This document shows, piece by piece, positions 1 to 64,000 of a stretch of DNA of 64,000 nucleotides (within the stretch, counting starts at the first letter, position 1; each line of letters opens with the position of its first letter). This stretch comes from Streptomyces sp. NBC_01294 (GTDB taxonomy: Bacteria; Actinomycetota; Actinomycetes; Streptomycetales; Streptomycetaceae), in NCBI RefSeq assembly GCF_035917235.1, contig NZ_CP108423.1, positions 8,027,501 through 8,091,500 on the forward strand, written 5' to 3'. Made by a program: the position numbers and the translations under genes. Below the pieces are notes generated by a model. It did no database searches. It saw only the letters and a program-made list of their open reading frames with translations, and was not told the origin of the DNA.

Positions 1-294
1 CGCCCGCTCCGCCAATGCCCCGCTCCGTCCGCCGTCCGCCGTCCGCCGTCCGCCTCGGACCGGTTTCCCCGTCCCGCAGCCATGAGCACGACGTTGCCCG
101 GTACGACGCATGATCCGGTGCTCGGGGTTCCCACCCGCCGGAGGCCCGTCACCGCAGGCCATCACCGCATGCCGTCAGCGCAGTCCGCCACCGCGGGCAC
201 CACCGCGGGGCGCCGCGCGGGGCGTGTGGAAGAGTGCGCCGGGGGGTCCGGCCGCACGGAGCGGCCCTGGACGTGACGACGACGGGAGAGTCGG
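1..294. other. intergenic left edge with heptamer repeat
   Basis: I see no convincing gene here. Positions 27-54 hold four tandem copies of the heptamer GTCCGCC. A GGGAGAG ribosome-binding-like stretch lies just before the ATG at 295 and belongs to the next gene. Confidence 0.6.
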
Positions 295-1181
295 ATGGGT
301 GCGGCAAGGATCGCGGTCGTGACGAGCGACACCGGTGCCGACGAGGACGCGGACCTCCCGCTGATCCTCGGGGCGCTGCGCGCGGCGGGCCTGTCCGCGG
401 AGGCGGTGGCCTGGGGCGCGGGCCCGCAGGCGTGCGAGCGGTTCGATCTGGCGGTCATCCGGTCGACCTGGGACTACGCGGGACGCCTGGGCGAGTTCCT
501 GGCATGGGCCGACGCGACGGCCCGGGTCACGCGGCTGTGGAACCCGGCCCCGCTCGTGCGCTGGAACAGCGACAAGCGCTATCTGCTGGAACTCGCCGAA
601 CGCGGAGTCCCCGTCGTGCCGACGCGGTTCGTCGAACCGGGCGGACACTGCGACGAAGAGGACTTCGACGCGGCGCACGGAGTGGTGGTCAAGCCCGCGG
701 TCTCCTCGGGCGCGCGTGACACCGCTCGCTACGAGCCCGGCCACGGGGCGGACGCCCTGCGCCATGCCCGGATGCTGCTGGACCAGGGCCGCACCGCGAT
801 GGTCCAGCCGTATCTGCCCCTCGTGGAAGAGGGGAGCGCGCCCTGGTGTTCTTCGCCGGGGAGTTCAGCCACGCGATCCGCAAGCAGCCCCTGCTGACCG
901 AGGCGGGGCTGATCGACAACTTCCGGGTGCCGCACCCCGGGGCAGCCCCCTACGAGCCCTCCGAGGCGGAACTCCGTACGGCGCGGGCGGCGCTGGCCGC
1001 GGTTCCGCCCCCGGGCGACCTGTTGTTCGCCCGGGTGGACCTGGCACTGGACGGGGCCAGGGAACCGGTGGTCATGGAACTGGAGCTCATCGAGCCGAAC
1101 CTGTTCCTGCGGATCAACCCGCAGGGGCTGAAGCACTTCGTCGAGGCCGTGACGGCCGCGGGCCGGGACGCCACGGCGTAG
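295..1181 (+). CDS. ATP-grasp domain protein (frameshifted)
   Basis: This looks like an ATP-grasp enzyme of the RimK/DcsG-like group, which ligate a carboxylate to an amine or thiol using ATP. The substrate is unknown. The N-terminal half reads in one frame from ATG 295 (VIRSTWDYAGR, then VVVKPAVSSGARDT, a typical ATP-binding region). The C-terminal half reads in another frame (FFAGEFSHAIRKQP, then VMELELIEPNLFLR, whose E-x-E/N residues would bind Mg-ATP). The switch is at about 831-834, where adding one G to a GGGG run restores a continuous 295-residue protein of normal family length. GGGAG precedes the start. I treat the shift as a probable sequence error. The downstream gene is convergent. 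Confidence 0.75.
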
Positions 1182-1246
1182 CCGTCGGCCCCGGCCGCCC
1201 CATCGACCGTTACACCTGCCTTCTGCCTTCTGCCTTCTGCTTCCTG

Positions 1247-1885
1247 CTACCCGAGCCGTCCGAGGCGCGTCCGGCGGCGGCGCAACAGGAGCCCGACGGC
1301 TGCTCCGGCCAGGGCCGTCACCGCCACACCCGCCGTGGTCCACCAGACGGCCTGCCCCTCGGTCTCGGCGGCCGGTCCCTGCTTCGGCGACGAAGCCGTG
1401 GCGGACGCGGCGGAAGCCGAGGCGGAAGACGACGGCGGCGTGGCGGACGGCGCGACGGGAGCCGGGGCGGAAGCGGCCGGGGTGCCGGTACCGGTGCCCG
1501 GGGCCGGGTCCACCACGGGTACGCCGACTTCGAGTTCGCCGTGTCCCAGGGCCGGGAACCCGACGTCGACGCTGACCTTCCAGGTACCCGGCGGCAGGGC
1601 CTCGGCCGTGGTCCAGCCGGCCGGGGCCGCAGCGGGGTCGCGGATCAGGCGCCAGGGCCCCAGGGTGCGGGTGCCGTCCACGCTGACCGCGTTCACAGTG
1701 GCGGCGACGGTCTCGTCGATGGCGTCCCCGTCGTTCTCCCAGGTGATGTCGGCGGTGACACGGCCCTCCCGCTGCCCGGTCACCACCACCTTCAAGGTGT
1801 CGCCGTGGGCGTGGGCCGTGGCGGGGGTCAGGAACATGAGGCCGAGTGCGGTCAAGGCGGCCGAGAGAGCGATTCGTATGCGCAT
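1247..1885 (-). CDS. secreted, C-terminally membrane-anchored protein
   Basis: The product is 212 aa. Residues 1-26 form a Sec signal peptide ending in AHA, so the predicted mature protein begins with histidine (HGDTLKV). A beta-rich domain of about 95 residues follows, then a Pro/Ala/Ser linker (about 125-175), one transmembrane helix, and an RRRRTR tail facing the cytoplasm. The layout resembles actinobacterial CopC- or YcnI-like extracellular proteins, in which the first mature His can bind copper, but I cannot assign the family. The start at 1885 is chosen because the signal peptide begins there; the frame is open further upstream without coding character. A CCTTCTG triple repeat lies at its 3' side (about 1217-1240). 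Confidence 0.6.
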   Translation of the reverse strand: MRIRIALSAALTALGLMFLTPATAHAHGDTLKVVVTGQREGRVTADITWENDGDAIDETVAATVNAVSVDGTRTLGPWRLIRDPAAAPAGWTTAEALPPGTWKVSVDVGFPALGHGELEVGVPVVDPAPGTGTGTPAASAPAPVAPSATPPSSSASASAASATASSPKQGPAAETEGQAVWWTTAGVAVTALAGAAVGLLLRRRRTRLGRLG

Positions 1886-2030
1886 CGTCGGGGTGCTCCG
1901 GTCGAGATGAGGGGACCGGCGGACGGCCGCGTGGGGCGGCCGTCCGCCGGGGCGGGGCGGGTTCACGGCGTCACGACGCCGGGGCGTCAGCGAGTTGGTG
2001 AGCCGGTGATTCAGCGAGTCGCGGCTGTGC

Positions 2031-4097
2031 TCAGCCGGTCTTCTGGAGGGACCAGGCCTGCGCCGCGCGGCCGTCCGCACGCTGGAGGTCGAGCAGCCAG
2101 TTCCCGTAGTAGGGGCGGTTGCTCACGGTGAGGGCGAAGCCGCCGCCCGGGTCCGTGACCGTCACCGTGCCACCGCGGGACGTCAGCCGCCAGGCCTGCG
2201 CCCCGTTGCCGTTGTTGCAGGGCTGCTGGGCGACCCACATGCCCGCGGCGGGCGTGCCGCCGGGCTGCAGGCACTTGCCGGAGACCGCGGACCGGATGCG
2301 GACCTGGCCGTTGCCGGCGTCGTCGAAGTACCACTGCTGCTGCGCGTACCCGTTGGTGCGGCCCCCGACGAGGACCGTGCCGTCGGCGGTGCGGCCGCCC
2401 CACAGCTCGGCGGCCATGCCGGTGCTGCCGTTGCCGAGCACGTACCGGGCGCCCGGCGTGGTCGCGCCGCCGCCCGCCCCCGTCGTACGGAAGGACGCGG
2501 CCTTGCCGGGTCCGCTGTCACGGCCGGAGCCGTCGCGGACGGAGACGGTGACCGTGTACGAGGTGTTGGGCTGGAGGTTGTAAATGCGCAGCACCTGGGA
2601 CTGGACCCACGTCAGGTGCTTGCCGTTCAGCATGACCTGGTACCAGGCGGCGCCCTCGACCTTGGGCCAGCTCACCACGACGGAGTCCGGCCGGATGTCG
2701 CCGGCCGTCGCGGCCGGGCCGCCGGTGGGCTTCTTCGTCGGGGTCGGCGTGGGCTTCTTGGTCGGCGTGGGCGTCGGGTTGGGGTTCGGACCCGGGTCGG
2801 TTCCGCCACCGCCCTTCGTACGCATCAGGAACTGGTTGTCCGCGATGTTCCAGTGCGTGGCCAGGTAGCTTCCGGCCTTGGGACTGGTGTGGAAGTAGTC
2901 GTCGTGGTTGCAGTCCAGGATGTTCTCGGACGCCTGGTTGGTGCAGATGTTGCGCATCTGCGGGTAGTACGGCGTGTCCGAGTAGCACATGACGTCGAAC
3001 TCGTCGGTGCAGTGGGCGCCGCGGCTGGTGTTCGGGGCGCTGTTGTTGACCGCGCCCAGGTTGTGGCCGAGCTCGTGCGCGGCGGTGTGGCCGCCCCAGC
3101 AGCCGGAGTCCGTACGGCCGTAGGACGGGCCGAAGTTGCTCTGGTTGGCCTGGCCGGGACGCTCGTCGCCCGCGAAGGTGCCGATGCCGCAGTAGACCTG
3201 GGAGTCGGCGAAGATCATGTACTTGCGGTCGCGACGGTCGAGGCCCTTGGCGGCGAGCGCGTTGTTGGTCGCGCTGAACTCGCCCAGTGCCGAGGCCGGG
3301 AGCTCGATGTTGAGCACGGTGGGGGTGCAGTCGGCGGCCGTCACGTAGCGGATGTGGCGTACTCCGCCGGTCTCCTGGGCGCTCGCCGAGTAGATGAGGT
3401 CGGCGTCGGCCGCCCACTTGCGGAACGAGGCGACGTACTCGGAGTAGCGGTCCTTGCCGGGGGCGTGGACGTACACGACCTGCACGCGATTGCCGGTGCT
3501 GCCGTCGCCTTCGCACTGGACGGTCTGGCCCGCAGGACCCGCGGCGACGCTCTGGCCGGCGGACGAGGCCGCCGGCTCGGGTGCGGTGGCCTTGGTGGCG
3601 GCGGCGTCCGCGGCGGGCGCGTCCTGAGGACGCCCGCCGCCTTCCTTGGTGGCCGGGTCCTCGGCCGCGGGGCGGGCCGGATCGGCCGCCGGAGCCGTCT
3701 CCTTGACGGCGGGCGCGACCTCCTTCGTGATGTCCACGCCCTTGGGCGGGGCGTCGGGTCCGTGGGTGCACAGGCCGGTGTCGGTGCGGTACACGCCGAC
3801 GCACCGGTCGCCCTTCGGTGCGGCTTCGAGACCGTCGTAAACCATGCCGCGCGCGCCCTCGTTGGCGGGTGCGGCCGCGATCGGTTCCGGCTCATGGTCC
3901 CGGGCGGGTGCGGAGGCCGGTGCGGCGGCCTCCGCGGCCTGGACGGGCGCCACCGCCTGGGCGCCGTCGCCGAGCCCGGAGTAGGCGATGCCTGCGGCGA
4001 TCACCGCCGCCGTTGCCGTGGCGGCGGTGATGAGTATCAACCGCCGGGGTTTGCGGCGGTGGTCGGCGGCGGTAGGCCGTCTACGACGTCCTGTCAT
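2031..4097 (-). CDS. secreted zinc metalloprotease with FN3 and ricin-type lectin domains
   Basis: The product is a 688-aa secreted protein. An N-terminal RRLILITAATATAAV segment is a signal peptide or signal anchor. A Pro/Ala-rich region follows (about 45-180). The central catalytic-like domain carries a zinc-binding HELGHNLGA motif near residue 340, followed by a Cys-rich stretch (GAHCTDEFDVMCYSD), as in reprolysin/snapalysin-like metzincins. A Thr-Pro-Lys linker (PTPTKKPTPTPTKKP) leads to a fibronectin type III domain (about 466-540) and a C-terminal ricin-B/CBM13 lectin domain (about 550-685) with QQWYF/QAW repeats. It probably degrades or modifies extracellular protein while bound to sugar polymers. 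The ATG at 4097 has GAGGTG just upstream. Confidence 0.8.
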   Translation of the reverse strand: MTGRRRRPTAADHRRKPRRLILITAATATAAVIAAGIAYSGLGDGAQAVAPVQAAEAAAPASAPARDHEPEPIAAAPANEGARGMVYDGLEAAPKGDRCVGVYRTDTGLCTHGPDAPPKGVDITKEVAPAVKETAPAADPARPAAEDPATKEGGGRPQDAPAADAAATKATAPEPAASSAGQSVAAGPAGQTVQCEGDGSTGNRVQVVYVHAPGKDRYSEYVASFRKWAADADLIYSASAQETGGVRHIRYVTAADCTPTVLNIELPASALGEFSATNNALAAKGLDRRDRKYMIFADSQVYCGIGTFAGDERPGQANQSNFGPSYGRTDSGCWGGHTAAHELGHNLGAVNNSAPNTSRGAHCTDEFDVMCYSDTPYYPQMRNICTNQASENILDCNHDDYFHTSPKAGSYLATHWNIADNQFLMRTKGGGGTDPGPNPNPTPTPTKKPTPTPTKKPTGGPAATAGDIRPDSVVVSWPKVEGAAWYQVMLNGKHLTWVQSQVLRIYNLQPNTSYTVTVSVRDGSGRDSGPGKAASFRTTGAGGGATTPGARYVLGNGSTGMAAELWGGRTADGTVLVGGRTNGYAQQQWYFDDAGNGQVRIRSAVSGKCLQPGGTPAAGMWVAQQPCNNGNGAQAWRLTSRGGTVTVTDPGGGFALTVSNRPYYGNWLLDLQRADGRAAQAWSLQKTG

Positions 4098-4510
4098 GGG
4101 CACCTCAAATCGTTGTCGGATGACTGGGTGCGCGGAAGCCTGCCAGACGAATGCCGCGGAGAATTCGGACAAAGGGGAGCGTGCTGCGAGAAATCATTCC
4201 GTTACCTGTCGGTCTGATTTGACGAACACTCAACTCTCAATAAATAAAGGCGAGTTACGCGCGTCGCGCCCCAATGGTCCAGGCCTTTCCGGGTGGGTTG
4301 TTATCAAATCGAGATATGGAGGGCGGGCTTATTGACGGGAATTCAGTCAGGAATTCACCTAATTACTACCTGCCGAATTCCCTCCGTCACGACCGGTGAG
4401 GGAACCCCTCGTGCGCACGGCCTCGCACCGCCGCGGATCCTCGCGGGGCGCACAGGAGTTCCTGCCGGACGGGCGGGTCCGGCCGTGGTGGTACGGGGGT
4501 TGAGGTCTGC
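4098..4510. other. AT-richer intergenic/promoter region
   Basis: This 413-bp gap lies upstream of the metalloprotease gene and at the 3' side of the 2H phosphoesterase gene. About 4190-4390 is clearly more AT-rich than its surroundings (runs such as CAATAAATAAAGG and several GAATTC hexamers). It most likely holds the protease promoter, reading leftward. I cannot point to a specific -35/-10 pair and see no gene. Confidence 0.5.
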
Positions 4511-5050
4511 TCATCCTCCGAGTGCGAACGACGCCCGTACGTGCCACTTGGAGCCGTCGTGCACCAGGAGCTCGACCGACGCCACGTGAGACGTGAGCGG
4601 GAGCTGGTTGATCAGTTCGGCCTCGATGTCCTGCAGGGCGGCGTCTTCCTGACCTTGAGCGATGGTCAGGTGCGGCACGACCTCGGTGAACCGGCCGCCG
4701 TACGGCGGAGCCTCGGGCCAACGAGCCGCGATCGCCTCGGTGAGCCGCCGCAAGGGCGTGTCCGGCTCGGGGGCGAGGTACAGCACTTCCGGGAATCGCC
4801 CGCACGTCTCGAACCGCAGGTCGAAGGCCTGGTGGCTGCTCAGTACGTCCGCGAGGGCTGCGTGGACGAGCGCATCTATTCGGCTCTCGTCGAGGAACGG
4901 GAAGAGCACGGTGACATGTGCCGGAATGCCGGCTCGGGCTGAGGGGGCGAGCCGTTCGCGCCACGCGCGGACGGCCGGTTCTGCTTCCGGGATCCGGACG
5001 ATGAGTCCCGTCTGGCCCGCCAGGAAGGTGCTGGTGCTGTCATGCGTCAT
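4511..5050 (-). CDS. 2'-5' RNA ligase / 2H phosphoesterase family protein
   Basis: The 179-aa product carries the two HxTx motifs that define the 2H phosphoesterase (LigT/ThpR-like) superfamily: HVTVLFPF in the first half and HLTIAQG in the second. These enzymes hydrolyse or ligate 2'-5' phosphodiester or cyclic phosphate bonds in RNA or nucleotides. The length fits the family. ATG at 5050 is chosen because homologues of this type begin close to the first beta strand; an in-frame GTG at 5068 with a weak GGCAGG upstream is the alternative. No partner genes are evident. Confidence 0.75.
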   Translation of the reverse strand: MTHDSTSTFLAGQTGLIVRIPEAEPAVRAWRERLAPSARAGIPAHVTVLFPFLDESRIDALVHAALADVLSSHQAFDLRFETCGRFPEVLYLAPEPDTPLRRLTEAIAARWPEAPPYGGRFTEVVPHLTIAQGQEDAALQDIEAELINQLPLTSHVASVELLVHDGSKWHVRASFALGG

Positions 5051-5196
5051 GACGCCGCATGGTGTCACCCTGCCGCAGGCGGCACGGCACCTTTTCCTGC
5101 ACGGTCACGACCGTCGCCGCAGAGTCGATGTCCCGGTGCCGGTCCGGCCCTTCGGGGGGCGGGATCGCGACTCGCGCGCTCGGCGGTTGGTCGGCC

Positions 5197-5748
5197 CTAC
5201 CGTGTGACGGGCCGCTGGACCCCGCTCGGGATTCGGTACACGACGTTCGCGCGCAGTGGTCCGTCGGGCACGCTGAGGTCGTCGAAGTCTGCGGCCGGGT
5301 CGTGCGTCATGCCGATGCGGCGCATCACCGCCTGCGAGCGGACGTTGGTGGCCGTCGTCACCGCAAGGATCTCCGGCAGGGCGAGGGTCTCGAACCCGAA
5401 GGCCACAGCGGCCAGGGCGGCTTCGGTGGCGAAGCCGTGCCCCCAGGCCGAGCGGGCCAGGCGCCAGCCGGCCTCCACTCCCGTGAACGGCATGTCCTCA
5501 TCCACCGGGTCCAGCCCGGCGAACCCGATGAACTCACCGGTGGCCGCCACCTCGACTGCCCACCAACCCCAGCCCCGCTGGTCGATGTCGGCCTGGAAGC
5601 GAGCCGCGGACGCCTCGCTCTGCTCCCGCGTGAGCACGCCGGGAAAGTACTCGCGGACCTCGGGGTCGGCGTTCAGCGCGGCCCAGGGTTCGAGATCGGA
5701 CTCGCGCCATCCGCGGAGCACAAGACGTTCGGTTCGCAACTCAGACAT
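5197..5748 (-). CDS. GNAT family N-acetyltransferase (RimJ/RimL-like)
   Basis: The 183-aa protein has the RimJ/RimL-type GNAT layout. It starts with LRTERLVLRGW, continues with FIGFAGL in the central strand, has GWRLARSAWGHGFATEA as the acetyl-CoA-binding motif A, and has SQAVMRRIGM near the end. It would transfer an acetyl group from acetyl-CoA to a protein N-terminus or small amine; the substrate is unknown. It is intact, of usual family length, and transcribed alone. Confidence 0.85.
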   Translation of the reverse strand: MSELRTERLVLRGWRESDLEPWAALNADPEVREYFPGVLTREQSEASAARFQADIDQRGWGWWAVEVAATGEFIGFAGLDPVDEDMPFTGVEAGWRLARSAWGHGFATEAALAAVAFGFETLALPEILAVTTATNVRSQAVMRRIGMTHDPAADFDDLSVPDGPLRANVVYRIPSGVQRPVTR

Positions 5749-5847
5749 CGGGCCAATCTAGCAAGATCATCGGCGCGGAGCGATCGAGTAGGTCGAGGCG
5801 CGGGCGCGGTGGGCATGCCGGCCGCGGTCGCCGCGTTTGTCGCCCGG

Positions 5848-6192
5848 TCAGATGTCGACGGCGGGGTAGGCCTCGGTGTAGCCGGCGCCGTCGGCTCCGT
5901 AGTAGGAGCAGGTCCGTGCGTTCAGGTCGACGTCGTACCAGACGACACCGGCCTCCCAGCAGCCCTGGACGAACTCCGGGAACGTGGTCTCCCCGGCCTG
6001 GTCGCGCCGCAGCGCGGCCACGAGGGCTTCGCGGTCGAAGGGGGCGACGTTGACCATGCCGGTGCACAGCGGTTCGCCCTGGACGGCGACCGGCCCCGCG
6101 CCGGTGAGGTAGAGCATGGCGTTGGAGGGCACGGCCATCCGGCAGTGGCTGACGCCGGCCCGGCGCAGCGTCTCGGCGAGGCAGGGAGCCAC
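5848..6192 (-). pseudogene. DUF1398 (YbcV-like) protein, 5'-truncated
   Basis: The remaining 114 residues match the DUF1398/YbcV family by pattern: an early LAETLRRAGVSH, then FPEFVQGCWEAGVVWYDVDL and YYGADGAGYTEAYPAV at the end. The function of the family is unknown. From memory of the family, about 25 N-terminal residues are missing. The sequence begins abruptly at 6190-6192, exactly where a truncated MarR gene starts on the other strand. A GTG occurs at the junction, so a shortened protein could still be made, but no ribosome-binding site is visible. Confidence 0.65.
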
Positions 6193-6590
6193 CGACCTTC
6201 AGCCGGACGGCGGACGCCCGCTCCAGAGCGTCGCGGAGGAGCCGCTGACCGTCGCGCGGGCCGCCCGCCGCCTCGGGATCGCCCGTCAGGGGGACCAGCG
6301 CGTCGCCAACGACCTCGTCCGCGAGGCCTTGGCCGACTTCCAGCCCAACCCGGACCACCGCGGGTCACCGCTCCTGGCCCTCACGCCGCTGGGCCGTGCC
6401 ACGCTCCAGCGGATCACGACCCGCGCCGACGCGATCCACCGAACGGTGACCGCGGACATCCCCGAGGCCGACATCGCCGCCGCACGCGGCCTGTTGCACC
6501 GCCTGATCGACCAGGTGCACCGCCACGAGGACGACGACGCGAGCGGGCCCGGCCGGCCGGGCGGTGCGAAAGCCTGGACGGAAGAACCAC
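6191..6590 (+). pseudogene. MarR family regulator remnant, 5'-truncated
   Basis: One open frame encodes the winged-helix core and C-terminal helices of a MarR regulator: VAEEPLTVARAARRLG, then IARQGDQRVANDLV (recognition helix), LLALTPLGRATLQR (wing end), and a dimerisation helix ending IDQVHRHED. There is no start codon, and the first 50 or so residues are gone. The frame does not stop where family members usually end but runs antisense through the sigma factor gene, so the 3' end is also damaged or shifted. Its left edge coincides with the truncated DUF1398 gene, pointing to one deletion. Confidence 0.6.
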
Positions 6591-6594
6591 AGGT

Positions 6595-7490
6595 TCAGTC
6601 GTCGAGCACCATGCCCAGTTCGAGGTACGCGAGGCGCTCCGGGTCCGTGAGGATGTCGAGCGCGGTGATCCTGCCCTCCCGGACCGTGAACGCCATGACC
6701 GACAGCGCCCGGCCCTCCGCCATCGAGACCGCTCCCGGCGTCCCGTTGACCAGCACCGGACGCGCGGCCTCGGCGAACCGGGCGAAGGTGATCGCCTGGG
6801 AGGCGACATCCGCCGCGCCGCGGCGCACGAGGGTGGGGCGCAGCGTCCCGCCGTCGGAGCGGGCCACGACCTCGGGGTCGAGGACGGCGACGAGGGCGTC
6901 GAAGTCCCCGCCGCGCGAGGCGGCGAGGAAGGCGTCGACGACCTCGCGCAGGCGGGCCCGGTCGGGCTCCGGCGCGGGAGCCGCACCCTGGACGCGGCGA
7001 CGGGCGCGGCTGGCGAGCTGCCGGGTCGTGGCGGCGGTGCGCCCGAGGACGGGGGCGATCTCGTCGAAAGGCACGGCGAACAGGTCGTGGAGTACGAAGG
7101 CCAGGCGCTCGGCGGGGGCGAGGGTCTCCAGGACGACCATCAGGGCGATGCCGACCGAGTCGGCCAGGAGCATTTCCTGTTCGGGGTCGAGCCCCTCCGC
7201 GCGGCTGACGATCGGATCGGGAACCGGACCTGCCCGTCCTGGTCGTGCAGCGGATCCTCGCGCCGCGTGGTGCGCGAGCGCAGCATGTCCAGACACACCC
7301 GGCCGACCACGGTGGTCAGCCAGCCGCCCAGGTTCTCCACCGCGGACGCGTCGGAGCGGCTCAGCTTGAGCCAGGCCTCCTGTACGGCGTCCTCCGCCTC
7401 GCTGAGCGAGCCCAGCATCCGGTAGGCCACCGCCCGCAGGTGGGGACGGTGCTCCTCGAAGTGCTGCGCCAGAACGTCTTTCCCGCTCAC
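6595..7490 (-). CDS. ECF41 (SigJ-like) sigma factor (frameshifted)
   Basis: This is an extracytoplasmic-function sigma factor with a SnoaL-like C-terminal extension, the ECF41/SigJ layout. Region 2 reads in one frame from ATG 7490 (YRMLGSLSEAEDAVQEAWL, GGWLTTVVGRVCLDMLRSR). Region 4 and the C-terminal domain read in another (LAPAERLAFVLHDLFAVPFDEI, then FDALVAVLDPEVVARSDGG). The shift is at about 7220, just before PDPIVSRAEG, and a single base restores the gene. In this family the SnoaL-like domain acts as a built-in regulator and the sigma factor often controls a neighbouring oxidoreductase gene; none is evident here. Confidence 0.8.
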
Positions 7491-7599
7491 CCGTCACATC
7501 CCCGTGTTCTGATCCGTCGGTTCAGAGACGGACGATAACCGACCAGTGCAACGAGCCTTGGAATCCAACGAGTTGGAGGATCGAATGGACACGCCACTT

Positions 7600-7823
7600 C
7601 CCGCAGGCACCGCCTGGGCCTGGACCTGCTTCCTGAGGTGCCGGTAGAGGCGGTTGCGGTCGGTGTGGAGAGCCTGGTTGCCCATCGGGACCACCACGCT
7701 GTTGACCTCCATGGTGGGCGTTCCCTCGACGGGCGCGCGGTCCAGCGCCTCCTCGGAGGCCTCGACGAAGTCCCGGTGGGGTCGGCGGGCCCGATACGCA
7801 CCGGGATTTTTCACCCCGGGCAC
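7600..7823 (-). pseudogene. possible DsbA-like fragment
   Basis: A short leftward frame contains FVEASEEALDRAPVEGTPTMEVN followed by VVVPMGNQALHTDRNRLYRHLRKQ. GTPTxxVN followed by a C-terminal helix is the cis-proline end of DsbA-type thioredoxin-fold proteins. No CxxC active site or upstream part is present, so this would be only the last third of such a gene. The assignment rests on a short motif and is tentative. The rest of 7491-7974 shows no clear coding signal. Confidence 0.3.
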
Positions 7824-7974
7824 GGCGGACGGTATTCAATGGTGGCCGCGCCGAACCGGCCCTTGTCGCACCATCGTTGAGCAGTCGACTGAACAGCGCT
7901 CCCCTTCGCCGACGTGTCACGGGTGGCGGCCCTGAGTACGACCGGCCCCGCCCGCGACGGAAACGAGGAGAACG

Positions 7975-8091
7975 ATGTCCACCACGTGCACCACGCCCGT
8001 CCCGTCCGCCCTGTCCGTCCCGCCCGTCCCGCCCGTCCCGTCCGTCCCGTCCACTCCGTCCGTTCTGTCCGCCCCACCCGCAACGACATGA
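7975..8091 (+). CDS. proline-rich 38-aa leader peptide
   Basis: ATG 7975 has a perfect AGGAG 5 bases upstream and opens a 38-codon reading frame rich in Pro (11 residues), Val, Ser and Thr. It includes VPPVPPVP and APP, the kind of Pro-Pro stretches that slow ribosomes and depend on EF-P. Its TGA stop (8089-8091) overlaps the ATG (8088) of the antiporter gene as ATGA. The antiporter start has no ribosome-binding site of its own, so translation is probably coupled. The DNA is a CCCGTC-type tandem repeat; in the next frame it reads as Arg-Pro repeats, which I consider an artefact. Confidence 0.5.
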   Translation: MSTTCTTPVPSALSVPPVPPVPSVPSTPSVLSAPPATT

Positions 8092-9437
8092 CGGCGGGCG
8101 AAACGATCCGGCTGCTGGCGGCGCTCGCCGTGATCTGCGCCGCCGCCCACGGATGCGGCTTCCTCTTCGGCGCCGTGCGCCAACCACCGGTCATCGGCGA
8201 GGTGGTCGGCGGCATCCTGCTGGGCCCCTCGCTCCTCGGTCTCGTCGCCCCCGAGGCCAGGGCGGCCCTGTTCCCCGCCTCCGGCGCGGTGACCAGCGCC
8301 CTGGACGCGATCTATCAACTGGGCCAGCTGCTGCTGATGTTCCTGGCCGGAGCGGAGCTGCGCATCCGGGCGGGCGGCCGGGAACGCCGTACCGGGGCGA
8401 TCGTGGCCGCGGCGGGACTCGTGGTGCCCTTCGCGGCCGGCGCGGGCATCGCGGTACTGGTCCCCGGCGCGTTCTCCGGTCCGGCGGGCTCCACGGTGAC
8501 GACGGCCCTCGTCGTGGGACTCGCGATGGCGGTCGCGGCCATTCCGGTCATCTCCCGGATCATGATGGACCTGAAGATCATGGACACCGCCTTCGGCCGG
8601 ATCGTCCTGATGGTCGCCGTGATCGAGGACGTCATCCTCTACGTCGTCCTCGCCGTGGTCGTCGGCCTCGCCCGCACCGGCACCAGCAGCCCGGTCGGCC
8701 TGTGGGACGTGATCGGCACCACCGCGGTCGTGCCGACGGCCGTCTACTTCACCGTCGTCAGCCTGCTGTTCTTCGCCGCGAGCCTGACCTGGGGCGCCCG
8801 GCTCTTCCACCGGCTGGCCGGCCACCGGGCCAACATCGTCGCCCGCCAGAGCCCGGTGGCCTTCCGGCTGATCTTCTTGTGCGCCATGGTGCTGCTGTGC
8901 CTGGGCCTCGGCATCAACGCGGTGTTCGGCGCGCTGATGGCGGGCGTCTGCGCCGCCCGCGGCGATCAGGCGGCCGAGAACGAGGCGTCCCGCGAGGCCG
9001 GACGGGAACCGGCGGTCTGGTCCGCCATCCGCCAGTTCTCGATGGCGTTCTTCATCCCCGTCTTCTTCGTCCTGGTCGGCATGCGCCTGGATCTGGTGCG
9101 CGCCTTCGACCCGCTGTTCTTCCTGTGGTTCCTGGCGCTCGCCTGCGGCGTCAAGATGGTCAGCATCTGGGCGGCGGCCCGCCTGGCCGGGGAGGACCGG
9201 GTGTTCTCCTCGTCCCTCGCGGTCGCGCTCAACGCCCGGGGCACGATCGGCATCGTCCTGGCCGGCGTCACCCGTCAGGCAGAGCTGATCAACGACCAGT
9301 TCTTCGTGGTCCTGGTGCTCGTCTCCCTCGCGACCTCACAGATCGCGGGGTTCCGGCTGTCGAAGGTGGCGGACCGACTCATGACGCCGACCGCGACCGG
9401 CCCGCCACGGCAGCGGCAGAGATCGGGGCAGGTCTGA
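8088..9437 (+). CDS. CPA2-type cation/proton antiporter
   Basis: The 449-aa membrane protein has about 12 hydrophobic segments and belongs to the KefB/NapA-like CPA2 family, which exchanges Na+ or K+ for protons. Family marks include PPVIGEVVGGILLGPSLLG near the N-terminus, LGQLLLMFLAGAELR, the IEDVILYVVLA segment (Asp in the ion path) and SLAVALNARGTIGIVLA near the C-terminus. There is no cytoplasmic TrkA-N domain, so it is the short form. I chose ATG 8088, where hydrophobic sequence begins, over GTG 7914, which would add a repetitive Arg-Pro tail. It probably works with the upstream leader. Confidence 0.85.
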   Translation: MTAGETIRLLAALAVICAAAHGCGFLFGAVRQPPVIGEVVGGILLGPSLLGLVAPEARAALFPASGAVTSALDAIYQLGQLLLMFLAGAELRIRAGGRERRTGAIVAAAGLVVPFAAGAGIAVLVPGAFSGPAGSTVTTALVVGLAMAVAAIPVISRIMMDLKIMDTAFGRIVLMVAVIEDVILYVVLAVVVGLARTGTSSPVGLWDVIGTTAVVPTAVYFTVVSLLFFAASLTWGARLFHRLAGHRANIVARQSPVAFRLIFLCAMVLLCLGLGINAVFGALMAGVCAARGDQAAENEASREAGREPAVWSAIRQFSMAFFIPVFFVLVGMRLDLVRAFDPLFFLWFLALACGVKMVSIWAAARLAGEDRVFSSSLAVALNARGTIGIVLAGVTRQAELINDQFFVVLVLVSLATSQIAGFRLSKVADRLMTPTATGPPRQRQRSGQV

Positions 9438-9459
9438 CCATCGAGGCCGCCCAGGCCTA

Positions 9460-10236
9460 TCAGGCTTCCTCCGTGAGGAAGCCGCGCAGGTCGATGATCT
9501 CGTAGCCGTCGGCCTGCGCCGCGTCGATGATCAGCGGGAGGGCGTCGGCGTCGAGGACGACGCCGTCGCCGGAACTGCCGACGTGCATCTGGATGATCGC
9601 GCCGGGGGTGAAGGCGTCGACGGCCCGCTTGACCGCCTTCTCCACGCTCATGCCGCCCCGGGGGCCGAGGTAGCCGTTGGTGTCGGCGGTGAACTCGATC
9701 GCCGCGTAGCCCAGGTCGTTGACGTCGGCGACGGACTGCCGGGTGGTGGAGCTGTAGGGGAAACGGAAGAACGGCAGGGGCTCGGCCCCGGACGCCTTCC
9801 GGATCGCCGCGTCGGCGCGGCGCACTTCGTCCGCGCGCTCCGCGGTGCTGAGTTCGCCGAAGTGGGGATGGCTGTAGGAGTGGTTGCCGAGGCCGTGCGC
9901 CGCGCCGATGGCGCGCACCGCCGCCGGGTGGGCGTCGGCGAAGTCGCCGGTCGGGAAGAAGGTGGCGGGCAGCCTGCGCCGCCGCAGTTCGGTCAGCACG
10001 GTGTCGATCCCGGCCTCGTCCCAGGCGGCGTTGAAGGTGAGCGCCACGACCCTGCGGGACGTCGGCAGCCGGCGGATCTCGTTGCCGAGCAGCGAGGCCG
10101 GCGGGCGAGGCCCCGCGTGAGCGCCGCTGCCGGCGGACGCCCGTGCCGTGCGCCGCGGGGCGGCGGCCGCGCCGGAGCAGGGTACGAGCCCCGCGGCCAG
10201 CAGCGCCGCCAAGGCGGTACGTCGTCCCACCACCAC
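9460..10236 (-). CDS. polysaccharide deacetylase (NodB fold), secreted
   Basis: The 258-aa secreted protein has a GRRTALAALLAAGLV signal (Tat-like twin arginine) followed by a NodB homology domain. Zinc-binding HSYSH (GNHSYSHPHF) and the RFPY motif are present. The first motif reads LTFNAAWDEAG instead of the usual TFDDG, a variant seen in a secreted actinobacterial subgroup. The enzyme would remove acetyl groups from cell-wall or extracellular amino sugars. Six Val codons surround the start; the GTG at 10236 is best placed, 8 bases after AGGGAG. Confidence 0.75.
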   Translation of the reverse strand: MVVGRRTALAALLAAGLVPCSGAAAAPRRTARASAGSGAHAGPRPPASLLGNEIRRLPTSRRVVALTFNAAWDEAGIDTVLTELRRRRLPATFFPTGDFADAHPAAVRAIGAAHGLGNHSYSHPHFGELSTAERADEVRRADAAIRKASGAEPLPFFRFPYSSTTRQSVADVNDLGYAAIEFTADTNGYLGPRGGMSVEKAVKRAVDAFTPGAIIQMHVGSSGDGVVLDADALPLIIDAAQADGYEIIDLRGFLTEEA

Positions 10237-10425
10237 AACCACCACTCCCTCCGCCGGCGCCGCCGTCGCGGGCCCGTCTCGACTATGCGATGACGGCGCC
10301 CTGGCACCCGCAGCCGTGCCGGGCACCTGGGTGATCCCGGCCGATGAGGACGCGTACGACGACCACCGCGGCCGGGGGAGCGCAGCCGAGGAGGGAAGCC
10401 ACCGGGGCGGACGGGCGACGACGGT

Positions 10426-10965
10426 TCAGGGACGCAGACGCAGGTGCGTCGTGAGGTGGTGCTGCAGGGGCTGCCCCACCGCGGCCATGTCGTGAACGAC
10501 CGTCATCTCCCCGTCCCGGACGGTGTAGCGACGCCGCGTGCCGGTGACCTCCTTGGCCAGCGGGGTCAGCGCCACGTCCTTGGTCTCGATCTCGATCTCC
10601 GCACCGGACGCGTGACCGACGTACGTCTCGACGATGCCGGTGGGGTGGGCCAGCACGACCTCCAGGGAGGCCTCGGGCGTCACCCGCCACCACCCGGCCT
10701 CGCGCCCCGCCGGCCGCACCGGGGTCCCGGAGTCGTCGATCAGCCACGCGCGCGCCTCGTACCGCAGGAAGGGGCGCCCGTCGTGGCTGAAGGTGATCTC
10801 CTGCTCGTACCGGAAGTCCTTCTCCAACGTCGGGTACTCGCCTTGCCCCCGCCCGTGCCAGCGCCCCAGCAGCGGCAGCACGGGCCCCAGCAGGGGGTGC
10901 GGTTCGGGGCCCTCACCGAGGACGTGGCTGTCAGGGTAGGGATTCTCCTGCACCGACTCGAACAT
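10426..10965 (-). CDS. nitrobindin-like heme-binding beta-barrel protein
   Basis: The 179-aa protein has the nitrobindin/THAP4 (FABP-like) signature LLGRWHGRGQGEYPTL near its N-terminus and ends in an antiparallel barrel with MAAVGQPLQHHLTTHLRL, where family members place the heme-ligating His. Known members bind ferric heme and react with NO or peroxynitrite. ATG 10965 is preceded by AAGGTG. It lies downstream of the NodB gene on the same strand (189 bp gap), with no obvious functional link. Confidence 0.8.
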   Translation of the reverse strand: MFESVQENPYPDSHVLGEGPEPHPLLGPVLPLLGRWHGRGQGEYPTLEKDFRYEQEITFSHDGRPFLRYEARAWLIDDSGTPVRPAGREAGWWRVTPEASLEVVLAHPTGIVETYVGHASGAEIEIETKDVALTPLAKEVTGTRRRYTVRDGEMTVVHDMAAVGQPLQHHLTTHLRLRP

Positions 10966-11104
10966 GTTCACCTTGCCTGTCTGCGGATACCCCGGGATCC
11001 GCAGCCTAGCGCGACCGGCTGCGGACCAGCGGCGGGGCGGGCCCGCCCCGCCCCCGAAGTCGGGGACGGGGCAGGCCCGGTACGGCGCGGCGCGCGCCGC
11101 GGGG

Positions 11105-13174
11105 TCACCGGGCCGGCAGGGCACCCGCGACCGAGGCCGGTACCGGCGCCAGACCGGCCGGCCGGGTGGTGAACGTGCCCCGGCCCTGGGTCCGGCCGCG
11201 CAGCCGGGACGCGTAGCCGAACAGCTCGGCCAGCGGCACGACCGCCGTGATCACCGCGGTCCCGCCCTCGGACGTGGACCCGGAGACCCGGCCGCGACGG
11301 GCCGCGAGATCACCCAGGACGCCCCCGACGCCGTCCTCCGGGACGGTCACGGTGACCTCCACGACCGGCTCCAGGAGCTCGACGGCGCACTGGCGCAGGG
11401 CCTCGCGCAGCGCGAACCGGCCCGCCGCCCGGAACGCCATCTCCGAGGAGTCCTTGGAGTGGGTCGCCCCGTCGGTGAGCGTGACCCGCAGCCCCGTCAC
11501 CGGGAACCCGCCGAGCGGTCCCTCGGCGAGGGCGTCCCGGCAGCCGGCCTCGACGGCGCGCGCGTACTCCTGCGGCACGCGGCCGCCGACGACCGTCGAG
11601 CGGAACGCGAAGGACGCCTCCTCCACCGGTTCGACGTCGAGGACGACGTGCGCGAACTGGCCCGCGCCACCGTCCTGTTTGACGTGCCGGTAGACCAGGC
11701 CGCTCACCCCGCGCACGACGGTCTCCCGGTAGGAGACCTGCGGCCGGCCGACGACGACCTCCACCCCGTGGCCGCTGCGGATCTTCTCCACCGCGACCTC
11801 CAGATGCAGTTCGCCCATCCCCGACAGCACGGTCTGGCCGGTTTCCGCGTCGGACCGCACCACCAGCGAGGGGTCCTCCTCCGCGAGCCGCGCCAGCGCC
11901 GACGAGAGCCGGCCGGTGTCGACGCTGCGACGGGCCTCGACCGCCACCGACACCACCGGTTCGGCCACCGAGGGCGGTTCGAGGACCAGCGGCGCCCCCG
12001 GCGCGCACAGGGTCGTGCCCGCCCGGGCCGCCTTCAGCCCGACCACGGCGACGATGTCACCGGCCACCGCCTCCTCCCGTTCCTCGTGCCGGTCGGCCTG
12101 GACCCGCAGGATCCGGCCGACCCGCTCCGTACGGCCCGTGGCCGCGTCCAGTACCGTCGCGCCCTTGCGCAGGGTGCCCGCGTAGACCCGCAGGTAGGTG
12201 AGCCGCCCGGTCGCCGTCGCCGTCACCTTGAAGGCGAGGGCCGCGAACGGCTCCGCCGGATCGGGAGCGCGCTCCTGCTCCGCGCCGTCGGCCATGCCCC
12301 GTACGGGCGGCATGTCGGCGGGCGACGGCAGGTACGCCAGGACCGCGTCCAGCAACGGCTCGATCCCGCGGTTGCGGTACGCCGAGCCGCAGAGCACCAC
12401 GACGCCGTCCCCGCGCAGGGTCAGCTCCCGCAGGGCGCGGGTCAGGCTCTCCTCGGCCAGCGCCGACGTCGCGCAGAACTCCTCCAGGGCGTCGGCGTGC
12501 AGCTCCGCCACCGTCTCCTCCAGGAGCGGCGCCGACGCTGCGCCTCTTCGCGCAGCGGTTCGGGGACCGGCCCCTCCTCGTAGGTGCCGGTGTCGGCGTG
12601 CCAGTGCAGCGCGCGCATGCCAGCAGGTCGACGACGCCGGTGAGCGGGTCCTGCCCCGATAGGGCAGCTGAACCACCAGGGGAACGGCGCCCAGCCGCTC
12701 GCGGATCGACGCGACCGCCGTGTCGAGGTCGGCGCCCGCCCGGTCCAGCTTGTTGACGAACGCGATCCGCGGCACACCGTGCCGGTCGGCCTGCCGCCAC
12801 ACCGTCTCGCTCTGCGGTTCGACGCCGGCGACGGCGTCGAACACCGCGACCGCCCCGTCCAGCACCCGCAGGGAGCGCTCGACCTCGTCGGAGAAGTCGA
12901 CGTGACCCGGGGTGTCGATCAGATTGACGCGGTGACCGCCCCACGTGCAGCTCACGGCCGCGGCGAAGATGGTGATGCCGCGGTCGCGTTCCTGGGCGTC
13001 GAAGTCGGTGACGGTCGTGCCGTTGTGCACCTCGCCCCGCTTGTGGATGGCGCCGGTCGCGAACAGGATGCGCTCGGTGATCGTGGTCTTGCCGGCGTCG
13101 ACGTGGGCGAGGATGCCCAGATTGCGGACGGCGGAGGGGGAAGTGGTCGTGAAGGGTCGCCGGTTGGCGCGCAT
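11105..13174 (-). CDS. EF-G paralogue / ribosomal-protection-like GTPase (local frameshifts)
   Basis: The 689-aa translational GTPase shows G1 [14 protein letters not shown]2 RGITI, G3 DTPGHVDF and G4 [11 protein letters not shown], followed by EF-G domains II-V and ending near [12 protein letters not shown]. This fits the second EF-G found in actinomycetes (FusA2-like) or the related tetracycline-protection branch (OtrA/TetM). The closing TQGRGTF is EF-G-like. Between 12540 and 12665 about 40 residues are scrambled by several single-base changes that cancel overall: LTGVVDLL and [17 protein letters not shown] appear in the two other frames. The intact protein is therefore collinear. A strong hairpin lies in its 5' leader. 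Confidence 0.8.
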
Positions 13175-13268
13175 GGCCCGAGGCCTTTCGAGTGAGGAGA
13201 GAAAAGGGCAGCGCGATTCCAGGACGGCAGCTTCGGTCCCGCGGGCAGCCGCGGCGACACCGTCGCCG

Positions 13269-13295
13269 CCCTGCCCGGAAGAGGTCCGGGCAGGG
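13269..13295 (-). promoter_or_regulatory. hairpin in 5' leader of EF-G-like gene
   Basis: A perfect 11-bp inverted repeat (CCCTGCCCGGA / TCCGGGCAGGG) with a 5-base loop lies 95 bases upstream of the EF-G-like start at 13174. It has no U tract in either direction. Ribosomal-protection genes often carry leader attenuators, so a regulatory hairpin is plausible. Confidence 0.4.
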
Positions 13296-13721
13296 GGCTA
13301 CGGGGAGCAGCGGGAAGCGGACGGAACCTAAAGGTGCGTCACGGGCATACGGAGACGGCCGCGCAGCCGGCACCGCGCGCTGCGAGACACCGGGATCACG
13401 TCGTACCGGGACAGCCGGGGAGCGAAGGCGGCGGTGCAGTACGTGCACTGGCGCGGCTCGCCTCTCTCACTCGGCATGAGGTGCGCGGTGCCCTGTCGGC
13501 AGCGCGCACGGCGAGTCTAGAGAAGCGGGTTGGCCGCCGTCACCGGATTTTCCGGGGCCGAGCCACGGGGCCGAGCCACGGGCTCGCGCCACCGCGAACC
13601 GTCGGCCGCCGCTCCCGTCACCGTCTGCGTCCAGCGTTCGCCCACGAACCCACCCCGACATGTACCCTGAGTGACGAACTGCTACGCAAAGTGATCGCCC
13701 TCGACGTTCGCGGGAGCCGCC
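13296..13721. other. divergent intergenic region
   Basis: This is the gap between the EF-G-like gene (left) and the SNase-like gene (right). It contains a 7-bp inverted repeat GTGCGCG (13481-13487) / CGCGCAC (13503-13509). I see no supported gene; the rightward frame starting at 13334 is open by chance in GC-rich DNA. Confidence 0.4.
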
Positions 13722-14609
13722 ATGTCCATGTTGCTGATCAGAGGGTCGTTCCGGGTGAACGGCGGTGCCAAGCCGGACGGCGACACCATCCCGTTCATCC
13801 CCGACGACGTGGAGGACTGGAAGCTCGTGCCGGGGCGCAGCCAGATCGTGCCCAAGGCGGACGGTCGTGCGAGCGTGCGCCTGGAGGGCATCGACGCGCT
13901 GGAGACCCACTACAGCAACGGCAGTTACGGACCGGTGCGGCACCAACCGCTGAAGTTCGCGCACAGGGCCGCCGACGCGATGCTGACCTGGCTCGGTTTC
14001 ACCAGCATCGACCGGCACCCGGACGAGTGCGTCACCACCATGCCCGACAGCGTTCCCGGCTTCCTCCTCACCCGTGGCGCCGACGCCTACGGCCGCTGCG
14101 TGGCCCTGGTCGGCCGCCGCACCCCGCCCGCATACGGCGGCTACGAGATCGACGTCGACGAGGAGATGCTGAAGCGGACCGTCAACCACCACCTGGTCTC
14201 GATCGGGCTGGCCTACCCGGCCTTCTACACGGGTCTGCCCGCCCACCTGCGCGAAGTCCTCAAGGCCGCTGCCCTGGCGGCGCGGGGGGCCACACCTCCC
14301 AAGGGGCTGTGGTCCGACGACGTGACCGTCAAGGGTGCGAAGATCGAGGACATCTCCTCGATCACGGACGCGGACGGTGTGGTGATCCTACCCAAGCTGT
14401 TCCGCCGGCTGAAGGACTATCTGGACTCCGCCCCCGCGAACGCGTCACTGGACTGCTTCCCCGCCTTCCTGGCAGGGGCCGCGGACACGTTCCGCATCCT
14501 GCCGGACGGCGAGCTCATCACCGGCCTGCACAAGGTGGTCGAGATCACCAACAGCCGGACCCTGCGGATGACCCACCCAGCCGAGGACATCCTCTTCGAC
14601 GAGAAGTGA
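13722..14609 (+). CDS. staphylococcal-nuclease-like protein
   Basis: This 295-aa protein is not one I recognise by name. Its N-terminal region holds GDTIPFIPDD and VRLEGIDALETHY, close to the GDT...R-x-x-GIDAPE pattern of the SNase (thermonuclease) fold, with a later RGADAYGRCVALV resembling the second SNase block. The C-terminal 120 residues are unlike SNase. The catalytic Arg/Asp/Glu set cannot be confirmed by eye. There is no signal peptide, so it is probably cytoplasmic. It stands alone, with NIPSNAP 42 bp downstream. Confidence 0.6.
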   Translation: MSMLLIRGSFRVNGGAKPDGDTIPFIPDDVEDWKLVPGRSQIVPKADGRASVRLEGIDALETHYSNGSYGPVRHQPLKFAHRAADAMLTWLGFTSIDRHPDECVTTMPDSVPGFLLTRGADAYGRCVALVGRRTPPAYGGYEIDVDEEMLKRTVNHHLVSIGLAYPAFYTGLPAHLREVLKAAALAARGATPPKGLWSDDVTVKGAKIEDISSITDADGVVILPKLFRRLKDYLDSAPANASLDCFPAFLAGAADTFRILPDGELITGLHKVVEITNSRTLRMTHPAEDILFDEK

Positions 14610-14651
14610 AGATCGCCGCGGGGCCGAGCCGGCGCACGGCATGATGTGCCT

Positions 14652-14963
14652 GTGATCACCATTCATCTGAAGTACGAGATCGACCCCGACAGGCTCGAGG
14701 ACTTCGAGGAGTACGGTCGGCTCTGGGTCAAGCTCGTCAACGGCTTCGGCGGGACCCATCACGGCTACTTCCTGCCGAGCGAGGGCGACAGCGACATCGC
14801 CTACGCCCTCTTCTCCTTCCCCAGCTTCGCCGCCTACGAGCAGTACCGCACGGACAGCATGTCCGATCCGGAATGCCAGGCCGCGTTCGAACTCGCCCGC
14901 CGCACCCGCTGCATCAAGCGATACGAGCGCCGCTTCCTCCGGCCGCTCGACACCAACCCCTAG
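14652..14963 (+). CDS. NIPSNAP family protein
   Basis: The 103-aa protein has the dimeric alpha/beta-barrel pattern of NIPSNAP: ITIHLKYEIDPDRLEDFEEYGRLW, then SDIAYALFSFPSFAAYEQYR and a terminal RRTRCIKRYERRFLRPL. Bacterial members are of unknown role and usually about 105 aa, which fits. GTG at 14652 is chosen because the first beta strand begins there; a GTG two codons earlier is possible. It may be cotranscribed with the SNase-like gene. Confidence 0.75.
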   Translation: MITIHLKYEIDPDRLEDFEEYGRLWVKLVNGFGGTHHGYFLPSEGDSDIAYALFSFPSFAAYEQYRTDSMSDPECQAAFELARRTRCIKRYERRFLRPLDTNP

Positions 14964-14983
14964 GCAGGGCCGCCCCACCGCGG

Positions 14984-16448
14984 TCAGGGCCGATGCGTCG
15001 TCGGCAGTCGGAGCACCAGCCGGGCGCCCCGCGCGGAGTCCTCGGCCGTCAGCGTGCCGCCGTGGTGGGCGCTCAGGTCACGCGCGATGGCGAGGCCCAG
15101 CCCGGCTCCGCCGTGGTCACGGCTGCGCGAGTCGTCGAGGCGGGTGAAGCGCTCGAAGATCCGCTCCCGGTCGGCCGCGGGGACGCCGGGACCGTCGTCG
15201 ACGACCTCCAGCACGGCGACCTGCGCCCGTGGACCGCTACCGCTACCGCTCCTGGTGCGCAGCGTGACGTCCACGCGCCGATCGGCGTAGCGCTGGGCGT
15301 TGTCGACGAGGTTGGTGACGACGCGGCCGAGCCACAGCGCGTTCGCGGTCACCTCCACACCCGGTTCGAGCCTCACCTCCACGGGGACCCGGTCGCCGAG
15401 GCGGCTGTCCACCACTTCGCGCACCAGGACGGTCAGGTCCAGCGGCTCGGCCCTCGCCGGCTGGGCCGCGTCGATGCGGGCGAGCAGCAGCAGGTCGGCG
15501 GCGAGGTGCTGAAGCCGTTCGATGTCCTCGAGGGCCCCGCCGATCAGCTCGGGCCACAGTTCGGGGTCCCGGACGGCCAGGGCGACCTCCAGCTGCGTGC
15601 GCAGGACGGTGATGGGGCTGCGCAGCTCGTGGAGGCGTCGGCGATGAACTGCCGCTGGCGGATGCCGGACGCCTCCAGCCGGTCCAGGGTGGCGTTCATG
15701 GTCTCGGCCAGGCGGGCGACCTCGTCGTGGGTGGCCGGCACCGGCACCCGGCGGTGCAGGTCGCGGTCGGAGATCGCGGCGACCTCGGCGCGGATCGCCT
15801 CCACCGGCCGCAGCGCGTGGCCGGTGACCCGCCAGGTCACCAGCGCGACGGTGGCCAGCAGCAGCCGGCATGCCGATGACGAGGGCGGCGGTGGTGGTGT
15901 CGTCGGCCGCGTCCACCTCCTGCAGCGAGGCACCGGCATAGACGGTGGCCAGGCCGTCCGGGGTGCTCGTGATGACCTGGACGACCCGCTGACGGTGCTC
16001 GCCGTCGAGCGGGCGGACGTTCCAGGTGTGGAAGCGGGTCCCCGGCCCGCCGGGGCCGGCCGGCGGAAGGGCCGGGCACTCCGGGCAGGTTCGGGCTGGC
16101 GAACAGGATGCGCCCGTCGGCGCTCACCACCTGGACGAACTCGACCCCGCGGGCCGGCAGACGGGCGCGTCCCAGCTTCCCGGTGGCGGCGAGCTGGGCC
16201 ACGGTCTCGGCCTGCCGCCGGGCGTCGTTCTCCGCGTTGCGGAGCAGATTGGCCTCCAGCAGCCCGAGCAGGGCGAACGAGGCGACGGCGAGGGCCGCGG
16301 CCACCACCACGCTGGCGCCCACGGTGGCCCGCGCCCGCACGGTGGTGGGCCACATCCGGCGCAGCGCCGGCCACCGGTTCAGGGCCGCGCCGCCGAGCAC
16401 GCCCAGGGCGGCGCCGACGCGGCGGTGGAGGCGGGTGCGCTCAGCCAC
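14984..16448 (-). CDS. two-component sensor histidine kinase (frameshifted)
   Basis: This is a membrane sensor kinase. The N-terminus reads from GTG 16448 (RMWPTTVRARATVGASVVVAAALAVASFALLGLLEA, the first TM helix, then a periplasmic sensor). The second TM and HAMP read in another frame (LLATVALVTWRVTGHALRPVEAI). The H-box (FIADAS then HELRSPITVLRTQLE) and the ATPase domain (VTNLVDNAQRYA, DDGPGVP, GGAGLGLAIA) finish in a third stretch. Shifts lie at about 16080, 15868 and 15632. The full order is normal, so I read it as one kinase with sequence errors. It overlaps the response regulator gene by 8 bases. Confidence 0.75.
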
Positions 16449-17118
16449 CGTCGGCCGCCAGCCGGTACCCGGCGCCGCGTACGGTCTCCAGCGCGGCGCG
16501 GCCGAACGGTGCGTCGATCTTGCGGCGCACGGCGCTGACGTGGACCTCGACGACGTTGGGATCGCCGTCGAAGGCGCTGTCCCACACCTGCTCCAGGATG
16601 TCCCGCTTGGGCACCACCTCGCCGGAGCGCCGGGCCAGATACTCCAGGACCGCGAACTCCCGTGCCGTCAGCCGGATCTCCGTACCGCCCCGGGAGCAGG
16701 AGTGCCGGGCGGGGTCGAGCAGCAGGTCACCGAACTGCATCACCTGGGGGCGCCGACGGCCCGTACGCCGTCCGAGCGCGCGCAGCCGGGCGACCAGGAC
16801 GAGGTAGGAGAACGGCTTGGACAGGAAGTCGTCGGCGCCGGTGTCCAGGGCCTCCGCCTCGTCGTACTCGCCGTCCTTCGCCGTGAGCATCAGGATCCCC
16901 GACTCGTTGCCGGCCGCGCGCAGCTTCGCGCAGACCCGGTAGCCGTTCAGGCCGGGCAGCATGATGTCGAGCACGATCAGGTCGTAGTCGTGCTCGGTGG
17001 CCATCCACAGGCCCTGGGGCCCGTCGAGGGCCACGTCCACCGAGAAGCCCTCCGACTGCAGCCCTCGCTGCAGGGCCACGGCCAGCCGCCGTTCGTCCTC
17101 CACCACCAGTACGCGCAT
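16441..17118 (-). CDS. OmpR/PhoB-family response regulator
   Basis: The 225-aa protein has an intact receiver domain (LVVEDERRLAVAL, phospho-acceptor Asp in LIVLDIMLPGLNG, LTAKD, Lys in DFLSKPFSYL) and a winged-helix output domain (LTAREFAVLEYLARRSGEVV ending VRGAGYRLAADGG). It is the partner of the overlapping kinase. It probably controls the divergent gene at 17254, since CTTCAG direct repeats typical of OmpR-type sites lie between them. Confidence 0.9.
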   Translation of the reverse strand: MRVLVVEDERRLAVALQRGLQSEGFSVDVALDGPQGLWMATEHDYDLIVLDIMLPGLNGYRVCAKLRAAGNESGILMLTAKDGEYDEAEALDTGADDFLSKPFSYLVLVARLRALGRRTGRRRPQVMQFGDLLLDPARHSCSRGGTEIRLTAREFAVLEYLARRSGEVVPKRDILEQVWDSAFDGDPNVVEVHVSAVRRKIDAPFGRAALETVRGAGYRLAADGG

Positions 17119-17152
17119 GTCGAACAGGATCTCAGGACCGCTCCGCGGTCGG

Positions 17153-17189
17153 CTGAAGAGGTCTTCAGGTGGCTTCAGCGGGGCTTCAG
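17153..17189. promoter_or_regulatory. CTTCAG direct repeats, candidate response-regulator site
   Basis: CTTCAG occurs at 17163, 17173 and 17184 (10- and 11-bp steps, one helix turn each), and its reverse complement CTGAAG occurs at 17153. Such helically phased direct repeats are the usual target of OmpR-family dimers. They lie 35 bp upstream of the regulator start and 65 bp upstream of the PepSY-like gene. Confidence 0.6.
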
Positions 17190-17253
17190 GTTCCGGTCAG
17201 CATGCTCTGCAACGAGCCGGGTACAACGCCCGGTTGTCCTGAGGAGTGCCTGT

Positions 17254-17868
17254 ATGTCTGATTCTGTCCCGCCGGCCGAGCAGCCCGAGTACGCCCCCGA
17301 GGCCGGAGCCCGCAAGCGCGCGGTCCTGGGCCGCCTGGTACCCCGCGGCAAGCGCGCCCGCTGGGTGGCGGCCGGCGCGGCCGTGGTGGTCGTGGGCGGC
17401 GGAGCGGTGGTGGTGGCCGTGGCGGACCATCACCACGACCACCACCAGCGTGCGGACCGGGGCCCGCACATCGTCTGGTCCGAGCCCGGCGGCAAGGGCG
17501 GGCTCAAGCGCGGTCCGCAGGCTGCCGAGCCGCCCCACGACCGCGAGGTGGAAGGCCGTCCCGGTCAGGTGGGCCCCAAGCTGCGCGAAAAGCTCGGCGG
17601 GCCTGCCGGACCCGCCGGGCCCGGCGGCCTCGGGGAACTGCGCAAGGCGGCGCCCGCGCCCCTTCCGTCCCTGGCCATCGGCGACGCCGCCGACAAGGCC
17701 GCCGCGGCGGTGACGGGCGGGAAGGTGGAGAGCCTGCGCGTGGTCGGGCAGGAAGGCGGCGGCAGCGCCTGGCTGGCCGTGGTCCTCGGACCGGACGGCG
17801 TCCGGCACGCGGTCACCGTGTCCGGCACGGACGGCACGGTCACCAGCAGCACCACCGTCGACCGGTAG
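17254..17868 (+). CDS. single-TM protein with His-rich segment and PepSY-like domain
   Basis: The 204-aa protein has a cytoplasmic N-terminus (about 40 residues), one TM helix (WVAAGAAVVVVGGGAVVVAVA), and immediately outside it a His cluster, DHHHDHHQ. A Gly/Pro/Lys-rich linker leads to a C-terminal domain of about 65 residues (AIGDAADKAAAAVTGG...WLAVVLGPDG) that resembles PepSY. PepSY domains are thought to modulate proteases or sensors. Divergence from the two-component system suggests it is a target or accessory sensor, perhaps for a metal. ATG 17254 has GAGGAG 7 bases upstream. Confidence 0.65.
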   Translation: MSDSVPPAEQPEYAPEAGARKRAVLGRLVPRGKRARWVAAGAAVVVVGGGAVVVAVADHHHDHHQRADRGPHIVWSEPGGKGGLKRGPQAAEPPHDREVEGRPGQVGPKLREKLGGPAGPAGPGGLGELRKAAPAPLPSLAIGDAADKAAAAVTGGKVESLRVVGQEGGGSAWLAVVLGPDGVRHAVTVSGTDGTVTSSTTVDR

Positions 17869-17909
17869 CCGCGCCGCACCGCGAGGTGGCGCGCGCGCCA
17901 GGGCCGGGC

Positions 17910-19170
17910 CTACGGAGTCATGGCACGGCCCCCGATGCCCGGCGCCCCGGCGAGCTGCCCCCGCCACCACGCCTCCATCTCGCTGCCGTTCATGCCCGCC
18001 CAGGCCGGAGTCCGCTCGACCTGGGCGCGGCCCAGCCGGCGGGCCAGCGCGACCAGTTCCCGTCCGGCGGCGCCGCGGGTCTCCTCGTAGCCGCGCAGCA
18101 GCCCCTCGAAGTGACCCGGCGCGGCGCCACCCGTCGGCGAGGGCGGGGTGGCGTCCTGGAGGGCCTTCGCGGCGCCGCTCGTGTTGTGCGGGCGTACGAC
18201 ACTGGCCGCGTCTCCCGCCAGCAGCAGCCGGCCGGCGGCGGTGCGCGCGGCCTCCAGGTCGTAGATGGGCTGGACGAAGGTGTCCGCCGGGTCCGTCAGC
18301 GCGAGCGCCCGGCCCCAGTACGGCGGGAACTCCCGGTCGAGCAACGCGGCGAGGTGCCGCGCCAGCTCGGGCGTCAGACCGCCCGGCGGGAAGCTCGTGG
18401 GGTCGTCGAAGCGCAGCTGCCCGTCACGCGGCGGCGGGGCGTAGAGCACCCAGTTCACCCGGGGCCCGGTCGGCCCGGGGATCCGGTAGACGACGCAGGT
18501 GCCGCCCGGGAAGCAGACCGTGGTCACCGCCTCGGGCACCGAGTCCGCCGGGCCGCCGAGTTCCGCGAGGCGCGCCGCGTCGAGGTTCCCGCGCCAGCAC
18601 ACGTACCCCGCGTAGTGCGGCCGGGACTCCGGGCAGACCGCCGCGCGCACCACCGACCGGTACCCGTCGGCGCCGACGACCAGGTCGTACCGCTCGACGG
18701 AGCCGCCCGCGAGCCGCACCTCGGCGCCCGCGGTCCCGGTCCCTTCGACGCCGGTGACGGTCTCCCCCTGCCGGTAGACCACCGAGTCGGGCACGGACGC
18801 CCGGAGCCCGCGCCACAGCAGGCCCCAGTGGTAGGAGTGGAACGGGAACGGCTGCTCCCAGATCACCCGCCCGCCCGCGCTGCCGCCGGCACCACCGTTA
18901 CCACCGGCTCCGCCGGCCCCGTCGGTGTCGTCCCGGACCACCCAGCGGCGCCGCCGGAGCGGGTGCGCGCGATCCCTCGGGCAGGCGCCCGCTCGCGCCG
19001 AGCTCCACGGCCCGTTCGTCGTGGATGCACAAGCCGACGCCCCGGTCCTCCAGCCGCCCGCGCGTGCGCTCCAGCACCACGACCTCACCGGCGCCCGCCC
19101 GCGCCGCCGCCGTGGCGATGGCGCAGCCCGCGATGCTCCCGCCGACCACCGCGACCGTTCCGCCCCGCAT
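17910..19170 (-). CDS. FAD-dependent monooxygenase (frameshifted)
   Basis: This is a PheA/TetX-like group A flavoprotein hydroxylase. The FAD-binding GxGxxG region is VAVVGGSIAGCAIATAAARAG, in the frame opened by ATG 19170. The rest is in another frame: DLVVGADGYRSVVR (the DG motif) and LLLAGDAASVVRPHNTSGAAKAL (the GD motif for FAD ribityl binding). The shift is near 18980, after ASGRLPEG; one base repairs it. Length of about 420 residues fits. The substrate is unknown and no biosynthetic cluster surrounds it. Confidence 0.8.
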
Positions 19171-19226
19171 TGACCGCCTCCTGTCGAAACACCCTGCACG
19201 TGACCGACGTTCTGCGGCGGACAATG

Positions 19227-21158
19227 CTACTCATTCCGCCCCGGCGCCGGATCCGGACCCGGGGAAGCCGCCGGACCCGGCCGGGCCGGCGGGGTGGGCT
19301 GCGCGGAGCCCTGGAGGGCCAGCGCGGTGAGCACGACCAGCGAGTTCGTCCAGCCCAAGGGCGCCACCGCGGACGGATGACCGGCCCCGTTCACGGTTTC
19401 GGGGAGCTCGCCCAGGCCGTTGCGCTTGGACAGCACCCAGTCGAGCACCCTGCCCGCCTTCGCCTGCTCGCCCGTACCCGACCAGGCGAGGGCGAAGAAG
19501 GAGGTGCTGGCCGTCCAGGCGTACGACCCCCAGCTGAAATCGGGGTCGTTGCCGGGCGAGACGCCGCCGTTGGGCAGCAGCAGCGCCCGGTAGGTGGAGT
19601 CCAGCGCCTCGCCGAGACCGGGCGGCGCGGCGTTGAACGGAGGTGCCATGAACGCCACCGCGCTGTCCCGGCCGTGCTTGCCGTCGACGGTCCGCTGGTA
19701 CCCCAGCGGCGCGAAGGCGGCGGCGATCCCGGCGGACAGCCGCCGCGCCGCGTCGGCCCAGCGCTCCGCGTCCCCGTCCATGCCCAGCCGGGCGGCCAGG
19801 TCGGCCGAGGCGTTGAGCCCGGCCAGCAGGGGAGCGGCGGTACCGATGTTCGTGGTCGTCGTGTCCAGCTCCCAGTAGTCCGGTGACGCCGGAGGCAGCC
19901 CGTCCGGCCCCAGGGAGCGCGCGGCGTGGTCGGCCGCCTTCCGCACCATCGGGTAGAGCTCGCGCAGCCGTTCGTCCCGCCCGTCGGGCGCTGCCGCCTG
20001 GTACCACTGCCAAGTGGCCCAGGGAACCCAGCCGTTGCCGTCCAGCTGCCACTTCCGCGCGTCGGGCGGTCCGCTGCCGTCCAGCTTCGTACGGGCCTCC
20101 CAGGTCCCGTCCGACCGCTGGGTACGGGCGTCGAAGCCCAGGATCCGGTACGCCTCCTCGTCGTGCCCGGTGGCGGCGAACGCGGCCGCGGCGAACGCGC
20201 CGTCCCGGGGCCAGGAGTACTCCCACGGCGGCGACCACCCCGCGGCGAACGCCCCGTTGGGCTTCAGCAGCGCACGCATCGACAGCAGGGAACGCTGCGC
20301 CGCGGCCCGCTGCGCGGCGGTGGCGCCCGGCACCCGGCCCGCGGCCAGCCAGGCGCGGCTCTCCTCGGCCTGCGCCAGGGCGCCCGGGTCGTCCGCCGCG
20401 ACCACGACCGACGCCGAGGCCCCGTCGGGCAGGTACCGCCACCTGCCGGAGGGCAGGCGCAGCACGTTGCTCCCGTCGACGTAGGAGGCGCCCACGGCGA
20501 AGGAGGGCAGCACCGCCTCGGTACCGCCCACCCGGTTGGCCAGCAGGCCCGACGTACGGGCCGCGAGCGCGGAGGAGGGTACGTAGCAGGGTTCGGTCTC
20601 CCCGCAGCGCTCACTGCCGGTGGGATCGACGTGGAAGGCCAGCCGGGAGGCATCGGCGTGCCAGCCGCCCCAGTACGCCCGGTCGTAGTTCCAACTGGTC
20701 TGCGAACCGGGCACGGACCGGCGCGTGCCGTACCAGGCGACCGGCTTGTTCTCCGCGGTGGTCGCCTGGACGAACAGGTAGTACGTGGCGCCCGCGGTGA
20801 CGGAGGCGCTGACCGGGAACTCGACCCAGCCGGCCCCGGCGCCGCCCAGGGCGGCGAGGTCCACGGTCTTCGAGGCGATCACCGAACCCGCGTCCGCGCG
20901 CACCCGGCGGATCTGGGCGGTCACGGTGCCCGTCGCCGCCCCGCTGCCCAGCCAGACGCTCACCCGGGAGAGCCGGGTGCCGTCCACCGTGAACGCCTGG
21001 GCCGCCGCGTTGTTGGTGGACTTCACGCTGAACAGCGCGGTCTCGTGGAGGACCTGACCCTCGTACAGCGCGGCGGCCGCGGCGTCCGGGAGCGCGGCGG
21101 GAACAGCGGCCAGAGTCAGGGAGATCAGGGCGGGCAGCAGGGTCCTCGCGAACGCCAT
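19227..21158 (-). CDS. secreted GH15-like glycoside hydrolase
   Basis: The 643-aa secreted protein has a signal peptide (LLPALISLTLAAVPAALPDAAAAA), an N-terminal beta-sandwich of about 170 residues (FTVDGTRLSRVSVWLGSG, a carbohydrate-binding-like fold), and an (alpha/alpha)6-barrel domain with EYSWPRDGAFAAAAF, the WPRDG hallmark of GH15 glucoamylase-like enzymes, followed later by PDYWELDTTTTN and GNDPDFSWGSYAW. It probably hydrolyses an alpha-glucan or related oligosaccharide outside the cell. ATG 21158 is chosen at the signal peptide. Confidence 0.75.
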   Translation of the reverse strand: MAFARTLLPALISLTLAAVPAALPDAAAAALYEGQVLHETALFSVKSTNNAAAQAFTVDGTRLSRVSVWLGSGAATGTVTAQIRRVRADAGSVIASKTVDLAALGGAGAGWVEFPVSASVTAGATYYLFVQATTAENKPVAWYGTRRSVPGSQTSWNYDRAYWGGWHADASRLAFHVDPTGSERCGETEPCYVPSSALAARTSGLLANRVGGTEAVLPSFAVGASYVDGSNVLRLPSGRWRYLPDGASASVVVAADDPGALAQAEESRAWLAAGRVPGATAAQRAAAQRSLLSMRALLKPNGAFAAGWSPPWEYSWPRDGAFAAAAFAATGHDEEAYRILGFDARTQRSDGTWEARTKLDGSGPPDARKWQLDGNGWVPWATWQWYQAAAPDGRDERLRELYPMVRKAADHAARSLGPDGLPPASPDYWELDTTTTNIGTAAPLLAGLNASADLAARLGMDGDAERWADAARRLSAGIAAAFAPLGYQRTVDGKHGRDSAVAFMAPPFNAAPPGLGEALDSTYRALLLPNGGVSPGNDPDFSWGSYAWTASTSFFALAWSGTGEQAKAGRVLDWVLSKRNGLGELPETVNGAGHPSAVAPLGWTNSLVVLTALALQGSAQPTPPARPGPAASPGPDPAPGRNE

Positions 21159-21673
21159 TCGGATACAGGCCCTTCCATGAGACGGGCGCGCGGGGCGGGA
21201 GGTGCCGGGGCGCCGAAGCTGGACCCACCATGCAGGCATCCGGTCCTGAGGGCGGGGGAGTCGGGCCGTGTCCCACCGGATGGGGCCGCATCGACATCCG
21301 ATCGTGTGAAAGAAGCAGCGGCGCCGACCGGGGGCGGGCGGGGGCGGCCGGGGGCGTGCGCGGGCGGACTGGGGCGCGCAGCGAAGCGGATGCGCTTGCT
21401 TTCGAAGATTTTCGGAGACCGGCCTGCACGATCGGGTTCGTTTTCCGATGGGGTGGTGATTGGGAGCGCCTGGAGCTCCGCGGCTGCTGGTCCGGGGGCA
21501 GGCATGCCGGTTACACCTAGTCCACTTGGAAGGTTTCGCGACGACGTGAATGTTGCCGAGATGGTCCCCCTCGCGCTGTTAGTCGCCACCGCGGTCCGTT
21601 TTCTCGAAATCCGTGTCCGTGACGTCCCCGCCGCCGCACCGGTGAGCGGCGGCGAACAGCTGTGGGGGAGCGT
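21159..21673. other. divergent intergenic region, G-rich
   Basis: This 515-bp gap separates two divergent genes. About 21330-21385 is extremely G-rich, with repeated GGGGGCG/GGGGGCC units. Two more AT-rich patches (about 21400-21450 and 21510-21610) could hold the sigma factor gene's promoter. No gene is supported. Confidence 0.5.
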
Positions 21674-22252
21674 ATGAGCGAGGGCGAATTCGATCCATCG
21701 GGGGACCAGGCGGTCTCCAGCGAGCTGGCCGGTGTGCTGCCGGTGGAGTTCACCGCTTTCCACTCCCAGCAGCACCGCGCCTACCTGCGCTATGCCCACC
21801 TGCAGCTCGGCAACCCCAAGGACGCCGAAGAGGTCGTCGACGACGTCTTCACCTTCCTGCTGAAGGTGTGGCGCCAGGCGCTCAAGGAGGCGAGCCTCCA
21901 CGGCTTCGCGTGGGCGGTGCTGCGCGAGCACGTCGAGAGACGGCTGGCGGTCCTGGGCCGGCAGGTCGCGATGGTGGAGACCGCGTGGTTCGCCGCGCTG
22001 CGCCGTTCCTCCCGGGAACGGCTGGAGTTGCTGGAGTCGAAGCTCGGGCTGTACGCGGCCATCGCCGGCCTGACCGAGCGGCAGTACGACGTGGTGCTGC
22101 TCGCCTTCCTCCTGGGCAACGACTCCGACACGGTCGCCCGGATGATGGGGATCTCCCCCGCGACGGTCCGCTCGCACATCCGCGGCGCACGCCGAACCCT
22201 GTCCCGCAAGCTCGGGGTGGCCTGGATCCCCGGAGAGGAGAAGGACCAGTGA
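21674..22252 (+). CDS. ECF-type RNA polymerase sigma factor
   Basis: The 192-aa protein has region 2 (YLRYAHLQLGNPKDAEEVVDDVFTFLLKVW) and region 4 (LTERQYDVVLLAFLLGNDSDTVARMMGISPATVRSHIRGARRTL, a clear helix-turn-helix). No zinc-binding anti-sigma gene is adjacent. Instead its TGA overlaps (GTGA) the start of a large regulator that probably controls it or acts with it. ATG 21674 follows GGGGGAG closely. Confidence 0.8.
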   Translation: MSEGEFDPSGDQAVSSELAGVLPVEFTAFHSQQHRAYLRYAHLQLGNPKDAEEVVDDVFTFLLKVWRQALKEASLHGFAWAVLREHVERRLAVLGRQVAMVETAWFAALRRSSRERLELLESKLGLYAAIAGLTERQYDVVLLAFLLGNDSDTVARMMGISPATVRSHIRGARRTLSRKLGVAWIPGEEKDQ

Positions 22253-23960
22253 GCGACATGCCCTGCAACCGCGACATGCCGCTGTGTGAACTGGACGCGG
22301 CCCTGGAGGACGCGACGGTGCTCGCGGAGGAGTACGCCGGATACGACGAGGGCGCCGCCCGGCGCCGGATCGCCCGCCGGATCGTCGCCGACCGTGCCCG
22401 CTCGGCGCGGGGAACCACCTGCGGCCCAGGCGTACCGGCGCGGAGGCAGCCGGGCTGGTCCGCCGCCACCGCCACCGACGACCTGGTCCTGGACGCCGCC
22501 TGCCACGTACGGGCCGCCCGCGGCCTGGACGACCTCACCTGGTCCCTCGTGGAGAGCCGGTCCTTCGCCGAACTCGCCCTGGACGTCGACTCCTGGCCCC
22601 ACGGCGTGGACTCGGCGCTGCTGTTCGGCTGCCTGCTCCACCTGGCCGACCGGATGGAGGGGGCGCAGTTCTGGTTCCAGTACGCGGCCGGCGCGGGCTC
22701 GCAGACCGCCGCGCGCTGCCTCTACCTCCAGCACCTCTCCCGTGCGGAGGTCGCGACCGCCCGCTACTGGATGCGCCAGGCCCAGACCCTGCCCCCCGAC
22801 GATCACCTGCCGCCCCTGCCGCCGATCCCGGAACGCCTCGAAGAGGCCCTCGGGGCCTCGGTCATCTGGACGTCCCCGCCCATCACGACCCAGGACCTCA
22901 CCGCCCTCACGGGCGGCCCGGGCGGGGCCGGGCGCCCACCGTTCCGACTCCCGACGCGACTGCGCCAAGCCCTGATGGCGCGGCCCCGCAAGGAACACCC
23001 CGACCTGGGGGAGGTCTTCACCCCCGGGCCGCAGGTCGCGGTCGCCGTCGCACAGAACGCACGGCTCAATCCCCTGCACCTGACGGACGAGGCGAAAGCG
23101 TGGGCCTTCGAAGCACTCAAGCAGCCCCACCTGACGCACGCCGCCCGCAAGTCCCCCGAAGGACGCCCGGCACCCGCCGCGCTGGAATCCGTCCACCAGG
23201 CACTGCGTGTCCTGGAGGTCATCAACCGCTACTCGGGCGGTGTGAACCTGACGCAGATCGCCCGCGAGACGGGGCTGCCGCAACTGGTCCTCGCCCGGGC
23301 CATGGAGCAGCTGATCCGTGCGAGCCTCGCCACCCCGATCGGACCGGACGCGTACGTCGCCGGCAACGCGCTCCTGCTGGCCGATTCGGCGAGCGGAGAG
23401 GGCCGCGGCACCTGCGCGAGACCCTCGCCTGGGTGAGGGACGCGGTCGGCGCCGCCGTCTACGTCGCCCGCTACACCGACGGCGAGGTCTCCATCACCCA
23501 GTACGCCGATGGACCGGCCACGCCCGTCGTCGACGAATGGGTCGACTTCCGGGCCGCCGCCCACGCCTCCGCGGTGGGCAAGGCCCTGCTGACCCAGCTC
23601 GACTACGACGACCGGGAGGACCATCTGGCCCGCCACCGGCTCACCCGCTTCACCACCCACACCCTGACCAGCCAGCAGGCCCTCTTCCACCAGCTCGACA
23701 CCCGCCCGCCCAACGCACCGCTGCTGGACCTGCAGGAGTACGCGCTCGGGACGGTGTGCGCGGCCGTGCCGATCACCGCGGGCCCGAACCCGGAGTGCGT
23801 GGCCCTGTCCATCCCGGTCCCCGACCCCGGCCGGCCGAAGCAGGCCGCCCGGATCCTGCAGAGCGAGGCGGCCGCGGTCTTACTCGCTCTGATCGTCGCC
23901 GGCAGCACCCGGCCCACGGCACGCACGCCGGAGAACACCATCCTGTCCACCACCGCCTAG
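22249..23960 (+). CDS. large regulator with IclR-like C-terminal module (frameshifted)
   Basis: GTG 22249 overlaps the sigma factor stop and has GAGAGGAG upstream. About 310 N-terminal residues are helical and of unknown family (YLQHLSRAEVATARYWMRQAQTL looks like helical repeats). Then comes an IclR-type winged helix (ALRVLEVINRYSGGVNLTQIARETGLPQLVLARAMEQL). After a one-base shift near 23405 follows an IclR effector domain (LAWVRDAVGAAVYVARY, AAAHASAVGKALLTQ, VCAAVPI). The total is about 570 residues. The layout and translational coupling suggest a dedicated controller of the upstream sigma factor. The ligand is unknown. Confidence 0.7.
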
Positions 23961-24013
23961 ACCGGCCGGCAGCCACTCGGCTGGTGCGGGCTCGGGGAAT
24001 GTCGGTGAGGGGC

Positions 24014-24039
24014 GGCCGGATGTCACAGGACATCCGGCC
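24014..24039. terminator. bidirectional hairpin terminator
   Basis: A perfect 11-bp stem (GGCCGGATGTC / GACATCCGGCC) with an ACAG loop lies between the ends of two convergent genes (23960 and 24054). It is followed by CCTTCTCC, with no long U tract, as is common in Streptomyces. Confidence 0.75.
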
Positions 24040-24053
24040 CCTTCTCCGTGCTC

Positions 24054-24635
24054 TCACAGCTCCGGCAGCACGTCTTCGTCACCCGGATAACGGCCGTGCT
24101 CCAGCCGGAAGATGTACGCCCGCAGGTCGTCCGCCAACTCACCGGCCAGGTATGCCTCGTAGTCCCGCAAGCCCTCGGCCGCCTCGCGCTCGTCCTCCTG
24201 CTCGCTCCCCTCCCACTCCACGAGCATGGTCGCGATGTACTCCTCGACCTCTCTTCTGGCGTGCCACCACTCCCGCACGGCAGCGGGCGTCCATTGCAGG
24301 TCGCCGTCACAGGCCCACGCGGCCGGCAGGTCCTCGGCTGCGGCCAGCGCGAGAGCGCGTACCTCATCGGGGGTCTTCGGCTGCCGGTACACGAACTCGC
24401 CGTATCCCTCGAGCCGGTCGCCGTAGAGCACGTGCCGGGGTGCGTACCCGCGCCCGGTCCAGCCGCTGTCCGCGCCGGCCGTGTAGAACGGCCCGGGCAC
24501 GTTCAGCCGCGAACGGTACTGCCACTGCCCGTGGAAACTCCGCTCGGGCTCACCGTCCGGGAGCGCCGCCACTGGCTCCCATTCTTGCGTCCCAGTCATT
24601 TGGTCGTTGGAGGGGTGGCGCTCTGCCGAATCCAT
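24054..24635 (-). CDS. hypothetical acidic protein
   Basis: This 193-aa protein belongs to no family I recognise. It is soluble and acidic, with many aromatic residues in the first half (FHGQWQYRSRLNVPGPFYT) and a helical Glu/Arg-rich second half (TPAAVREWWHARREVEEYIATML). The start is chosen at ATG 24635, which follows GGGCGGGAG; ATG 24599 lacks a ribosome-binding site. It has a terminator at its 3' side and no cotranscribed partner. Confidence 0.6.
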   Translation of the reverse strand: MDSAERHPSNDQMTGTQEWEPVAALPDGEPERSFHGQWQYRSRLNVPGPFYTAGADSGWTGRGYAPRHVLYGDRLEGYGEFVYRQPKTPDEVRALALAAAEDLPAAWACDGDLQWTPAAVREWWHARREVEEYIATMLVEWEGSEQEDEREAAEGLRDYEAYLAGELADDLRAYIFRLEHGRYPGDEDVLPEL

Positions 24636-24887
24636 CTCCCGCCCTTCTCTGCTCCGTACACGCGGTTCCGCACCCTGCCGTGCGCAGTGGCCCGGCATCA
24701 CCTGCGTCCGGCCCAGGGTAATCGCGCACCGCTGAGGGCAGGCGCTCGACCAGCTGGAGCTGGTCGCCGAGACCCTGCGGGCGCCCGTCCGCGTCCGCTG
24801 CGTTCCGGCGGGCCTGGTCGTTCGCGCGCCTGCTCGGGAGGGGGACGCGCAGGTGCGTGCCTCCGCCCGCCGTGGGATAACGGCCCC

Positions 24888-25688
24888 ATGGGAGAGTCCC
24901 CCGCGGCCGAGGCCGCAGAGATCAAGATCAGCTTCGCGGGTGCGGAGGCCGGGGCGGCATTCGAGGCGCTGGCGCTCGACCGTGACGAGGCGCGCCATCG
25001 CGTCATCCACTTCTGGGACCGGCCGGAGAGGTCGGCCGGCGACGGCGTCGCACTGCCCCTGCTGGACCGGGGAATCATCCTGCGCCTGCGCCGGGACAAC
25101 GAGGAGCTCGAAACCAAGCGTGATGCGGACATGACCGTGAAGCTGCGGCCGTGTCCCGCGCTGCCGACCCCTTGGCGGGAGAGCCGCGAGGGAGAGGACT
25201 GGGAGTTCAGGATCGAGGAGGACCGGACCGGCCCCGCGTTCGAGGCCATGCTGTCGGCCTCGCTGGAGGCGGAGGGGAAGTTCGGGTCGGCGCTGGAAGC
25301 CGAGGCCGGCTCACCCGACCGGATGCTCATCGAGCCGCAGCTGGAACTACTGGGCCTGCTGGAGCAACTGGAGCTGCTGGACCTGTCGGACGCCGGCGGG
25401 CCGGGCGAGGACCGCTTCGACGGCCTGACGGCGCTCGGTCCCGTGCACGCGGCCAAATGGAAGGAGGAGTGGGACGGGCTGCCCGGCACCGTGGCGATCG
25501 AGGAATGGACCACCGGCCAGGGCCTGCGTTTCCTGGAGGTCTCGGTGCGCACGGCCATCGCCGAGGCGGCCGAGGTCCAGGAGCGGCTCGGCCGTGCTCT
25601 CCGTGAGCGAGACATCAGCCCGCCGGCCTTCGGTGAGACCAAGACCCGGGCCGTGATGACCGCGCTCGCCCGCACCGTACGGCTCTGA
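24888..25688 (+). CDS. CYTH-like domain protein
   Basis: The 266-aa protein begins with EIKISFAG, a variant of the ExExK signature of the CYTH (adenylate cyclase CyaB/thiamine triphosphatase) fold. It continues with LLDRGIILRLRRDNEELETKRDADMTVKLRPC, alternating basic residues as in the CYTH tunnel, and ends with RFLEVSVRT and ISPPAFGETKTRAVM. Members hydrolyse or cyclise triphosphorylated substrates, but the atypical first motif makes the activity uncertain. The start is ATG 24888. It is convergent with nadE. Confidence 0.55.
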   Translation: MGESPAAEAAEIKISFAGAEAGAAFEALALDRDEARHRVIHFWDRPERSAGDGVALPLLDRGIILRLRRDNEELETKRDADMTVKLRPCPALPTPWRESREGEDWEFRIEEDRTGPAFEAMLSASLEAEGKFGSALEAEAGSPDRMLIEPQLELLGLLEQLELLDLSDAGGPGEDRFDGLTALGPVHAAKWKEEWDGLPGTVAIEEWTTGQGLRFLEVSVRTAIAEAAEVQERLGRALRERDISPPAFGETKTRAVMTALARTVRL

Positions 25689-25744
25689 CGACCGGGGGCG
25701 GCGGAACGGCCTCCGCCCCTGGGTGATCCGTGTCGGGGGTACCT

Positions 25745-25771
25745 CCACGGCCGTCACCCTGACGGCCGTGG
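25745..25771. terminator. bidirectional hairpin terminator
   Basis: A perfect 12-bp stem (CCACGGCCGTCA / TGACGGCCGTGG) with a CCC loop lies between the convergent CYTH-like gene and nadE. A weaker 7-bp GGGGCGG/CCGCCCC pair lies at about 25695-25719. Confidence 0.75.
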
Positions 25772-25818
25772 ACGAGTGCACTGCCCGGGGCGCCCCCAGG
25801 CGTCCCAGGCCTCGGGGA

Positions 25819-26652
25819 TCAGGGGGCGATCGGCAGCTGTCGCTTGTGCTCGGTGAGCCGGTAGCGGCGGACGATGGCCGCGAGGGCGGCCTCCTCGACC
25901 GGCTTCCCCTCCAGGAAGTCGTCGATGTCGTCGTAGGCGACGCCGAGCGCGTCCTCGTCGGGCAGGCCCGGCTTCAGGGTCTCCAGATCCGCGGTCGGGG
26001 TCTTGAGGACCAGCGTGGACGGCGCACCCAGAGCCTGCGACAAGGCCCGTACGCGCCGCTTGGTGAGGCCCGTGAGCGGCACCACGTCGGCCGCGCCGTC
26101 GCCGAACTTGGTGAAGAAGCCGGAGACCGCCTCGGCGGCGTGGTCGGTGCCCACCACCAGACCCTCGTGCGCGCCCGCCACCGCGTACTGGGCGATCATG
26201 CGCTGCCGGGCCTTGATGTTGCCGTGCACGAAGTCCTGGTGGTGCGCGTCGCGGAAGACCGTTCCGCCGGCCAGCGCCGCGTCCAGCGCGGCGTCACTCG
26301 CGGACTTCACGTCGACGGTCAGGATCCGGTCGGGCCGGATGAACTCCAGCGCCAGCTGCGCGTCCTTCTCGTCGGCCTGGGCGCCGTACGGGAGCCGCAT
26401 CGCGAAGAACGTCGCGTCCTGCCCGGCGGCCCGCACCCGCTCGACCGCGAGCTGGCACAGCCGCCCCGCCGTGGTGGAGTCCACGCCACCGCTGATGCCC
26501 AGGACCAGCGAGCGCAGGCCCGTGGAGGTCAGCTGGGCGGTGAGGAAGGCCACCCGGCGCTCGATCTCCTGCTCCACGTCGAAGGACGCGCTCACCTGGA
26601 GATCCCGGGCGATCTCCTGCCGCAGGGATATGGCGGACGCCAGGTCGGTCAC
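25819..26652 (-). CDS. nadE: NH3-dependent NAD+ synthetase
   Basis: The 277-aa enzyme converts nicotinate adenine dinucleotide, ammonia and ATP to NAD+. The PP-loop SGGxDS motif is visible ([17 protein letters not shown]), with [38 protein letters not shown] and [19 protein letters not shown], all diagnostic of the short ammonia-dependent NadE. Length matches the E. coli-type enzyme. GTG 26652 has GGAGC upstream. The gene is intact and transcribed alone. Confidence 0.95.
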
Positions 26653-26874
26653 GGTTGCTCCTCGGTCGGCGCGGTGGGATCGGCACGTGCCGCGGGGCCA
26701 GGCCACGGGCGCGTACGGGGACGGAAGCACTCTAGAGGAAGCCTCCGAAGCCCTGCTCAGGGCGTGTGCGCGAAGCGGTTCCCGCCGGCCCGCCAGCCCG
26801 TCCGTCCGCCTGCCCGCCCGACCTCCCTGGTGATCGGGCGGGGGAGCGGCTGGCCCGTGCCGTCCTGCCCGCTG

Positions 26875-27525
26875 TCACCCTCCGGCGATGAGACCGGGCA
26901 GGTCACGCATGTCCTGGAAGACGATGGTGTCGGCGCCTTCGAGCCGCTCGCCCGGGGTCAGCCCGCCCGCATAGCCGAACGCCCGCATGCCGGCGGCGCG
27001 GGCGGCCTGGACGCCCGGCCGGCTGTCCTCGACCACCACGCACGCCGCGGGGTCGACACCCATCTGCCGTGCGGCGTGCAGGAAGAGGTCCGGGGCCGGC
27101 TTGCCGTGGGTTACCTCGGAGGCGCTGTAGATGCGGCCCGCGAAGTGTGCGTAGAGACCGGTGCGGCCGAGCGTGTGCCGCATCTTCTCGTGGGAGCCGC
27201 TGGAGGCGACGCAGGTCGGCAGGGTGATCGCGTCGAGCGCCTCGGGCAGTCCGTCGACGGCGGACAACCCGGTGTCCACGGCCTCACGGTGGTGCTGCTC
27301 GAGCCGCTCCCACCAGAGGTCGGCCGTCCCCTCGCCGAGCCGGGCGGCGATCTGCTCGCGTATGGAGGATCTGGAGCGCCCGATGAACCGTTCGACGATC
27401 TCGTCCTCGGTGAGCGGCCACCCCAACTCCGCTCCCAGGGCGACCTGGATGCGGAGCGCGATGCGTTCGCTGTCGACCAGCACACCGTCGCAGTCGAATA
27501 TCACGAGTTCAATAGGCTTGATCAT
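26875..27525 (-). CDS. HAD-superfamily phosphatase, beta-phosphoglucomutase-like
   Basis: The 216-aa protein has HAD motif I VIFDCDGVLVDSE, motif II CVASSGS, and motifs III/IV HGKPAPDLFLHAARQMG and CVVVEDSRPGVQAARAAGM. The alpha-helical cap of about 75 residues sits after motif I, as in subfamily IA beta-PGM/YniC-like sugar phosphatases. It would dephosphorylate or isomerise a small phosphosugar; specificity is unknown. The gene is intact. Confidence 0.85.
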   Translation of the reverse strand: MIKPIELVIFDCDGVLVDSERIALRIQVALGAELGWPLTEDEIVERFIGRSRSSIREQIAARLGEGTADLWWERLEQHHREAVDTGLSAVDGLPEALDAITLPTCVASSGSHEKMRHTLGRTGLYAHFAGRIYSASEVTHGKPAPDLFLHAARQMGVDPAACVVVEDSRPGVQAARAAGMRAFGYAGGLTPGERLEGADTIVFQDMRDLPGLIAGG

Positions 27526-27542
27526 TCCGGCAGCATAGACAC

Positions 27543-27581
27543 CGGTCCGGGTCCCGGTCCCGGTCCCGGTCCGTCCCGGTC
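27543..27581. repeat. CGGTCC hexamer tandem repeat
   Basis: About six imperfect copies of the hexamer CGGTCC/CGGTCCC lie in the divergent gap between the HAD gene and the hypothetical gene at 27623. Confidence 0.7.
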
Positions 27582-27622
27582 TTCCACCTCGCCCGGGCGG
27601 GGTCCTGCGGCATCATGGCCCG

Positions 27623-28255
27623 GTGGCGAAATGGAACACGGAGTCGACTCCCGCGTCGGTCAGCAGCACGACAGGGTTGTCCCCGTATCAGGAAGAGTTG
27701 CGGGACCGGCTGCTCGCCGCCCCCGTGGTCCCGGCCCCTGCTGCCTGGCGACCGGTGTTCGATCCCTGTGTCCCTGTCGGGGGCCTTCTCGGCATCGGTT
27801 TCGCCTCGCACGCCGACACCGGCCACGACCTGGTGATGGTCGTCTCGCGTGACGGCCACGGCCTCTTCGACACGGTCACGGGGGAGAAGATCGTGCGCGA
27901 CCGGGACCCCGACCCCGAGTACAGCACCCCGGACGCGACGCCCGGCCTCGTCTGCCCCGGTCTGGGTCCGGTATCGGGCAGTTGGGTGCACATTGCGGGG
28001 CTCTACGGTGGCGGCCTGCACCATACGACCGCCGACGGCTGGACGTTGGAAGTCGTCAGCCCTGCCTGGCCGAATGACCGCGTACTGCTCTCCACCGATG
28101 GCGGACTGCCTCACTCCGGCCCGCACGGCGAGCGGTGGTGGCACATCTTCCACTCCTCCTACTCGGAACTGCGGGCAGTCGGCTTCTCCCCGTCGGGGCG
28201 GACGCTCGCGGTCGCCACGAGCAGTGACCTCACCCTGTGGACGCGCACCGGCTGA
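27623..28255 (+). CDS. hypothetical protein with WD40-like end
   Basis: This 210-aa protein belongs to no family I recognise. It starts at GTG 27623 (no clear ribosome-binding site; another start is possible). It ends with VGFSPSGRTLAVATSSDLTLWTRTG, which looks like one WD40/beta-propeller blade, and it contains another blade-like stretch (DGWTLEVVSPAWPNDRVLL). Codon use is typical of the region. There is no signal peptide. Confidence 0.55.
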   Translation: MAKWNTESTPASVSSTTGLSPYQEELRDRLLAAPVVPAPAAWRPVFDPCVPVGGLLGIGFASHADTGHDLVMVVSRDGHGLFDTVTGEKIVRDRDPDPEYSTPDATPGLVCPGLGPVSGSWVHIAGLYGGGLHHTTADGWTLEVVSPAWPNDRVLLSTDGGLPHSGPHGERWWHIFHSSYSELRAVGFSPSGRTLAVATSSDLTLWTRTG

Positions 28256-28302
28256 AACATCGCGCGTGTTCTCGTCGGAGGCCGGCTCGGTCGCCGCACC
28301 CG

Positions 28303-28788
28303 TCACTCGGCGAAGGCGGCCAGACGACGCCGGAGTTCCTCGTTCGAGACGTCCTCCATGTGGGTCAGGAAGACCCAGATGTGGCCCGAAGGGTCCTTGA
28401 GGATGACGGTGCGGTCGCCGTGGAACATGTCCGTCGGCGGCTGGAGGATCTCGGCGCCGGCGGCCTCCGCGCGCTTCGCCAGGCCGTCGACGTCCGGCAC
28501 GAAGACGTGCAGCGTCACCGACGTGCCGCCGAGGGCAGCCGGCGCGGCGAAGGAGGCGGCCTCCGCCTCGTCCACGCCGGCGTCTCCCAGCATCAGGGCC
28601 GACCGTCCGATGCTGATCTCGGCGTGCAGGACGCCGCCTCCCGGGGCGTCGAGCCTGAACTCCTCACGGGCGCCGAAGGCCCGCTGGTAGAAGTCGATCG
28701 CCGCGGCTGCGTCGTCGACCATGATGTGAGGGACCACGGCGTAGCGGTAGCGGTCGGGGATCTCGACGGGGACGGTGTGCTCGGTCAT
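28303..28788 (-). CDS. VOC family (glyoxalase/PhnB-like) protein
   Basis: The 161-aa protein has the PhnB-type VOC pattern: VVPHIMVDDAAAAIDFYQRAFGA, VLHAEISIGRSALMLGD, and TVILKDPSGHIWVFLTHMEDVSNEELRRR. Family members are metal-dependent dioxygenases, isomerases or antibiotic-binding proteins; the role here is unknown. The gene is intact. Confidence 0.85.
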   Translation of the reverse strand: MTEHTVPVEIPDRYRYAVVPHIMVDDAAAAIDFYQRAFGAREEFRLDAPGGGVLHAEISIGRSALMLGDAGVDEAEAASFAAPAALGGTSVTLHVFVPDVDGLAKRAEAAGAEILQPPTDMFHGDRTVILKDPSGHIWVFLTHMEDVSNEELRRRLAAFAE

Positions 28789-29034
28789 GGCGAACCTCTT
28801 CGTAAAGTGCCGCCGGTGGGCTCCTGCGGCTCTGCAACGAAGCTAGGACCTCAGGTTTGGTTGAGGTCAAGGTGCAGACGTCGGCCCGGCCGGTGCCGCG
28901 CCGGGGCCGACGTGCCGAGAAGCGGCGCGCGGTAGCTGTCGCGCCGCAGTTCGCAGAAGCGTGAGACCCCACACCCCTCTACTTATCGGTAATTTGAGGT
29001 GGATCCAGAAGGGCAGAGGGAAGGAGCAGGGCGC

Positions 29035-29883
29035 ATGGCAGACCACGACTTGACCGGCTTCACGAAGAGCACGTTCACCCACGACGGAGCCACCCGCCGG
29101 CTACTGCGCCGGGGCACCGGCCCCGCAGTGATCATCATGGCGGAGATCCCCGGCATCACCCCCAAGGTCCTCGGATTCGCCGAACGCGTGGCGGCGTCCG
29201 GCTGCACGGCCGTGCTGCCCGTGCTCTTCGGCGAGCCCGGCCGTGACACGGATCCCGCCGCCGTCGGCTGGCCGAGCGTCGGCCGCTCCCTGGCCTCGTC
29301 GCTGTGGCAGGTCTGCGTGAGCAGGGAGTTCACGCTGCTGGCCACGGGACGGAGCTCACGCGTCGTACGGTGGCTGCGCGCCCTGGCCGCCGCCGAACAC
29401 GAGCGCTGCGGCGGCCCCGGAGTCGGCGCCGTGGGCATGTGCCTGACCGGCGGATTCGCCCTGGCCATGGCCACGGACGAACGCCTCGTCGCCGCCCGTG
29501 CTGTCCCCCCCCCCCAGCCGTCGCTTCCGCTGGCCTGTACCCGAAGCCGCGCGGGAGCCATCGACATCAGCCCCGGGGAACTCGCGGTCGTCCGCCGGCG
29601 CTGCGAGCGCGACGGGCTCCAGGTCCTGGGGCTGCGCTTCCGGGGCGACCGGCTCGTACCCGGCGACCGGTTCGCGTACCTGCGGCGCGAACTCGGCGAT
29701 GCGTTCGTCGCTGTCGAGCTGGACGCCGAGGCCGCGAACCCGGCGAGCGCCCTCGCTCCGCACTCCGTCCTGACGGAGCACCTCATCGACGAACCCGGAC
29801 AGCCCACGCGGCAGGCGCTCGACACGGTCCTCGACCTGTTCCGCATCCGGCTCCTCGGGGAGCAGCCGTCCCGGACCGCGTGA
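29035..29883 (+). CDS. dienelactone hydrolase family protein
   Basis: The 282-aa alpha/beta hydrolase has a nucleophile elbow GMCLTGGFALA (Cys nucleophile, as in dienelactone hydrolase) and an acid-loop region GLRFRGDRLVPGDRF. AAGGAG precedes ATG 29035 by 8 bases. An 11-base C run at 29505-29515 coincides with a short stretch (RAVPPPQPS) that would read VLS...QPSLP in the neighbouring frame, so two small compensating indels are likely. The expected C-terminal His is likely in LAPHSVLTEHL. Confidence 0.75.
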   Translation: MADHDLTGFTKSTFTHDGATRRLLRRGTGPAVIIMAEIPGITPKVLGFAERVAASGCTAVLPVLFGEPGRDTDPAAVGWPSVGRSLASSLWQVCVSREFTLLATGRSSRVVRWLRALAAAEHERCGGPGVGAVGMCLTGGFALAMATDERLVAARAVPPPQPSLPLACTRSRAGAIDISPGELAVVRRRCERDGLQVLGLRFRGDRLVPGDRFAYLRRELGDAFVAVELDAEAANPASALAPHSVLTEHLIDEPGQPTRQALDTVLDLFRIRLLGEQPSRTA

Positions 29884-30174
29884 CGCGACCAGCGGCGCGG
29901 CGCCCTCGGGCGACCGCGCGGACCGGTCCGGTCCGAAACCGGATCCGAGCGGCTCCGCCAACGGCCCGATCCGGTCCCACCCCGCATCAGGGATCCCCGA
30001 CCGGGCGGCTGGAGCCGGCAGGCCGTCCGGTCGTCCGGTCGTCCGGTCGTCATGGAGGGTTGCGTTGCGCCTGTTGCGTAGCGAAGTCGTCAGCTGCGTG
30101 CCACAACGGCAGCCACAGCCGCGAAGGTCAGGCGCTGGAAACGGACGACATCGGCGTGTGAAAGGCTGATCCGC
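29884..30174. other. intergenic region with CGGTCGTC repeat
   Basis: I see no supported gene in this 291-bp gap. Positions 30025-30050 hold three to four copies of the octamer CGGTCGTC, followed by GTTGCG repeats. Confidence 0.4.
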
Positions 30175-30691
30175 ATGACCAGCGAAGCCGATGAACCAGC
30201 CGTCGAAACCCTGTCCCTGCGAGACGGCCTCGGAGGCGGACAGCAACGCGGTACGTGCTCACCGTGAGGCGGACGTCCGTGTCGCGAGCATCGAGACGGC
30301 TTACGTCGATGCCTACAGTGATATCGCCTGGCCACGGGAAGTGGCGCCCGCGTACGAGCAGGTGTTGTCAATGGCCTCCAACGAGGTGGCCGAGGGCGTC
30401 CGCTCTGCGAAAGGTGACCCTGGCATGGGGATCGACATCGATGTCCGCGACGACACGCAATTCGACGTGCTTCTGGCCAAGGCGGCTCCCTACACGATCT
30501 GGCGCCGAGGCGTGGCGACGGGGAAGTCGAGGAGAGTCTTTCAGCGCCAGCGACACGGGCACAGCCCTGTGGATCGCTGTCACATCAGAGCAAGAGGTTC
30601 AGCCTGGGCGTCACGGCTCGATGCGCTGGGTGTCCCGCAAGCGGCGTTCACGACTCAACCTCGCAGGCGGCGACGTCTGTTCGCTCTGTGG
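30175..30691 (+). pseudogene. hypothetical protein remnant
   Basis: ATG 30175 opens a peptide (TSEADEPAVETLSLRDGLGGG) that continues, after a shift near 30255, as a well-formed protein stretch (ADVRVASIETAYVDAYSDIAWP, QVLSMASNEVAEGVRSAKGDP, DIDVRDDTQFDVLLAKAAPYTIW). It then breaks into two further frames (DGEVEESLSA and SDTGTALWIAVTSEQ). No family is recognised. Its 3' end dissolves into an IS remnant, so insertion and later decay probably destroyed this gene. Confidence 0.5.
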
Positions 30692-30984
30692 TCACGGCAC
30701 CGGAAGTCGCGCGTAGCCGCCGAGGATGAGCGAACCTGGTGATGCAGTCCAGCCTGGCAGCGGGTGGCGAGCTTGTCGAACCGTGTGGCGACGGCCCGGA
30801 ACTGTTTGAGGCGGTTTCGAAGCAGCGTTCCACGACGTTTCGGTGCTCGGCCCGTGTGCAACCGGCTTCCCAGGGGGCGGAGCGTTCGTAGGCGGTCTGC
30901 CACGGTCCGTACCGCTTGGGCGCAGTGAGGATCCTGCTGCTGCGGAGCACCGGTCCGCAGCCGCCACAGCACCCTGTTGATCAA
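30692..30984 (-). mobile_element. IS5-family transposase remnant
   Basis: Pieces of an IS5-type transposase follow one another leftward in different frames: INRVLWRLRTGAP, KRYGPWQTAYERSAPWEAG, NVVERCF, RLKQFRAVATRFDKLATR, and a SLILGGYARLPVP tail. About 150 residues carrying the central DDE acids are absent, so it is dead. Its 5' side abuts the stop codon of the aldo/keto reductase gene (30988). No clear terminal inverted repeats remain. Confidence 0.75.
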
Positions 30985-30987
30985 TCA

Positions 30988-31914
<927 letters not shown>

Positions 31915-31949
31915 TCAGCCCCCTCAGCCCCCTTCGGCTCCTCAGCGAA

Positions 31950-32357
31950 TCAGCTCCGTTCCCGAGTGATCACCGCGTCGATCTCCACCTCGACGAGCCA
32001 GTCGGGGTCGATGAAACGGGAGACCTCCACGAACGTGCACGCGGGCCGGATGGAGCTGAACCGCTCGCCGTGCGCGCGTGCGGCCTCCTTCCACTGCGTC
32101 ACGTCCGTGAGCATGATGCGGGTCCGTACGACGTCCTCGATCGATGCCCCGGCGTCCTGCAGTGCCTTCTCGGCGATGTCCAGGCACCGCACCGTCTGGG
32201 CGTGGACGTCGCCGGGGCCGACGGTCGAGCCGTCGTCCCCGATGGGAGCCGTCCCCGCAACGGCGACGTGGTCTCCTGCCCGCACCGCGCGTGAGAAGCC
32301 GATCTGCGGCTCCAGCGGTGACCCGGAACCGACGGTCTGACGCATGCTCTTCTTCAT
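31950..32357 (-). CDS. RidA/YjgF-family protein
   Basis: The 135-aa protein has the Rid-family pattern: IGFSRAVRAGDHVAVAGTAPIGDDG, VRCLDIAEKALQDAGASIEDVVRTRIMLTD, and SRFIDPDWLVEVEIDAVI. RidA members deaminate reactive enamine/imine intermediates. The archetype's final arginine (CVA-R type) is not evident, so it is probably another Rid subgroup. The start is ATG 32357 or 32345. Confidence 0.85.
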   Translation of the reverse strand: MKKSMRQTVGSGSPLEPQIGFSRAVRAGDHVAVAGTAPIGDDGSTVGPGDVHAQTVRCLDIAEKALQDAGASIEDVVRTRIMLTDVTQWKEAARAHGERFSSIRPACTFVEVSRFIDPDWLVEVEIDAVITRERS

Positions 32358-32587
32358 CTCTTCATAGTGTCAGAACGGCAACTGACGGTGAGTCGCGCCT
32401 TTGAGCCGCCGGCTCGCGCAGCACCGCGCCTGCCGGACCCCGGCCGGCGGGCGCGTTGCGTTGGCCCGCGGCGCACCGAGTGGCAATCTGGGACATATCG
32501 CCACACTCCACACATCCGCCGACTCTCTGCTGGGCCGTCCGGGTGAGTCGGCGGTCGGCCCGGCCCTGCACGAGAGCAAGGAAGCGC

Positions 32588-33012
32588 ATGCCGCACACGG
32601 ATCTCTCCGCAGTCGAAGCGGACGTCAGGACCTGGTTCGACCAGTACGTGGCCACCTTCATCGGCCTGGCTGCCGCCGGGCGTACCGACCCGGCGCCGCT
32701 GCTCGACTACTTCGATGCGCCGATCACCATGACCACGGACGCCGCCCATGTCCCGGTGCTCGCCTCCGATCGCCGCGCTCGCCGCGGGACCTCGCCGAGC
32801 GAGCAGACCCGGCGGGACGCCGGCTGGACGGAGGCAGCACGGCGCTCGATCCCGAAGTGCGCGCCCTGAACGAGCGGTCCGCGCTCATCGAGGTGACCTG
32901 GGCGCGACATGACAGCGGCGGCAGCGAGTTCCAGCGCGTACGCGTGCTGTACCTCGCGGCCAGAACGGTCGCCGGGTGGCGGACCACCGCCTCGGCGATC
33001 CTCTCCCCCTGA
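32588..33012 (+). CDS. SnoaL-like small protein (frameshifted)
   Basis: AAGGAAG precedes ATG 32588. The first half (LSAVEADVRTWFDQYVATFIGLAAAGRTD, PLLDYFDAPITMTTD) and, after a shift between about 32770 and 32850, the second half (ALIEVTWARHDSGGSEFQRVRVLYLAARTVAGWRTTASAILSP) together form an NTF2/SnoaL-like alpha+beta cone of about 140 residues. The role is unknown. It is probably divergent from the RidA gene. Confidence 0.6.
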
Positions 33013-33284
33013 GTGGGGGCCCGGGTGCGCCCCCTCGCGTATGTGGGTCCGCGCCGCAGCGGTGCCCTGCGGGCGCATCGTTGCGCACCCGAGGGGGACC
33101 TCCGCTCGCAGTGTCACTCAGGTGGCCTGGGCGATGGCCGGTCTGGCGACGCATGGTGGAGACCTGAAGCGCCTTCCTCGGCCGTGCAGCCCGCACCTGC
33201 CTGCAGCCGGAGATTCGCCTTGCGACGGAGATGGAGCTGCCCTTGGCCACGAGGAGAACCTTCACCGCGGAACCGGGAGTCCCT

Positions 33285-34044
33285 CGTCCACAAAGGTCCG
33301 CTACGCCGCGAGCCGCCCGCACCGCATCGCCCCGTACCTGAAGCGGGCCGCCCGTGACCGGTGGACTGGCCGCCCGGCACCCCGACCACACGTGGAGCGG
33401 CCGGCCGGGCCGTGATGGCCTTCGGACGACGCCGCCAACCCCGAGGCGGCCGTCGGCAGCCAGACCCACGAGCGCTGGCTCGCGCTGGGGCGGATGCAGT
33501 TCGACTACCTCCTCGCGCACGGCCTGACGCCCGAGGCGCGCATGCTGGACATCGGCTGCGGAAACCTGCGCGCCGGCTGGCGCTTCATCGACTACCTCGA
33601 AGCCGGCCACTACTACGGCATCGACATCTCGCCCGACATCCTCATCGCCGCGAAGCAGACCCTGACCGACCGGGGGCTGCAGGCCAAGGTCCCGCACCTC
33701 ACCATCACCAAAAACCTGAAGCTGGACTTCCTCCCCGACGACTACTTCGACGTCGTCCACGCGCACAAGCGTGTTCTCGCACTCGCCGATCGACGTCATC
33801 GACGAGTGCTTCGCCGACGTGGGCCGCGTGCTGGCGCCCGGGGGCTACTTCGACTTCACCTTCGACCGGCAGCACCACCGGCGCCGAACACCAGGTGCTG
33901 CGCGAGGACTTCTACTACCGCACCCAGACCCTCGTCGACCTCGCCGCGAAGCACGGGCTGGCCGCCCGCTTCATGGACGACTGGGAGGAACTCGGCCACG
34001 GCCAGTCCAAGATCCGCGTCGGTGCCGGCGGGTACCACGCCTGA
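33285..34044 (+). CDS. class I SAM-dependent methyltransferase (multiply frameshifted)
   Basis: The SAM-binding motif is clear (ARMLDIGCGNLRAGWRFIDYL, then YYGIDISPDILIAAKQ). Upstream pieces (KVRYAASRPHRIAPYLKRAARDRW, then EAAVGSQTHERWLALGRMQ) and downstream pieces (SPIDVIDECFADVGRVLAPGGYFDFTFD, then HQVLREDFYYRTQTLVDLAAKHGLAARFMDDW) lie in other frames. At least four indels are needed. The start codon cannot be fixed; the first recognisable residues are near 33285. Given the number of breaks it could be a real pseudogene. Confidence 0.65.
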
Positions 34045-34117
34045 CCGCCCCGGGCAGCGGACCGCGCACCGGACCCGGCCCGCGACGGCTGCGCGCGGTC
34101 CCGAGCAGTCGCGTGGT

Positions 34118-35013
34118 TCAGGCGTGTCCGGCCGCAGTCGGAGCTCCTGCGGCGCCACAGGCGCACGGCCAGGGCCGTGCACGCGAGCAGCGCGAGGCAC
34201 GGGAGCGCGGTGTCCTCGCCCACCGCCCCCGGCGAAGTAGCCGGTGACGAGGAACGGTGTGGCGGCCAGGGCGAATTGGCCTGCGGTGCGGACACCGGAC
34301 AGGGCGGGCCGCCCCGCCAGGACCAGTGCGGCGGCCACCGCCACGGTGAAGCGCCACAGCACGATCATGCCGAGCCCGCCCGCATCGAGCAGGGCGAGGA
34401 TCACCACGGACAGCGGAGCCCAGAGCAGGAGCGCCACGAGACCCGCGGCGCTCCTGATCCGGCCCGGTGGGCGCAGGTCCGGAGGGCAGACCAGCGGGAT
34501 GGCGGCGACCAGCAGCGGCGGCGCGAGGTAGGCCGCGTGTTCCAGCGGCATGTCGAGGGCGCCCGGCAGCACCGCGACGAGCAGGCAGGCCGCGGTTCCG
34601 GCCGCTCCGGCGAAGGCGCACCGTGCGCCGACGGCGAAGCGTCCGCTCAGTGCCACGACCGCGCCGATGAGGGTGAGCAGGAAGCTCCCGTTGATCGCGT
34701 AGCCGAGGGGATCCGCGAAGTCGGGTTGTCCGCTCACGTACGCGAGGTTGACGGTCGAAGCGAGCCGGAAGGCGGCGTGCGCGCCCGTCGCGGCCAGCGC
34801 GAAGGGCGCCGCGGCCGCGAAGAGGCGTCCGCCGCGGTGCGCGGACCCCACCCCCAGGCGAAGGCGCAGCGCGTGCGCCACGATGTCTCCGGCTTCCCGC
34901 AGGCGGGTGACCGGGCCGGCATCCTCGGTCGCCTCCCGGTAGGCCTCGGCTATCTCGTCGCCGAAGGCGCGGCGGAAACCGGCGGGGTACAGGCGCAGCA
35001 GACGAGGGTTCAC
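34118..35013 (-). CDS. multi-TM membrane protein, partner of PadR
   Basis: The protein begins NPRLLRLYPAGFRRAFGDEIAEAYREA, a cytoplasmic head common in membrane proteins encoded after PadR regulators. It has about eight hydrophobic segments (LIGAVVALSGRFAVG, AACLLVAVLPG, LVALLLWAPLSVVILALL). A shift near 34218 moves the last helix (LPCLALLACTALAV) into another frame, so the C-terminus is uncertain and 34118 is approximate. GTG 35013 overlaps the PadR stop as GTGA, indicating coupling. Confidence 0.6.
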
Positions 35014-35347
35014 GCCGTGGCCGTCTTTCCGGGACGCCCAGGCGGCGAGCGGCCTCGCGTGCGGTGGCGGCGATCCTCTCCGCCTCTGCGGCCAGGCTCT
35101 GGCGGCCGGTGGTGGTGAGGCTGTAGGTGCGCCGCAGCCGGCTGTCCACGATCTGCTCCTCGTGGACTTCGATCAGTCCCTGACCCAGGAGGCGTTCCAG
35201 GGCTCCGTACAGGGTGCCCGTACGCATCTTGACGCGTCCGCCCGAGATCAGTTCCACCTCGCGTGCGATCGCGTACCCGTGGCGGGGCTCGTCCGCCAAG
35301 GCGGTCAGGAGGAGGAGGGTCGGTTCCTGCATCGCACGATCACTCAT
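35010..35347 (-). CDS. PadR-family transcriptional regulator (one-base shift near 3' end)
   Basis: The product is about 112 aa with a PadR winged helix: LLLLTALADEPRHGYAIAREVELISGGRVKMRTGTLYGALERL, then RRTYSLTTTGRQSLAAEAER. In this sequence the frame misses its stop and runs on. A single added base near 35035 gives LGRPGKTATA-stop at 35010-35012, overlapping the membrane-protein GTG. It probably represses this operon in response to a toxic compound, as PadR proteins usually do. Confidence 0.8.
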
Positions 35348-35476
35348 GCCTGGATGGTAAGTCACTCACCGGCATATGTCGTCGCCGGTCCGTAGATCCC
35401 CGCCGGCCGGTTCTGTTACGCGGCCATGACATTCCCATCCTTTTGAACACGCTCAACAGTCGGTAGATTCTTGAAC

Positions 35477-36180
35477 ATGATCAAAACTGGGTACGAGGCG
35501 TGGGTGGGCGAGTTCGAGGCCGAGCGGGAGCGCCGGGCGGCTCTGGGCGACCCCGACTGGGGGAAGGGTGCGCAGCTGCCGGCCGAGATCGTCCGCAGCA
35601 TCCAGAAGTTCCAGGTCGGCGAGGACGGCGACGGCTCCGCGCTCTCCGGCAAGGCCGACCTCGCGGGCGATCCGGTCTACTTCGAGGCCGTCCGGCTCTT
35701 CATCGCCGATGAGCAGAACCAGCGCGCATGCTGAAGCTGCTGTTGGCGGCCGGCGGAGCCGGCACCCTCGACGGGCACTGGAGCGACGCGGTATTCGTCC
35801 GCGTGCGGCGGCTGCTCGGACTGCGGGTGGAGCTGCTGGTGCTGATGATCGCCGAGGTGGTGGCTCTGGGGTACTACCGGGCCCTGCGCGACGGCGCCGC
35901 CGACCCGCTGACCTCCGAGGTCGCGGGCCGGATCCTGGCGGACGAGGGGCGGCACGTCCTGTTCCACTGCCTGCGCTTGCGGGAGGGCCTCGCCGGGCTG
36001 CCCCCGCCTGCCCGCCGGGCGGTGACGGCCGGGTGGCGCGGACTGCTGGGGCGCCGCCGCCCTGGTCGCGGTGGACCACGGCCCGGCCCTGCGGACCTCG
36101 GGTGGGCCGCGGCGCCTTCGTCGTGCAGACCCTGCGCTCCTCCGTGGATGGCCCGCGCGATGTCGGGCGGCCCGGTTGCC
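35477..36180 (+). CDS. ferritin-like domain protein (frameshifted)
   Basis: The parts form a di-iron ferritin-like helical bundle: FIADEQNQ (first ExxH half), then in another frame LKLLLAAGGAGTLDG, AEVVALGYYRALRDGA and ILADEGRHVLFH (second ExxH metal-ligand pair, EGRH), then VAVDHGPALR and RGAFVVQTLRSSVDG. Breaks occur at about 35727 (two bases lost from NQHARML), 36048 and 36095. ATG 35477 follows a TTGAAC/TAGATT promoter-like pair. The 3' end is indistinct. Confidence 0.6.
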
Positions 36181-36370
36181 GTACTGGCGGGGGTGGGGGC
36201 GAGCGCGGGGACGGGTGCGAGTGCGGGCGCGGGCTCGGACTCGGGCGTGTGACCTCGGGTCGGCGTGCCGGGCCGCGTTGGTCACTCGGAGCCTGCCCGC
36301 GGCCCCGGCTGACCGGCAACACCTCACCCCGTGGAGCCCGGTGACCACCCGCCGCGACAGCCGACCCGCA

Positions 36371-36475
36371 GTCCGTCCGCCACCGGTCCGTCCGCCACCG
36401 GTCCGTCCGCCACCGGTCCGTCCACCACCGGTCCGTCCACCACCGGTCCGTCCACCACCGGTCCGTCCACCACCG
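36371..36475. repeat. seven-copy 15-bp tandem repeat
   Basis: Three copies of GTCCGTCCGCCACCG are followed by four copies of GTCCGTCCACCACCG, perfectly in phase (36371, 36386, 36401, 36416, 36431, 36446, 36461). The unit is a multiple of three, so either strand stays open, but no recognisable gene spans it. The surrounding 36190-36650 is otherwise low-complexity. Confidence 0.9.
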
Positions 36476-36651
36476 GTCCGGTCGGCCGGATCAGGCCGCC
36501 GGGAGAACTCACGACCCGTCACGAAAGTCCCGCGAACTCCAGACCCCCGGGGTGCAGCCACGGGGTACAGCCACAGCGCACCTCGGGGCTTGTCCCGGGT
36601 GCATCGTGTACCCCATCGGTCTAACGTGGGATGTAGGTGGCACGGGGTGGT

Positions 36652-36750
36652 CACTGCAACGAGCTGCCCAAGGGCGGGCACTTCGCCGCCTGGGAGCAGC
36701 CGGAACCCCTCGTGGATGAGTTGCGCACGGTCTTCCGTTCCCTCCGGTAG
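36652..36750 (+). pseudogene. epoxide hydrolase C-terminal fragment
   Basis: A 32-residue frame ends in TAG and reads NELPKGGHFAAWEQPEPLVDELR..FRSLR, the typical C-terminus of alpha/beta-fold epoxide hydrolases including the catalytic His (GGHF). The rest of the gene is missing upstream, so this is a deletion remnant. Confidence 0.6.
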
Positions 36751-36883
36751 GCCCGTGCCTGACCGACCGATCACACATGCCCTCTTGTGTGGCGGGGCCT
36801 CGATACCAAGCCGCTCGGCCGCCCAGAGCTGCGTGGCCACGTCCTCATGGATTTCTGGGCAATCGGGCGCAGGGAAAACGATT

Positions 36884-37363
36884 ATGAGCACTCAAGAGCA
36901 GAGCGGTGCACAGGGCGGCGTCAAAGAGGCGACCGTGGACATGAAGCTCGAGGTCCACCTCATCCCGGTCGCCGACGTCGATCGTGCCCTGAGCTTCTAC
37001 CAGGGCATGGGATGGCGGCTCGATGCGGACTTCGAGGCCGGCCCGGAATTCCGGATTGCCCAGCTGACGCCGCCCGGGTCGGAATGCTCGATCATCTTCG
37101 GCCGCGGGGTCGTCTCCGCGCCCCCTGGATCGGCCGATGGCTACCTCGTGGTCTACGACCTCGACAAAGCCCGCGCCGACCTCGTCAGTCACGGTGTCGA
37201 GGTAAGCGAAATCTTCCACAAGGTCTACGACACCGGCGCTGAAGTGCAGGTCGACGGCCGCGATCCGGACGGCCGAAGCTACGCCTCCTACGCCTCGTTC
37301 AGCGACCCGGACGGAAACGGGTGGTTGATGCAAGAGGTGCAGGAGCGACTGCCTGGACGATGA
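36884..37363 (+). CDS. VOC family (glyoxalase-like) protein
   Basis: The 159-aa protein has LEVHLIPVADVDRALSFYQGMGWRLDADF, IAQLTPPGSECSIIFG and FSDPDGNGWLMQEV, the usual VOC fold with His/Glu metal-ligand positions. ATG 36884 is chosen at the first plausible start (a GGGAAAA upstream). Its TGA overlaps the next gene's ATG (ATGA), so the two are cotranslated. The substrate is unknown. Confidence 0.85.
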   Translation: MSTQEQSGAQGGVKEATVDMKLEVHLIPVADVDRALSFYQGMGWRLDADFEAGPEFRIAQLTPPGSECSIIFGRGVVSAPPGSADGYLVVYDLDKARADLVSHGVEVSEIFHKVYDTGAEVQVDGRDPDGRSYASYASFSDPDGNGWLMQEVQERLPGR

Positions 37364-37572
37364 CAAGTCAGGAGGCCATAGCCGTGGACGTAGCCGCGTT
37401 GGCAACACTTCTGCACGAAACCTCGGAGCGCCATGGCCCGTACGAGGCATCGGCCCCAGAGCACCACTGGTGGGACTGGTATGCCGCGTATATGGTCGCC
37501 TGTGAGAACAGCCGGACTCCCGATGAGGCGTCCGCCGACGCCGCGCACCACATGGAATCACTGCTGAAATAG
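37360..37572 (+). CDS. small partner of VOC protein
   Basis: The 70-aa acidic protein starts in an ATGA overlap with the VOC gene. It has HETSERHGPYEASAPEHHWWDWYAAYMVACENSRTPDEA; the HHWWDWYAAYM core is a recognisable conserved block in small proteins next to VOC genes. The function is unknown. Coupling implies a shared role. Confidence 0.7.
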   Translation: MTSQEAIAVDVAALATLLHETSERHGPYEASAPEHHWWDWYAAYMVACENSRTPDEASADAAHHMESLLK

Positions 37573-37665
37573 CGGCCGACCACGAGGGCGCGAGGGTGTC
37601 TCTCAGCAAGGGCATCGGCCCGCGCATGGGCCTGGCGGTCACGACGTTTGGGACGTGAGGCTTTC

Positions 37666-38262
37666 ATGACCACGCCGCGGGATCTGTTGATCGTCGCCAT
37701 GGACATTGCGGGCAGCCGCCCCATCGGACCGGGTGACCTTTCGCTCGCGCTCGCCGGAGCCGAGCTGATCGACCTGCTGGAGAGCCCGACCATCCGATTG
37801 GACGGCGGCCGCATCGTGCCGGGCCACCTGCCGCTCCCGGCGGATCGCCTCCTGGTGGAGGCCGCCGCCTCGCTCATGATGGAAGAGCCGTACGAGTCGG
37901 TCGGCGATTGGCTGTGGCGCAGGGGTGACTCCCTGGCCGGGACCTATATGGCCGCCCTCGAGGCGGAAGGGGTGGTCGCGCGGCAAGGGGGTCGTACCTT
38001 CCGAGACGGGCAGAGAGTCCTCGTCGCCTCGCCCTCCCGCCATCAGGCAGTGGAGCGCTGGGAATCCGCCGAGCCGGTCCTTGTCGGCCTGGCGGAAGGC
38101 CTGGGGATCCGTGGCGGGACCGGAGAGCCACCAGAGGTTGCGGACTATGCGGTGGCGACGGTGCTTGCCGCCGTGAACGACGCACTGCTGGAACTGGAGG
38201 CCGAACGACAGAAGCGGGGCATCGAGCAGGCTGCCTTCGACAACATCTGGCGCGGCCTCTGA
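37666..38262 (+). CDS. GPP34 family protein
   Basis: The 198-aa protein shows the GOLPH3/GPP34 pattern: TPRDLLIVAMD, LSLALAGAELIDLL, LPADRLLVEAAASLM, and DYAVATVLAAVNDALLELEAERQ. Eukaryotic GPP34 binds PI4P on Golgi membranes; bacterial members are common in Streptomyces and of unknown role. It follows the VOC pair by 93 bp on the same strand and could be in the operon. Confidence 0.8.
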   Translation: MTTPRDLLIVAMDIAGSRPIGPGDLSLALAGAELIDLLESPTIRLDGGRIVPGHLPLPADRLLVEAAASLMMEEPYESVGDWLWRRGDSLAGTYMAALEAEGVVARQGGRTFRDGQRVLVASPSRHQAVERWESAEPVLVGLAEGLGIRGGTGEPPEVADYAVATVLAAVNDALLELEAERQKRGIEQAAFDNIWRGL

Positions 38263-38407
38263 CAACCCGTGCGCCGTCCGAGGGCCCGGGTCAGCGCACG
38301 GGTCGGGTCGGCGTCTGCTGTGTATCAGCCCTCCCTGCCTTGACGGTCGAGATGGGCCGATTTGCATAGAATGCGCAATGTGTGGAGGTCGAGGAGGTGT
38401 GGCGCTC

Positions 38408-38716
38408 ATGTCAGTGCCTACTGGCATCGGCGTCAGCCATGACAGGGAATGGGTCATCCAGAACGCGAAGGGGAGAAAGCTCGTCTGTGACTCGGCGGCG
38501 GAGGCGTTCGAAGAGCTGCCTGAGTACGGCGAAGGAGCGGTCGTGCTCACCCGGCGCGTGGTACGGGGGATGTTCGTGACGAAGGTCGTCGAGGACTGGA
38601 AGCAGGTCACACCCCCCACCAGCTGGATGCTGCCCCCCCGCCAGATCGTGCGGGTCATCTCCGGGACGGCTTCTCACCAAGCCGTACGGCACGGAAACTC
38701 GCCCCATGACCACTGA
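38408..38716 (+). CDS. hypothetical protein
   Basis: The 102-aa protein starts at ATG 38408, 8 bases after GAGGAGGTG; ATG 38378 is a weaker alternative. Its sequence (REWVIQNAKGRKLVCDSAAEAFEELPEYGEGAVVLTRRV) is beta-rich and soluble, with no family recognised. Its 3' end overlaps the downstream GNAT gene by 11 bases. Confidence 0.5.
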   Translation: MSVPTGIGVSHDREWVIQNAKGRKLVCDSAAEAFEELPEYGEGAVVLTRRVVRGMFVTKVVEDWKQVTPPTSWMLPPRQIVRVISGTASHQAVRHGNSPHDH

Positions 38717-39179
38717 CTTCACCGTGCGCCCGGCCCGACCCGCCGATGCGCGCCGCCTGGCAGAACTGCGCTGGACGTTCAAGCAAGAGGACCACGAAGG
38801 GCGGCCGCCGGCTCCGGCGCGGCCCCTCGAAGAGGCAGAACACTGGATCCGCGACCGGCTCAGGGATGGCCACTGGTTGGCCTGGGTCGCGGAGACCGAA
38901 GGCGAAGTCTGCGGTCACGCCTTCCTCTGCCTGGTGGAGCGGATGCCGGAGCCCTACCTGGACAACAACCCGTACGGCTACGTCACGAACTTCTTCGTCC
39001 TGCCGTCGCAACGGAACAAGGGAGCCGGCTCGGCGCTCCTCGAGGCGCTGAAGCAGCATGCGTGCAGCGCCGGCCTCGAGGGCTTGATCGTCTGGCCGTC
39101 AGAGCGCAGCACTCCGCTCTATCAGGGCTTCGGTTTCCAGCCCCCAGAGGGGCTGTTGGAACTTCCACTCGACACCTGA
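38706..39179 (+). CDS. GNAT family N-acetyltransferase
   Basis: The 157-aa protein has VRPARPADARRLAELRW at the N-terminus, then VCGHAFLCLVERMPEP, and motif A VTNFFVLPSQRNKGAGSALLEALKQHA, ending LYQGFGFQPPEG. It is an intact acetyl-CoA-dependent acetyltransferase of unknown substrate, overlapping the hypothetical gene at its 5' side. Confidence 0.85.
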   Translation: MTTDFTVRPARPADARRLAELRWTFKQEDHEGRPPAPARPLEEAEHWIRDRLRDGHWLAWVAETEGEVCGHAFLCLVERMPEPYLDNNPYGYVTNFFVLPSQRNKGAGSALLEALKQHACSAGLEGLIVWPSERSTPLYQGFGFQPPEGLLELPLDT

Positions 39180-39456
39180 TGAGATCCATTTCCGGCGCGG
39201 GACCCCGTTGGCGGCGCCAGGCCGGCGCGGGTGCCGTCACTTCCGCGACCGGTTCTCCTCATCCAGCGACCACCTGCGTGACGAGCGCCCGCCGTGCATG
39301 CCCGTGCGGCGGACCGGCGCCGGCGAGGTTGCTCCGTCCGCCGCGCCTGCCTGGGCCGACGGAAGGAGACGCGCCGGCAGCGGCCGTGGTCCGCGGCGTG
39401 GCGTGGGACATCCCCGGAGATGCCCCGCTCGCCGAAGGAGGAGACCCCGTGCCCCC

Positions 39457-39915
39457 ATGCGCACATCACCGCCCACCAGGTCCCGAAGGAGATGGCGCGG
39501 GCGACTCGCCGTGGCCGGGGTCCTGGCCGTTGCCGCGCTCCTGTCCGCGACGCTCCCCGCGGCCGCCAACAACGGCACGATCTGGACCACGCTGCCGTCG
39601 ATGCCCGCGGCGCGTTCGGACGTGGCCTCGGCCGCCGCGACCTGCCCGCCCGGTCAGGGCGGCACCTGCGTCTACGCACTCGGTGGCCTGGCGGCAGTCG
39701 GAACGTCGGGCCACGTCTACTCGTACAACCCTGCCTCCAACATCTGGACGGCCCTGCCCTCGATGCCCACGCCCCGGGCCGGCTTCGGCGCCGCGAGCAT
39801 GCGCTGCCCGCCCGGGATCGACGGCACCTGCGTCTATGCCTCCGGCGGATACGCAGACACCGGCGTTTCAGCCACGCTCGAAGCCCTCGACCCTCCGATC
39901 CCCTCCCAGGGTTGA
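39457..39915 (+). CDS. short secreted Kelch-repeat protein, probably truncated
   Basis: The 152-aa protein has a signal peptide (RLAVAGVLAVAALLSATLPAAA) and two Kelch-like blades, each with the pattern WTTLPSMP...R, CPPGQGGTCVYALGG and CPPGIDGTCVYASGG. Functional Kelch propellers need four to seven blades, so this is probably the start of a longer gene cut at a premature stop after SATLEALDPP. GAAGGAGGAG lies 14 bases or more upstream of ATG 39457. Confidence 0.6.
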   Translation: MRTSPPTRSRRRWRGRLAVAGVLAVAALLSATLPAAANNGTIWTTLPSMPAARSDVASAAATCPPGQGGTCVYALGGLAAVGTSGHVYSYNPASNIWTALPSMPTPRAGFGAASMRCPPGIDGTCVYASGGYADTGVSATLEALDPPIPSQG

Positions 39916-40008
39916 CACGCGAGCGCCGCCGGAGTCCCCGTACGGCGGGCCCCGGCGGCGCAGTGGTGGACGGGCCGGCCCTTGCCGACCGCCGTCAGGA
40001 GTGCCGGA

Positions 40009-40613
40009 TCACTTCTCCGTGCGGCTCATGGAGGTGACGGTCAACGGCCCCAGCGGGGTTTCGTGCAGCGTGGTGAAGCCGAAGTGGCGGTAGAGGGGGA
40101 CGTTCGCCGGGTCCGCCGTGGTCAGGTAGAGGCCGTGCGGGGCGGGTGTGGTCGCCAGGACGTGGTTCAGGAGGAGGCGGCCGGCGCCGCGTCCGGTCAG
40201 GTCGGGACGGACGCCGACGAACTCCAGGGTCCAGGCCCCCGGGGGTGCGCCCCCGTCGGTGGCGTTCAGGTAGCGCAGGGTCCGGCCGAGGGCGCGCGGC
40301 CCGCAGCGCAGCCCGGTGCGGGCCGCCCAGAGGACGCGCGCGCCCGCGGCCGGGATCGCGCCCGGCGGGGTGAGGACCGCCGCCGCGAGGAGCCGCCGTC
40401 CGCGCCCACGAGCGCGGTACGGCGGGCCCCGTCGAGGCGGGCGTGGGTGCGCAGGGTGGCCCGGAACCAGTGGGTCCGTGCGCGGGCCGAGCCGCCGCAG
40501 ATCCAGGAGACGGCGGGCTCCCGGGCGAACGCGGCGGCCAGCAGGTCGGCGCAGGCGACCGGGTCGGGGTCGGTGTCGATCCGCCAGGAACGCTCCGCCC
40601 CGGCCTCAGACAT
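40009..40613 (-). CDS. GNAT family N-acetyltransferase (frameshifted)
   Basis: It starts at ATG 40613 (SEAGAERSWRIDTDPDPVACADLLAAAF). After a one-base loss near 40395 it continues as AAAVLTPPGAIPAAG, TLEFVGVRPDLTGRGAGRLLLNHVLA (acetyl-CoA motif A), and NVPLYRHFGFTTL, ending at TGA 40009-40011. The total is about 200 residues. The start overlaps the end of the upstream membrane protein gene, so they form an operon. Confidence 0.7.
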
Positions 40614-41225
40614 CCCGCCTCCGCTCCAGCGGCGCCTCGGGCACGAGGTGGCAGGACGAGCAGCTTGAGGAAGAACAGCGGCGCGAACCAGGCGAGCGCG
40701 GCGGGCACCGGCAGCCAGAACAGGTTGACCAGGACGGCCGGCCATCAACAGGGCCATCGCCACCGGCCGTTTGAGGTGCACGGGCGCGAATTCCACGACC
40801 ACCGCCCCGCCGAGCAGCAGCGCGGCGTTGGCCAGCGTCCACTTGAGGTCACCGGACAGGACGACGAGCCCCATCGCGGCGAGGTGGATCAGGTGTGCGG
40901 AGACGAACAGCAGCCGGGCGCGCCTGGCCGCGGGGTCGGCCCGGTGGTACCAACGCTTCGCGGCATTGGTGGCGTTGGTCAACACCCCGCCGATGAGGTC
41001 GAGCCCGGCCAGGGCGACCACGACGAGTTGCGCGGTGGACAGGTCGCGCGCGACCCCCGAGGTCCACAGGCCGGCGGCCAGGAGCAGGGCGCAGCCGAGG
41101 AGGCCCAGGGTCTCCACCACGGACTCGGAACGGGACTTGCCGGGGCCCATGAACCGCTCCAGGCGTCCCGCGAGGCCGGGCGGGGTGGCCGGTATCTCCC
41201 AGGAGATCTGCACGTCACCGCGCAT
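40606..41225 (-). CDS. membrane protein (frameshifted)
   Basis: This is a multi-TM protein of about 205 residues. ETLGLLGCALLLAAGLW, TAQLVVVALAGLDLIGGVLTNATNAAKRWYHR, LLFVSAHLIHLAAMGLVVL and ANAALLLGGAVVVEFAPVHLKR read in one frame, LVNLFWLPVPAALAWFAPLFFLKLLV in a second, and CHLVPEAPLERR in a third. Shifts lie near 40740 and 40655. No family name is known to me. It lies between a TetR gene and a GNAT gene on the same strand, with overlaps at both ends. Confidence 0.65.
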
Positions 41226-41871
41226 CGGTCCGGTCCTCTCCGGCAGTTGTGGCGGCCGCGGTGACTGCCCCGCCCCACAGGCCGTACAACAGGCACCACA
41301 GCTGTGCCGGGGCCTCGCCGTCCTCCGGGAAGTCCGCGGCTTCGGGGAGGACGCGCTCGGTCGTCATACGGGCCAAGGCCCAGGCGTCGGCGGCCCGGAT
41401 GACGGCCGCGGTCGCCGACACCAGCAGCCCGTGGTCCACATCGGTCCGGATCATCCCGAGCCGCTGTCCGTCCGTGACCAGGTCTCCGAACCATGCGAGC
41501 CACGGGCCGGCGTGGGTGCGCCCGATGGCGGCGTCGGCGAGGGCCAGGTCCTCGGGGTGGTCCCGCAGGTGGGCGGCGAGGGCGGCGGAGCCGCCGGCGA
41601 ACCGGGCCCGGAAGTCGGCCTCGTCGCGGGCCGGGACCCAGGGGCCGAGGGCGTCGAGCAGTCGCTCGAACACCCCGTCGAGGACCGCGGTGAGCAGGTC
41701 CTCGCGGCCGTCGAAATAGTGGTAGGCGGCGGTCTTGGAGACCCCCGCGGCTTCGATGATCTTGTTGTAGGAGGCGCCTTCGGTGCCGTGCTCGGCGAAG
41801 TGCCGGCGCGCCACGCCCAGGATGAGCTCCCGGCGCTCTGCGGGCAGGCGATCGAAACGGGGAAGAGGCAT
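41215..41871 (-). CDS. TetR-family transcriptional regulator
   Basis: The 218-aa regulator has the N-terminal HTH RRELILGVARRHFAEHGTEGASYNKIIEAAGVSKTAAYHYFDGREDLLTA and a helical ligand domain ending LWCLLYGLWGGAVTAAA. ATG 41871 sits just downstream of a perfect 15-bp inverted repeat, the likely autoregulatory operator. It overlaps the membrane protein gene by 11 bases, so regulator, membrane protein and GNAT form one operon. Confidence 0.85.
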   Translation of the reverse strand: MPLPRFDRLPAERRELILGVARRHFAEHGTEGASYNKIIEAAGVSKTAAYHYFDGREDLLTAVLDGVFERLLDALGPWVPARDEADFRARFAGGSAALAAHLRDHPEDLALADAAIGRTHAGPWLAWFGDLVTDGQRLGMIRTDVDHGLLVSATAAVIRAADAWALARMTTERVLPEAADFPEDGEAPAQLWCLLYGLWGGAVTAAATTAGEDRTDAR

Positions 41872-41882
41872 GACCGCACCGT

Positions 41883-41917
41883 ACCACCGGGGTGTACTGG
41901 TGGTACACCCCGGTGGT
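41883..41917. promoter_or_regulatory. TetR operator: 15-bp perfect inverted repeat
   Basis: ACCACCGGGGTGTAC and its exact reverse complement are separated by 5 bases (TGGTG). The palindrome lies 12 bp upstream of the TetR start and between divergent genes, the normal position for an autoregulatory TetR site. The inner core is GTGTAC-N5-GTACAC. Confidence 0.8.
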
Positions 41918-42101
41918 CCACCCGACTGTGCCCAGTAGTGCCCTGCCGATTCCGGCCGTCCGGCGGGGCCGTGCGGCGGGGCCCTGCGGCTGGTTGTGGT
42001 GGGACACAGTCGCCGAGGGCTTGGCGGCAGCACGAGCGGTAGATTTCGTCCGGGAGTGCCACGGACGGCGGCCCGGCGGTAGGTCGACGTGGAGGGGCGT
42101 C

Positions 42102-42539
42102 ATGGACTTCTTGCGCGAGGACGGCCACCGGCTGCTGCTCGGTGGTGTCGGGCTCCTCGCCCTATCGGTCTCCTTCGCACTCGCGGTGCGGACCTGCAGT
42201 CGATGGCTGTTCATCCGCAAGATGTTCAACGAAGGGCTATTTGCCGAGGGCAGAGTGCTGGATGCCTACGTGCTCCCGGGAGACCAGGGCCGGGCGGGTC
42301 TGCAGCACGCCATCGTGGGCTTCCGCGCGGTCGACGGGCGCGAGTACCGGCTCGACCTCGACACCGAACGGCGGCGGCCCCTGGGTGCGCCGATGCGACT
42401 GTGCTATCTCCCGTCGAGCCCGGAGCGAGCGGTCCTCGTCGAAGCGGGCCGGGGCGCCGTGCGCACGGTGCTGACCCTCCTGATTCTGGCGGGTCTCGGG
42501 CTGTTCGGCGTCCTCCTCGCGGTGCTGAGCCTGCTCTGA
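42102..42539 (+). CDS. DUF3592-like membrane protein
   Basis: The 145-aa protein has two TM helices (LLLGGVGLLALSVSFALAV near the start and VLTLLILAGLGLFGVLLAVLSLL at the end) flanking an extracellular SH3-like beta domain (EGRVLDAYVLPGD, HAIVGFRAVDGREYRLDLD, YLPSSPERAVLVE), as in DUF3592. GGAGG precedes ATG 42102. It is divergent from the TetR gene and may be its target. The function is unknown. Confidence 0.7.
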   Translation: MDFLREDGHRLLLGGVGLLALSVSFALAVRTCSRWLFIRKMFNEGLFAEGRVLDAYVLPGDQGRAGLQHAIVGFRAVDGREYRLDLDTERRRPLGAPMRLCYLPSSPERAVLVEAGRGAVRTVLTLLILAGLGLFGVLLAVLSLL

Positions 42540-42590
42540 ATCGAGGCCGGCGTTTCCGGCCATTTCCGAGATCCTGCTCGCCATGAAACT

Positions 42591-42626
42591 GGGTACTGTG
42601 TACTCTATTGAGAGTACGGTGTACTC
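42591..42626. promoter_or_regulatory. tandem 15-bp operators upstream of TetR gene
   Basis: GGGTACTGTGTACTC (42591-42605) and GAGTACGGTGTACTC (42612-42626) are near-identical partial palindromes 21 bp apart centre to centre, two helical turns. A GTACTCT/AGAGTAC inverted repeat bridges them. They lie 31-66 bp upstream of the TetR start at 42657, so autoregulation is likely. Confidence 0.75.
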
Positions 42627-42656
42627 AGTTTTCGTCCAGAGGAACAGGGTGATCGC

Positions 42657-43425
42657 ATGACGACGACGGACAGCTCGGGCAGCGGCGACATTTCACGCAG
42701 CCTGGAACTGCTGTGGGGTGCCGGACAGCGGCCCAGCCGCGGCCCCAAACCCGGCCTGACACTGGAGAAGATCATCGACAAGGCGGTCGCGACCGCCGAC
42801 ACCGAAGGCCTCGAAGCGGTCTCGATGCGCCGCCTGTCGACCGAACTCGGCGTCGGCACCATGTCGCTGTACCGCTACCTGCCCGGCAAGGCCGAACTCC
42901 TGGACCTGATGCTCGACCGCGTGCAGAAGGAAGCGCACGCCGCCCTCGAAGGGGCCCGCGGCTGGCGCGTTCGCGGCGCTGGAGGCCACGGCGCGCGCGG
43001 CACTGGCCCTCTACCACCGCCACCCGTGGCTGCTCCACGTCAACCAGGCACGCCCGGTGCTCGGGCCCAACGCCGTACGCCATCTGGAGCGGACTCTGGC
43101 GCGCATCAACACCATGAACGGCCTGACCGACCAGGAACTCATCTCCGTCATCGTCACCCTGGACGGATACGTCGCCGGAGTGGCCCGCACGCACGTCAAC
43201 GCCGTCGAGGCCGAGCGGCACAGCGGAATCAGCGAAGAGCAGTTCTGGCAGGCCCAGACGCCCGTGCTCTCCCGAGCCATGGCCACAGGGGAGTTCCCCC
43301 TGATGGCGGCGCTCGACGACAACGCCTTCTCGGGCGACTTCGACCACTTCGCCTTCGGCCTGGAGCGGCTCCTCGACGGCTTCGAGTCGCTGGTGGCCGC
43401 CAGGACGGCAACGCGGCCGTCCTGA
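42657..43425 (+). CDS. TetR-family regulator, TetR_C type (frameshifted)
   Basis: The N-terminus reads GLTLEKIIDKAVATADTEGLEAVSMRRLSTELGVGTMSLYRYLPGKAELLDLML, an HTH of the group with an N-terminal extension. After a shift near 42960, the C-terminal TetR_C-like domain continues (HPWLLHVNQ, LISVIVTLDGYVAGVARTHV, FAFGLERLLDGFESLV). The total is about 255 residues. The twin operators lie directly upstream. Regulators of this group usually control a drug efflux pump; none is adjacent. Confidence 0.8.
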
Positions 43426-43497
43426 AGTCCGCCTGGACCGACAACCGTTCCAGAGGAATGCCGCGGAGCCCGGACGGCCCGACCCGCTCGGCTCAGC

Positions 43498-44229
43498 TCA
43501 GGAGATGGCGTACCACTGGCTGGCCCAGCCCGTGTTGATGGTGCTCTGGGACTGCTCGGTCAGGTTCACGTTGGCCGGCAGTGAGGTCTGGCCGGTCAGG
43601 AGGGTGCTGTACCTGAGCTGCGGCGGCGTCAGGCCGGCGTTGACCGAGATGCCGGCGCCCGTGGACTTGAGGGTGAGAAGGTTCGTGGTCCAGTTCCCGT
43701 TGAGCAGGAGGGCGATGAAGTAGGTGCCGGGGGCGGCGGTGAACGGCTTGTCGAGAGCCAGCGGCTTGGCGATCGCGTCGGTCATCAGCTGGGGCGAGAT
43801 GTCCGGGGTGGTCGCGACCAGCTTGCCCTTGGCGTCGTACACGCCGAGGTAGCAGTTGGCGAGTTGGGCGTTCGGGTCGATGCCGGCCAGGCCCAGCCAG
43901 ATGTTCGACCAGGTGATCTGCTCGCGCAGGACGATCCGTACCAAGGTGACCCGCCCGCCGACCCCGGCGGCCGACTGCGCGGTGACGTGCCCCGCGTCAT
44001 TGGGGTCGCCGGTCCACGCCAACAGGTTCTGGTCCTGCGGCCGGGGTCCTTCGAACCCGGACCCACCGCTCTGCGCGGGCGCGGCGGCGGGGCCGGAGGC
44101 GGAAGCGGCAGCGCCGGAGGTCGCCGCCCCGGACCGGCTCTCGCCCGCGGTGCTGCAACCCGTCAGGACGAGCAGCGCTGCGAGCCCGACGGCGAGGCGG
44201 GTCGTGGCGGTGGTGGTGCGGGTGCGCAT
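43498..44229 (-). CDS. lipoprotein of unknown function
   Basis: The 243-aa protein has a lipoprotein signal peptide with lipobox LTGC (LAVGLAALLVLTGCSTAG), an Ala/Ser/Gly-rich linker, and a beta-rich domain (ITWSNIWLGLAGIDPNAQLANCYLGVYDAKGKL, GTYFIALLLNGNWTTN) that resembles phage tail-fibre or lectin-like sandwiches. No family is recognised. A G-rich GGGGGG precedes ATG 44229. It is divergent from the CAP-domain gene. Confidence 0.65.
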   Translation of the reverse strand: MRTRTTTATTRLAVGLAALLVLTGCSTAGESRSGAATSGAAASASGPAAAPAQSGGSGFEGPRPQDQNLLAWTGDPNDAGHVTAQSAAGVGGRVTLVRIVLREQITWSNIWLGLAGIDPNAQLANCYLGVYDAKGKLVATTPDISPQLMTDAIAKPLALDKPFTAAPGTYFIALLLNGNWTTNLLTLKSTGAGISVNAGLTPPQLRYSTLLTGQTSLPANVNLTEQSQSTINTGWASQWYAIS

Positions 44230-44374
44230 GGTCCCCCCATGAGGTGCGGATGTGCCGACGTCATGATCACACGGGCTGCCGGTGCGCACCCGACCCGGTC
44301 CGACCCGGCCCGACCGCCCTCCCGATTCACGTTGGGGTGATTGTCCCGGCTCGTCCCTGTGACGACCCTGCGGG

Positions 44375-44440
44375 CTTCCTTAAGGGACCTTGAAGAACGC
44401 CTCCAAAGCGATCTTTTCGCTGGTCACCGCCCTAGGCTCG
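44375..44440 (+). promoter_or_regulatory. promoter with direct-repeat box, CAP-domain gene
   Basis: A box CTTCCTTAAGGGACCTTGAAG (44375-44395) lies exactly 56 bp before CCTAGGCTCG (44431-44440), a -10-like element. The box contains a 10-bp direct repeat, CCTTAAGGGA / CCTTGAAGAA. The same box and 56-bp spacing occur at 46435-46500. Confidence 0.6.
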
Positions 44441-44481
44441 GTCGGACCCCCTCGTTCCCTTCTCTGTGAGGTGCTACAGGC

Positions 44482-45338
44482 ATGAGTCGCAGCCGAACTC
44501 CCGCAATGCCGTCCCGCGTCGAGGCGCGAAGGAAGAAGGCGGTGCGCACGCGCATCGTCCTGTCGCTCACCGCGGCCGCCGCTGCGGTGGCGGTCGGCGT
44601 GGCCGTGGCCGACTCCGACGGTGGTGCGCGCGTGGACCAGCGGGCCGACGGCGGCACCGGCCCGAAGTCCGGTACCGCGGCCTCCGGCGACGGGGCGGCG
44701 ACGGCAACCCCCACCGAGGCCGTCCCCACGCTCACCGCTGACGCGGCCGCCGCGCCGGGCGCGATGCCGCCCGGAACGCCCACCGGCGGCGCCACCGGAT
44801 CCGCCACCCCGCACGAAAGCCCGCGGCAGCGGAGAGCACCCCGGCCAAGCCGGCGTCGACCCAGCCGGCCAAGCCCGCACGGACGACTGCCGCGACCACC
44901 ACCGGCGAAGCGGCTCCGGAGGCTCCTCCGGCGATGCGGGCTCCACGGAACGCCGAGGTCCGCGGTCCTCGCCCTGGTCAGCTTCAAGGAGCGTGCCGCG
45001 GCCCGGGTGCGGGTCCCTTGACCGCGAACGCCAAGCTGAACGCCGCGGCGCGGGCGTGCCGGCGAGCACCGCGGCCCCGCAGTGGCGTCATGTCCCACAC
45101 CGGACCCGACGGGTCCACCATGACCAGCCGGGTGGAGGCCGCCGGATACGCGTGGTCGCGCCTGGGTGAGAACATCGCCCGGGGCCAGTCGGACGCCGAC
45201 GCGGTCATGAAGGCCTGGATGAACAGCTCCGGCCACCGGGCCAACATCCTCAACTGCGCCTTCCGGGAGATCGGCATCGGCGTCCACAAGGGCGACGGCG
45301 GCCCGTGGTGGACGCAGAACTTCGGCGCGTCGAAGTAG
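44482..45338 (+). CDS. secreted CAP-domain (SCP/PR1-like) protein (frameshifted)
   Basis: It starts at ATG 44482 with a basic N-terminus and one hydrophobic segment (IVLSLTAAAAAVAVGVAVA), followed by a Thr/Pro/Ala linker. The C-terminal CAP domain is in another frame: SGVMSHTGPDGSTMTSRVEAAGY, RLGENIARGQSDADAVMKAWMNSSGHRANILNCAFREIGIGV. Active-site-like His (MSHTG, SGHRANI) and Glu (GENIA) residues are present. Several shifts lie between 44812 and 45060. Bacterial CAP proteins are cell-surface proteins of poorly known role. Confidence 0.75.
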
Positions 45339-45754
45339 GAAACCTCCCGACCGGCAACTCCATACGATCCTGGGGAACGTGCGTCTTCGTTTCGCCGGGA
45401 TCGTCCGCCGGGAACCCCGCGCCGGCATCGGCCGCCCGGAAGGGCCGCCGAGCGGCGCACGTCCTCCGACCCGTACGCGGGCCAGGAGGACGTCGGCGTT
45501 CGGGGCCCGCCGCCAACCGCGTCGACCGTGCCGGGGATCGCCCCCCACCGCGCCGACCGCGCCCACCGATGGTCTGCCGCCCGCTGGTCTGACGCCCCCT
45601 GCCCCGGCGCCGCCCGGCGCCGCCCGGCGCCGCCCGGCGCCGCCACGCCCGCGCTGCCCTCCGTACCCGTCCCTGGACCGGTACGCGCGGCTGCGGAGGC
45701 GAGTTCCGGGGGAGGCGGTGACGGACGGCTTGACCCGTCGGCCACTATGGGGCG
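45339..45754. other. intergenic region with decamer repeat
   Basis: No gene is supported in this 416-bp stretch. Positions 45605-45644 hold four perfect copies of the decamer CGGCGCCGCC. The frames that cross it lack coding character. Confidence 0.5.
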
Positions 45755-46321
45755 GTGCCTCGAATTCCGCGCTACCTGTTCATATGGCTGTCGTGCACGG
45801 CCACCAGCGTGACCGCCGTGCTCGCCACGGTCCAGTTCGTGGTCGGCTCGACCCGGCATACGCCTCCCGTCGCGCGGTCCGCCCCGATGGTCTTCGATTC
45901 GCCCCCTGCGTGGCTGGCGGGCCAGGGCGGGTCGCCGAGCCCGCCGTCCCCCTCCGCGTCCGCCGGCGGCTCGCCCACGCCCACGGATCGGCCGTCGCCC
46001 TCGGCTTCGACGCCCACGCCCTCGAAGGCCTCGTCGGGAAGCACGCGGACCCCCTCGCGCCGAAACCCTCCGTCGACTGTCAGGAAGGCGGCCCGGGCCT
46101 GCACACCGTCCCCTCGGCAGGGCGGCAAGGTCACGGTGCGGTACGGCGGCCGCGGCGTCTGCCTGATCTCCGCGATCCCCAGCCGCGGCTTCAAGGCCAC
46201 CACGTCACAGACCGCGGACGACACCCTCACGGTCACCTTCGCCGGCGAGGACCACCGCTCCGTCATCACCGCGACGATCGTCCCGTCGGCGAAGGCCAGC
46301 GTCCGCGAGACCTCGTTCTGA
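45755..46321 (+). CDS. hypothetical secreted or membrane-anchored protein
   Basis: The 188-aa protein starts at GTG 45755 with a hydrophobic signal/anchor (LFIWLSCTATSVTAVLATVQFVVG), a long Ser/Pro/Thr linker, and a C-terminal beta domain of about 75 residues with two Cys (KAARACTPSPRQGGKVTVRYGGRGVCLISAIP), probably disulfide-linked. No family is recognised. Export next to disulfide-handling genes is notable. Confidence 0.5.
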   Translation: MPRIPRYLFIWLSCTATSVTAVLATVQFVVGSTRHTPPVARSAPMVFDSPPAWLAGQGGSPSPPSPSASAGGSPTPTDRPSPSASTPTPSKASSGSTRTPSRRNPPSTVRKAARACTPSPRQGGKVTVRYGGRGVCLISAIPSRGFKATTSQTADDTLTVTFAGEDHRSVITATIVPSAKASVRETSF

Positions 46322-46434
46322 GGGACCGGCAGATTCGGCCGGTCCGCACCACTCGGCCCTCCTGATCCCTTTTGTGGGATTCGCCTCCTTGCGTGCCCTC
46401 ATCGCCCGAGTTCCGGTGAAGCGGAAGGTGAGCT

Positions 46435-46500
46435 CTTCCTTAGGGGAACCTCAAGATCACGCCCACACGGTCCGGGCGGCCCTGAGCGGTCCTATGCTCG
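46435..46500 (+). promoter_or_regulatory. promoter with direct-repeat box, redox operon
   Basis: The box CTTCCTTAGGGGAACCTCAAG (46435-46455) lies 56 bp before CCTATGCTCG (46491-46500), mirroring 44375-44440 in sequence and spacing. It has an 11-bp direct repeat, CCTTAGGGGAA / CCTCAAGATCA. The transcript would have a leader of about 120 bases before ATG 46629. Confidence 0.6.
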
Positions 46501-46628
46501 CGTCAGCCGAGCGGCCCTCGGCGCCCGGGCCCGACGGCCCCGGCGAACTGTCGGGCCGTCGGCTTCACCGAACCGGGAGGCGTTTCGCCCTTCCCGTCGT
46601 CCTCACCGTGCCTTGGGGTGTCTTCACC

Positions 46629-47396
46629 ATGACTTCTCGCATACTCCGACCCGTCCGCGCCGACCGCCGTGCGCAGCCCCGCTCCGCCGCGCCCCTCGGG
46701 GCGCGGCTGCCGCTGGTCGCCGCGGTCGTGGTCGCGGCCGGGCTGACGACCGCGTGCGGACCGTCCTCCCAGCCCGTCGGGTCCGCCGCGCAGTCCACAG
46801 CCGGACAGTCGTCGTCGGCCCTCCCCTCCGCGACGGCGTCCGCCTCCGCGTCCACGTCCGCCGAGGCGTCCCCGAGCGCGTCGGCCTCGCCGTCGGCGTC
46901 CGCCAGCGCCACCCCGTCCTCCTCGCCCACGCCCTCGCGCGCCAAGACCGGTTCGGCCGCCCCCAAGCCGTCCCGTACGTCCGCCGCGCCCGCGCCGGCA
47001 CGGATACCCGGGCCCGGCTACGACAGTTCGGCCGACGCGCAGAAGCAGATCGACGCGGCGCTGGCGGCGGCCAAGGCCGACGGCAGGATGGTGCTGCTCG
47101 ACTTCGGAGCCAACTGGTGCGGCAACTGCAAGGCGGCCGACAAGGTGTTCGCCCAGCCGCAGACGGCGGCGATCCTCGGAGCCTCGTACCACCTGGTCAA
47201 GATCGACATTGGCGGCAACAGCTCCGCCAACTCCGCGCTCCTGCGCAAGTACAGCCCCTCGGGCGGAAGCTACAAGATGCCCGTCCTGATCGTCGTCACG
47301 CCGTCCGGCACGGTCCGCACCGACACCCACGCCACGGGCAACCCCTCCCTGACCTCGGAGGGGATCAACTCCTTCCTGCGCCAGTGGGCGTCATGA
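46629..47396 (+). CDS. thioredoxin-like lipoprotein (DsbD-gamma-like)
   Basis: The 255-aa protein has a signal peptide with a probable lipidation Cys (LVAAVVVAAGLTTACGPSS), a long Ser/Ala/Pro linker, and a thioredoxin-fold domain with redox motif GANWCGNCKAADKVF, followed by HLVKIDIGG and MPVLIVVTPSG (cis-Pro). The NWCGNCK context resembles the DsbD gamma domain and thioredoxin_7 proteins. It acts outside the membrane, probably receiving electrons from the CcdA-like protein two genes down. Its TGA overlaps an ATG (ATGA). Confidence 0.8.
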   Translation: MTSRILRPVRADRRAQPRSAAPLGARLPLVAAVVVAAGLTTACGPSSQPVGSAAQSTAGQSSSALPSATASASASTSAEASPSASASPSASASATPSSSPTPSRAKTGSAAPKPSRTSAAPAPARIPGPGYDSSADAQKQIDAALAAAKADGRMVLLDFGANWCGNCKAADKVFAQPQTAAILGASYHLVKIDIGGNSSANSALLRKYSPSGGSYKMPVLIVVTPSGTVRTDTHATGNPSLTSEGINSFLRQWAS

Positions 47397-47429
47397 GACG
47401 ACCGGGCCAGGGAGGCCAGGAGGACCCGG

Positions 47430-48139
47430 GTGGCCAGGCAGACCCGGGAGACGGGGGACACCCGGGACACCCGGCGGCGGAATCCGCCGGGCCCCGCCCT
47501 GCCCGCGGGATGGCGCCGGATGCGGGTGCGCACCGCGGTCCTGGCGGCCTCGCGGCCGCGGCCGGCTGCGTCCTCGCCGCCGTCTGCACCGGCGCCGACG
47601 GCGGCAGTGGTGCCGAAGCCGGCAACAGTGCCGGGGCGCCGGCCGGGCAGGCGGGTGCGATCAGGGCCGCGGCGGCCGCCACGGTCGTGGACTCCGGCGC
47701 CAGGCCGGCCGCGCCCGCCCTGGCGGGCGACGACCTCGACGGGAAGCCGGTCAGCCTCGCCGAGTTCCGGGGCCACGTCGTCGTACTCAACGTCTGGGGA
47801 TCCTGGTGCGCCCCCTGCCGGGCGGAGGCCGACGACCTGGAGCGGCTCAGCCTGCAGACCCGGGCCGACGGGGTCCGGTTCCTCGGGATCAACACCCGCG
47901 ACCGGGACCGGGCGGCGGCGCAGTCCTTCGTACGCGCCCACGGCCTGGGCTTCCCCAGCCTGCACGATCCGAACGGGGAACTCCTGCTCCGCTTCCCGCC
48001 CGCGCTCCTGAACCCGCAGGCCATCCCCTCGACCCTCGTGATCGACCGGCGCGGACGCATCGCCGTCAGCATCGGGGGAGCCGTCACCGACGAAGAGCTG
48101 AGGCCCTTGCTCGCACGCGTGGTGGAGGAGGAGTCATGA
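47430..48139 (+). CDS. TlpA/ResA-like thiol-disulfide oxidoreductase (frameshifted)
   Basis: The catalytic domain is clear: PALAGDDLDGKPVSLAEFRGHVVVLNVWGSWCAPCRAEADDLERL (WCAPC), then INTRDRDRAAAQSFV and PSTLVIDRRGRIAVSIGG (cis-Pro). The N-terminus probably reads from GTG 47430 (AGGAGGAC upstream) as RVRTAVLAAS and, after one missing G at about 47551, AAAAGCVLAAVCTG, a signal or lipoprotein peptide. An alternative is ATG 47393 in the downstream frame, overlapping the previous stop. It keeps exported thiols reduced, for example in cytochrome c maturation. Confidence 0.8.
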
Positions 48140-48917
48140 CGACGGTCACGGGCTGGACGCTCGCCGCCGCCGACGCCCCCTCCCTCCTCCAGGGGACGCT
48201 GGCCGTCGCCGCTCCCGTGGCGTTCGTCGCGGGACTCGTCTCGTTCCTCTCGCCGTGCGTACTGCCGCTCGTACCGGGCTACCTCAGCTACGTGACCAGC
48301 CTGTCGGTCTCCGACCTGGCGGACGCCCGCGGAGGGCGCCGCAGCCTCATGGCGGCCGGCGCGGCGCTGTTCGTCCTGGGCTTCACGGCCGTCCTCGTCT
48401 CCGGGGGCGCCCTGTTCGGGTACTTCGGCCGGTCCCTGCTGGCCCACCAGGAGGTGGTCACCCAGGTGCTCGGCGTCTTCACCGTGCTGATGGGGCTGTC
48501 CTTCATGGGCCTCCTGCCGGGCTTCACACAGCGGGAGTTCCGCAGCCACCGGCGCCCCGCGCTCGGACTGGCCGGCGCCCCCTTGCTGGGGGCGGTGTTC
48601 GCGGTCGGCTGGACCCCCTGCATCGGCCCGACACTGGCCGCCGTACAGGCGCTGGCCTGGGCGAGGCCAGTGCGGCCCGCGGAGCCCTGCTGATGGCGGC
48701 CTACTGCCTCGGGCTGGGCCTGCCGTTCATCCTGGCCGCGCTGGCCTTCCGCCGGGCCCTGGGCGCCTTCGGCCTGGTCAAACGCCACTACCAGTGGGTT
48801 CTGCGGATCGGCGGCGGCCTGCTCGTGCTCGTCGGCGTGCTGCTGGCCACGGGCGTCGTGAACGACTTGGTGTACCGGCTGCAGTTGTGGAGCGCGGACT
48901 TCACCACCGCCTTCTAG
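48136..48917 (+). CDS. ccdA: CcdA-like membrane electron transporter (frameshifted)
   Basis: This is a six-TM CcdA/DsbD-beta protein of about 260 residues. Redox cysteines are in FLSPCVLPLVPGYLSY (TM1) and GWTPCIGPTLAAV (TM4). After a missing G near 48660 the last part reads ALLMAAYCLGLGLPFILAALAF and LRIGGGLLVLVGVLLATG. It passes electrons from cytoplasmic thioredoxin across the membrane to the TlpA-like and thioredoxin-like partners. ATG 48136 overlaps the TlpA stop (ATGA). Confidence 0.9.
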
Positions 48918-49002
48918 CTTCCAGGGCCGCTGTTCGCCCTGAAGACCAAGAACAGACCTGCTCGCTCCCCTGACACAGAGACACAGGAGCACAGAGACAC
49001 AG

Positions 49003-49611
49003 ATGAACGTGAACGCTTCCCTGCCCACACCGCGCATGGCGTCCCTCGGGCATTCCCGGAAGGCCCGCGTCGCGGCCGCCCTCCTCTCCTTCGCCGCGCT
49101 CACCGCATGCGGCGAGCAGCAGCAGCCCGCCAAGAGCGCCGCCGCGGACACCGCGGACACCGCGCCCACGACGCGCTTCAGCGAGAACGGGGTCACCGTC
49201 ACGCTCTCGGTGTCCGACTGGCAGGCCTCGAAGGGCACCCTGACCGCGGTCTTCACCCCTGAGGAGAAGGGTTTCCACCTCTACAGCACCGATCTGCCGC
49301 CCACCGGAATCGAGGGCGTGGGCAGACCGACCACCGTGGACGTCACCGGAATCCTCAAGGCGGACGGGAAACTGACGGCCGCCGCAGGCGTACGGACGAT
49401 CAGCGTGCCCGGCGTCGACGCCCCGGTCCCCGTCTATCCGGACGGCCCGGTCACCGCCACCCTGCCCATACACGCCGACGGCAACGGGGACGCGACGGTG
49501 CTGCTCGGCTACGCGAGCTGCAGCACGGAGCAGGGCTGCACGATTCCGGTCACGGACCGCCCCGTACACCTGCGCGTCACCGACGACGGCCCGACCTTCG
49601 GCGCCTCCTAG
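49003..49611 (+). CDS. lipoprotein with DsbD alpha-like domain
   Basis: The 202-aa protein has a lipobox-type signal (AALLSFAALTACGEQ) and an immunoglobulin-like beta domain (GFHLYSTDLPPTGIEGVGRPT, VTATLPIHAD) ending with two cysteines in GYASCSTEQGCTIPVTDRPV. Cys-x(5)-Cys followed by P-x-T/D is how the DsbD N-terminal (alpha) domain places its redox pair. With the neighbouring CcdA and thioredoxin-like proteins it completes a DsbD split into separate chains. ATG 49003 follows the CcdA gene by 85 bp. Confidence 0.7.
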   Translation: MNVNASLPTPRMASLGHSRKARVAAALLSFAALTACGEQQQPAKSAAADTADTAPTTRFSENGVTVTLSVSDWQASKGTLTAVFTPEEKGFHLYSTDLPPTGIEGVGRPTTVDVTGILKADGKLTAAAGVRTISVPGVDAPVPVYPDGPVTATLPIHADGNGDATVLLGYASCSTEQGCTIPVTDRPVHLRVTDDGPTFGAS

Positions 49612-49724
49612 CATCGGCCGCCCCCGCGTCGGCCCCCGCGCCCGCCCCCCGCCCCCGTCCCTCGCGAGCCGGTCCTCCGTCACCTGTCCACGACCTCCCC
49701 GGACTGAGCCCCTAAGGTGTCCCC

Positions 49725-50466
49725 ATGCCGAGCGTCCTGGTCGTGGAAGACGACCCCAGCATCCGCCAGTCACTCATCGAGGTCCTGGCGGAGCACGGGT
49801 ATGCCGTACGCAGCGTGGGCGACGGGTTCGGCGCCCTGCGCGAGGTCACCCAGATGCCCGTCGACGCGGTGGTCCTCGACCTGGGGCTGCCTCGATCTGG
49901 ACGGAGGCGACGCACTGCGCATGATCCGGGGCATCTCCTCCGTTCCCGTCCTGGTGGCCCACCGCCCGCGACGACGAGACGGAAATCATCAAGCTCCTCA
50001 ACGCCGCGCCGACGACTACCTGGTCAAGCCCTTCTCCGGGGGACAGCTCATCGCACGTCTCTCCGCCGTCCTGCGGCGCACCAGCCACGCGCCCGCCGCC
50101 CACACCGCGCATGGCGCCCACACCGGGCAGGGCTCGGGGCCGGCGCCGGCGGCCGAGCCGCTGCGCCCCGCCACCGTGGGCGAGCTGGCGGTGGACCCGG
50201 GTGCGCGCACCGCGCACCTGGCCGGCCGTGAGCTCCACCTCACCCGCCGGGAGTTCGACCTCCTGGCCTTCCTCGCCCACCACACCGGCCAGGTCGTCTC
50301 CAAACGCCGGCTGCTGACCGAGGTCTGGCGCGAGCCGTACGTGGACGACCAGACCGTCGACGTCCACCTGTCGTCCCTGCGCCGCAAGCTCGGCGAACGC
50401 GCGGCGGCCCCGCGCTACCTGCTGACCGTCCGCGGTGTCGGCATCAAACTGGTGGCGCCGCGTTGA
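49725..50466 (+). CDS. OmpR-family response regulator (frameshifted)
   Basis: The receiver domain reads LVVEDDPSIRQSLIEVLAEHGY and VVLDLGLP (phospho-Asp), then in other frames DLDGGDALRMIR, TARDDETEIIKLLNAG and DDYLVKPFSGGQLIARL. The winged helix is intact (LTRREFDLLAFLAHHTGQVVSKRRLL ending LLTVRGVGIKLVAPR). Shifts lie near 49895, 49962 and 50008. TAAGGT lies 6 bases before ATG 49725, close enough for a leaderless mRNA. It is the candidate regulator of the shared promoters upstream. Confidence 0.8.
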
Positions 50467-51871
50467 GACGTTCACTGGCCGGAGTGGCGCTCGCCGTCAC
50501 GTCCATGGTCGCCCTCTCCTTCCTCATACCCCTGGCCGCGCTGGTGATGTCGCTGGTCAAGGAGCAGAGCGTCACCGCGGCCGAGCAGCGCGCCGCAGCC
50601 CTGGCGCCCGTCCTCACGCTGACCACGGACCCGTCCGCCCTCCGGGAATCCGCCGCCAGCCTGGACGCGACCGAGCACCTGGTCGTCCACCTGCCGGACG
50701 CCCAGCCCCTCGGCAACTCCCAGGCCCCCAAGGCGCTGCTCGAACGGGCACAGCAGGGGCGCGAGTCCATCTCCCGGCAGATTCCCAGCGGCTGGATCTG
50801 CCTGCAGCCGGTGGTGCTCCCCGGAGACCGGGTCGCCGTCATCGAGAACTTCGTCCCCGAGGAGGAGCTGACCCGCGGGGTCAAGGCCTCCTGGGCGGTC
50901 ATGGTCCTCCTCGCCGTGGGTCTGATCGGCGGCTCGGTGCTGGTGGCCGACCGCCTCGGCTCGAAGGTCGTCAGGTCCTCGCAGCGGCTCGCGCAGGCTT
51001 CGCGCACGCTGGGGGAGGGCAACCTGGACACCCGAGTGGACCCCATGGGCCCCAAGGAACTGCGCGACGCGGGCGTCGCCTTCAACGCCATGGCCCACCG
51101 CATGACCGAGCTGCTCGCCATCGAACGCGAACTGGTCGCCGACCTGTCCCACCGGCTGCGCACCCCGCTGACCGCCCTGCACCTGGCGTCGGAGCGGATG
51201 GCCGGCACACCGGAGTCGGCCAGGGTCGAGGCGGCGGTGCACGCGCTGGAGACGGAACTCCAGGCCATCATCACCGCGGCACGGACCCCGCTCGCGGTCA
51301 GCCCCATGGGCCACGGCATGCGCAGCGGGGACACGACGACCACGGTCCAGCCCGCGCCCGGCGCGGGACCGTCCGGGCCCCGCTGCGAGGCCGCGGAGGT
51401 CGTCCGGCGCCGGACCTCCTTCTGGGCGGTCCTGGCCGAGCAGCAGGACCGGCCCTGTTCCCTGGACGTCACCCAGGAGCCCACGGCCGTCAGCCTCTCC
51501 GACGACGACATCGCCGCCGTCGTGGACGCGCTCATCGGCAACGTCTTCCGCCACACCGCGCCCGGAACCCCGTTCGGCGTCCGTGTCGTCCGCACCGCCC
51601 ATGCCGTGGAGCTGATCGTGGAGGACGCGGGCCGGGCATCCCCGAACCGGAGCGGGCCCTCTCCCGCGGGAGCAGCACCGGTTCCTCGGGGCTCGGCCTC
51701 GACATCGCCCGACGGGCCGCGGCCGTCACGGGCGGCTCGATGCATATCGCACAGGCCCCCCGGGGAGGCGCCCACATCACCGTGGCCTTCGCGCTCGCCC
51801 CATCGCCGCTGTCCGAGCGCAGACCACGCATGTCCCGACGGCGGCCCACGTGGCCGCGTCGGCGGTCGTGA
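50463..51871 (+). CDS. sensor histidine kinase (frameshifted)
   Basis: TTG 50463 overlaps the response regulator stop (TTGA). Two TM helices (VALAVTSMVALSFLIPLAALVM and AVMVLLAVGLIGGSVLVA) flank a periplasmic sensor of about 110 residues. HAMP (RVDPMGPKELRDAGVAFNAMAHRM), H-box (LVADLSHRLRTPLTALHLASE) and N-box (VVDALIGNVFRHT) follow. After a shift near 51635 come GIPEPERALSRG and GSSGLGLDIARRAA (G2). The total is about 468 residues. It pairs with the upstream OmpR protein. Confidence 0.85.
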
Positions 51872-52022
51872 CGGCGGTCGTGACGGGGCTCCCTCCGCGG
51901 GCTCCTTCCCGCTGCCGGCCGCCGGCGTTCATCCGGACGGCCGAGCAGCGCAAGCCACCGGCGCCCCGCCGGGTCAGGCTGTGGGCAAGGATCGTCACCA
52001 CCGCACAGACGAGGACCGCGCC

Positions 52023-52382
52023 ATGCCCCACAGCCGACGCATCCGACGCATCAGCATCATCGCGGGGGCCGCAGCAGTGCTGCTGAGCGCCACCGCCTGC
52101 TCGGGCCTGGGCCGGACCACCGTCGGCATGCTCAGCTTCCGCGGCCACGACTCGCCGATCGAGCTGAGCTACTCCAACACCCTGGTCAAGGGATGCCACA
52201 AGATCGCCATCCCGAAGGGAGCCACCCACGTCGAGAACAACACCCTCGTCGACATCGTCCTGTACCGGACGGAGAACTGCCGCGAGACCGAGCAGGCCGA
52301 CAGCATCTACGTGGCCACGACCCTCTCGGACGTAACGGCCCCCGCCAGCCGGCCCTGGCGCAGTTTCACCGTCGTCCACTGA
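52023..52382 (+). CDS. small lipoprotein
   Basis: The 119-aa protein has a basic start and lipobox LSATAC (ISIIAGAAAVLLSATACSG), then a beta-rich domain (IELSYSNTLVKGCHKIAIPKGATHVENNTL) with two further Cys that could pair. It follows the kinase on the same strand and may be part of the same regulon. No family is known to me. Confidence 0.6.
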   Translation: MPHSRRIRRISIIAGAAAVLLSATACSGLGRTTVGMLSFRGHDSPIELSYSNTLVKGCHKIAIPKGATHVENNTLVDIVLYRTENCRETEQADSIYVATTLSDVTAPASRPWRSFTVVH

Positions 52383-52628
52383 CTCCAGGCCGACCGTCCC
52401 GTGACGAAGGGCGCGGCGGCCCTTGTACCGCTCAGGGTGAAGCGGCGGCGTCGAGTCCCGGGCCCGGGTGGCCCTCACCGGGGCGGACCCCTCGCGGGGA
52501 GCCTTGGCACGCCCCGCCCGCTTCGATTTTCCTCCCGGCGGGCTCAGGGCGCGCGCTGGTCGAGAGGCCCCGTCGGACGCCGAGGCGTGCGACCCCGTCC
52601 GGCCGGGTGACGGGGAGATGATGTCGGC
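52383..52628. other. intergenic region
   Basis: I see no gene and no clear hairpin in this 246-bp gap. A GGGGAGATG lies upstream of ATG 52629 and is the probable ribosome-binding site of that gene. Confidence 0.4.
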
Positions 52629-52907
52629 ATGACAGATGAATCCAAGCGTCCTCTCAGCGAGCTCCACCCGGGCGAACCCGTCCGAGCGACCATCACGAGC
52701 CACCAGCCATGGGGCATCACGGCGGAACTCCGAGACTACGAGCCGGTCGGCGCATCACTCGACACCATCCGCCGCAGCGGCGAGCCGGGCGTCAGACGAC
52801 TGGCGCAGGACCTCCCGCCGGTGGGAACCACCGTCGAACTGGTCGTCGGCAGAGTGAGCTCCTGGGACTACGCACCGTGGATATGGGTGGACCTCACGAG
52901 CAACTGA
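52629..52907 (+). CDS. small S1/OB-like protein
   Basis: The 92-aa protein reads LHPGEPVRATITSHQPWGITAEL and LPPVGTTVELVVGRVSSWDYAPWIWVDL. The G-x-V...G-x-x-A/V rhythm resembles an S1/OB nucleic-acid-binding fold with the middle replaced. The function is unknown. ATG 52629 has GGGGAGATGATG shortly upstream. Confidence 0.5.
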   Translation: MTDESKRPLSELHPGEPVRATITSHQPWGITAELRDYEPVGASLDTIRRSGEPGVRRLAQDLPPVGTTVELVVGRVSSWDYAPWIWVDLTSN

Positions 52908-52975
52908 CAGCCCTGAGCGGGCCGTTGTCGTCTCCCGCTCGCCGCGGGCCGGAACCCCCGCGTCCGGGGTGCGGG

Positions 52976-53623
52976 TCAGGGCTTGGTCGACGTGAGGACA
53001 CCGATCTTGTCGAGGCGGTGTTCGGGATTGTTCTGCGCGTCCCGCCAGAAGTTGCCCGCCGCGTCGTCCTCGGGCGTCAGGCACGTGGTCACGGTGATCA
53101 TCGCGCGGGTCGGGGTCGCGCCGGGCGAGCCGGGGACCGCCGCGCGCTGCGCGTCGATGGAGGCCTGAGACCGGAAGGACGTCGTCCGGGTCGTGGTGAT
53201 CACGTACTGGTACGTCACGCCGCCGGCCGTCACGAACACGGACGCACCCGTCGGCAGCGACGGCAGGTTGCCCAGCGGCCCACCGGCCGAGATGCGGTGC
53301 CCGGTCACGATGTAGTTGCCCACGTCACCGGGTCCGACGCCGCCGCCGGGCCCGTACGGGCTGGCGGCAACGCCCCGGTCCTGGATACGGGTGCCCGGTG
53401 CGTCGTCGGGACTGCCCGGGTACGGGATCACGGGCAGCCCCGACACGCCGATTGCGGGAATCGACAACGTCGCCTGCTGGATGCCGGCGGCTGCCTGGAC
53501 GCGGGCCGCGGGCGCGGCGGACGTAGCCGCGGGCGCGCCGGGAGCGGTCAGCAGGACGGCGAGCGCGGCGCAGGCGAGCGCCATCGGCGCGGTACGGGAG
53601 GCGGTGCGCGGGTGCTGGGTCAT
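52976..53623 (-). CDS. class E/F-like sortase
   Basis: The 215-aa protein has a signal peptide (PMALACAALAVLLTAPGAPAA) and a sortase beta-barrel: ATLSIPAIGVSGLPV, GNYIVTGHR (catalytic His), TRAMITVTTCLT (catalytic Cys in a TTC variant of TLTTC) and HRLDKIGVL (probable catalytic Arg). Sortases attach LPxTG/LAxTG proteins to peptidoglycan. I see no substrate with a matching sorting signal nearby. Confidence 0.85.
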   Translation of the reverse strand: MTQHPRTASRTAPMALACAALAVLLTAPGAPAATSAAPAARVQAAAGIQQATLSIPAIGVSGLPVIPYPGSPDDAPGTRIQDRGVAASPYGPGGGVGPGDVGNYIVTGHRISAGGPLGNLPSLPTGASVFVTAGGVTYQYVITTTRTTSFRSQASIDAQRAAVPGSPGATPTRAMITVTTCLTPEDDAAGNFWRDAQNNPEHRLDKIGVLTSTKP

Positions 53624-53763
53624 GGCGGAGTCCGTGGGTCGGCCGGGGCCGCGCGGGGTCAGGCCGGCCCTGTTGCCTCTTCCAGCGTCGCACAGGGGAG
53701 CGCATGCGGCAGGGGCACGCAGTCGGTGGCAGCCGAGGGTTCAGGGCAGGGCCAGGATCAGGG

Positions 53764-54108
53764 TCAGGGCTGCGCCAGGTACCCGAAGAGGGTGTCGCGG
53801 CTGTGCCGGAGGGTGCTGATGCGCTCGTCCATGGCCGTCAACTCCCGGTCGAGGAGGGACCGGAGCTCCGCGCACCAGTGGAACCGCGGCTCCTCGCCCC
53901 GGATGCAGGGCAGCACCGAACGGATCACCTCGGTGGTCAGCCCCGCGTCCAGCAGCGCCCGCACCTGCCGCACGGTGACCACCGAGTCCTCGGCGTAGTC
54001 GCGGTACCCGTTCGGGCCGCGCCTCGCGTCGAGCAGTCCCTGCGCCTCGTAGTACCGCAGCAGCCGGGAGCTGACCCCGGTGCGCCGGGACAATTCGCCG
54101 ATCAGCAT
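53764..54108 (-). CDS. MerR-family transcriptional regulator
   Basis: The 114-aa regulator has LIGELSRRTGVSSRLLRYYEAQGLLDARRGPNGYRDYAEDSVVTVRQVRALLDAGLTTEVIRSVLPC, a complete MerR HTH, and a short coiled dimerisation helix. One Cys pair (LPCIRGEEPRFHWC) is present but does not match known metal loops. ATG 54108 is confirmed by the motif start. It is divergent from an FMN reductase gene whose promoter has MerR-type geometry. Confidence 0.9.
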   Translation of the reverse strand: MLIGELSRRTGVSSRLLRYYEAQGLLDARRGPNGYRDYAEDSVVTVRQVRALLDAGLTTEVIRSVLPCIRGEEPRFHWCAELRSLLDRELTAMDERISTLRHSRDTLFGYLAQP

Positions 54109-54129
54109 GTGACCTGCTCCCATCCGGAC

Positions 54130-54161
54130 TTGACCTTCACATTGATGTGAAGCCCTAACGT
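54130..54161 (+). promoter_or_regulatory. MerR-type long-spacer promoter and operator
   Basis: TTGACC (54130-54135) and TAACGT (54156-54161) are separated by 20 bp, longer than the usual 17. The spacer is filled by a perfect 18-bp palindrome, CTTCACATTGATGTGAAG (54135-54152). This is the layout on which MerR proteins act by untwisting DNA. It reads rightward to the reductase gene. Confidence 0.8.
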
Positions 54162-54254
54162 CGCCGCGTGAGCAGGCATTCCGCGGCCGGGTCCGTCCAC
54201 GCCGTCGCTCGCTCTGCCTCGCACCCCTACTCGATTTCGCGATGCTGGAGTGAC

Positions 54255-54884
54255 ATGTCTTCCTCTGATGTTCAGGACCACGGCTCGGCGGCGACTCCCC
54301 GTTCGTTCCTGTTCGTTCTCGGCAGTTCCCGCCCGGACGGCAACACCGAGATGCTCGCGCGGGCGGCCGCCGAACAGTTGCCCACCGGCGTCCCGCAGCG
54401 CTGGGTGGACCTGACCCGCCTGCCGCTGCCCGATTTCCAGGACGGGCGGCACGGAGACCGAGACCTGGCCGGTCGGGGAGAACGAGGAACTGCTCCGGCA
54501 GGCCACCCTGGAGGCGACCGACGTCGTCATCGTCTCGCCCTTGTACTGGTACACCCTGTCCGCGCACGCCAAGCGCTACCTCGACTACTGGTCGGGCTGG
54601 CTGACGGTGCCCGGTTCGGACTTCAAGGAGCGGATGGCGGGCCGGACCCTGTGGGGCGTGACCGTCATGTCGGACCACGACGAGGTCGTCGCCGACGGGC
54701 TGGTGACCAGCCTCAACCACTCGGCGGCCTACCTGCGGATGCGCTTCGGCGGGGTGCTGTTCGGCAACGGCTCGCGGCCCGGCCAGGTGCGGGGCGACGA
54801 GCGGCGGCCGTCCGCGCCAAGACCTTCTTCCAGCGGGAGGCCCCGCTCGCTCGGTTCCCCTACGAGGAGACGGACCGGCCGTAG
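54255..54884 (+). CDS. NADPH-dependent FMN reductase / flavodoxin-like (frameshifted)
   Basis: ATG 54255 has CTGGAG upstream. FLFVLGSSRPDGNTEMLARAAAEQL is the flavin phosphate loop, followed by LPLPDFQDGRH, then in another frame LLRQATLEATDVVIVSPLYWYTLSAHAKRYLDYW and RMAGRTLWGVTVM, then AKTFFQREAPLARFPYEE. Shifts lie near 54450 and 54800. It reduces quinones or flavins with NADPH. Control by the divergent MerR suggests induction by electrophiles or redox-active compounds. Confidence 0.8.
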   Translation: MSSSDVQDHGSAATPRSFLFVLGSSRPDGNTEMLARAAAEQLPTGVPQRWVDLTRLPLPDFQDGRHGDRDLAGRGERGTAPAGHPGGDRRRHRLALVLVHPVRARQALPRLLVGLADGARFGLQGADGGPDPVGRDRHVGPRRGRRRRAGDQPQPLGGLPADALRRGAVRQRLAARPGAGRRAAAVRAKTFFQREAPLARFPYEETDRP

Positions 54885-54951
54885 CCGACCGCACGGGCCG
54901 CACCGGAAGCGACGCCGCCCGGGCGCGGGGGGACCGGGCGGCGCCGCTTCC

Positions 54952-57900
54952 CTACATGCCCCTCTTCAGGGCCGAGACGGTCACGTGGTCGATCCGCATC
55001 GGATGGCCCGGTTCGGTGGCGGGGCCCGCGGTCGCGCCGTCGGCGAGCGGCAGCTTCCCGCCGACGGCCACGTTGAGGATCAGGAACAGCCCGTGGTCCA
55101 CCGCCCGGTTCCACGTCCCGGCGTCCATCCGGGCGGCCGCGACCCGGTGGTACACGCGGCCGTCCAGGTACCAGCGCACCTCCTCCGCACCCGGTGCGAG
55201 GTCGACCTCGACGGCGTACGAGTGGAAGGCCGTACGGCAGCCGGGGCACGGCTGCGGACCTGAGGTCAGGCCCACGGGCTCCTGGCACGGACCGCCTTCG
55301 AGGACCCCGCAGTGCAGGGGCCGAAGACGGTGTCCCGCCCGTTCACGGACTCCATGACGTCGATCTCCCCGATGCCCGGCCATCCCGTGCACCCGTCGCG
55401 CAACGGGGTCCCCAGGGTCCAGAACGCCGGCCAGTAGCCCGCCGCCTTCGCCCCGGTCACGTCGGGCAGGGCGATCGAGGCCTCGATCCGCAGGATGCCC
55501 CCGGGCGGCGGCGCGAAGTCGGAGCGCCGTGTCTCGATCCTCCCCGAACTCCACGCGCCTTCCTTGCGGGTGGGGACGATCTCCAGCGCGCCGTTCCCGT
55601 CGAGGCGGACGTTGTCGGTCGAGTCCGTCATGGTCTCGATCTCGCCGGTGCCCCACTGCGGCGCGGGGCAGCCCGGGTGCACGTACCGAGGTCGTGGAGC
55701 AGTTCGCGGCGGACGGCGGGCTGCCCGCCGGGCCGTCGAAGTCGTCGCGCAGCAGCTGAGTCCACCCGCCCGTACCGGGCACCGCAGCGGCTGCGGCCGG
55801 AGCGGGGCAGCGCCCCGGCCTCCGTGAGCAGCCGCTCCAGCCGGTTGGTCAGCACGACGGCCGCCACGTTGGTCAGGTGGGCGTCGTCCCGGTAGAGCAG
55901 GATCCGGTCGAGCACGGCCGGGCAGGTCGGTCGTCGCCGGGCACAGCACCGGGTTCACGCCGACGCTCCGTACGCCGGGCAGCTCGCCGGACGCGATCCG
56001 CCGTGCCAGCGCATCGGGCGGCAGGGCGTCCTCGCGGCCGAACGCGCAGTCGGCGGGGGAGTCCGGGCTGCCGGAGACGCACGCGGGGACGTCCGTACCG
56101 GGTACGGGGGTGTCCTCGACATAGACGATCGGCACGCCCAGTGCCCGCAGCTGCCGCAGCGTCTTCTCCCAGCCCTCGGCCAGGAGCGCCGCGTCGGCGG
56201 TGTAGCGGTTGAGCGAGGCGATGACGATGAGACGGGGCTTCGGCTGCTGCCTCAGCCGCTCCAGGGTGTTCGCCCGCCAGGCGTCGCACTCCCGGTAGGC
56301 GCGGCCCAGCTGGGGGCTGTTCACCGTCAGCTCCGGCAGCGGGCAGCCCTGCTTCACGAACTCCTGCAACGCCCAGCCCCGTCCGGCGGCCAGCGCCAGC
56401 ATCGGGGAGAACCACTGCCCGGCGTGCGAGTCGCCGAGCAGCACGATCCGGTCCGGGCTGTCCACCGCGCCGAACAGGCAGTCCGGGCTGTGCGTCTCGG
56501 CCGGGGCGACCTCGCATGCCCCGTCCGGCGGGAAGTCCCCGCGGGCCTGGGCGGGGGTCGGCACCACCGGGCCGTCCACGAGCGGCGTGCCGGGGGTCCG
56601 GGCGAGCAGGGTGGGGCCGGAGGCGGCGCCCGGGGGCAGTCCCTTCGGGTCGACCGGGGCGGCCGGGCCCAGCAGGTTCAGGGTCGTCGTGCCCACCACC
56701 AGGGCGAGGACGACCGGGAGCACGACGGCCGTCACGCCCACGGACAGTCCGCGGCGGGGGAGTTCGGATACCGTGCGGCTGCGCCGCAGCGGTCGCTCGA
56801 CCCAGCGCAGGGTGGCGAGGGCGGGCAGCACGGCCGCCAGCGTCAGCGCGGTCTTCGCGGGCCAGCCGAGCGCGCCGAGGCGGGCCTCGGCGAGGACGAG
56901 CACCGGCCAGTGCCACAGGTACAGGTTGTAGGAGAGCCGTCCGACCGCCCGGGGTGCCCGACCCGCGAGCAGCCGCCCGACTTCCCAGGCCCCCGGGGCG
57001 TTCCGCTCGCCCCGGCCGGGTATCCCGGCGAGGATCACGGCGGCGGCGGCCAGCGTCGGCACGAGCGCCGCGCAGCCGGGGTACGGGGTCGCGGCGTCGT
57101 ACGCCACCACGCACCAGCCGATCGCCGCGGCCCCGGCCCAGCCGCACAGCAGCCGCAGCGGTCGCGGCCCGCGCATCAGGTGCCAGGGCAGCAGGGCGAG
57201 CAGCGCGCCGACGCCGAACTGCCAGACGCGCGAGGGTGTCCCGAGGTACGCGAGCGATGCGGAGTGCCGCGTCCAGTACAGGCCAGGCCGAACGAGGCGA
57301 GCGTCAGCGGCGCGGCGACCAGCACCACGACGCAGCGCACGGCGCGGCCCCGGCGGACCGCCCGGGCCGCGCAGGCGCGAGCACCGCCAGCAGCGGCGCC
57401 CAGAACAGGTAGAACTGCTCCTCGACGGCGAGGGACCAGAAGTGCAGCAGCGGGCTCTGGTCGTGCCCGGCGGCGAGGTAGTCGGTCCGCTGCGCCACGA
57501 ACCGCCAGTTGGCGAGGGACAGGGCTGCCGCGACGACGTCGTACTCCACGTCGGTGCGGCGCAGCGGTACGGTCAGCCAGGCCCCGGCCACCGCCACCGC
57601 GCCGAGCACCACGGCGGCCGAGGGGCAGCAGCCGCCGGGCACGCCGGGAGAAGAAGTCCCCGAGCCGGATCCGACCGGTGGTGATCGCCTCGCGGACCAG
57701 CAGACCGGTGATCAGGTAGCCCGAGATGACGAAGAAGACATCCACGCCGACGAAACCGCCGACCGTCCCGGGAATCCCGGCGTGGAAGGCGAGGACCGCG
57801 AGGACGGCGACCGCGCGCAGCCCCTCGATGTCGGGCCGGAAGGCGGACCGGTGCGGGCTGGGCCCGGACTCGCTGCCGGAGCGGGACCCGGACGGCAGCC

Positions 57901-57967
57901 GTCCGGCGGACTGCGGGGCGGCGCGCCCACGAAGGCGGCGCCGGCCGGGTGTCACGAGGAAGGACAT
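54952..57967 (-). CDS. acyltransferase-3 / SGNH / GH16 fusion protein (frameshifted)
   Basis: ATG 57967 opens an OafA-like membrane acyltransferase (FRPDIEGLRAVAVLAVLAFHAG, VDVFFVISGYLITGLL, HFWSLAVEEQFYLFWAP). A periplasmic SGNH domain follows (VLLGDSHAGQWF, DDAHLTNVAA). Removing one C at about 55815 then joins EAGALP to APAAAAVPGTGGWTQLLRDDFDG, the start of a GH16 domain with catalytic GEIDVMESVNG and the end FLILNVAVGG. About 1000 residues in all. Other shifts lie near 57640, 57375, 57280, 55922, 55700 and 55290. It acylates and cleaves an exopolysaccharide, probably that of the upstream GT2. It could also be two genes. Confidence 0.65.
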
Positions 57968-57981
57968 GGTGGCGGGGCCTT

Positions 57982-59687
57982 TCAACTCAGCCAGGGAAGC
58001 ATCGGGTCGACCCACCCCGATGCCAGCAGGCCGGTGAGCAGGAGGACCGCGGAGGCGGCGACGGTCTCGGGCCAGCGGCGGGGCAGCATCCCGGTACGGG
58101 AGCGCAGGGAGGCCCGTACGCGGGCAGGCAGCGACCGGCGCTCCGCCCGCCCGGACACCGTCCGCGGCCGGAGCTCGGCCATCAGGTCCCGGATCAGCGG
58201 GCCGTTGATCTGGCACTGCACCAGGAGGTAGAGGAGCAGGCCCCAGTTAGGCTCCCAGCCGTTGCGGGCCACGGCCAGGGCGAGGCCCGCCGCGGCCGCG
58301 CCGTTGGAGACGACGAGCCAGACGAGCGAGACGGCCACCACCCGGCGGGACATCCCGCCCGCTGCCCCCGCGCGCCGCGCGCCGGTGGGCACCCAGGCGG
58401 CGCTGCGCCCCGCAGGGTGTGCAGGAACGCGGTCGCGGCGGCCACGCTCGTCAGCACGTTCGCCCGGATCACCTCGACCCGCCAGCGGGTCCGGCTCGAT
58501 CCGCGGCAGCAGCACGTGCCAGAGCCACAGTGGGGCGAGCAGCGGCAGCACGTGCCAGGGCCCGGATGTGGTCCGGGTACCGAGAACATCATCACCAGCG
58601 GGGGCAGCGGCGCGGCGAAGGTGTTCACGGCCGTGGTCAGGTACCGGACGACGCCCTCGTAGAAGCACAGCCGCATCCGCCAGGCGCACGCATCCGTCCC
58701 AGCACGGGGGGCGCCGAGGAGGTGCAGGTTGCCCATCGCCCACCGGTACTGCTGGTTGACGAAGGAGGTGAGCCGGTCGGGCGAGGTGCCCTTGGCGACC
58801 AGTACCGGGACGTACTGGGTGCGGAAGCCCTGCTCGTGGAGGGCGAGGCCGGTGTACAGGTCCTCGCTGTGGTCGAGCCGGGCGAAGCCGCCGGCCAGGT
58901 CGATCGCGCTGCGCCGGTAGACGGCGTTGCTGCCGCAGCAGATGGCGGCGTCGCTCGCGTCCCGGGACGGCTGGATCCACCGGAAGAACCACTCCTGGGC
59001 GGAGCCGGCGGCCCGCTGGATCCAGTCCATGGTCGCGTCGGTGTCGAAGCACTGCGGGCTCTGCACGATGCCGACGGCGGGGTCGGCCAGGTACGGCACG
59101 AGGTGGTGCAGGAAGTCCGGCCGGGGCGCGAAGTCCGCGTCGAGGATCGCGATGAACTCCGCGCTGCTGAGGGTGAGCGCGTGGTTGAGGTTCCCGGCCT
59201 TCTTCAGGTGTCCCCGGTCGGGGCGTACGACGTACGCGTAGCCGTACGAGGCGCCCAGCGCGGCGACTTCGGGCCGGTCGGCGTCGTCCAGGATCCAGAC
59301 GGTCAGCGCACCGGGCCAGTCGACGGCCGCGACCGCGCGGTAGGCGTTGGCCAGGACGGGGAGCGGTTCGCCGCAGGTCGGCAGGTATAAGTCGACGCCC
59401 GGCGGTGCGGCCGGCTGCCAGGCGTGGACGAGTATCTCGTGCGACCGCCGGGTGAGCCGGCGCGGGCGCAGGCTGTTGACGGAGGAGAGCGCGAGGGCCA
59501 CGACGTTGAGCCCGAGGACGGCGAGGAAGGCCCACAGGGCCGGTGTCCGCAGGGCGAAGGTGAACATGGTCGCCGCCGTGAACACGAAGGCGAGCGAGCT
59601 GGTGACCAGGACCCAGCGGCGCTGGGGTCCGAAGTACCAGTAGAGCTCTTCGTCGGAAGGTGGTTGCGGAAGATGATGAAAGGTCAT
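57982..59687 (-). CDS. cellulose-synthase-like GT2 glycosyltransferase (frameshifted)
   Basis: This is a membrane processive glycosyltransferase of about 568 residues. Two N-terminal TM helices precede the GT-A domain, with WILDDADRP (first Asp), AILDADFAPRPD (DxD), HSEDLYTGLALHEQG (catalytic base region, S-E-D in place of T-E-D) and QQYRWAMGN (QxxRW). C-terminal TM helices follow after shifts near 58575, 58495 and 58420 (LLPLLAPLWLWHVLLP, VVAVSLVWLVVSNGAAAAGLALA). It would extend a beta-glucan-type chain from UDP-sugar and export it. The downstream fusion gene starts 14 bp later. No PilZ domain, GlxA or GH6 neighbour is seen. Confidence 0.85.
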
Positions 59688-59802
59688 AAAGCCCCCCACG
59701 GCTGTGCATGTACCTGTTTCAGGTGACCCAGCCTAGTGTTAAAGGTATAGACCACTGTCACGCGGGGATGAACAGTCCTGAAACTCAAGGAGCTTGGCCG
59801 AC

Positions 59803-59846
59803 ATGCGCCGTCGTCCCCGGTGCGCGGACCGGAGACGACGGCGCAT
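59803..59846. terminator. long hairpin, possible terminator
   Basis: The 19-base arms ATGCGCCGTCGTCCCCGGT and ACCGGAGACGACGGCGCAT match at 18 of 19 positions around a 6-base loop (GCGCGG). There is no U tract. It may be a terminator that belonged to the degraded gene or IS, or a mobile palindromic element. Confidence 0.5.
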
Positions 59847-59887
59847 CACGGGTGACGGATCGCGCGACCGCCGAGGCCGTTTCCTTC

Positions 59888-59984
59888 GGATCGCCTCGCT
59901 GACCAGATGAAGATGGCGGCGATGTGGAGTCCGGTCCGGTAGCAGCGGCTCGATACGGGCCCACTGGGCGTCAGTCAACGACAC
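59888..59984 (-). mobile_element. IS5-family transposase N-terminal fragment
   Basis: The frame from GTG 59984 reads SLTDAQWARIEPLLPDRTPHRRH, the conserved start of IS5-type transposases. It departs from the family after about 25 residues. Only the extreme N-terminus survives. It is a different part of the protein from the remnant at 30692-30984. Confidence 0.7.
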
Positions 59985-60249
59985 GCGTCAACCCACGATC
60001 GGATGATCCGGAAGAGACGGCCCAAGCTCCGGTGCGGGCGACCTCGGTCACCGGCTTCCGGTAGTTGGGGCGGTACTGCGCCCAGTCCTGTTCCCCGTGG
60101 TCGTCGAGTCCCTCCCGGCCTCCGTGTGGGCCGGGCGGAAAGCTCGAAGTCCTCAGAGCCACGCCGTTCACCGGTTGAGCGGTCCGGCGCGGGTCTAGCG
60201 TGCACGGTGACCACTCGCCCATGATGGCGAGCCTTCTCAGGGGGTTCCT

Positions 60250-60711
60250 TTGCATCGACTGATCAACGCGGCCGCTCGTGTGACCACGGTCGCGGGCATT
60301 CTGGCCACCACCGTTCTGACGGGGACGAACGCGCAGGCGGCCAGCGGGGGCGGCTGCGCCGGGTACTCCTCCGGGGTGATCCGGGAGAGGTTCATCGAGA
60401 TGAGGGTGTGCATCAGCGCCCCGAGCCACGGCGTCGGGCGCCCCGACGGATTCCTCACCCTGCGCTCCGGCCACCCGGCGTGCAAGGTCTTCATCCGCGC
60501 TGTCCGCACCGGCGGGTCGAGGGTGGTCTCGAACAAGGTCCACACGTGCCCCTCCGGTGCCTTCCGGACGAAGCGGTTCGCGGCGCCCGACTTCAACGAC
60601 AGCCACCACGAGGAAGGCGAGGGGTACGCCACGTACATGCAGGTGCAGTGGAGTGACGGGTCGTGGGCGCCTCCGTACCCCTACCGCAGCCCCTGGCTGA
60701 AGCTTCCCTAG
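60250..60711 (+). CDS. small secreted Cys-containing protein
   Basis: The 153-aa protein starts at TTG 60250 (CAGGGGG upstream) with a signal peptide (ARVTTVAGILATTVLTGTNAQA) and a beta-rich domain with four Cys (GGGCAGYS, RVCISA, HPACKV, HTCPSG), probably two disulfides. No family is recognised. It resembles many small secreted Streptomyces proteins of unknown role. A strong terminator follows. Confidence 0.6.
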   Translation: MHRLINAAARVTTVAGILATTVLTGTNAQAASGGGCAGYSSGVIRERFIEMRVCISAPSHGVGRPDGFLTLRSGHPACKVFIRAVRTGGSRVVSNKVHTCPSGAFRTKRFAAPDFNDSHHEEGEGYATYMQVQWSDGSWAPPYPYRSPWLKLP

Positions 60712-60721
60712 TCCGGCATCT

Positions 60722-60758
60722 GGGGATTGCGGCTCCGCGAGGCGGAGCCACAATCCCC
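60722..60758 (+). terminator. hairpin terminator
   Basis: The 17-base arms GGGGATTGCGGCTCCGC and GCGGAGCCACAATCCCC match at 16 of 17 positions around a GAG loop, 10 bases after the stop at 60711. Confidence 0.8.
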
Positions 60759-60956
60759 TGGCCCGGGCAGGACCAAGCAGCCTGCCGCAAGTAGGCAGGT
60801 CGGGGAGACCTGGGTGCGAGGTGGGGAGATTCAAGGCTCTGACCGTGCTTCTGTGACGACTACGCCAGAGGACATGGATTGTCTCCCCCCATGAGAGGGA
60901 GACGCCTTCCACGCTCGGGGGATCCGCGGGCCCACCGCGTGCGGTTGTCTGAGGGC

Positions 60957-62297
60957 ATGAAGAACACGACAGGACGCCTGCTCACTCTGTTCCTGATGAC
61001 CGTGCTGACGGCCACCGGGCTGTCCGTACCGGCTCTGGCGCAGCCGCCGGACGGCGACATCCGGGCCCGGATCGAGGCCATCCCCGGAATGCGCGTGCTC
61101 GGCGAACGGCCTGCCACCCCAGGCCAGGTCGTCCTCGACCTCACCTACCGGCAGCCCACCGACCATCGGCACGCCGACCAAGGTTCCTTCGACCAGAGGC
61201 TGACTCTGGTACACAAGTCGACCCAGCGCCCCATGGTGCTCTACTCCAGCGGCTACGACCTCGGATCGTCGCCGAACCGGATGACCGAGCCGGCCCAGTT
61301 GCTGGACGCCAACCAGATCACCACGGAGCAACGCTTCTTCGGGACGTCCCGGCCTGAAGACCCGGACTGGTCCAAGCTCACCATCTGGCAGGCAGCAAGT
61401 GACCATCATCGCCTCATCACCGCACTCAAGACGATGTATCACGGCGCGTGGATCTCCACCGGCGGCAGCAAAGGCGGGATGACGGCCGTCTATCACCGCC
61501 GCTTCTATCCGGATGACGTGGCCGGTACGGTCGCCTACTCCGCCCCCAACAACACGGACGACCGGGACGACACCGCGTACGACGCCCGCCTCGAACAGGT
61601 CGGCACCACCGAGTGCCGCGCCGCAATCAAGTCCGCTCAGCGTGATGCGCTGATACGGCGCGAGGCGATGACGGAACGCTACGCCCGGTGGGCCGAAGGC
61701 GAGAAGAAGACCTTCGGGACCATCGGCAGCGTGGACCGTGCCTTCGAACTCGCCGTGGTGCGCCTGCCGATGATGTTCTGGATGCATCAGTCCACGGACG
61801 GTTGCGCATCCATACCCACCTCCACAGCGACCGATGATGCCCTCTACCTATGGGTCGCCAAGGTGACCCAGCTCCCCGTCTACACCGACCAGACCGTCGA
61901 ATCCTTCACGCCGTACTTCTACCAACTGGGCACCCAGCTCGGTTACCCGCAGTTCGCCACCCCCTACCTGGACGGACTGCTGCGCTACCCGGGCATCCAG
62001 GAGATCCGTACTTATGTGCCACGGGACATCCCCCTGCGTTTCCAGCCCGCTGCAATGGCGGACATCGACCGCTGGGTACGCCGCCACGGCAGCTCACTCA
62101 TGTTCGTCAACGGCGAGAACGACATCGCAGTCGCAGAACACTTCCGCCCAGGCAACGGCACCTACGACTCCTACCTCTTCAACGTGCCCGACGCCAACCA
62201 CCACATCTCCATCACCGGCCTGCGTCCGAACGACGCCGAACAAGCCACCGCGGCACTGCGCCGGTGGGCCGGCCAGACGGAGACAGCGGCCCGTTGA
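60957..62297 (+). CDS. secreted S37 (PS-10) prolyl tri/tetrapeptidyl aminopeptidase
   Basis: The 446-aa secreted serine peptidase has a signal peptide (RLLTLFLMTVLTATGLSVPALA) and an alpha/beta-hydrolase domain with nucleophile ISTGGSKGGMTAVYHRRFYPDDV, acid NGENDIAVAEHF and His in DANHHISITGL. This pattern and length fit the S37/PS-10 family known from Streptomyces mobaraensis and S. lividans. It removes tri- or tetrapeptides from secreted proteins during mycelial growth. GAGGG precedes ATG 60957. The gene is intact. Confidence 0.85.
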   Translation: MKNTTGRLLTLFLMTVLTATGLSVPALAQPPDGDIRARIEAIPGMRVLGERPATPGQVVLDLTYRQPTDHRHADQGSFDQRLTLVHKSTQRPMVLYSSGYDLGSSPNRMTEPAQLLDANQITTEQRFFGTSRPEDPDWSKLTIWQAASDHHRLITALKTMYHGAWISTGGSKGGMTAVYHRRFYPDDVAGTVAYSAPNNTDDRDDTAYDARLEQVGTTECRAAIKSAQRDALIRREAMTERYARWAEGEKKTFGTIGSVDRAFELAVVRLPMMFWMHQSTDGCASIPTSTATDDALYLWVAKVTQLPVYTDQTVESFTPYFYQLGTQLGYPQFATPYLDGLLRYPGIQEIRTYVPRDIPLRFQPAAMADIDRWVRRHGSSLMFVNGENDIAVAEHFRPGNGTYDSYLFNVPDANHHISITGLRPNDAEQATAALRRWAGQTETAAR

Positions 62298-62457
62298 AGT
62301 TGTGCGCCACCAGTTCCGATCGTGGCCGCGGCGAACTCCGTCCGGGCGGGGCCCATCCCCTGTCCGCGCGCGTCAACCGGGGCCCGCCGGCGCCCTCTTG
62401 TCCGGCGTGGGAGCCTGCGCGGTGGGATGGCTGCTTCTGGCTGCCCTGGCCGTGTGT

Positions 62458-63129
62458 TCAGGCGCCCAGGTGTGCCCCGTCACCGGTGCCGAGGAGGGGG
62501 ACGGCGAGACGGCGTGCGACGGCGTTGGGCAGCGACCACAGCTCGGTACGCTGCTTCCGGTCCCGCGCACCCTGGCGGTCGGCGCGGCGGATCCCGGGCA
62601 CGGCGAGGGCCAGAGCGGTCAGGGACGAGGCCAACCCGGCGCCGAGGAGTACTCCGGCGAGTACGGCCCCGCCCGCCAGGGCGAACGGAAGCGCGAACCC
62701 GAGGCAGAGCGTGCCGAGGCCGCCGAGGACGGCCAGCATCCACCACAGCGGGGTGAGCGGGTGCTCGTCGCTCAGGTGGTCGACCAGCTGCCGGTCGGTG
62801 GGCCGCCGCCGGCGGTGTTCGCCGGCGGCGGCGAACAGCTCGGCACGTCCGCGCAGCACCCAGACGGCGCGCACTCCCACCCATGCGACGGGGAGCACGA
62901 ACAGCGTCACCAGCACCAGGCCCGCCTGGACGCCCCGTGGCACCGGCACCCAGCCGGAGGCGTCGGCCACCACGGATGCCACGGCGGCTCCCGCGAGTAC
63001 GGCACCCGCCGTGCTCGCGGCCACAAACCATCGCCGGGCCCGGCGCACCCGAGCGCTGAGGAGGGAACTCGACCGCGTCCAATGTTTTCTCCGTCCGATG
63101 ACCGCAGGTACTCTACGCAGCCTGCCGAT
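62458..63129 (-). CDS. multi-TM membrane protein
   Basis: The frame encodes four hydrophobic segments (FVAASTAGAVLAGAAVASVVA, QAGLVLVTLFVLPVAWVGVRAV, LWWMLAVLGGLGTLCLGFALPFALAGGAVLAG, SLTALALAVPG) with basic loops (EHRRRRPTDRQLVDHL). It is probably about 210 residues. The start is unresolved: the frame is open upstream but coding character begins near 63129, overlapping the leader of the divergent gene. No family is recognised. Confidence 0.5.
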   Translation of the reverse strand: MGRLRRVPAVIGRRKHWTRSSSLLSARVRRARRWFVAASTAGAVLAGAAVASVVADASGWVPVPRGVQAGLVLVTLFVLPVAWVGVRAVWVLRGRAELFAAAGEHRRRRPTDRQLVDHLSDEHPLTPLWWMLAVLGGLGTLCLGFALPFALAGGAVLAGVLLGAGLASSLTALALAVPGIRRADRQGARDRKQRTELWSLPNAVARRLAVPLLGTGDGAHLGA

Positions 63130-63168
63130 GCGGCCGCGGTCGTACTCCAGGACCGCCCGGTCGTCCCC

Positions 63169-64000
63169 ATGACCAGCTGGCTCTCCGAGGCGCTGCGGGC
63201 CACGGGGACCGGGCGATGACGCGGCGTAACGGAGCGCCCTGCGCCGCGTGGCCGAGATTGCCATCGCCGAAGGTCGAAGCGGACAGGGCCTGGGCGGGCT
63301 CTTCCCGCCCGACCTCGCCGGCTATCACGACGGGGCAGAGGTCTCCCTTCCGGTCGCTCTGGAGCTGGTCCGGGCCATGCTCCGCGACCAAGGTGCCTGG
63401 TGTCGCCTGGAGGCGGGGGACGTGTTCACCGTGCACGTCGGGTGGGACCAGTACGTGTACGTGGGCAGCGACCGGCTCTGCGCGGACGCCGTGGCCCGTA
63501 CACGGGAACTCGGCCTCTTCCCGGAACCGATGACGACCTCCCCCTACGCGGCGGAGCTGGAGGAACCGGACGTGACGGAAGCCGCCGACGAGGGCTTCTG
63601 GGCGCGCGTGCGCACGGCGCTGGCCTCATGGCAGACAGTGCTCCTGGAGGAGGGCTTCGTCCGTAACACTGCACGCTTCCACCGCCCCACGCCGGAGAAC
63701 CTCGACGTGGTGCGTACCGGTCTCAGCCCGCGCGCCCTGCTGGCCGTCTGGCCCGGCCTGAACCCCGATGTCGACGCGGTCCTCGCCGCGCTGCCAGAGG
63801 AGGGATCCGCGGAGTTCGTCTGGGAGGCACAGGACGGGACGATCAGACACGCGATCGTCGACGACACCGAGTACCAAGAGCTCGCCGCCCTGGTGGCAGG
63901 CGCCCGGGCGGCCTGCGCCCCTGCCCTGTACCTCGACGAACGCCACCCGCTTCTACGCGCCGCCCTGCCCGGCAGCGACGGCGTGCTGCGCGCCCAGTGG
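63169..64000 (+). CDS. hypothetical protein, cut by window edge (frameshifted)
   Basis: ATG 63169 gives TSWLSEALRATGTG. After a shift near 63220 the frame is open to the window end (LRRVAEIAIAEGRSGQGLGGLFPPDL, CRLEAGDVFTVHVGWDQYVYVGSDRLC, VTEAADEGFWARVRTALASWQTVLLEEGFVRN, FVWEAQDGTIRHAIVDDTEYQELAALV). It is an acidic soluble protein of at least 275 residues with repeated beta/alpha units. I do not recognise the family with confidence. Confidence 0.55.

What the first reader, a model, noticed from the sequence alone, without database searches (positions are those of the whole stretch)
54952..59687. Beta-glucan synthase beside an acyltransferase-SGNH-GH16 fusion
A cellulose-synthase-like GT2 is followed 14 bp later by a gene that, if one C is removed at about 55815, becomes a single ~1000-residue protein: AT3 membrane acyltransferase, SGNH, an Ala/Pro linker, then GH16. 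The GH16 active site is GEIDVME (the ExDxxE laminarinase type), pointing to a beta-1,3-glucan rather than cellulose. A polymer synthase with an acylation-plus-trimming enzyme on one chain differs from the known cslA-glxA-cslZ locus and could be an undescribed exopolysaccharide system.
Basis: partly seen in the sequence, partly recalled or inferred. Interest (0 to 1): 0.75.

Follow-up and report, generated by a model that had tools for sequence, protein, structure and literature searches.

The report
GlcNAc-linked acyl-glucan synthase operon
A soil bacterium carries a conserved two-gene operon that probably builds a sugar polymer, decorates it with acyl groups and trims it with an enzyme fused to the decorating enzyme, apparently switched by the signal that also controls chitin use; this surface polymer seems undescribed.

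Summary
A processive GT2 synthase gene (57982-59687, minus strand) is followed after 14 nt by an AT3-SGNH-GH16 gene (54952-57967). In this noisy assembly both are broken by several frame changes, not by one extra C. The intact ~1000-residue fusion is common in Streptomyces and Kitasatospora. Of 23 other Streptomyces genomes with the close GT2 (294 searched), 21 encode the fusion in one frame directly downstream. In some other actinobacteria the GH16 is a separate neighbouring gene, and all 8 examined carry a lipoprotein signal. So GH16 is kept at the membrane by fusion or by a lipid anchor. Its nearest solved relative is an endo-1,3-beta-glucanase. The GT2 has the D,D,DxD,ED,QxxRW signature but WVPTG in place of the FxVTxK gating loop, so it fits none of the BcsA, CrdS or BgsA clades. 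New here: a DasR-type (dre) palindrome precedes the operon in 42 of 42 examined loci of its own streptomycete lineage. In this genome the motif also precedes a nagB-like gene, a GH19 chitinase and an LPMO. It is absent from the 8 separate-GH16 loci. Most likely this is a GlcNAc-controlled machine for an acylated, length-controlled beta-glucan. The product is inferred.

The parts
57982..59687 (-). GT2 processive synthase gene (about 560 aa in intact relatives), frame-broken in this assembly
   Evidence: ORFs; Pfam GT2 families; the other terminal-repeat copy is 95% identical to P0122 over residues 1-398 and this copy 86% over 1-436; motifs
54952..57967 (-). AT3-SGNH-GH16 fusion gene (about 1000 aa in intact relatives), frame-broken in this assembly
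56823..57832 (-). AT3 membrane acyltransferase domain (two pieces in different ORFs)
   Evidence: PF01757
55860..56516 (-). SGNH domain (Pfam match 55932-56516; the DDAHLTN block lies just beyond it in another frame)
   Evidence: PF19040; frames (read on L005, identical here)
56424..56435 (-). SGNH nucleophile block GDSH
   Evidence: read from sequence; Ser and His invariant in 32 relatives
55770..55845 (-). approximate Ala/Pro-rich linker between SGNH and GH16
   Evidence: frames; alignment
54955..55770 (-). GH16 domain
   Evidence: nearest 3dgt endo-1,3-beta-glucanase
55350..55370 (-). GH16 active site GEIDVME (ExDxxE)
   Evidence: E, D, E invariant in 32 relatives
59741..59756 (-). dre-like palindrome AGTGGTCTATACCTTT, 54-69 nt before the GT2 start
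   Evidence: dre consensus in PMC4398421

Best explanation
It is a synthase-dependent surface-polysaccharide operon. The GT2 polymerises a hexose, most likely glucose with at least some beta-1,3 bonds, and passes the chain through its own membrane channel. The AT3 domain carries an acyl group (most likely acetyl) across the membrane and the SGNH domain places it on the emerging chain. The GH16 domain, held at the same site by the fusion, cuts or re-joins unacylated beta-1,3-linked stretches and so sets chain length and release. Transcription is predicted to be repressed by DasR and released when GlcNAc-derived signals rise. Shown here: gene order, domain order, conservation of catalytic residues, membrane retention of GH16 by two alternative means (the lipid anchor by signal pattern only), and the conserved operator-like block. 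Inferred: substrate, linkage, acyl group, trimming and DasR binding.
Against: No product, acyl group or activity has been measured. The GT2 lacks FxVTxK. Nine of 33 GT2/AT3-SGNH loci have no GH16; of 6 of these whose downstream gene was tested, 2 carry a UDP-glucose dehydrogenase gene, so the GT2 family may not always make a glucan. No dre-like match of 12 or more was found in the 8 separate-GH16 loci (three of them streptomycetes: L063, L127, L128), in L164, or in L073, L074 and L082. Some shuffled upstreams reach 12 or 13, and in the window alone two pattern hits are not striking (13 of 100 shuffles reach 2). The second dre-like block of many Streptomyces is missing in the window. The AlphaFold model of the fusion is poor (mean pLDDT 54.2). 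The window copy may be non-functional.
Confidence: 0.55

Rival explanations
1. The GT2 makes a beta-1,4-glucan (cellulose-like) or another hexosan, and the GH16 domain acts mainly as a transglycosylase or editor that joins it to the cell wall or removes stray bonds.
For: Nearest solved GT2s are cellulose synthases. GH16 is a retaining, often transglycosylating family (recalled).
Against: The GT2 fails the NCBIfam BcsA cut-off (168 against 699.1 bits, on a frame-broken reading), lacks FxVTxK, and its GH16 is nearest an endo-1,3-beta-glucanase.
Confidence: 0.25
2. The GH16 works on outside material: a cell-bound glucanase used with the DasR-controlled chitinases against fungal walls, only riding on the AT3-SGNH protein.
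For: The dre-like operator puts the operon with a chitinase, an LPMO and a nagB-like gene. Fungal walls hold chitin and beta-1,3-glucan (recalled).
Against: The operon begins with a synthase and an acyltransferase, and GH16 is tethered, not secreted, in both forms. The same genome has a separate GH16 with an ordinary signal (L003).
Confidence: 0.12
3. In this strain the operon is a decayed pseudogene; the frame changes are real.
For: Frame changes at the SGNH-GH16 junction are identical in both terminal-repeat copies.
Against: The two copies differ by dozens of single-base changes elsewhere in the compared 14 kb, which fits assembly noise. Close relatives are intact. The catalytic motifs are still readable in the window's ORFs.
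Confidence: 0.2

Closest known systems
Streptomyces CslA-GlxA cellulose synthase (PMC11022532, abstract and section 5 seen)
   Same: Membrane GT2 with the D, D, D, QxxRW motifs for a surface glucan in Streptomyces
   Different: No GlxA-type neighbour; GT2 lacks FxVTxK, which that paper calls putatively present in CslA together with PilZ elements; AT3-SGNH-GH16 partner instead
Bacterial cellulose, curdlan and mixed-linkage synthases BcsA, CrdS, BgsA (PMC6821405, passages seen)
   Same: GT2 signature, KAG and QxPQ motifs
   Different: WVPTG replaces FxVTxK; no PilZ among listed domains; different partners
AT3-SGNH O-acyltransferases such as OafB and OatA (PMC9558356, passages seen)
   Same: AT3 with C-terminal SGNH, conserved GDSH and DxxH
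   Different: Additional C-terminal GH16; gene follows a synthase; GH16 occurs 0 times in that review's main text
Actinobacterial endo-1,3-beta-glucanases of GH16 (3dgt)
   Same: ExDxxE site and whole-domain similarity
   Different: Fused to a membrane acyltransferase or with a lipoprotein signal, not freely secreted
DasR core regulon (PMC4398421, passages seen)
   Same: 16-bp dre-like palindrome upstream
   Different: Target is a polymer-building operon, not chitin or GlcNAc use; binding untested

Membership tests
BcsA cellulose synthase | D, D, DxD, ED, QxxRW signature | tested here: met
BcsA cellulose synthase | NCBIfam TIGR03030 cut-off | tested here: not met
   168 bits against 699.1, on the frame-broken 501-aa reading only
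BcsA cellulose synthase | PilZ domain | tested here: not met
   No PilZ among the precomputed Pfam domains of the 120 homologues listed of 2500 (PilZ accession recalled)
BcsA, CrdS and BgsA clades | FxVTxK gating loop, reported fully conserved in all three (PMC6821405) | tested here: not met
   W, V, P, T, G invariant in 28 aligned GT2; aligned to RsBcsA FAVTAK; the plasmid-borne references L138, L139 and E. coli BcsA L140 keep FxVTxK
cslA-glxA-cslZ locus | glxA-type gene beside the GT2 | tested here: not met
   PF09118 hits of the genome lie at 3.04, 0.48 and 7.75 Mb; this operon is at 8.08 Mb and 0.14 Mb
AT3-SGNH acyltransferase | PF01757 followed by PF19040 | tested here: met
AT3-SGNH acyltransferase | acyl transfer activity | not testable with these tools
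   needs assay
GH16 laminarinase type | ExDxxE site and sequence match to beta-1,3-glucanases | tested here: met
GH16 laminarinase type | match to the general Pfam GH16 model PF00722 | tested here: inconclusive
   Not reported for 4 intact fused relatives; above cut-off in separate-gene homologues L063, L065, L066, not reported for L062
GH16 laminarinase type | cuts beta-1,3-glucan | not testable with these tools
   needs assay
DasR regulon | dre element upstream | tested here: met
   13 of 16 in the window, 12 or more in 42 of 42 loci of its lineage; consensus from PMC4398421
DasR regulon | DasR binding and GlcNAc response | not testable with these tools
   needs EMSA or ChIP

The most novel reading that the evidence does not exclude
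A third Streptomyces surface glycan, beside CslA-GlxA cellulose and MatAB PNAG: an acylated beta-1,3-containing glucan made by an undescribed GT2 clade with a different gating loop, cut to length by a GH16 that evolution keeps at the membrane by fusion in one lineage and by a lipid anchor in others, and switched on in the fused lineage by GlcNAc signals through DasR.
Probability: 0.42. Interest if true: 0.78.

Novelty: new variant of a known kind. Interest (0 to 1): 0.62.

Why it matters
Synthase, acyl decorator and cutting enzyme in one operon would give a compact model for how a bacterium decides the length and acylation of a surface glucan. The GlcNAc link makes a testable bridge between cell-wall or chitin turnover and matrix production in antibiotic-producing bacteria. 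The GT2 clade with an altered gating loop would widen the set of known beta-glucan synthases.

Tried and rejected
Structure of the fusion: the model is too poor to search and was not fold-searched. RNA element in 54800-60300: three Rfam matches at E 0.17-0.86, all below gathering, taken as chance. GT2 paralogues at ~40% identity in other Streptomyces: 7 loci looked at. No AT3, SGNH or GH16 match was found in them. One or two neighbouring genes were tested in each of the 7: tRNA pseudouridine synthase (L123, L124), PMT-type transferases (L125, L129, L131), an alpha/beta hydrolase (L126), an AMP-binding enzyme (L130). A GH26-like reading was seen by eye in L123 only. Number of fusion events: the GT2 tree puts the two fused groups together (SH-aLRT 99), but the GH16 tree does not resolve it (support 62-63); left open. 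Name of a DasR model: one search used a guessed accession that proved to be another family; nothing taken from it, so whether this genome holds a dasR gene was not checked. Literature: (listings), and passages or sections of seven papers, gave no description of this operon or of an AT3-SGNH-GH16 protein; the library is open access only. A paper on chitin use by S. venezuelae has 0 occurrences of cellulose synthase, glycosyltransferase, acyltransferase or glucan.
Full report
What is there. The window is bases 8,027,501-8,091,500 of contig C1 (8,226,482 bp) of a two-contig genome; the best protein relatives are named Streptomyces. On the minus strand a GT2 gene (57982-59687) is followed after 14 nt by a gene for an AT3 membrane acyltransferase, an SGNH domain, a short linker and a GH16 domain (54952-57967). 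The same stretch occurs near the other end of the contig in inverted order (L005). The two copies align over 14,015 columns with 16 mismatches and 29 gap columns. The gaps are single bases, mostly C or G, and several neighbouring genes are frame-broken too, so the assembly is noisy. Indels in the GT2 and the AT3 part differ between the copies. Those at the SGNH-GH16 junction are shared, since no difference lies between 55390 and 57280. One removed C would not restore a single frame.

The fusion is genuine as a family. A search of about 5.8 billion proteins lists the best 120 of 1608 hits, 813-1092 aa long (one, P0001, is this genome's own reading). All 120 carry AT3 and SGNH domains and 107 of 120 also PF26113; no call here names PF26113, and the general GH16 model PF00722 was not reported for four of them. 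Alignments of 11 and of 32 show the same order with a short variable linker. GH16 catalytic E, D, E and SGNH Ser and His are invariant in the 32. The Asp of GDSH is Tyr in P0002 among the 11 shown.

Linkage to the GT2. In 33 of 80 (L043-L074 and L082) a GT2 of this family lies directly upstream on the same strand; in 47 of 80 none was found, some of these ending near a contig edge. All 24 loci with a GH16 match are among the 33. The 33 divide into 17 with GH16 in the same frame as AT3 and SGNH (one, L058, holds only the last third of GH16), 6 with GH16 as its own gene, 1 frame-broken (L070) and 9 without GH16. In an even draw of 295 Streptomyces genomes including this one, 23 others hold a close GT2 (at least 78% identical) and one, G300, holds two at about 50%. 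Of the 23, 21 have the fused gene next to it, 1 (L156) lacks GH16 and 1 (L163) ends at a contig edge. G300 has two copies of the operon with separate GH16 genes.

Two ways to keep GH16 at the membrane. In Solihabitans, Streptosporangium, three Nonomuraea, Streptomyces sp. NRRL B-3428 and the two G300 copies, the separate GH16 protein begins with a signal that matches the lipoprotein pattern (8 of 8). None of 11 secreted GH16 controls from related genomes does (0 of 11). In L065 the GH16 start overlaps the SGNH stop by 4 nt. In L066 the GH16 gene stands 1.4 kb further on. So the glucanase is tethered, by lipid or by fusion, next to an enzyme that acylates a polymer outside the membrane. The GT2 tree groups the Streptomycetaceae fusions with those of a second family (SH-aLRT 99); the GH16 tree cannot say whether this was one fusion event.

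A likely operator. The window and 25 Streptomyces upstream sequences are mostly unlike one another except for short blocks, a strong one being TGGTCTATACCT. It is a near-palindrome like the DasR element A(G/C)TGGTCTAGACCA(G/C)T (PMC4398421, passages). The best 16-letter match is 12 or more in 42 of 42 loci of the lineage with the close GT2 (20 named, 22 drawn; L163 not scanned). It is 13 or more in 2 of 3 loci of the second fused family and in 4 of the 7 other loci without GH16 (L067-L069, L072). It is under 12 in 8 of 8 separate-GH16 loci, three of which are streptomycetes, and in 7 of 7 paralogue loci. Shuffled upstreams, 30 per locus, reached at most 12 in the 42 and 13 elsewhere. In the window alone the pattern is not striking (13 of 100 shuffles had two hits or more); the argument rests on conservation. 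A second such block lies about 70 nt further up in many of the Streptomyces; the window lacks it. In this genome WGGTCTAKACCW occurs at 9 places against 0 for the reversed control. Two are the copies of this operon, one precedes a glucosamine-6-phosphate isomerase-family (nagB-like) gene with the same TATACC centre, a terminal-repeat pair precedes a GH19 chitinase, one precedes an LPMO and one a lactonase, one touches the start of a polysaccharide deacetylase gene, and one lies near an HAD hydrolase gene without preceding it. That is largely the company expected of DasR. Binding is untested, and I did not check for a dasR gene here.

Mechanism. The GT2 extrudes the chain, AT3 passes an acyl group across the membrane, SGNH places it, and tethered GH16 cuts or re-joins unprotected stretches. 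GlcNAc-derived signals would lift DasR repression. The first roles follow from the families (AT3-SGNH mechanism in PMC9558356, passages). The cutting role and the polymer are inference.

Relation to known systems. CslA-GlxA makes cellulose in vitro (PMC11022532, abstract), and its phylogeny section lists S. venezuelae and S. griseus CslA. The fusion also occurs in proteins named from both species (P0031, P0059), so this would be a second glucan system there. MatAB makes PNAG (PMC5972031, title and start of abstract in a search listing). None of the nine answered literature searches listed a paper that describes this operon by title or abstract start; the library is open access only.

The phrase '42 of 42 Streptomycetaceae loci' was too wide and now names the lineage; the Pfam GH16 misses, the window-only shuffle result and the unchecked dasR gene were added.

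Noticed in passing
window 48934-62933 and G000:C1:136000-150000: The stretch is part of a terminal inverted repeat; a GH16 gene pair at 0.458 and 7.767 Mb suggests the repeat is some 460 kb long or more.
   Followed up: partly
window 49717-52400 and 54255-54890: Response regulator, sensor kinase and a reductase-like gene (named by eye) are also frame-broken, with different breaks in the other copy: a sign of a noisy assembly.
   Followed up: partly
L073 10441-12243 and L074 9835-11379: Rhodococcus triatomae and Galbitalea carry GT2 and AT3-SGNH without GH16 but with a UDP-glucose dehydrogenase gene, hinting at a uronic-acid polymer.
   Followed up: partly
L123-L126, L129-L131: A paralogous GT2 clade (about 40% identical) in other Streptomyces lies near PMT-type transferases in three of seven loci, in L123 with a GH26-like ORF read by eye: perhaps another undescribed glycan locus.
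   Followed up: partly
L054, L057, L156: Streptomyces parvus, S. sindenensis and one drawn genome (probably the same record as L054) end the protein in the linker and have no GH16 nearby: apparent loss.
   Followed up: partly
L127 and L128 (G300): One Streptomyces has two copies of the operon, both with separate lipoprotein-type GH16.
   Followed up: partly
L173: A dre-like site lies at the end of a nitric oxide synthase gene, just before a lactonase gene.
   Followed up: no
window about 59880-60000: Upstream of the operon a short stretch reads like a transposase remnant (by eye), where relatives have a second dre-like block.
   Followed up: no
P0002: The closest intact relative has Tyr in place of Asp in the SGNH block GDSH.
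   Followed up: no
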